Part shown: piece after piece, positions 1 through 23,680 of the stretch
Layout: each line of letters opens with the position of its first letter
Position numbering within the stretch: the first letter of the stretch is position 1
Made by a program: the position numbers and the translations under genes
Notes under the pieces: generated by a model
What the model saw: the letters and a program-made list of their open reading frames with translations, nothing else
Told to the model about the DNA's origin: nothing
The model's database searches: none
From: a virus
Strand: one strand, 5' to 3'
IMG/VR virus record: IMGVR_UViG_3300030107_001975
Location: 1 to 23,680 of that record
DNA length: 23,680 bases

Positions 1-493
1 GTACAATGCACAAGCACTAGTGGATGCCTTCTTTGAAGCAGCTGCAGTTCTTGATGAAAAGAACCTACCTAAGACAGGTCGTACAGCCGTGCTAAACCCA
101 CGTCAGTACTACGCTCTAGTATCACAGGTTTCTTCTAACATCCTCAACAGAGACTATGGTAACTCACAAGGTAACCTAAATTCTGGTGAAGGTCTAGTTG
201 AAATTGCTGGTATTTCTATCAAGCGTTCTAACAACCTACCATTCTTGGCTGGTACAGTTAATAGTGAGTCAGGTGAGAACAACAGTTACAATGGTGACTT
301 CTCTACTCACTGTGGTTTGATCTATCAAAGAGATGCTGCAGGTATAGTGGAAGCCGTTGGACCTCAAGTCCAAGTAACCGGTGGGGATGTATCCGTTTTA
401 TACCAAGGCGACGTAATGGTCGGACGCTTGGCTATGGGCGTAGGTACTCTTAACCCTGCAGCTGCTATTGAACTAACCTCAGCACGTAGCTAA
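1..493 (+). CDS. Major capsid protein, T7 gp10-like (C-terminal part, cut by window start)
   Basis: The reading frame is open from base 2 with no start codon, and ends at TAA 491-493, so only about the last 163 residues are present. The segment reading FFEAAAVLDEKNLPKTGR followed by AVLNPRQYYALV is the pattern seen in capsid proteins of T7-like marine phages. The protein builds the icosahedral shell. Its place directly before a strong terminator and then tail tubular protein A matches T7 gene 10. Base use is richer in G+C than in most downstream genes, with C-ending codons common, as expected for the most highly expressed virion gene. The assignment rests on recalled family similarity and on synteny; the missing N-terminus cannot be judged. 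Confidence 0.88.
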   Translation, partial: YNAQALVDAFFEAAAVLDEKNLPKTGRTAVLNPRQYYALVSQVSSNILNRDYGNSQGNLNSGEGLVEIAGISIKRSNNLPFLAGTVNSESGENNSYNGDFSTHCGLIYQRDAAGIVEAVGPQVQVTGGDVSVLYQGDVMVGRLAMGVGTLNPAAAIELTSARS

Positions 494-495
494 TC

Positions 496-663
496 ATGTC
501 TCTTAATCCTGGAAAAAGTGTAACTATAACCAGGGAAACAGGTCAATCTAGCACTCTTAGTGGGATAGGAACTGTTGATAAATCAGCAACTAAAAATCCT
601 CCTACCCCTTTAGAGTATGGTAGAAAACATCTTAGCCCTGCTAATATAGGTACCGTTTCTTAA
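496..663 (+). CDS. Small protein of unknown function (55 aa) after capsid gene
   Basis: An ATG at 496, two bases after the capsid stop, opens a 55-codon frame ending with TAA at 661-663. The product begins MSLNPGKSVTITRETGQSS and contains a proline-containing stretch (NPPTPLEYG). It is polar, with no membrane segment, signal peptide or cysteine. Tight spacing to the capsid gene and position before the terminator suggest co-expression with capsid protein at very high level. By position it could be a head decoration or small virion protein, but nothing in the sequence proves this. No clear Shine-Dalgarno was seen, so reinitiation after the capsid stop is likely. Confidence 0.6.
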   Translation: MSLNPGKSVTITRETGQSSTLSGIGTVDKSATKNPPTPLEYGRKHLSPANIGTVS

Positions 664-675
664 CAATAAAATATT

Positions 676-873
676 ATGGCAGTCCCAACAGCAGTTGGAG
701 GAGCTGGAATTTGCAAAGGAACGCAAACCAGACTTTCTCCTTCTGATACAAGTGGCTCAGGCACCCCTTCAGCGGTTGCCTCCACAACTAAAAACTTACG
801 TTTAGCATATGGAACAGCTGGATCTTCCGGCACATATGATACTTGCGCTGTAGTAACAGCACAATATAATTAA
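676..873 (+). CDS. Small protein of unknown function (65 aa), Gly/Ser/Thr/Ala-rich
   Basis: This 65-codon frame lies 12 bases after the previous small gene and just before the terminator. The product starts MAVPTAVGGAGICKGTQTR, is rich in Gly, Ser, Thr and Ala, and has two cysteines (near residues 13 and 57). It has no membrane segment. The composition resembles small beta-rich phage structural or decoration proteins rather than an enzyme. It is probably co-transcribed with the capsid gene. Function is not recognised; a head-decoration role is only a positional guess. Confidence 0.6.
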   Translation: MAVPTAVGGAGICKGTQTRLSPSDTSGSGTPSAVASTTKNLRLAYGTAGSSGTYDTCAVVTAQYN

Positions 874-878
874 TTAAT

Positions 879-907
879 AAGGGGGTTCTTACGCCCCCTT
901 TTTTTAT
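879..907 (+). terminator. Intrinsic (rho-independent) terminator after capsid operon
   Basis: AAGGGGG at 879-885 pairs with CCCCCTT at 894-900 around an eight-base loop, and the hairpin runs into a T tract ending at 905. It lies six bases after the second small gene and before tail tubular protein A, the same place as T-phi between T7 genes 10 and 11. It would reduce transcription of tail genes relative to capsid. Confidence 0.9.
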
Positions 908-925
908 TTACAAATATTTATACCT

Positions 926-1564
926 ATGACTTCTACTCCCACAACAGTTGACATCGATACCGAACTATCCGCAGTCAATGCGATCTTGGGTAGTATTGGT
1001 CAATCCCCAGTATCTTCTATAGATTATGATAATCCTGAAATAGCTTTTATTTATAACATCTTAAAAGAAAGTAATCAAGATGTACAAAATGAAGGTTGGG
1101 TTTTTAATATTGAATATCATATAAAAGAAACTGTTAACAGTACCGATAATAAAATTAATATTTCTTCCAATGTTATTAGGATTGATATGGAAGATGAATG
1201 GGATCGAACTCGTGATTTCATTCGTAAAAAAGATAGTGATGGTATTTGGAAATTATATGATAAAGTAAACCATACGTTCGAGTATCCAGATAATGATTAT
1301 TTTTACCTTAATAAAGTAACACTATTAGCATTCGAAGAAATACCCTCCCCTTTTCAAAGATATATAATTTATAAAGCAGCAGGCAGAGCTGCAGTACAAT
1401 TAGTTGCAAACCCACAACTACAACAAATGTTATCTATATTCGAAACTCAAGCAAGAGCTGCTTGTGTTGAATATGAATGCAACCAAAATGACCATACATA
1501 CTTTGGTTGGCCTGATGAATCAGCTTACCAATCTTATAAACCTTATAAAGCATTAAGAAGATAA
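926..1564 (+). CDS. Tail tubular protein A, T7 gp11-like
   Basis: This 212-residue protein is close in size to T7 gp11 (196 residues). The N-terminal part, ELSAVNAILGSIGQSPVSSI, followed by a block ending in QDVQNEGWVFNIEYH, is the hallmark of this family. Tail tubular protein A forms the gatekeeper/adaptor ring between portal and nozzle in the short tail. The middle part carries acidic and aromatic stretches, and the C-terminal half is helical and alanine-rich (KAAGRAAVQLV, TQARAACVEYE). It is the first gene after the terminator, with the ATG at 926. Its stop overlaps the start of the next gene by one base (TAATG at 1562-1566), consistent with coupling to tail tubular protein B. Confidence 0.92.
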   Translation: MTSTPTTVDIDTELSAVNAILGSIGQSPVSSIDYDNPEIAFIYNILKESNQDVQNEGWVFNIEYHIKETVNSTDNKINISSNVIRIDMEDEWDRTRDFIRKKDSDGIWKLYDKVNHTFEYPDNDYFYLNKVTLLAFEEIPSPFQRYIIYKAAGRAAVQLVANPQLQQMLSIFETQARAACVEYECNQNDHTYFGWPDESAYQSYKPYKALRR

Positions 1565-4500
1565 TGGCAGGAATTACTCAACATATTCCAAACTATATTC
1601 TAGGAGTATCTGAACAACCAGATGAATTAAAAACTCCTGGCCAAGTAGTAGATTTAAAAAATGGAATACCAGATATAACAAGAGGTTTAATCAAACGACC
1701 TGGTTCTGATTTGATAAGTGCTATAACTCCAGTTGCTTCTGGCAAATGGTTTACTGTTTATCGAGACGAAACTGAAACATATATCGGTCAGGTAGCTTCT
1801 ACAGGTGCTATAAAAATATGGAGATGTAGTGATGGTGTAGAAATTCCAATTGATTATGCTTCTGTAGCAGGATCAGGTGTAGCTACATATTTAGAACATA
1901 GTAACGCAAACGAAATCCAACCAATGGCTATTGGTGAGCAAGTTTTATTCTGCAATAGAACAAAAACTGTTGCAATGAAAACCGCTTCCACATCTAAAAC
2001 TCCAACAGCAGTATATGAAGCATATATAGAATTAAGAACTATTGCATATGGAAAACAATACTCTTTAGATATATTTGATCCTACTAATCATAGTACAATT
2101 ACGTATCCTAGAGCCACATCAATTGAAGCCGATGAAGATGTAGGCACAGGTGGTATAAGTGGTTACAGTGATGATGGTAAATGTGAAGGTATGGGTAGGC
2201 ATATTGTAGGTCCATCTAATACTAATTCTGGTACAGCCTACAGTGCTGGAGGTACAGGTAAGACAAACCTTCGATACGAAATGGACGTCAGATGCGCCCC
2301 AGTGCCTCAAGCAGGCGGTGGTTCTAATGATTATGATGATTCATACCAAACGTTTGCTACCTTGCAGTTTGGAGGCGAAGGATGGTCTTCTGATAGTGGT
2401 GGGGATACACATACATATGTATCTGAGAAAGGTCTTTCAACTACAGTTAGAGTTAAGTCTCATGTAAATATTAAATCTAGAGCAAATGTAGCTTTAGTGA
2501 GACCCGAACCTACTTCTTCTAATTCTGAAGAAAATGTTTCAGCTGAAAGTATTTTAAATGGTATTAAAACTGCTTTAGATGCAATCAGTGGTACGGGAAT
2601 TACTGCTACTATTTGTGGTAATGGTATCCATTTACATAGAGCTACACCATTCTTAGTTACTACTCCAGAAACCCAGTTAATGAATGTTATCACTGGAGAA
2701 GCTAATGATGCAAGTGATCTTCCAAAAGCATGTAGACATAATTATGTTGTTAAAGTAGTTAATAGTGGTGAAGATCAAGACGATTATTATGTACAGTTTA
2801 AAGTTAACAATATAGATAAAGATAATGAAGTAACTGCTGATTATGGTAGAAGTGGTACTACTATTACTATTACTTCTGCTTCTCATGGATTACTTGCAGG
2901 AGACACACTGATAGCAGACTTTACTTTACCTGCTACTGGAGCAGCAACTGATGGTTGGTATCCTGTAGCTAGTGTTACTGATGCAAATATCTTTACTGTC
3001 ACTGATTCAGCATCTGGTTTAATAGGGTCACAAACTGATGGAGTTACATACATACCTAACCGTTTTGGTACAGGAGTTTGGGAAGAATGTGCAGCACCGA
3101 ATTTAGAAATTGAATTCGATGATGATACAATGCCTTTGAAAATTACAAGAGTTGTACCTAGTACTCAATATACAATTGCTACTTCAGATGTTAACACTTC
3201 TAATGAACAAATTACCATAACTGGACATGGAAGATCAACAGGTGATAGACTCTTATATGATAATGGAGGAGGTACAGCATTAGCTGGATTAGTAGATGAT
3301 ACGGTTTATTATGTAATTAAAGTCGATGCGAATACTATTAAATTAGCTACCAACTCTGCTAACGCTACAGCTGGAACTGCTATAAATTTAACTGGTACTG
3401 GTAATAATGATCAAACTTTAACTTATGGGTACTTTGCTATCAATGGCGGAGCAAATGGACACTATCCTAATGGAGCTTATAAATTCGATTATCCTGATTG
3501 GGGTAAGCGTGATGTTGGTGATGATGTAACAAACCCTAAACCTTCATTTGTTGGTTATACTATTAATAAGGTTTTCTTTTATAGAAATAGAATAGGCTTA
3601 TTATCTGAAGAGAATGTAATTTTATCTAGAACAAATGATTTCTATAACTTCTGGGCAAAGACTGCTTTTACAATTTCTAATGCAGATCCAATCGATTTAC
3701 AAGCTAGTTCTACATTCCCAACTCAATTATATGATGCACTTGAAGTTAATACTGGATTACTTATATTCAGTTCTAGTCAACAATTTTTATTAAGTACAGA
3801 TGAAGCTATCCTAACCCCAGAAACAGCTAAGATAGCATTCCTTTCATCGTATGCTTTTAATGAAAAAACTAGACCATTTTCAATGGGTATAACATCAGGG
3901 TTTATAAATAGTACTGCTAAAAATACACGGTTCTATGAAATGGTTAATGTTCAACGAAATCAAGAACCAGATGTTATTGAACAAAGTAAAATTATATCTA
4001 AATTATTCCCAGATGATATAACATTACCTGCAGAATCTACAGAAAATGATATGGTTCTATTTGGTTCTGAAGGGAAAAATGAAATATGGGGTTATCGCTT
4101 TTTCAATCAAGGTGATAAACGTGTCCAATCAGCATGGTTCAGATGGTTACTACCAGGAAATTTGGTTTACCATACAACCTTAGATGATACCTATTATACA
4201 GTTATCAAAAATGGTAGTACATATACTTTAGAATCTACTAATATTAAAAAAGATGATGATACTCCATTAGTTGGTACAAGTCCTACAGAATATAAAATTC
4301 ATTTAGATACAAAAAAAGAATTTCTTTCTAGTACTCTAACTTACAATGGATCTACCAACCAGACCACACTTACGTTAGGTGCTGGTTTTTATAGTTCTAA
4401 TCAATTACAAGCTTATTGTCACAAAGCTGGAAACCAACTAGGTAGAGCTGCAGATGTTGTGTCTGTTACTGGCACAGCTCCAAATGAAACAGTTACATTA

Positions 4501-5175
4501 GATGGTAATTGGAAATATGCTAATATTGAATTTGCTCATACATTAGTTGATACATCAGCTGAAACAATTACATTAACTAGTCATGGTAGAGCAACTGGAG
4601 ATGCCTTAATATATAAACAAGGTACTACAGCTATTAGTGGTTTATCAGATGGAACTACATATTACATCATTAAAGTAGATAATAATACTATTAAATTAGC
4701 AACCAGTTCAAGTAATGCTACTGCTGGAACAGCTATAAATTTAGCTAGTCAAGGCAGTGGTACACATGCTGTTCAGATTTTTAATGATTTATACCTTGGT
4801 TATTCATATGAATTTGAAATAGAATTACCTACGATCTATGTACAGAAACAAGAAGGTGAAAAAGTTAGATCTGAAATACGTGGTTCTTTAATTTTACATA
4901 GATTAAATTTTAATTTCGGTTCTGTAGGATTAGTAAGTACTACTTTAAAACGAAAAGGTAGAGAAGATTACTCTAAGAATTATGAATCTATTGATTGGGA
5001 TAATTATAAATCTAGTAGTTTAAATATAGCTGAAGGTTATATCCATACTATACCTGTATATGATAGAAATATAAATACTACTGTACAACTTAAATCAACA
5101 CACCCATCTCCAGCCACTTTATTTTCTATGAGTTGGGAAGGAGATTATACTAATAAATATTACCGTCGTGTCTAA
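1564..5175 (+). CDS. Tail tubular protein B (nozzle), T7 gp12-like, enlarged by repeat domains
   Basis: The product has 1203 residues, against about 794 in T7 gp12. The N-terminus (QHIPNYILGVSEQPDELKTP, then GLIKRPGSDL) and the C-terminus (SWEGDYTNKYYRRV) match the family, as does the central part with FFYRNRIGLLSEENVILSRT and NDFYNFW. This protein forms the nozzle of the short tail, below tail tubular protein A and next to the fibres. The extra length lies in Gly/Thr-rich insertions: a stretch around residues 200-320 and at least two similar ~80-residue domains near 540-622 and 993-1071 with the pattern HGR-TGD-L-Y and YYIIKVD-NTIKLAT. A weaker third copy is near 425-480. The insertions are probably surface decorations of the nozzle. 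The stop overlaps the next gene by eight bases. Confidence 0.92.
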   Translation: MAGITQHIPNYILGVSEQPDELKTPGQVVDLKNGIPDITRGLIKRPGSDLISAITPVASGKWFTVYRDETETYIGQVASTGAIKIWRCSDGVEIPIDYASVAGSGVATYLEHSNANEIQPMAIGEQVLFCNRTKTVAMKTASTSKTPTAVYEAYIELRTIAYGKQYSLDIFDPTNHSTITYPRATSIEADEDVGTGGISGYSDDGKCEGMGRHIVGPSNTNSGTAYSAGGTGKTNLRYEMDVRCAPVPQAGGGSNDYDDSYQTFATLQFGGEGWSSDSGGDTHTYVSEKGLSTTVRVKSHVNIKSRANVALVRPEPTSSNSEENVSAESILNGIKTALDAISGTGITATICGNGIHLHRATPFLVTTPETQLMNVITGEANDASDLPKACRHNYVVKVVNSGEDQDDYYVQFKVNNIDKDNEVTADYGRSGTTITITSASHGLLAGDTLIADFTLPATGAATDGWYPVASVTDANIFTVTDSASGLIGSQTDGVTYIPNRFGTGVWEECAAPNLEIEFDDDTMPLKITRVVPSTQYTIATSDVNTSNEQITITGHGRSTGDRLLYDNGGGTALAGLVDDTVYYVIKVDANTIKLATNSANATAGTAINLTGTGNNDQTLTYGYFAINGGANGHYPNGAYKFDYPDWGKRDVGDDVTNPKPSFVGYTINKVFFYRNRIGLLSEENVILSRTNDFYNFWAKTAFTISNADPIDLQASSTFPTQLYDALEVNTGLLIFSSSQQFLLSTDEAILTPETAKIAFLSSYAFNEKTRPFSMGITSGFINSTAKNTRFYEMVNVQRNQEPDVIEQSKIISKLFPDDITLPAESTENDMVLFGSEGKNEIWGYRFFNQGDKRVQSAWFRWLLPGNLVYHTTLDDTYYTVIKNGSTYTLESTNIKKDDDTPLVGTSPTEYKIHLDTKKEFLSSTLTYNGSTNQTTLTLGAGFYSSNQLQAYCHKAGNQLGRAADVVSVTGTAPNETVTLDGNWKYANIEFAHTLVDTSAETITLTSHGRATGDALIYKQGTTAISGLSDGTTYYIIKVDNNTIKLATSSSNATAGTAINLASQGSGTHAVQIFNDLYLGYSYEFEIELPTIYVQKQEGEKVRSEIRGSLILHRLNFNFGSVGLVSTTLKRKGREDYSKNYESIDWDNYKSSSLNIAEGYIHTIPVYDRNINTTVQLKSTHPSPATLFSMSWEGDYTNKYYRRV
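3181..3432 (+). repeat. Intragenic repeat copy 1 in tail tubular protein B
   Basis: This encodes an ~84-residue domain with the pattern ITITGHGRSTGD, then GL-DDT-YYVIKVDANTIKLAT and ATAGTAINLTG. It is clearly similar to the domain encoded at 4540-4776, both in protein and in many nucleotide blocks. A weaker relative (ITSASHGLLAGD...) is encoded at about 2836-3030. Confidence 0.8.
4540..4776 (+). repeat. Intragenic repeat copy 2 in tail tubular protein B
   Basis: This is the second copy of the repeat domain: ITLTSHGRATGD, then GLSDGTTYYIIKVDNNTIKLAT and ATAGTAINLAS. It lies some 370 codons after copy 1, separated by conserved nozzle sequence, so the two copies decorate different places of the same protein. 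Confidence 0.8.
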
Positions 5176-5653
5176 GTACATCCACTCTATAACTATGGAG
5201 GCTGCTGTTGAAGTGGCCTCTAATCTTCGACCTGATGATTACCGAGAAATCTACGAAGGTCATGGACATTTCCCTTTATTCTCCATACCACTTAGTGTTA
5301 TGAGTGGGGATAATGTTTACTTCACAGTGCCAAACGGCAAGACTGCTGGATTGGCAGGTGTAGATCCTTCGGATAATTCAGTTTGGATGTTATGTACTCC
5401 AGCTATTCATGAATACCCACTTACTTTTGCTCGTGAAGCAAAACGTTTTATTGAAAGTAGAAACGAAAAATTACTTTGGAATATCGTAGATAAACGAAAC
5501 CTCGCTCATCTAAAACTTCTAAAGTTTTTAGGATTTAAATTTTTACGTGAGTTTAAATATGGTCCTAACCAATTAACCTTTATTGAATTTTGCCGTGTGC
5601 GAACCAGTATCAGCAGCCATGTTTGCAGCCCAAGCAGCAGGGTCAGTCTATAA
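5168..5653 (+). CDS. Internal virion protein, T7 gp13-like (acetyltransferase-like fold)
   Basis: The start is GTG at 5168, overlapping the end of the nozzle gene by eight bases; the next in-frame ATG is at 5195. The part KLLWNIVDKRNLAHLKLLKF followed by LGFKFLREF and a QLTFIEF end is the C-terminal pattern of T7 gp13 relatives (LWN-V, HI-FLK-IGA, QF-LF-I), which look like degenerate GNAT acetyltransferases. In T7, gp13 is needed for virion maturation and is a minor virion component. The protein has 161 residues against 138 in T7. The last 17 residues after FCRV (Ser/Arg-rich) are read out of frame over the start of the next gene and look like a recent extension caused by loss of a stop at 5600-5602. 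Confidence 0.75.
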   Translation: MSKYIHSITMEAAVEVASNLRPDDYREIYEGHGHFPLFSIPLSVMSGDNVYFTVPNGKTAGLAGVDPSDNSVWMLCTPAIHEYPLTFAREAKRFIESRNEKLLWNIVDKRNLAHLKLLKFLGFKFLREFKYGPNQLTFIEFCRVRTSISSHVCSPSSRVSL

Positions 5654-6434
5654 ACATAAAAAACAAGGAGATGCAGTTAAAGCATCTAATAGAGCTAAAT
5701 TAGCTAATTACAAAGCAGCAGGCGAAGCTTATCTAACAGATATAATGCTTCAAAATAATGCTTGGAAAAATGATGTTATCGATGCTGATATAGCTATTGA
5801 TAATATATTTAAATCTCAGCAACTTACTTGGCAAAACGAAGATTTAGCATTAGAACAAGCGTTTGCAACTCATGCTTTCAATCGACAAAATATTCTACAG
5901 GAAACTTATAGAAATGAGTATGCTGGAGAACAGACTGGTGTTACTGCATCACGACTTGCTGGAGAAAGCATCAGACAAGCAGGATTTGCATTAACTAAAT
6001 CAGTTAGAGATGTCGTACTTAATCAAAATAAAGCTTGGTTAAATAAAGAAGCATCTAGCTTAGAAGCAGATGTTAAACGAAGACAACAATGGGAAGCTAT
6101 ACGACAGGCACCTATTGCAGGGCATAGTCCACAAGCTCCAGAATTGCAAGCTAAACCTGGTATAGGAGGTTTAATGGTCGAACTTGCTATAGCAGGAGCT
6201 ACTTCTTATATGGCTGGAACAAAACTTGCCAAATTAAACAAGATGGAAAAGATGGCACAGGAGTCGCTGCGGCAACAGCAATTACAAGGTCAATTTTTAT
6301 CAGGCTCTTCCACTAACTTTAGTACCAATACTAATTTAATGATAAGTGGCGGAGCAAATAGGTATGCAGCAAGTGTTGACGCGACCAGTATTTTTAAACC
6401 ATCCAAAATTCCATCACTTACATTTTTGAAATAA
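5595..6434 (+). CDS. Internal virion protein, T7 gp14-like
   Basis: I place the start at GTG 5595, giving MCEPVSAAMFAAQAAGS. A short MC start followed by a hydrophobic Ala-rich stretch is what T7 gp14 and its marine relatives show. A TTG at 5583 is in frame but less likely. The product has 279 residues. The hydrophobic N-terminus (about residues 5-18) and a second hydrophobic stretch near 195-210 (GGLMVELAIAGATSYMAG) suit a protein ejected into the host outer membrane. The centre is helical and rich in Gln, Asn and Ala. In T7, gp14 with gp15 and gp16 forms the core and the ejection channel. The gene overlaps the gp13-like gene by 59 bases in another frame. Confidence 0.8.
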   Translation: MCEPVSAAMFAAQAAGSVYKHKKQGDAVKASNRAKLANYKAAGEAYLTDIMLQNNAWKNDVIDADIAIDNIFKSQQLTWQNEDLALEQAFATHAFNRQNILQETYRNEYAGEQTGVTASRLAGESIRQAGFALTKSVRDVVLNQNKAWLNKEASSLEADVKRRQQWEAIRQAPIAGHSPQAPELQAKPGIGGLMVELAIAGATSYMAGTKLAKLNKMEKMAQESLRQQQLQGQFLSGSSTNFSTNTNLMISGGANRYAASVDATSIFKPSKIPSLTFLK

Positions 6435-6440
6435 TAAATT

Positions 6441-8945
6441 ATGTCATCATATCGTAATGCTATAAATACCCTTAGATCAGCTAATTCAAATGCCTTTCAC
6501 ACTCTACAACAAAATAATATAGATGTAGGTAATTGGGAATCAAAAAAAGCTATTGCTGAAGGTCAATTTCTTGCTAAGGCATCTCAAACTGCAGCAAACC
6601 TTATTGCACAAAAACATGAACAATACCGTCAATCTGAACAGACAAGGGCTGTAGAAGATTGGTATGCAATGCAATATGATTGGAATGATCCTAACGCTCT
6701 TACTACGAAACAAGTCTTAGAAGATGCTGAAAAGGCTGATTTAGAATTACATAGTCAAGGTATTAAATTTCGTCAAAGTGGCGGTGATCCTAAAATTGCT
6801 AATTTAATTGCAAACCAAAGTCCAGTTTATGCTGCACAAATAGCTAAATTAAAGCTTAATCAAGATGCTTCAAACTTTGAGCCTTGGGTTCGTAATCAAT
6901 TATTAAATAACGATACTTGGATTGGTGAAGAAGGACAGCCTGGTTCCTTTCAAATTAATGATATACCTTTAAATAATTTAGAACAAACACAACAAGCTTA
7001 CGAATATCTACGTAGAAAATATTGGAATGATACAGGAGCTTCTCAATTTGGTAAGGATTTCTTAAATCAAACTGGTTACTTTGAATCATTCAGAAAAATA
7101 GATTCTAAGTTATATTCTGAATTCTCATCAACTTCAGATATTTCCCAGTCTGCTGAACGTAGAAGAATTTCTATTAATACATTTCTTAACGAACCTACTA
7201 CAGCAAACCTGTTGTCTATGGTCAATTCGATCGGTAATGGTGTTGATTTAGATGGTAAGTTTATAGGTAGAGCTGAAGCATGGGGTAATAATTGGACAGA
7301 AAAGATAGTAAAAAATGCTATGTTATCTGGTAAACTTACTCCTGAGCAATTTGAAACACTAAGAAATACACCAATTGATCCAAAAGATCCAAAGTCACCA
7401 TCATTAAAAAAGAAATGGGAAGAGCGTTGGGGTGATAATGGTGTATTTGAAAGAGAATTAGGAGAAGCTCAACAAAAAATCCATACTGAAGAACAAGAGA
7501 CTAAAACAGATAATCAAGAAAAAGCCCAACTCTCTAGTATAACGTTATTAAGAGAAGCTAATTTTAATAGAAACGCATATACTGCACTTAGAAAAGAGCT
7601 TCGGAATACATGGCCTGAATTAGATACTGATATGTTAGATACTGCTTTTGAATCTAATAATAAAAGTAATGTAAACGCTGATGATGTAATAAACGATATT
7701 ATAACAAAGAAAAACCAAGGACTATTTGTCGGAGATCTTATTAAATCTTCCTCTTGGAAGGTTCAAACAGATGAGCGGATAAAAAAGATACTTGATAATG
7801 AAGAGGCTGTATTAAAATCACCTGCACATAAAGCTAATCAAAATACTATAACAGGTTGGTTAAAAGCAAAATGGAAATTTCAAGGTCATCCATCAGAATG
7901 GCAATTAGATAGCACATCGAAAAACTTAGCTAATGCTAAGATTCAACAGAAATATAAAGAACTATTGAATATAGGAATGGCTAATCCTGAAGTATTCCAA
8001 CAGGAAGGCTTGTCATTAGAAAATTGGGCAATTGTAAATACCGAAAAGTGGCTCATGGCTAACGGTGGAAATGCAATGGATAATCAAAACACAAATGCAT
8101 TATTTTATATGGAAAATAATGAAATGCCTAATCTTCTAAATCCTATTAAAGAATCTACAAAAAATGTAACCGAAGCAATTGATTCTAAAATCAAAGCAAT
8201 AACTGAGTACGCTAAGACTTATAAAGGCGGTCTTGAAGCTGCTTTATATTCTCCTAACTTACCTGTAGGTGATAATAAGGCATCAACTAATTTTAATCAA
8301 TCATTAGCTTTAGGTGAACCAATACCTTCAGATGTTCTTGCATTTGCCAGACGTTTAAAAATAGATCCATTTGAATATATGAATGCTAGAAGTCAATCTC
8401 ATGGTAATGGACCTCTTGATCCAAAGTATAGATCTGCTGCTAGTGAAGCAATAAACGGATTACCAACCAATTGGAAACGGAAAATTTTTGGAGAGCAACC
8501 AACTCTAGATAAAACTACTAGAACTATGGCTGAAGTTGCGAAAAAGAAAAACGCTGGACCTGTTGATATAGATGGTAATCCTATTGATATGAGTCAAGTT
8601 GAAAAAGAAATGATAATAGATTTTTGCGAGAATATAAATGGAGACCCAGAACTTGGTTCTGAAATAGTGGGCGCAGCTGAGGCTTTTGGAATGGAGCCTG
8701 TTGGCATCTTAACAGGAGTTATGGCCATGGGAGGAGAAGTAACAAATCCTTTTTTAGATTTAAAGTCGTCTGAATCCATACACGATTTCACTGAACTCAT
8801 ATATAATAATGAAGACTTTCTACAAGCATTAATGGATAGTCCTAATTATAAACGAATAAAATATGCATGTACTGGTGACATTAATTTCTACCCTAGAAGG
8901 ACATCATTATCTAATATGCAACAACTACGTAATATGAAATTATGA
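6441..8945 (+). CDS. Internal virion (core) protein, T7 gp15-like
   Basis: This 834-residue protein lies in the gene 15 position and is of the expected size (T7 gp15 has 747). It is hydrophilic and mostly helical, with many Asn, Gln, Lys and Glu residues and long charged stretches such as HTEEQETKTDNQEKAQ. It has no signal peptide. Near the C-terminus (about residues 715-770) there is a hydrophobic patch (IVGAAEAFGMEPVGILTGVM). In T7, gp15 forms part of the internal core stack and of the periplasmic ejection channel. The family is poorly conserved in sequence, so the call rests mainly on size, composition and synteny. The stop overlaps the next start as ATGA at 8942-8945. Confidence 0.75.
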   Translation: MSSYRNAINTLRSANSNAFHTLQQNNIDVGNWESKKAIAEGQFLAKASQTAANLIAQKHEQYRQSEQTRAVEDWYAMQYDWNDPNALTTKQVLEDAEKADLELHSQGIKFRQSGGDPKIANLIANQSPVYAAQIAKLKLNQDASNFEPWVRNQLLNNDTWIGEEGQPGSFQINDIPLNNLEQTQQAYEYLRRKYWNDTGASQFGKDFLNQTGYFESFRKIDSKLYSEFSSTSDISQSAERRRISINTFLNEPTTANLLSMVNSIGNGVDLDGKFIGRAEAWGNNWTEKIVKNAMLSGKLTPEQFETLRNTPIDPKDPKSPSLKKKWEERWGDNGVFERELGEAQQKIHTEEQETKTDNQEKAQLSSITLLREANFNRNAYTALRKELRNTWPELDTDMLDTAFESNNKSNVNADDVINDIITKKNQGLFVGDLIKSSSWKVQTDERIKKILDNEEAVLKSPAHKANQNTITGWLKAKWKFQGHPSEWQLDSTSKNLANAKIQQKYKELLNIGMANPEVFQQEGLSLENWAIVNTEKWLMANGGNAMDNQNTNALFYMENNEMPNLLNPIKESTKNVTEAIDSKIKAITEYAKTYKGGLEAALYSPNLPVGDNKASTNFNQSLALGEPIPSDVLAFARRLKIDPFEYMNARSQSHGNGPLDPKYRSAASEAINGLPTNWKRKIFGEQPTLDKTTRTMAEVAKKKNAGPVDIDGNPIDMSQVEKEMIIDFCENINGDPELGSEIVGAAEAFGMEPVGILTGVMAMGGEVTNPFLDLKSSESIHDFTELIYNNEDFLQALMDSPNYKRIKYACTGDINFYPRRTSLSNMQQLRNMKL

Positions 8946-11900
8946 CAAACCCTTACGAGGTCGAAGGAGGTTCATTAGGTATAAATGATCAAGCTGTCAT
9001 ATCTACGGATATGGATCAAACAGAAGATCAAGGGAACATAGCTTTAGTTGATCAATTACCTACAATGGGTGAAACGCTTGGCACAGAAAACGTTCCAGAA
9101 AGTACTAGTGCTCCTGAACTTGAGGGATCTAATGAGATTGCTCCTCAAGATACTAGAGAACAACGCCAACAAATGTGGGCAGAAATGGATCAATGGCGTA
9201 AATTGCCAGATGGTCCAGATAAAGATAGAGCAAGAAATGCTTGGACAATGAAATACTACGGTATGACTTATGACGAGCATCAGAAGCAAAAACAAAAAAG
9301 GGCATTTATTTATGGAGGTGGTAAGGAAAGTGCTGCAGATTTCTATAGTATAGGAGGTACATTTGGACAACGAATGAGTGCTGCAGGAACAGGATTACTT
9401 GATACTACTGTTGATTTTCTAAATTTAGTACCAGGAATTAACTTACCTAAACCAAATAAATATCAAGATGATTTAGCAGAAGCAACTAGAAATATCAGTG
9501 GGCTTGTGATACCAATGCTTATGTTAGAAGGTCTTGTTGTTAAAGGTGGTACGGCACTACATCAAGCTAAAGTTGCACCTAAATGGATGCAAGCTTTAGG
9601 TAATAATAAATTATTTTCTAGACTTTCTGCAGGTGGTTTAGGTTCAGGTGCAGAAATAGGTTCAGGAATTTTAATTGATAGTGTAGCTGAACAGAATAAA
9701 TATAATGATACACTTGCAACTATGTGGAAAGAAAACCAATGGGCATTCCATGGTTTTATTCCTGATAGTTGGAGCACAGACGGTGCAAGTCCAGATGTAA
9801 AAGCACGACAAAATGCTTTAGAAGGTGCTCGTTTGTCTTTTGGAGCTGGTATATTAAAATCTTTTGCAAAACTATTTAAATCTAGTAGAAGTATTGATAA
9901 GGTTGTAAAGTATACAGCTCGTAGTGGTTATGATAATAATGCTTTACAGAAAGCGATAACTGATGAATTTGATAATATTAAATATTCTGACAATGTTGTT
10001 GAAGATGAGATTTTAAGAAGTGAAGCTAGGTTTGAAAATGAACTAGATAAATTAGCAGATTTCTTTGACGCAACTAAAGAATCTCCTAGTAAAATTGAAT
10101 TAGGAGTTCATGATATAGATGATGTTTCTTCTACTGGAATAATTGTTAGAAATTCAGATGGTGTAATAGGAGCATCTACTGATGCCGCAAGGATAGCAGC
10201 TAATAAAGGTACTACAGTTGGACGTTTAGGTACTACAATTTCTGAAGCAGCTCGTAAATATGGTTTAAAAACTACTTCATTAGATAATGATTCTATTGTA
10301 AAAGGTTTAGCTGATGAAATAAAATCAGCAGGTAAATTCGATACATCAGGTAATGTAAAATTATCATGGGAAGAGATAGATAATGCTGGTACACGTTTAG
10401 CTGAAATTCTAAATGATCCTACACTTGAACCAGGAGATTTTAAACGATTAATAAATGAATTTAAAGAACTAGATGGTAGTATTAAAAAAGTTGACAATGT
10501 AGGTATTAATGCAGTTAATAAAGCATTAAAAAAATATATGACCGACTTTTTAGATATGGATGTTCAAAAAGCTAGAGCTTATCTTGTAACTTCTGAAGCT
10601 GGAGCTGCGTCTGATTTAGCTGAAGCTTACAGATTAATGGATGGTACATCAGCAGTTGAAAGAGTACAAGAACAAATTCTTGATCGATTAGAATTATTAA
10701 TGGTTGAAAAAGGTATAGCTAAAGCACAATTTGCTATTAAAGATCAAGCTTTAGAATCTTTAAAAGCAGCTGCTTTAGGTAAAAATACTAAGAGAGCTGT
10801 CAAACAAGCTAAACTTTTAAATTCTAATTTAAGTCAAGAGATATCTGATATTATACCTAGTGTAAAAAATTGGCGAAAAACAATAGAAAATTTAGCTGAA
10901 GAAAATCCTAACTTTGTTAAACCATTAATGCTTGCTTATGAATTTAGTGATGGAAATATCAATTCTATGTATGGACTAAATAAATTAGTTCAAAACCAAT
11001 TGGGTACACTTAATAAATTTATATATGATGGGACTCCAGAAATCCCTTCTATTATTAATAAAGCATGGTGGGCAAATTATTTTAACTCTGTACTATCTGC
11101 ATTCTCTACTCCTGTTAAAGCACTAGCTGGTAACTTTGGTGGTTTTATATCAGAACCAGTAAGTGTATTATATGGAGCAATGAGAGAGGGAGATCTTCAA
11201 GGATTACGACGAGCATCTTATCAATACTTTGGATTAACTGATACCTTACATCAAGGTTGGAAACATTTAGGACATGTATTTAGAAAAGTAGGTACAGATC
11301 CAGATTCAGTAAGTTATATTGTTCGTGATGATATAGCTTTACAGAAATATAATCAAAGTATAGAAGTAACTAGAGCATGGGCAGATGCTGCAGCTAAAGA
11401 CGGTGAGTTTGGAGGTCAAGCTTTATTATCAATATTTGATGATTTAGATGCTTTAAGCCGAGATCCTATCTTAAGATTCGGTGCAAATTCTATGACAGCA
11501 TTAGATGGCTTCACTAGAATGACTCAGAAAGTTGCTGAAGATAAAGGTAAAATGTTTGACCTTTTAATGAAAAAATATCCTGATGGTAAATGGGGTAAAA
11601 AAGAATTCAGAGAAGGTTGGCAATCATTACATAAAATGGGTTTTGATGAGAACGGTATGATTACTAGTGAAAGTGTAGATTATGCTTCACGTGAAATTGC
11701 ATTGAATTTAGATAGTCAATTAGTCAGGGCTACAAATTCTATGATCAAACATTTTCCAATTATGCGTTCAGTATTATTGTTCCCTAAAACTCAAATGAAT
11801 GTATTAGATATATTTGGTAAATATGGACCGACAAGTAGAATGGGAGCAGGCCAAGTTTTTGCTGGTGATTATTATGAATTACTTGGACCTTTAGGAAATA

Positions 11901-13126
11901 AAAAAATAGAGGACTTTGTTCCTGAAGAAATCCAAGAGATTTTAAGCAAACGTGGTATAGATATGTCTGGAGATATTTATGCTAAGTTAAAAGCACTTAG
12001 ATATAAAATAAGAGGCAGAGTTGCAATTGGTAACTTAGCAGTTGTTAGTGCTCTTACAATGTTTACTCAAGGTAGAATACGTGGTAATGGGCATTGGGAT
12101 CCTCAAGTACAACGTGGTAGAGTAGATCAAGGATATAAGAAAAAAACATTCCAAGATTTAAATGGTAACTGGCATTCTTATGAATGGTTAGGTCCAGTAG
12201 GAGATTGGTTAGCTTTAACAGTTGATGGGCTTGATAATTTTAACTCTATGAGTTCTGCTAGATTTGAACATTTTGAAAAGAAAATGGCATTTGTCGCTGC
12301 TGCAACCTTTAGTAACAGAACTTTATTAGCTAATTTAGAACCATTAGGTGATATATTTGCAAGTAATGGAGCTGCAGGTGCTAGATGGGCTGCTAATTTC
12401 GGTAATAATATGTTACCCCTAGGTGCCCAACGTAATGAACTAGGTAAAATAATGTATGGTATGCTGAGAGAAGTAGATAATGATGTATCAGATTTAATAA
12501 GAAATAGAAATAATTTCTTAGATGCTATAGATCAAGATGGAGCATTATCTCCTAAATATGATTGGGTTTCTGGTACACCTGTTAAACAAACTGAAGGAGA
12601 AAGCTTCTGGACTAGAGCACGTAATCAATATACACCTTTTAAAGTTTATCCTAACCAAAGCCCAGAACAACAATTCTTGATTGATATTGAATATGATTCC
12701 AGACCAATTTTCAATATTTCTAGATATGGAGCTAAATATACATCCACTGAAAGATCGGAATTAGGTAGTTTGATAGGTCAAGATAAATATTTTAATAGAG
12801 GTTTAAAGAGTATTATGAGAAAAGCAGCAAGATATACTTGGACTGATCCTGATACTAATAAAACTTTTAAAGGATATAGAAATATATTAAACCATGTTCG
12901 AAACAATAAAGGTTGGACTACCGAACAATTACCTGATAATCTTTATGGTATTAATAAGAGTATCGATAGATTACTAAGACAATCAGTAAATCGTATTGAA
13001 AATAAAATAAGTACCATCCAATCTATCCGCCAACGTGAGACTGAAAAGAATTTAACCAAATTAAATACTGAATATGGTAACTTAGATAACATCTTCAACC
13101 TCACTCAACCAAGCAATAGTAATTAA
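8942..13126 (+). CDS. Internal virion (core) protein, T7 gp16-like
   Basis: This is the largest product (1394 residues; T7 gp16 has 1318) and is in the gene 16 position. The first ~130 residues are acidic and Gln-rich. Hydrophobic stretches follow near residues 182-200 (SGLVIPMLMLEGLVV), near 715-730 (SVLSAFSTPVKALAGNFGG) and near 1030-1045 (AIGNLAVVSALTMF), which suits a protein that enters the inner membrane during DNA ejection. The part from about residue 700 to 1000 (GLRRASYQYFG, MTALDGFTRMTQK, ASREIALNLDSQLVRATNSM) looks well conserved among marine T7-like phages as I recall them. I did not find the N-terminal lytic transglycosylase motif of T7 gp16. The stop is followed at once by the fibre ATG. 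Confidence 0.82.
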   Translation: MTNPYEVEGGSLGINDQAVISTDMDQTEDQGNIALVDQLPTMGETLGTENVPESTSAPELEGSNEIAPQDTREQRQQMWAEMDQWRKLPDGPDKDRARNAWTMKYYGMTYDEHQKQKQKRAFIYGGGKESAADFYSIGGTFGQRMSAAGTGLLDTTVDFLNLVPGINLPKPNKYQDDLAEATRNISGLVIPMLMLEGLVVKGGTALHQAKVAPKWMQALGNNKLFSRLSAGGLGSGAEIGSGILIDSVAEQNKYNDTLATMWKENQWAFHGFIPDSWSTDGASPDVKARQNALEGARLSFGAGILKSFAKLFKSSRSIDKVVKYTARSGYDNNALQKAITDEFDNIKYSDNVVEDEILRSEARFENELDKLADFFDATKESPSKIELGVHDIDDVSSTGIIVRNSDGVIGASTDAARIAANKGTTVGRLGTTISEAARKYGLKTTSLDNDSIVKGLADEIKSAGKFDTSGNVKLSWEEIDNAGTRLAEILNDPTLEPGDFKRLINEFKELDGSIKKVDNVGINAVNKALKKYMTDFLDMDVQKARAYLVTSEAGAASDLAEAYRLMDGTSAVERVQEQILDRLELLMVEKGIAKAQFAIKDQALESLKAAALGKNTKRAVKQAKLLNSNLSQEISDIIPSVKNWRKTIENLAEENPNFVKPLMLAYEFSDGNINSMYGLNKLVQNQLGTLNKFIYDGTPEIPSIINKAWWANYFNSVLSAFSTPVKALAGNFGGFISEPVSVLYGAMREGDLQGLRRASYQYFGLTDTLHQGWKHLGHVFRKVGTDPDSVSYIVRDDIALQKYNQSIEVTRAWADAAAKDGEFGGQALLSIFDDLDALSRDPILRFGANSMTALDGFTRMTQKVAEDKGKMFDLLMKKYPDGKWGKKEFREGWQSLHKMGFDENGMITSESVDYASREIALNLDSQLVRATNSMIKHFPIMRSVLLFPKTQMNVLDIFGKYGPTSRMGAGQVFAGDYYELLGPLGNKKIEDFVPEEIQEILSKRGIDMSGDIYAKLKALRYKIRGRVAIGNLAVVSALTMFTQGRIRGNGHWDPQVQRGRVDQGYKKKTFQDLNGNWHSYEWLGPVGDWLALTVDGLDNFNSMSSARFEHFEKKMAFVAAATFSNRTLLANLEPLGDIFASNGAAGARWAANFGNNMLPLGAQRNELGKIMYGMLREVDNDVSDLIRNRNNFLDAIDQDGALSPKYDWVSGTPVKQTEGESFWTRARNQYTPFKVYPNQSPEQQFLIDIEYDSRPIFNISRYGAKYTSTERSELGSLIGQDKYFNRGLKSIMRKAARYTWTDPDTNKTFKGYRNILNHVRNNKGWTTEQLPDNLYGINKSIDRLLRQSVNRIENKISTIQSIRQRETEKNLTKLNTEYGNLDNIFNLTQPSNSN

Positions 13127-15901
13127 ATGGCACATACAACACGACTAACAAGAGCGTATGACGCTAATACTGGTACTGCTAATACATTTACGTATTCAAA
13201 TAGCTTTGATGTTTTCAAGGAAACTGAAGTAGTTGTTGAGCTTGATAATGTAATTTTAACTTATCAAAGTGGTACTATAAATGAATCCGCCTCTCCACGT
13301 GAGTATACCGTAGATAAAGCAGCAAAAACTATCCATATAGGTGGTGCTGACTTATCTAGTGGTACAATTAAAATATACCCAAATACTGATTTAGGTAATC
13401 CAACAGGATTTGCAACTTATACTGCAGGTTCTGCTATAGATGCAAGCGATCTCAATAACAATCAAAAACAAGCTCTACGGAAATTGATGGAGATTGATGA
13501 GAATTATGTAAGCACTCAAACAACACCAGTATTTAGAAATAGTATCTCCTTCGAAGGGGCAACTGATGATGATTATGAGACCACTCTTTCAGTTGTTGAT
13601 CCTACAGCAGATCGTACTATAACCCTTCCTAATGTTACAGGCACAGTAATAACAACTGGAGATACAGGCACAGTAGCTCATGCAATGCTTGCTAATGATG
13701 CTGTAGATGGAGATAATATAGCCGATGATTCTGTCAATTCTGAGCATTATGTTGATGCTTCTATTGACCTTGCTCACCTATCTGCAAACTCAGTAAACTC
13801 ATCTAAAATAGTAGATGATTCTATTGTTAATGCTGATATTAATTCAGCAGCCGCAATTGCACATAGCAAACTTGCTAATGTCACAGATGGCCAAATCCTT
13901 GTAGGAAATGGTTCAAATGTACCAACAGCTGTAGCAGTTTCAGGTGATGTAACCTTAGCAAATACAGGTGCTGTAACCATAGCTAATGATGCTGTGGAAC
14001 AGGCTATGATAGCTGACGATGCAGTAGGAGCTGACCAACTAGCAAGTGATGCAGTAGTTAATGCTTCTGTAGCATCTGGTGCAGCTATTGAATTTACTAA
14101 ACTTGAAAACTTAGATAGTGCTAGAATCTTAGTTGGTAATGGATCTAACAAAGCAGCAGAAGTTGCAGTATCAGGTGATGTAACTTTAGCTAGTTCAGGT
14201 GCCTTTACTATTGCAAATGATGCAGTAGAAATAGGAATGATAGGTTGTGAGCAAACAACTATTTCTGATAGTGACTCACATATTCCTACCTCTGGAGCTG
14301 TTATAGATTATGTAACAAGTGTAATCTCACCTATTGGTGGTTTTGAAGTTATAGCAGATGATGAATCATTCCCTAATACAATTCCAGCAGCTGGTGTTGT
14401 AGTAAGTATAACTGATGCAGCTGGATTACAAGTTAACTCTAGTGGTGTCTCTACTAATGGAGATGCACTTGATAACTCAACTATAACCATTAATGGGTTC
14501 CCTAGTGAATTAAGAGGTGGTGTAGATGGTAATGCAGATCCTTATGTATTCCAGTCAGGTGCTGGTTTGATGGTCGTATCAACTGGATCAAGTCAAACTT
14601 ATAATTACCACCAGGCAATGATAAGGGAATCAGACTTTGTACGGTTGAGTGATGATATAAATGACTTTAACAATAGATACCGTACAGCTGGTAGTAGAAC
14701 TGCAGATGGTGATGCATCTAATGATGAAGGAGATCTTTTCTTCGATCAGGGTACCAATAAAATGTATGTCCATGATGGATCTACATGGGGAGAAGTAACA
14801 TCTACGGGTGACTTTAAGTATCTAGTGTTGACCAATCCTGGTACAACTGATGCACCTACACTTACTAACGCAACATTTGATTTAAAAGAAACCAGTACAT
14901 CTGGTAGCGCAGCTAGTGTAACTTCAGCAGCACAACTTATTGTCAGTGTTAATGGTGTTATACAGAAAGCTAATACTGGAACAAGTACCCCATCAGAAGG
15001 TTTTGCATTATCTGATGCTGATACTATTGTATTCAGTGCGGCTCCAGGATCTGATGCTAGTATATTTATTGTACAAATTGGTTCAGCTGTAAGTATTCCT
15101 ACACCAGGAGATGGTACAGTAACTGCTGCTAAATTACAAAGCCCACTAGTTATACCTGATAACCAAAAGATTGTTTTTGGAACTGGATCAGATTTACAAT
15201 TCTATCATGATGGAAGTGATTCTTATATTGATGATACTGGTACAGGTGCATTAAGATTTAAAACTAGTGTATTAGGTTTTAATGGGGCTGATTCAACAGC
15301 ACAAGGTGCAGTAGATAATGATGGTTGGGAATTCAGATCAGGAGGTACTTTACGATCAGAAGTAAATTCTAGTGGTTTTGCTGTTTCAGGTACTGTATCT
15401 TCAATAGGTGCAACTGATTTAGTTTTAAATACAAATAATGGTACTGATTCAGGTTCCATTACTATTACAGATGCAGCTAATGGGGATATAACTATAGCTC
15501 CAAATGGCTCAGGTAAAATTGTATTAGATGGTCAAAATTGGCCTGTTGCTGCTGGATCAGCTGGTCAAGTATTAAAAGCGGGTAGTACTCCTGCTAATTT
15601 AGAATGGGGTGCAGCTGGTGTAACTATAGCTAATGATGCTAATAATAGAATTACTACAGCTGATGGTTCATCTGGTTTAAATGGTGAAGCTAACCTTACA
15701 TTTGATGGATCTACGTTAGCTGTAACAGGTAATCAAACAGTTAGTAAACAAATATCAGCAGTAGGCTTTGAAGCTCCTGCTGAAGTAGCTGCAGATTGGT
15801 CGATAGCAGCTGCTAATAATGCAATGTACCCAGGACCAATGGCAGTTGCTAGTGGAGTAACCGTTACTGTCCCTGCAAATAGAACACTTACAATAGTTTA
15901 A
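13127..15901 (+). CDS. Tail fibre protein with T7 gp17-type N-terminal domain
   Basis: Residues 1 to about 130 match the virion-attachment domain of T7 gp17: a beta-rich start, then VVVELDNVILT, a YTVD-TIHI segment, TIKIYPNTD and ending with AGSAIDASDLNNNQKQAL. The remaining ~790 residues are Gly/Ser/Thr/Asp/Ala-rich beta-fibre sequence with repeats: SEHYVDASID near 205, two ILVGNGSN blocks near 257 and 334, GDLFFDQGTNKMYVHDGSTW near 538, LQFYHDGSDSYIDD near 690, and a C-terminal ASGVTVTVPANRTLTIV end. These modules are typical of trimeric fibres of marine phages. At 924 residues it is much longer than T7 gp17 (553). It binds the tail at its N-terminus and presumably a host surface receptor at its distal end. 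Confidence 0.88.
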   Translation: MAHTTRLTRAYDANTGTANTFTYSNSFDVFKETEVVVELDNVILTYQSGTINESASPREYTVDKAAKTIHIGGADLSSGTIKIYPNTDLGNPTGFATYTAGSAIDASDLNNNQKQALRKLMEIDENYVSTQTTPVFRNSISFEGATDDDYETTLSVVDPTADRTITLPNVTGTVITTGDTGTVAHAMLANDAVDGDNIADDSVNSEHYVDASIDLAHLSANSVNSSKIVDDSIVNADINSAAAIAHSKLANVTDGQILVGNGSNVPTAVAVSGDVTLANTGAVTIANDAVEQAMIADDAVGADQLASDAVVNASVASGAAIEFTKLENLDSARILVGNGSNKAAEVAVSGDVTLASSGAFTIANDAVEIGMIGCEQTTISDSDSHIPTSGAVIDYVTSVISPIGGFEVIADDESFPNTIPAAGVVVSITDAAGLQVNSSGVSTNGDALDNSTITINGFPSELRGGVDGNADPYVFQSGAGLMVVSTGSSQTYNYHQAMIRESDFVRLSDDINDFNNRYRTAGSRTADGDASNDEGDLFFDQGTNKMYVHDGSTWGEVTSTGDFKYLVLTNPGTTDAPTLTNATFDLKETSTSGSAASVTSAAQLIVSVNGVIQKANTGTSTPSEGFALSDADTIVFSAAPGSDASIFIVQIGSAVSIPTPGDGTVTAAKLQSPLVIPDNQKIVFGTGSDLQFYHDGSDSYIDDTGTGALRFKTSVLGFNGADSTAQGAVDNDGWEFRSGGTLRSEVNSSGFAVSGTVSSIGATDLVLNTNNGTDSGSITITDAANGDITIAPNGSGKIVLDGQNWPVAAGSAGQVLKAGSTPANLEWGAAGVTIANDANNRITTADGSSGLNGEANLTFDGSTLAVTGNQTVSKQISAVGFEAPAEVAADWSIAAANNAMYPGPMAVASGVTVTVPANRTLTIV
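13895..14014 (+). repeat. Fibre shaft repeat, copy 1 (GNGS...SGDVTLA...ANDAVE)
   Basis: This encodes about 40 residues beginning ILVGNGSN, then VAVSGDVTLANTGAVTIANDAVE. It is a near copy of the block at 14126-14242. The two copies are about 77 codons apart and probably form equal shaft segments of the fibre. Confidence 0.75.
14126..14242 (+). repeat. Fibre shaft repeat, copy 2
   Basis: This encodes ILVGNGSN, then VAVSGDVTLASSGAFTIANDAVE, nearly the same as the block at 13895-14014. Codons differ at many places, so the duplication is old or has been diversified. Confidence 0.75.
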
Positions 15902-15903
15902 TT

Positions 15904-16449
15904 ATGCCAATAGGAATAAACGGATCAGGAACAATTACAGGAGTCTCTGTAGGTGGTCTACCCGACGGAATAGTAGATGAAGATATGTTAGCTGCAAATG
16001 CTGTAACAGCAGCTAAAGCTAATACTGCTGCATTTGGTAAAATACTCCAAGTAGTAACAGCCACTGACGATCAAAAAACAGTTAGTAGTAGCAGCTTTAC
16101 AGATATATATGACTCTGATTTATCAATAACATTAGCTTCTACATCTAATAAAGTGTTTGCATTAGGCGTCACTTCCTATGCTCATATGTCAAGAAGTAGT
16201 GGCGGAGATGTTCAAGCTGACTATAAGTTGGTAAGAAAAACATCTGGTGATACTAATGACAACTTACAAACGGGTAGGATGCGTCTTCAATCTGGAACTG
16301 ATTTAAATTGTAGTATGGTTGTATCTGCTTTGGATTCTTCGTTTAGTAATTTAGCTAATACTTACAATGTCCAATTAAAGTATGGCTCAGGAGATGAAGC
16401 TGCAAATGCTTATAACAATAGACTTTATTTATTTGAGGTAGCAGCATGA
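15904..16449 (+). CDS. Short tail-fibre-like protein (181 aa)
   Basis: The N-terminal ~50 residues are Gly/Ala-rich (GINGSGTITGVSVGGLPDG, DEDMLAANAVTAAKA), as in shaft segments of marine phage fibres. Then comes the hinge GKILQVV and a beta-rich C-terminal domain of ~125 residues (TDIYDSDLSITLASTSNKVF ... NRLYLFEVA). The same hinge introduces the C-terminal domain in the gene at 17386. No enzyme motif or signal peptide is visible. The start is two bases after the large-fibre stop, and the end overlaps the next gene as ATGA. It is probably a distal tip or adhesin piece, or an additional fibre; whether it assembles with the large fibre cannot be told from sequence. Confidence 0.7.
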   Translation: MPIGINGSGTITGVSVGGLPDGIVDEDMLAANAVTAAKANTAAFGKILQVVTATDDQKTVSSSSFTDIYDSDLSITLASTSNKVFALGVTSYAHMSRSSGGDVQADYKLVRKTSGDTNDNLQTGRMRLQSGTDLNCSMVVSALDSSFSNLANTYNVQLKYGSGDEAANAYNNRLYLFEVAA

Positions 16450-16748
16450 TAACTAAATTAAATGCTTTATACTCATTAACTCCTGGTGCAGAATGGGCTT
16501 GGGGTGGTATTGATTATCCCTATGCCAGATTGAATTGGTTAGATAGTAAGCAAACAAAACCCACTGAAGCTGAAATAGATGCTGAAGTAAAAAGGCTTCA
16601 AGGTATCTATGATAATAAAAAATATCAAAGAGATAGAGCAGCCGAATATCCTTCTGTGGTCGATCAGTTGGATGACATATACCATAACGGTATAGATGCT
16701 TGGAAAGCAACCATTAAAAAAACTAAAGATAAATATCCTAAACCATGA
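16446..16748 (+). CDS. YQRDRA-motif small protein, copy 1 (XkdW-like/tail-fibre accessory)
   Basis: This 100-residue protein has two parts. The N-terminal part holds YSLTPGAEWAWGG and NWLDSKQTKPTEAEIDAEV. The C-terminal part holds KYQRDRAAEYPSVVDQLDDI, WKATIKK and the end KYPKP. I recall this C-terminal part at the ends of many marine phage fibres or as separate small proteins, and it resembles XkdW-type tail proteins of Bacillus prophages. The helical, charged C-terminal half has paralogues in the genes at 17924 and 19128. It overlaps both neighbours as ATGA, tying its translation to fibre-like genes. A tail-fibre assembly or accessory role is inferred from context only. Confidence 0.7.
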   Translation: MITKLNALYSLTPGAEWAWGGIDYPYARLNWLDSKQTKPTEAEIDAEVKRLQGIYDNKKYQRDRAAEYPSVVDQLDDIYHNGIDAWKATIKKTKDKYPKP

Positions 16749-17386
16749 GTAATATAAAACTTAAGCAATCAGGCGGATCAGGAGACATAACATTAAAAGC
16801 AGCATCTTCTGGATCTAATGCAGTCGAACTAACATTGCCAAATGCAATAGGTAGTAACGATCAAATTTTAAAACTAGGTAGTGTGAGTGGTCAAACAGGT
16901 ACTCTTTCTTGGGGAGCTCAAACAGCTGCAGCTACTAACACTCCAGCTTTTTCAGTACATAAAGGAGGAGGTTCAGGTTCAAATCAAAGTATTCCTACTT
17001 ACACTGGCGCAAGCGATACAACTAAAGTTACTTGGTCTCACGAATATTTAGATACTGATAACAATTTTGCAAGTGATAAATTTACACCTACTTCAGCTGG
17101 TTATTATTGGTTTAATATCAATTTATTAATGAATTATGGTCAAGCACAAGATGAATATGCAACTATCTTTGTATATAAAAATGGTAGCAGTATTTTTGAA
17201 GCTAGATCAATAGAAGGTGTAGGTGATATGTCTCAATCTCTAAAAGCCAATTTCATGGTTGAAGCTAATGGCTCAGGTGATTACTTCGAAATATATGTTA
17301 ATCAATTCAGTGGCGTAGCTGCAAATATTGATAAAAATAACACGTGTACTTGGTGGAATGGTTTCAAGCTTATAGGGTTATCATAA
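16745..17386 (+). CDS. Short tail fibre with C1q-like C-terminal domain
   Basis: Residues 1 to ~58 form a fibre lead (NIKLKQSGGSGDITLKAASS, LTLPNAIGSNDQILKLG, LSWG). Residues ~68-213 have the order of a C1q/TNF-like jelly roll: PAFSVHKGGG, KVTWSHEYLDTDNNF, KFTPTSAGYYWFNINLLM, ATIFVYKNGSS, then FMVEANGSGDYFEIYVNQ and WWNGFKLIG at the end. The F-P--AG-Y-F, I-KNG and GD-FE-YV-Q elements are the family signature. C1q-like domains are trimeric and often bind ligands, which suits a receptor-binding tip. The gene overlaps the YQRDRA-protein gene before it (ATGA) and the next fibre gene (TAATG). Unlike its neighbours it is not followed by its own YQRDRA gene. Confidence 0.75.
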   Translation: MSNIKLKQSGGSGDITLKAASSGSNAVELTLPNAIGSNDQILKLGSVSGQTGTLSWGAQTAAATNTPAFSVHKGGGSGSNQSIPTYTGASDTTKVTWSHEYLDTDNNFASDKFTPTSAGYYWFNINLLMNYGQAQDEYATIFVYKNGSSIFEARSIEGVGDMSQSLKANFMVEANGSGDYFEIYVNQFSGVAANIDKNNTCTWWNGFKLIGLS

Positions 17387-17934
17387 TGACAAAAGTATTA
17401 AATAACGCTATTAGAGGTTCGAGCGGAACAGCCGATAGTATTCAAATACATGCCTCTGATCAGTCGGTAACTTTTCCAGGTAATGTAACTTGCTCAGGAA
17501 CAGCTACTGGATTTGGTGGAGGTCAAATTCTTCAAGTAGTAGCAGAAGAAGAAGCTAATAGTATTACTAATCCAAGTGGTTACACTACATTCTTTGACTT
17601 AGCTATAACTCCTGTTTCTGCCAGTTCAAAATTCATAGTACATGTTAGTTCATTTTATATGTTAAATGATGGTAGAGAAATACTCATTAGATGTAGGGAT
17701 AGCTCTAGTACCTATGTAGGAGGTATAAGAGAATTTAAGAATGCTTCTGGTGGAGATATAAAAGGTTCGTTTAATACAACATGGTTTATGGATCAATCAT
17801 ATAGTACAGGAAGTGCAACTACTTTTATCGTCGAAGTTGATGATAATGGTAACACAACTAGTATTGGTTCAGGGACAAGTACTTGGAAGTCAACAATGGT
17901 TGTTTATGAAGTAGGGACTGTTAATGATGGATAG
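17386..17934 (+). CDS. Short tail-fibre-like protein (182 aa)
   Basis: I chose the ATG at 17386, which overlaps the previous stop by one base (TAATG), over an upstream in-frame ATG at 17344 that would overlap the C1q-like domain. The lead (TKVLNNAIRGSSGTADSIQI, VTFPGNVTCSGTATGFGGG) is followed by the hinge QILQVV and a beta-rich C-terminal domain of about 130 residues (TTFFDLAITPVSASSKFIVH ... KSTMVVYEVG). The layout equals that of the gene at 15904, so the two are probably paralogous fibres with different tips. The 3' end overlaps the next small gene by 11 bases. Confidence 0.7.
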   Translation: MTKVLNNAIRGSSGTADSIQIHASDQSVTFPGNVTCSGTATGFGGGQILQVVAEEEANSITNPSGYTTFFDLAITPVSASSKFIVHVSSFYMLNDGREILIRCRDSSSTYVGGIREFKNASGGDIKGSFNTTWFMDQSYSTGSATTFIVEVDDNGNTTSIGSGTSTWKSTMVVYEVGTVNDG

Positions 17935-18217
17935 TGAAGCAATTATTAAAGCCTACCCACAAGTGGTAGCAATTTATGAAAAGAAAGGTTGTTTCGACGC
18001 CTCTGGTAATCAAGTAACTATTGAAGATAGTAAGGTTACAGAAGCTAGAACAACCTTAGATGCTGAATATGCAGCAGCAAAATACCAAAGAGATAGAGCT
18101 GTAGCTTATGATCCAATTAAAGAACAATTAGATCAGCTCTACTGGGACAAAAAGAATGGTACTAACAAATGGGTCGAAGCCATTGACAAAGTAAAATCAG
18201 ACAATCCTAAACCATAA
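17924..18217 (+). CDS. YQRDRA-motif small protein, copy 2
   Basis: This 97-residue paralogue (two adjacent ATG codons at 17924 and 17927) reads SEAIIKAYPQVVAIYEKKG, then KYQRDRAVAYDPIKEQLDQL, YWDKKNGTNKW and the end VKSDNPKP. It is closely similar to the product at 19128 over the full length, but to that at 16446 only in the C-terminal half. The short AIIKAYP start resembles the start of XkdW-like tail proteins. It begins inside the end of one fibre-like gene and ends on the start of the next (TAATG at 18215-18219), so each fibre-YQRDRA pair looks like a unit. The function is not proven; an accessory or assembly role for the fibre before it is the likely reading. Confidence 0.7.
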   Translation: MMDSEAIIKAYPQVVAIYEKKGCFDASGNQVTIEDSKVTEARTTLDAEYAAAKYQRDRAVAYDPIKEQLDQLYWDKKNGTNKWVEAIDKVKSDNPKP

Positions 18218-19131
18218 TGGCATTAACACAAGTAAAAACTGCTGGTATAGCTAATGATGCTGTAACAGGAGCTAAGATCGCAGATGATCAAATAAATTCG
18301 GAACATTATGTAGACGGTTCTATAGATAATGCCCATGTTGCAGACGATCAGATAAATTCTGAGCACTATCATGCTGGAAGTATAGACCATGAACATTTAG
18401 CAACTGATATTATAGATGGGGATAATATAGCAGATAATGCTATTGATTCTGAGCACTACACAGATGGTTCTATAGATAATGAACATTTAGCTGACAACGC
18501 TGTTGATCTAGCTGAAATGGCTCATGGTACTCAAGGTGATGTACTTTATTATGGATCTGGTGGGGCTCCTACACGTTTAGGTGCTGGTACTAGTGGCCAG
18601 TTTTTGAAGACACAAGGTGGCAGTGCAAACCCAGTATGGGCAGCAGCAGGTGGAGGTAAAATTGTTGATGTAAAACAAACAGTTAGACATGCTGCAAGTT
18701 CATTTGACCTAACTTCACATACTTCTTCATCTGGTCAGATGTCAACAACTCATACAGTTGCTAATTCTGCTAATAAACTTTTAATAATAGCGTCTGTAAA
18801 TATTTCTGTTGGTATAGAGAGTAAAGTTTACATAGACCTTGCTGTAGATGATGCAATAACTACTTTTATTGGTGATGCTGCGGGTTCGGCAACTAGAGTT
18901 GGTGTTTCAGGATGGATTACAGGAAACACAGCTATGGAAAATTTAGTAGGTGTATGGTTATATACCCCTGGTGATGCTTCAAGTCATACCTATGCAGTTA
19001 AACTAGGACAAGGTAGTGGTGAAGCTAGTTCAAAATGGACTCATATCAATAGAGATGATACAAGTACAAATCATGTTGACTTTGAAAGAGCTGTATCAAC
19101 ATTAACTTTAATTGAGGTAGATGGAACATGA
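18217..19131 (+). CDS. Tail-fibre-like protein with SEHY-DGSID repeats (304 aa)
   Basis: The N-terminal ~100 residues consist of tandem ~21-residue repeats, IADDQINSEHYVDGSIDNAH and variants, then a GTSGQFLKTQGG connector typical of fibre shafts. After the hinge GGGKIVDV comes a C-terminal beta-rich domain of ~150 residues (FDLTSHTSSSGQMSTTHTV, KLLIIASVNIS, HTYAVKLGQGSGE, TLTLIEVDGT). The SEHY repeat also occurs in the large fibre near 13735-13770, so shaft modules are shared. The Asp/His-rich repeats could bind metal ions along the shaft. The end overlaps the third YQRDRA gene by four bases (ATGA). Confidence 0.75.
   Translation: MALTQVKTAGIANDAVTGAKIADDQINSEHYVDGSIDNAHVADDQINSEHYHAGSIDHEHLATDIIDGDNIADNAIDSEHYTDGSIDNEHLADNAVDLAEMAHGTQGDVLYYGSGGAPTRLGAGTSGQFLKTQGGSANPVWAAAGGGKIVDVKQTVRHAASSFDLTSHTSSSGQMSTTHTVANSANKLLIIASVNISVGIESKVYIDLAVDDAITTFIGDAAGSATRVGVSGWITGNTAMENLVGVWLYTPGDASSHTYAVKLGQGSGEASSKWTHINRDDTSTNHVDFERAVSTLTLIEVDGT
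18277..18519 (+). repeat. Tandem ~63-base repeats in fibre gene (SEHY-DGSIDN-H units)
   Basis: Three to four units encode IADDQINSEHYVDGSIDNAHV, ADDQINSEHYHAGSIDHEHL, IADNAIDSEHYTDGSIDNEHL and a decayed ADNAVDLAEM end. A short insertion (ATDIIDGDN) separates the second and third units. Such repeats favour length change by slippage or recombination. Confidence 0.8.
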
Positions 19132-19424
19132 TATTAGATTTTCACGCAATTATTAGAGCTTATCCTAATGCAACCATTGTTGATGAGGAAACAGGTGTTT
19201 TCGATAAGGATAACAACAAAATCAATTTAGATCAATCTAAAATTGATGAAGCTAGAGCTGCTATTGATAAAGAAGCCGATGATACTAAGTATCAAAGAGA
19301 TAGAGCAACTGCTTATCCTAGTTTGGCAGATCAATTAGATATGCAATATTGGGATCAAGTCAACGGAACTACTAAATGGAAAGAAGCTGTTGCAAAAGTA
19401 AAATCTGACAATCCGAAACCATGA
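19128..19424 (+). CDS. YQRDRA-motif small protein, copy 3
   Basis: This 98-residue protein is the close paralogue of the one at 17924: DFHAIIRAYPNATIVDEETG with a GVFDKDNNKI turn, then KYQRDRATAYPSLADQLDMQ, YWDQVNGTTKW and the end VKSDNPKP. It overlaps the fibre-like gene before it and the mini-gene after it, both as ATGA. The N-terminal part (AIIRAYPN, FD--N--I) resembles XkdW-like proteins. Three paralogues in 3 kb, each directly after a fibre-like gene, point to a fibre-linked accessory job. Confidence 0.72.
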   Translation: MILDFHAIIRAYPNATIVDEETGVFDKDNNKINLDQSKIDEARAAIDKEADDTKYQRDRATAYPSLADQLDMQYWDQVNGTTKWKEAVAKVKSDNPKP

Positions 19425-19510
19425 GTATTCCTAAAGATCCATTAAATCGAGAGTATAAGGAATACCTAGAATGGGTAGCAGCAGGTAATACTCCAGAAGC
19501 CGCTGACTAA
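19421..19510 (+). CDS. 29-residue mini-protein (EYKEYLEWVAAGNTPEAAD)
   Basis: A 30-codon frame starts in an ATGA overlap with the previous stop and ends in a TAATG overlap with the next start. The product is MSIPKDPLN followed by REYKEYLEWVAAGNTPEAAD. I recall this EY-EYL-WVA-GNTP-AD pattern at the C-terminal ends of fibre or accessory proteins in marine phages. The overlaps at both ends and the recognisable motif support real translation in spite of the size. It may be a detached tail of a fibre-accessory protein. Confidence 0.6.
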   Translation: MSIPKDPLNREYKEYLEWVAAGNTPEAAD

Positions 19511-19905
19511 TGGAAATACCCTCCGCTAACCTACCCAAGGCTCTAGACATCCCTCAGATGTACCTGAGACAGCCTACAGCAGACGTTCCAGCCTTCCGCC
19601 CCATCGTTGTACCCCCAGCTGATTTAGAGCGCCCTGAGGAGACACAGGCGGAGGAGAAGGAAGAGAAAACAGAGACACCCGAACAACCCACCTTAAAGAT
19701 ACCGGTCATTGACATACAGATGCCCATACCGGAAACAGCGGTGGTAGTGACTGCTGTGACAACAGCTGTTATTGCAGTAACAACTACAACTGTTACTCAA
19801 TCCTTATTTGAACCTATTAAAAAGAAAGTTCAAAAGCAACTACAAGCTAAAGTCAATAAATGGAAGGAAAACCGGAAGAAAAAAAATCAATCCTCGGAAA
19901 GCTGA
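19510..19905 (+). CDS. Proline-rich protein with one membrane segment (cyanophage-type, unknown function)
   Basis: This 131-residue protein starts MEIPSANLPKALDIPQMYLR, a start I remember from marine cyanophage hypothetical proteins. Residues 1-75 are proline- and glutamate-rich. Residues ~77-98 (ETAVVVTAVTTAVIAVTTTT) form a membrane segment or a strongly hydrophobic Val/Thr/Ala stretch. Residues 100-131 are a basic, probably helical tail (KKKVQKQLQAKVNKWKENR). Base composition is strikingly GC-rich: 36 of 60 bases in 19561-19620, against 14 of 60 in 17101-17160. It overlaps the next gene by 46 bases in another frame. The role is unknown; its position before the holin-like gene suggests an envelope-related function or a virion-linked one. 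Confidence 0.72.
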   Translation: MEIPSANLPKALDIPQMYLRQPTADVPAFRPIVVPPADLERPEETQAEEKEEKTETPEQPTLKIPVIDIQMPIPETAVVVTAVTTAVIAVTTTTVTQSLFEPIKKKVQKQLQAKVNKWKENRKKKNQSSES

Positions 19906-20165
19906 AAGATGCTGCAGAGGATCAAGAACACCAAATCCAGATCCTTGGAACATTCGTCAGACTTGGCGTGGTTGTTTGGAGCGGATTCATAATAACAATG
20001 AATTACGTGGAAATACCTATGGTTAAGAAATCTGGTAACTCAGATATCACGTTCGTGGCAAGTGTGTTTACGGGCGCATTGGCCACTTTTGGCTTGACCA
20101 CTGGTAATTCTAAAGGTAAAGGACCTGTAAACTGCCCTATGGCAACTAAAAAGAAGGAAGAATGA
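19860..20165 (+). CDS. Holin-like small membrane protein (two predicted helices)
   Basis: This 101-residue protein has a charged N-terminus (EGKPEEKKSILGKLKDAAED), two likely membrane helices at about residues 28-47 (ILGTFVRLGVVVWSGFIITM) and 62-82 (DITFVASVFTGALATFGLTT), and a basic C-terminal tail. This layout suits a class II holin, and the place between the fibres and the small terminase is that of T7 gene 17.5. I know no motif that proves holin function; a similar gene of unknown role occurs in marine cyanophages. No endolysin gene is in the window. The start lies inside the previous gene, and its stop overlaps the next start (ATGA at 20162-20165). Confidence 0.6.
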   Translation: MEGKPEEKKSILGKLKDAAEDQEHQIQILGTFVRLGVVVWSGFIITMNYVEIPMVKKSGNSDITFVASVFTGALATFGLTTGNSKGKGPVNCPMATKKKEE

Positions 20166-20533
20166 AGAAATGGCTTTTCCTCTTCCTACTGTTATCCCCC
20201 TCGGTAGCAAGAGCAGAGTTAGTCACCCCACAATTCACACAGGGGTCGATGAACTCGACAACAACAACGACTCAAGAGATCGTGGAGGATATAACCATCA
20301 CGACTTATGGGTCCGCATTAAACAAATGGTCTGGGGACAACATAACCCATACCTCAACAACGTCAGGCGGGATAGCGGATTCCGATTCGGTATTCAACAT
20401 GACAACAGCTGGAAGCGACTTTACACTAGAAATAGTAACAAGAGCAGCCAGTCAGGTACTGGAAGTAACAGAAATCGAAAGAGAAATCGATACCTCCTCT
20501 ACTACGGTATCATTATCAGTATTCTCGCAATAG
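20162..20533 (+). CDS. Exported protein with signal peptide (123 aa), Thr/Ser-rich
   Basis: The N-terminus is a clear Sec signal: MKKWLFLFLLLSPSVARAEL, with positive start, hydrophobic core and cleavage expected after ARA at residue 18. The mature part is Thr/Ser-rich and beta-like (LVTPQFTQGSMNSTTTTTQE, DITITTYGS, LEIVTRAASQVLEV) and ends SLSVFSQ. I recall the LVTPQFTQGSM start in marine cyanophages as an uncharacterised protein. There is no lipobox cysteine, so it is not an Rz1-like lipoprotein. AAGGAAG at 20154-20160 lies close to this ATG. The whole gene is overlapped by an open frame that continues into the next exported protein, which makes the region unusual. Confidence 0.78.
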   Translation: MKKWLFLFLLLSPSVARAELVTPQFTQGSMNSTTTTTQEIVEDITITTYGSALNKWSGDNITHTSTTSGGIADSDSVFNMTTAGSDFTLEIVTRAASQVLEVTEIEREIDTSSTTVSLSVFSQ

Positions 20534-21081
20534 GAACCCCAAGTTATGCTGAAGAGGGAGAAACCAACAATACTTCAAACCCTGTGGCAGCGGCTACAGG
20601 AAACGTTACAAATCAAGCCGTCCAATTTCAGAACAATGGAGCCCCAAGTCGTCAGATTATCGGGCCGAATATAAGCTGTAATGGCGCAACGATGACGTTC
20701 AGCCCATTTTATATGGGCAATCATACCACTCCTTATGATGACACTATGACTCAACAGAGTTATACTGTTGCTGAGAACTGGGGTGGGCAATTGAATTTCA
20801 TGGTACCCCTTGATGGCTCTCTTGTGGAACGCTGTAAAGAAGCAGCTTCTAGACAGATAGCTAAGATGAAACTTGACTATGAACTAGTCAGAGTTAAAAA
20901 TTGTGCAGAATTACAGCAGAAAGGGTTTATGATACGTCCTAACACACGTGTATATCATATGTGTTCAGATGTTATACCTATTTCTGCATTTAAAAAACAA
21001 GTAGCAGCAGCGCAAGCCAAGCTACTACCCCCACCACCACCTAAAAAGTGGTATCAAAAACTCAACCCCCTAAACAAATGA
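20326..21081 (+). CDS. Second exported protein; start codon uncertain
   Basis: The frame is open from 20131 to the TGA at 21079-21081. A typical signal peptide is encoded at about 20470-20550: RKRNR, then YLLYYGIIISILAIG, with cleavage after SYA. The mature part (NPVAAATGNVTNQAVQFQNN, ISCNGATMTFSPFYMGNHT, ENWGGQLNFMVPLDGS, MKLDYELVRVKNCAEL, TRVYHMCSDV) has four cysteines suited to disulphides and a proline-rich, basic end (LLPPPPPKKW). I recall relatives in marine cyanophages. No ATG, GTG or TTG stands just before the signal peptide. The listed start is the nearest upstream ATG, which adds ~50 residues; ATG 20170 is also in frame, and GTG 20584 would remove the signal. Start confidence is low, gene confidence high. 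Confidence 0.72.
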   Translation: MVWGQHNPYLNNVRRDSGFRFGIQHDNSWKRLYTRNSNKSSQSGTGSNRNRKRNRYLLYYGIIISILAIGTPSYAEEGETNNTSNPVAAATGNVTNQAVQFQNNGAPSRQIIGPNISCNGATMTFSPFYMGNHTTPYDDTMTQQSYTVAENWGGQLNFMVPLDGSLVERCKEAASRQIAKMKLDYELVRVKNCAELQQKGFMIRPNTRVYHMCSDVIPISAFKKQVAAAQAKLLPPPPPKKWYQKLNPLNK

Positions 21082-21233
21082 TCGTATTAATCAAGCCCAT
21101 TCTATTCGCCTTCTTGAAATCAGATTCAGTTAAGCAACTTGTAGTTGATCTACTTACTGCTTATGTAAAGAGAACTGATAACAAACTAGACGATCAAGCA
21201 CTAGAAATTGTAAAAGAAAAACTATTCAGTTAA
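21078..21233 (+). CDS. Small protein of unknown function (51 aa)
   Basis: I use the ATG at 21078, which overlaps the previous stop as ATGA. An ATG at 21048 is in the same frame but lies inside the end of the previous gene. The product is MIVLIKPILFAFLKSDSVKQ, then LVVDLLTAYVKRTDNKLDDQ and a short helical end. The first ~14 residues are hydrophobic but too short for a sure membrane helix; the rest reads as amphipathic helix. I recall similar small proteins in marine phages, of unknown role. Its stop directly abuts the start of the small terminase gene, so the two are probably co-translated. Confidence 0.65.
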   Translation: MIVLIKPILFAFLKSDSVKQLVVDLLTAYVKRTDNKLDDQALEIVKEKLFS

Positions 21234-21476
21234 ATGGCTAAAGCCACAGAACAACAGTTCAATGAGTTACATAACCTCGTCACTTCTGAATTTCTTAAAA
21301 GAGTTAAGAGTGGTGAGGCTAGTACTCAGGACTTAAAAGCAGCCTGTGATTGGCTGAAAATAAACGATATAAGTGGTGTCGCATATGACGGTAACCCCTT
21401 AGATAAGTTAAACCGTATTATGCCAAAAGTTGACCCTGAACTCGTCAATCGGAGGTTATATGGCAAAACCAGGTAG
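21234..21476 (+). CDS. terS: Small terminase subunit, T7 gp18-like
   Basis: This 80-residue protein is in the size range of T7 gp18 (89 residues). It begins with a helical part (TEQQFNELHNLVTSEFLKRV), then SGEASTQDLKAACDWLKIND, which looks like a helix-turn-helix-type DNA-recognition layout seen in small terminases, and an end of DKLNRIMPKVDPELVNRRLY. In T7 the small subunit binds concatemer DNA and directs the large subunit. Position after the holin-like and exported genes, and upstream of the large subunit, supports the call. Unlike T7, three genes separate it from the large subunit. The product's end overlaps the next gene by 17 bases. Confidence 0.68.
   Translation: MAKATEQQFNELHNLVTSEFLKRVKSGEASTQDLKAACDWLKINDISGVAYDGNPLDKLNRIMPKVDPELVNRRLYGKTR
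21451..21456 (+). promoter_or_regulatory. Ribosome binding site (GGAGGT) for gene at 21460
   Basis: GGAGGT at 21451-21456, inside the small terminase gene, stands four to five bases before the ATG at 21460. It favours that start over an upstream in-frame ATG at 21430. Strong Shine-Dalgarno sequences are rare in this window. Confidence 0.65.
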
Positions 21477-21735
21477 ATACGCAAACGGTGGAAAGAAAAC
21501 CACCGCTAAAAGATGGATGCAAACGGAGAAAGCTAAAAAAATCAGAAGGAATGCTGATAAGTTAAGAAGTTCTTTAAAACGTAAAGGTATTAAAAAACCT
21601 CCTGGTACAGAAGCAGGTCATAATGCTAAAGGCTCTGGTAAACATGGTTGGGAAAAAGTATCTAAAAACCGAGCTGTTGAAACTAAAAATAAAAATAGAA
21701 GTAAGCTTCAATCCAAGAAAAGGAGGAAGGATTGA
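21460..21735 (+). CDS. Small, very basic protein (91 aa), possibly nucleic-acid binding
   Basis: The product begins MAKPGRYANGGKKTTAKRWM and is rich in Lys and Arg throughout, with almost no hydrophobic core. A part near residues 48-80 (GTEAGHNAKGSGKHGW, KNRAVETKNKNRSK) faintly resembles the His-Asn-Arg end of HNH nucleases (the H...GG...N+...NRS pattern), but the usual metal-binding residues are not convincing. The charge suggests DNA or RNA binding. It lies between the small terminase and the AHH-type nuclease, and its stop overlaps the nuclease start (TGATG). A packaging-linked or DNA-condensing role is inference only. Confidence 0.65.
   Translation: MAKPGRYANGGKKTTAKRWMQTEKAKKIRRNADKLRSSLKRKGIKKPPGTEAGHNAKGSGKHGWEKVSKNRAVETKNKNRSKLQSKKRRKD
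21721..21726 (+). promoter_or_regulatory. Ribosome binding site (AGGAGG) for nuclease-like gene
   Basis: AGGAGG at 21721-21726 lies eight bases before the ATG at 21735 and supports that start over a TTG at 21732. It is the best Shine-Dalgarno in the window. Confidence 0.7.
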
Positions 21736-23318
21736 TGGGATCACGTGGGCAACAACAAACTTGGACAATAGATAAAAGTGATTTATTAAACTCTTTAGGA
21801 CCAGAAGATCTTTCTGAAATCAGTGCAAGTAGAAATCCAAAATTAGTCCAATCTTATAAGTTACGTAGATTAAAAATTGCAGAATTGGAAGGTCGGATAA
21901 AAACATTATTAGATCGAACTGAAATAACACCTAAATTAAGAAAGACAATTACTGATTTATCTCGAGAATTAAAATCAGTTGTTTTAACAGATCCTACTGA
22001 AGCTTTTAAATTTGATCCTAATAGTAAAAAAGGTGTAAAATTAGGAGATACTAAATATACTGGTTGGAAATATACTATACCTGATTGGTATACTGCAAAG
22101 GATCCTTTTCAAGCTCATCATAAAGCTGGATTAGATAAATATTTTCGTGGTGTTTTAGGTAAATCAGATGCAGATTTATTTTTTATGCATCAAGATTTAG
22201 CTAAAGAAGGTGTTTATCTAGCTAATCATCCTAAAAATAGATTAAATATTCATAGAAGTTTACATCAAGGTAGTACAAGAAGAGGAGGTGCAGTAAGACA
22301 ATCAGTTCATGGAGTATTAGATTGGAGTGAACTTGATTCAGATGATTTCAATGCACTTATGAATGAAGTTGATCCTAGAGATTGGCGCACAAATTTTGAT
22401 ATAGATACTGGTATAGGATCTAAAGCTTCTACATATAAAGGATTAAAACGAGTACCTACTCCTGAAGTTACGGAAATTGGTTATTCAACAGATCAGATTT
22501 TAAATTTAGCTAAAAATGATTATACTATAGCAGATAGAGTTTCTCAAGTAATTCCAGAAGAACTTCCTTTATGGGATAGAAATATTTCTAAACAAGGTGG
22601 TTTAAAAGCATTTGTTGAAAAATATCCTAATCCATTAGAATGGCCTGAAGGTACTAGAGAAATTTTAAAATCAGGGGATGTTAAAGCACTAAGCCAGTTA
22701 AGTGATAAAATTGAAGCAAGAAAGAATGTAGAAACTCAAAGAAAATTCCTTGAAGTATTCGGAGAAAATTCAGTTACTAGAAAAAAACTTGCTGAAGCTG
22801 CAGAAGCTTATCAGAAACTACCTACTCCATTAAAATTCGGTTCAGGTTTACTTCTAGCTGATTTAGCTTTTTCTACTTTAGATATTCATGCAGGTGGCGT
22901 TCAAGCAGAACAAGAGAAAGGAGATACATTAGAATCTAAATATAGACAGGCTGCTGGTAGATTAAGACAAACAAGCGGAGCATTAGGTTTAGGAGGTGCA
23001 GGTACATCTATAATGACAAATGCACTTAAAGGTCAGGCAATTAAACAAGGCATACCATTACAACCAAAAGGTTTATCTACAAAAATACCAACTACTGGAC
23101 AGTTAATAAAAGGCGGTAATTTGCTATCAAGCGTTGCTGGACTTAGTAGCGTATTTACTGGACTTACAGCTTGGCGAGCAGAACACTTAGCTGATCAAGA
23201 GGCTAGAAGAACAAGAGATCAGAAAATACTAACAGGTGAGATTCAAACATTTACTCCAGATGATTTAGAAATTAAAAAGACTGAACCTCGTATCCCAAAT
23301 TTACCTTATTTAAAATGA
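21735..23318 (+). CDS. Predicted AHH/HNH-type nuclease fused to long C-terminal region (527 aa)
   Basis: Residues ~120-200 carry the pattern of the AHH branch of HNH/endonuclease VII-fold nucleases: FQAHHKAGLDKYF (A127, H128, H129), then DLAKEGVYLANHPKNRLNIH with N168 and H173, HQG (H177), and H192 before GVLDW. In this family the double His and the later N/H residues bind metal and cut DNA. The N-terminal part is helical and charged. The C-terminal part (~360-490) has Gly/Ala/Leu-rich stretches (FGSGLLLADLAFS, GALGLGGAGTSIM, LLSSVAGLSSVFTGLTAW) that could touch membranes or pack in the virion. The gene lies between the small and large terminase genes. The family is known widely in polymorphic toxins; a packaging or virion role here is inferred. 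Base use is very AT-rich, unlike the 19510-20540 region. Confidence 0.65.
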   Translation: MGSRGQQQTWTIDKSDLLNSLGPEDLSEISASRNPKLVQSYKLRRLKIAELEGRIKTLLDRTEITPKLRKTITDLSRELKSVVLTDPTEAFKFDPNSKKGVKLGDTKYTGWKYTIPDWYTAKDPFQAHHKAGLDKYFRGVLGKSDADLFFMHQDLAKEGVYLANHPKNRLNIHRSLHQGSTRRGGAVRQSVHGVLDWSELDSDDFNALMNEVDPRDWRTNFDIDTGIGSKASTYKGLKRVPTPEVTEIGYSTDQILNLAKNDYTIADRVSQVIPEELPLWDRNISKQGGLKAFVEKYPNPLEWPEGTREILKSGDVKALSQLSDKIEARKNVETQRKFLEVFGENSVTRKKLAEAAEAYQKLPTPLKFGSGLLLADLAFSTLDIHAGGVQAEQEKGDTLESKYRQAAGRLRQTSGALGLGGAGTSIMTNALKGQAIKQGIPLQPKGLSTKIPTTGQLIKGGNLLSSVAGLSSVFTGLTAWRAEHLADQEARRTRDQKILTGEIQTFTPDDLEIKKTEPRIPNLPYLK

Positions 23319-23518
23319 AATTTACTAATTCTGTTGATAAAAGAGTTAAAAATGATGTAATACAATTAGCTAATGCTAGTGGGATTGCTGTATATAACAA
23401 TCCAAGTGGTGATAAAGCCCTTGAAAATGTTATGAAGAAAGTAAAAAAAGATCCTACATCTTTAAATTCTAGTGGTATACAAGGCAGTTCAAATACACTT
23501 GGACCAGTTAAATTATAA
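23315..23518 (+). CDS. Small protein of unknown function (67 aa)
   Basis: The start overlaps the stop of the nuclease-like gene (ATGA at 23315-23318), and the stop overlaps the start of the large terminase (TAATG at 23516-23520). The product is polar, beginning MKFTNSVDKRVKNDVIQLAN, with a lysine-rich middle (VMKKVKKDPTS) and a Ser/Gly-rich end (NSSGIQGSSNTLGPVKL). There is no membrane segment. Its exact overlaps at both ends show that it is a real gene. I do not recognise it. Position suggests a link with packaging or with the nuclease-like protein. Confidence 0.65.
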   Translation: MKFTNSVDKRVKNDVIQLANASGIAVYNNPSGDKALENVMKKVKKDPTSLNSSGIQGSSNTLGPVKL

Positions 23519-23680
23519 TGACTGACGTAGTAACCGCCCTACAAGATGATTTTAAGTTGTTCCTTCAAGCTTTATGGGAACAGTTAGACCTTCCTTCTCC
23601 AACCAGAGCTCAATATGCAATCGCAGACTATCTTCAAAATGGACCTAAACGTCTTCAGATTCAAGCTTTCCGTGGAGTTG
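23518..23680 (+). CDS. terL: Large terminase subunit, T7 gp19-like (N-terminus only, cut by window end)
   Basis: The first 54 residues are present. They read DDFKLFLQALWEQLDLPSPT, then RAQYAIADYLQNG and RLQIQAFRGV at the edge. T7 gp19 has the same order (FLFVLW..LNLPVPT, then an LQAFRG that leads into the Walker A motif G-GKS). The next bases, outside the window, should encode the ATPase P-loop. The protein is the ATP-driven motor and nuclease that packages and cuts concatemeric DNA. The call is strong in spite of the short segment because the motif is distinctive and the position fits. Confidence 0.9.
   Translation, partial: MTDVVTALQDDFKLFLQALWEQLDLPSPTRAQYAIADYLQNGPKRLQIQAFRGV

Follow-up and report, generated by a model that had tools for sequence, protein, structure and literature searches.

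A predicted exported cyanophage protein probably starts inside a second exported-protein gene, at sites confined to tryptophan codons

The window analysed here, a virus record of 23,680 bases, is part of a T7-like cyanophage and carries two genes, A and B, whose predicted exported proteins are encoded in overlapping frames. We consider it probable, at about 0.77, that B is read from the ATG at 20170, inside A, as a protein with a basic leader of about 100 residues ahead of its signal peptide, and that the ATG at 20326 serves as a second start; initiation at these sites is deduced from the sequence. Structural genes and tail fibres come first in the gene order, followed by the block that holds A and B, which lies ahead of the terminase small subunit at 21234 (PF11123). 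Both T7-like and T4-like cyanophages have A and B as conserved neighbours. The features used below are as follows.

19860 to 20165, plus strand: gene U, DUF6450 (PF20048, 111.7 bits), two hydrophobic stretches, holin-like by position only
20154 to 20160, plus strand: AAGGAAG, the only Shine-Dalgarno-like stretch
20162 to 20533, plus strand: gene A, Ser/Thr-rich, predicted to be exported, phrog_650 / DUF6322-like
20170 to 21081, plus strand: gene B in its long form, 303 aa, in the -1 frame of A, phrog_848/phrog_1755, 'gp165'
20170 to 20172, plus strand: likeliest B start, an ATG made of the last base of Lys3 and Trp4 of A
20170 to 20325, plus strand: overlap region 1, stop-free in 162 of 170 and otherwise almost unconstrained in B
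20326 to 20328, plus strand: second possible B start, an ATG over Lys55-Trp56 of A
20326 to 20533, plus strand: overlap region 2, stop-free in all 170-173
20470 to 20550, plus strand: B signal peptide with basic n-region, h-region and a site between SYA and EEG; reduced synonymous divergence
20551 to 21078, plus strand: B mature domain, about 176 aa, four invariant Cys

A extends from ATG 20162 to TAG 20533 and encodes 123 aa beginning with the signal peptide MKKWLFLFLLLSPSVARA, followed by E. In profile searches A matched phrog_650 (E 1.4e-30), and B matched phrog_848 and phrog_1755 (E 1.5e-57 and 6.2e-53); with DUF6322 (PF19847), the A homologue of S-H38 scored above the cut-off (58.5 bits) and the A of the window below it. 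The signal peptide of B is RNRKRNRYLLYYGIIISILAIGTPSYA, followed by EEG, with its last base at 20550, and its hydrophobic core overlies the conserved C-terminus of A (TVSLSVFSQ). The cleavage motifs of A (ARA before E) and B (SYA before E) are AxA-like as read by eye. The first-pass annotation had reported that A, with its signal peptide, is wholly covered by a second open frame at 20131-21081, and these coordinates are correct, the frame-1 ORF being open throughout and spanning all of A. Its observation that the B frame has no ATG, GTG or TTG between 20329 and 20550 also holds, and upstream of this interval only ATG 20170 and ATG 20326 are present.

The positions at which B can start are set by the protein sequence of A. 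In the -1 frame each B codon begins with the third base of an A codon, so an NTG codon in B needs an A codon starting with TG, and ATG, GTG or TTG can occur in B only over Trp or Cys of A. Cys is absent from the A of the window and Trp occurs twice (W4 and W56), which leaves exactly two possible starts, ATG 20170 and ATG 20326. An ATG is found at the 20170 position in all clade members in which region 1 is open (one codon later in three), and the 20326 position carries ATG or GTG in nearly all clade members, being the sole start left in the eight 'closed' ones. The general consequence is that start sites in a -1 overlap, being tied to Trp or Cys residues of the other protein, can shift only from one such residue to another.

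In nearly all relatives compared, the signal-peptide core of B lies over the conserved end of A (SLSVFSQ), and B must therefore start inside A. The start is over a Trp near the A end, 64-67 nt ahead of the A stop, in P-SSP2/P-SSP3 and S-H38; at a Trp 112 nt ahead of it in P-SSP7, P-GSP1, SS120-1, P-RSP2 and S28-C3; and at the equivalent of Trp56, 193 nt ahead of it, in S-RIP1, S-RIP2, S-TIP37, S-SBP1 and S45-C4. Upstream of each start, these outgroups have B-frame stops. The exception is P-SCSP1d, a MED4 cyanopodovirus, in which B adjoins A in a different frame (+1 offset) and has an ordinary ATG just ahead of its signal peptide, 56 nt before the end of A. Each phage clade would appear to start B at whichever Trp its A has; in the clade of the window, in which the Trp codons nearer the signal are missing, B would start mainly at ATG 20170, 8 nt into A.

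Three other explanations offered in the first-pass annotation fare poorly against these comparisons. The absence of AUG, GUG and UUG within 140 nt upstream of the signal-peptide region would fit a non-AUG start near the signal peptide, which is nevertheless very improbable: no ATT, ATC, ATA or CTG is conserved at 20395-20512, the conserved ATC at 20515 falls within the hydrophobic core, and stop avoidance reaches far upstream of the signal. Ribosomal frameshifting from A into an A-B fusion would also account for the layout, given that the -1 frame, which B occupies, is open all along A. No slippery heptamer is conserved in A, however, and the fused product would contain two signal peptides. 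Moreover, B has its own start inside A in relatives, P-SSP2/3 and S-H38 having an ordinary B ATG there and B-frame stops upstream of it; we give frameshifting equally little credence. A sequence error or assembly artefact, conceivable for a single metagenomic contig, can be dismissed, as the same arrangement is present in six cultured isolates and about 160 other contigs.

The strongest evidence for translation of the B frame comes from stop codons across the clade. Viral contigs and phage records yielded 190 distinct A genes. About 173 belong to the clade of the window, and 83 representatives less than 90% identical were taken; the sequences are linked by descent, and counts are not independent events. 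Among the 83 representatives, synonymous-codon shuffling of A predicts 219 +/- 12 B-frame stops in region 2 and 77 +/- 7.5 in region 1, and the observed numbers are 0 and 12. Region 1 is open in 77 of the 83, against an expectation of 36%. For the window genome alone, the probability of an open frame after shuffling its own synonymous codons is 0.65 for 20170-20326 and 0.08 for 20326-20533; under genome codon usage it is 0.01 for the former, and 0 of 500 draws left the latter open.

A stop arises in B where a T-ending A codon precedes AA, AG or GA. In the open lineages (n=162), stop-making T is found at 0 of 844 such positions in region 1 and 0 of 1795 in region 2. As this set is defined by the lack of stops, the weight of the argument falls on the total count and on the closed lineages, in which the constraint is relaxed. 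In other contexts of the open lineages T makes up 21.5% (region 1) and 35.7% (region 2), and fourfold codons of neighbouring control genes have T in 36-48% of the same contexts. A same-column control is provided by Pro23, encoded by CCT in 27 of the 62 sequences with CA next and in none of the 97 with AA next. The earliest avoided stops, at A codons 16 and 18, put the B start no later than codon 15 of A, and ATG 20170 is the only possible start in that stretch. Both frames are thus conserved and stop-free beyond chance in homologues, the pattern by which overlapping genes are recognized. Stop avoidance in about 170 homologues makes a long extension with real dual coding from 20170 or 20326, also among the options first listed, the best supported of them.

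Synonymous divergence is a less sensitive guide. At fourfold sites it is 0.49 in region 1 and 0.50 in the upstream gene, and a clear drop, to 0.33, is confined to the signal-peptide part; this measure alone is too blunt, and the stop-context test is the informative one. Codons 4-15 of A and the stretch over the B signal peptide show reduced synonymous divergence, and codons 16-75 do not. Variation is also low at the first codons of U, and the 5' effect in A may be generic. A lack of second-frame constraint upstream of 20470 had been named as a result that would speak against dual coding; constraint was found there, mainly on openness and not on amino-acid sequence.

Long B opens with a hydrophilic stretch of some 101 residues, the last 50 of which have a mean net charge of +8. 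Mean entropy reaches 1.4 bits in the leader, whereas mature B has 0.35-0.8 and A about 0.5, and constraint in B rises only over the basic n-region and signal peptide. Given this poor conservation and the lack of synonymous reduction in A codons 16-75, we read the leader as passive, a segment that would have to be translated but whose sequence matters little. A signal peptide behind about 100 residues is unusual, which counts against the long form. An extended signal peptide of the autotransporter type was considered, and no conserved extension motif was found ahead of the n-region of this poorly conserved leader.

Lineages that have lost the open leader offer a natural control. Eight sequences have stops in region 1, arising in at least 5 independent events on the tree, and ATG 20326 is kept in all eight. 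In these closed lineages stop-making T occupies 16 of 48 positions in region 1 (33%), similar to the 30% found elsewhere, and 0 of 107 in region 2. Within each region, constraint is therefore either complete or absent. Read most simply, B is translated from ATG 20170 in the majority of lineages, and a few have fallen back on ATG 20326. Open and closed lineages together amount to a natural experiment on dual coding, in which stops are avoided absolutely as long as the leader is in use and codon choice becomes neutral once it is lost. Two close relatives of the window phage (L002 and L127) are among those that lost region 1; together with the openness probability of 0.65 for region 1 in the window alone, this leaves initiation at 20170 less certain for the window phage itself than for its clade. 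Conservation of Trp4 and the preceding AAA was dropped as proof of start use, as closed lineages retain both.

The same data bear on the possibility that B starts only at ATG 20326, with a leader of about 50 residues, and that the frame upstream of it is open as a by-product of A. An ATG or GTG at that site in nearly all clade members is in keeping with this, as is the fact that region 2 never contains a stop; the eight closed lineages and the S-RIP/S-TIP37 group must use a 20326-type site. Yet stop-making T is avoided just as absolutely in region 1, and the avoidance is gone only in closed lineages. In addition, one sequence (L024) has no start at the 20326 position and is nevertheless open upstream, and the ribosome-binding signal is weaker ahead of 20326 than ahead of A. 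Exclusive use of 20326 is accordingly considered unlikely.

If B starts at 20170, initiation may be tied to the gene upstream. The TGA of U overlaps the ATG of A as ATGA, a junction present in 151 of 170 clade members, and three reading frames converge within about 10 nt at the U/A/B junction, a feature absent from the first-pass annotation. The latter had placed AAGGAAG 9 nt before ATG 20170, against 1 nt before ATG 20162, and argued from spacing for the former; the position is right, and the spacing argument is plausible and not decisive. Across the clade, the best pairing of the Shine-Dalgarno-like stretch typically ends 2 nt before the A ATG, which is close for A, and 10 nt before the B ATG. 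A B start 8 nt into A would probably share the ribosome-binding region of A. Because the U stop overlaps the A start, ribosomes that have just finished U could initiate at either ATG, that of A or that of B, and such re-use would couple U, A and B. ATG 20326 may act in parallel and take over once the leader is lost. More tentatively, and at somewhat less than even odds in our estimate, one ribosome-binding region fed from U would start two exported proteins 8 nt apart, fixing their ratio, with the leader selected only for openness. Dual-start lysis genes of the phage lambda S holin type likewise have two nearby starts on one ribosome-binding region; the starts of A and B differ in lying in different frames and yielding different proteins.

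U, A and B all appear from their sequences to be targeted to the envelope, and they presumably sit where T7 has its holin. Signals and position together hint at an envelope or lysis role for the U-A-B module. P-SSP7 and many marine cyanophages are listed as spanin-less in a survey of spanins (PMC6139136), and it is conceivable, if rather unlikely, that U-A-B supplies their missing outer-membrane lysis function. The embedded and overlapped Rz/Rz1 spanins resemble A and B in being two envelope-targeted phage proteins in overlapping frames, in a late gene block, with starts prone to mis-annotation (PMC6139136). In contrast to Rz/Rz1, A and B lack a lipobox Cys, A having no Cys at all, and both have cleavable-type signal peptides. 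A two-component spanin by the usual definition was rejected for A/B, since the o-spanin lipobox Cys is missing (the B signal ends in SYA before EE). With regard to an i-spanin anchor, B has one N-terminal hydrophobic segment, but this carries a strong cleavage-type motif as judged by eye. As in viral overprinted genes (reviewed in PMC8227390), the ancestral frame (A) is protein-constrained and a second frame is kept open over it. In contrast to overprinted genes generally, overprinting here is confined to the leader of an older gene (B), an extension that is open and nearly free in sequence.

Structure prediction gave weak AlphaFold models (pLDDT 58.6 for A and 68.7 for B), too weak for naming a fold. 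In the mature domain of B, modelled with moderate confidence, the N-terminal half is strand-rich and followed by a long helix. A PDB fold search with the models gave no match below E 0.3, and a PDB sequence search gave no match. Five matches with E < 0.001 in a viral structure library look like cyanophage relatives, two of them being named homologues. No convincing cellular homologue was found among six genome-contig matches, which comprise two marine cyanobacterial single-cell assemblies and four marine MAG contigs and are read as phage DNA. Contigs L263, L264, L265 and L266, filed as Flavobacteriaceae, Neomarinimicrobiota and Crocinitomicaceae MAGs, encode B relatives and are most simply explained as wrongly binned cyanophage DNA.

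The 'gp165' genes of NATL1A-7, 9515-10a, P-SSP6, P-SSP10 and NATL2A-133, as well as PSSP7_044/045 of P-SSP7, are the same homologous genes in the same place before the terminase small subunit. Their deposited B starts are mutually incompatible. The records of NATL1A-7, 9515-10a and P-SSP6 (L081, L084, L100) have a 20170-type B start and leave A unannotated, that of P-SSP10 has a 20326-type start, and those of NATL2A-133 and P-SSP7 annotate A and place the B start after the signal peptide. For a conserved gene pair of abundant ocean viruses, the present analysis amends current records, which either miss A or cut off the signal peptide of B. Among the papers searched, none describing the A/B overlap was found.

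Several further observations were made in the window and its relatives. In cyanomyoviruses (L093:1624-2130, L267:1181-1627), a further secreted protein is encoded directly upstream of the A-B pair and ends in ELSVFK, like the SLSVFSQ of A; it is possibly a paralogue of A. No RNA families were found in the window. Downstream of the terminase small subunit, a 528-aa ORF (21732-23318) is without a match in Pfam, PHROGs and NCBIfam. Three similar genes of about 100 aa (16446-16748, 17924-18217 and 19128-19424), which end in DNPKP or KYPKP and have KYQRDRA in common, alternate with tail-fibre-like genes, as if a cassette of a fibre plus a small gene had been duplicated.
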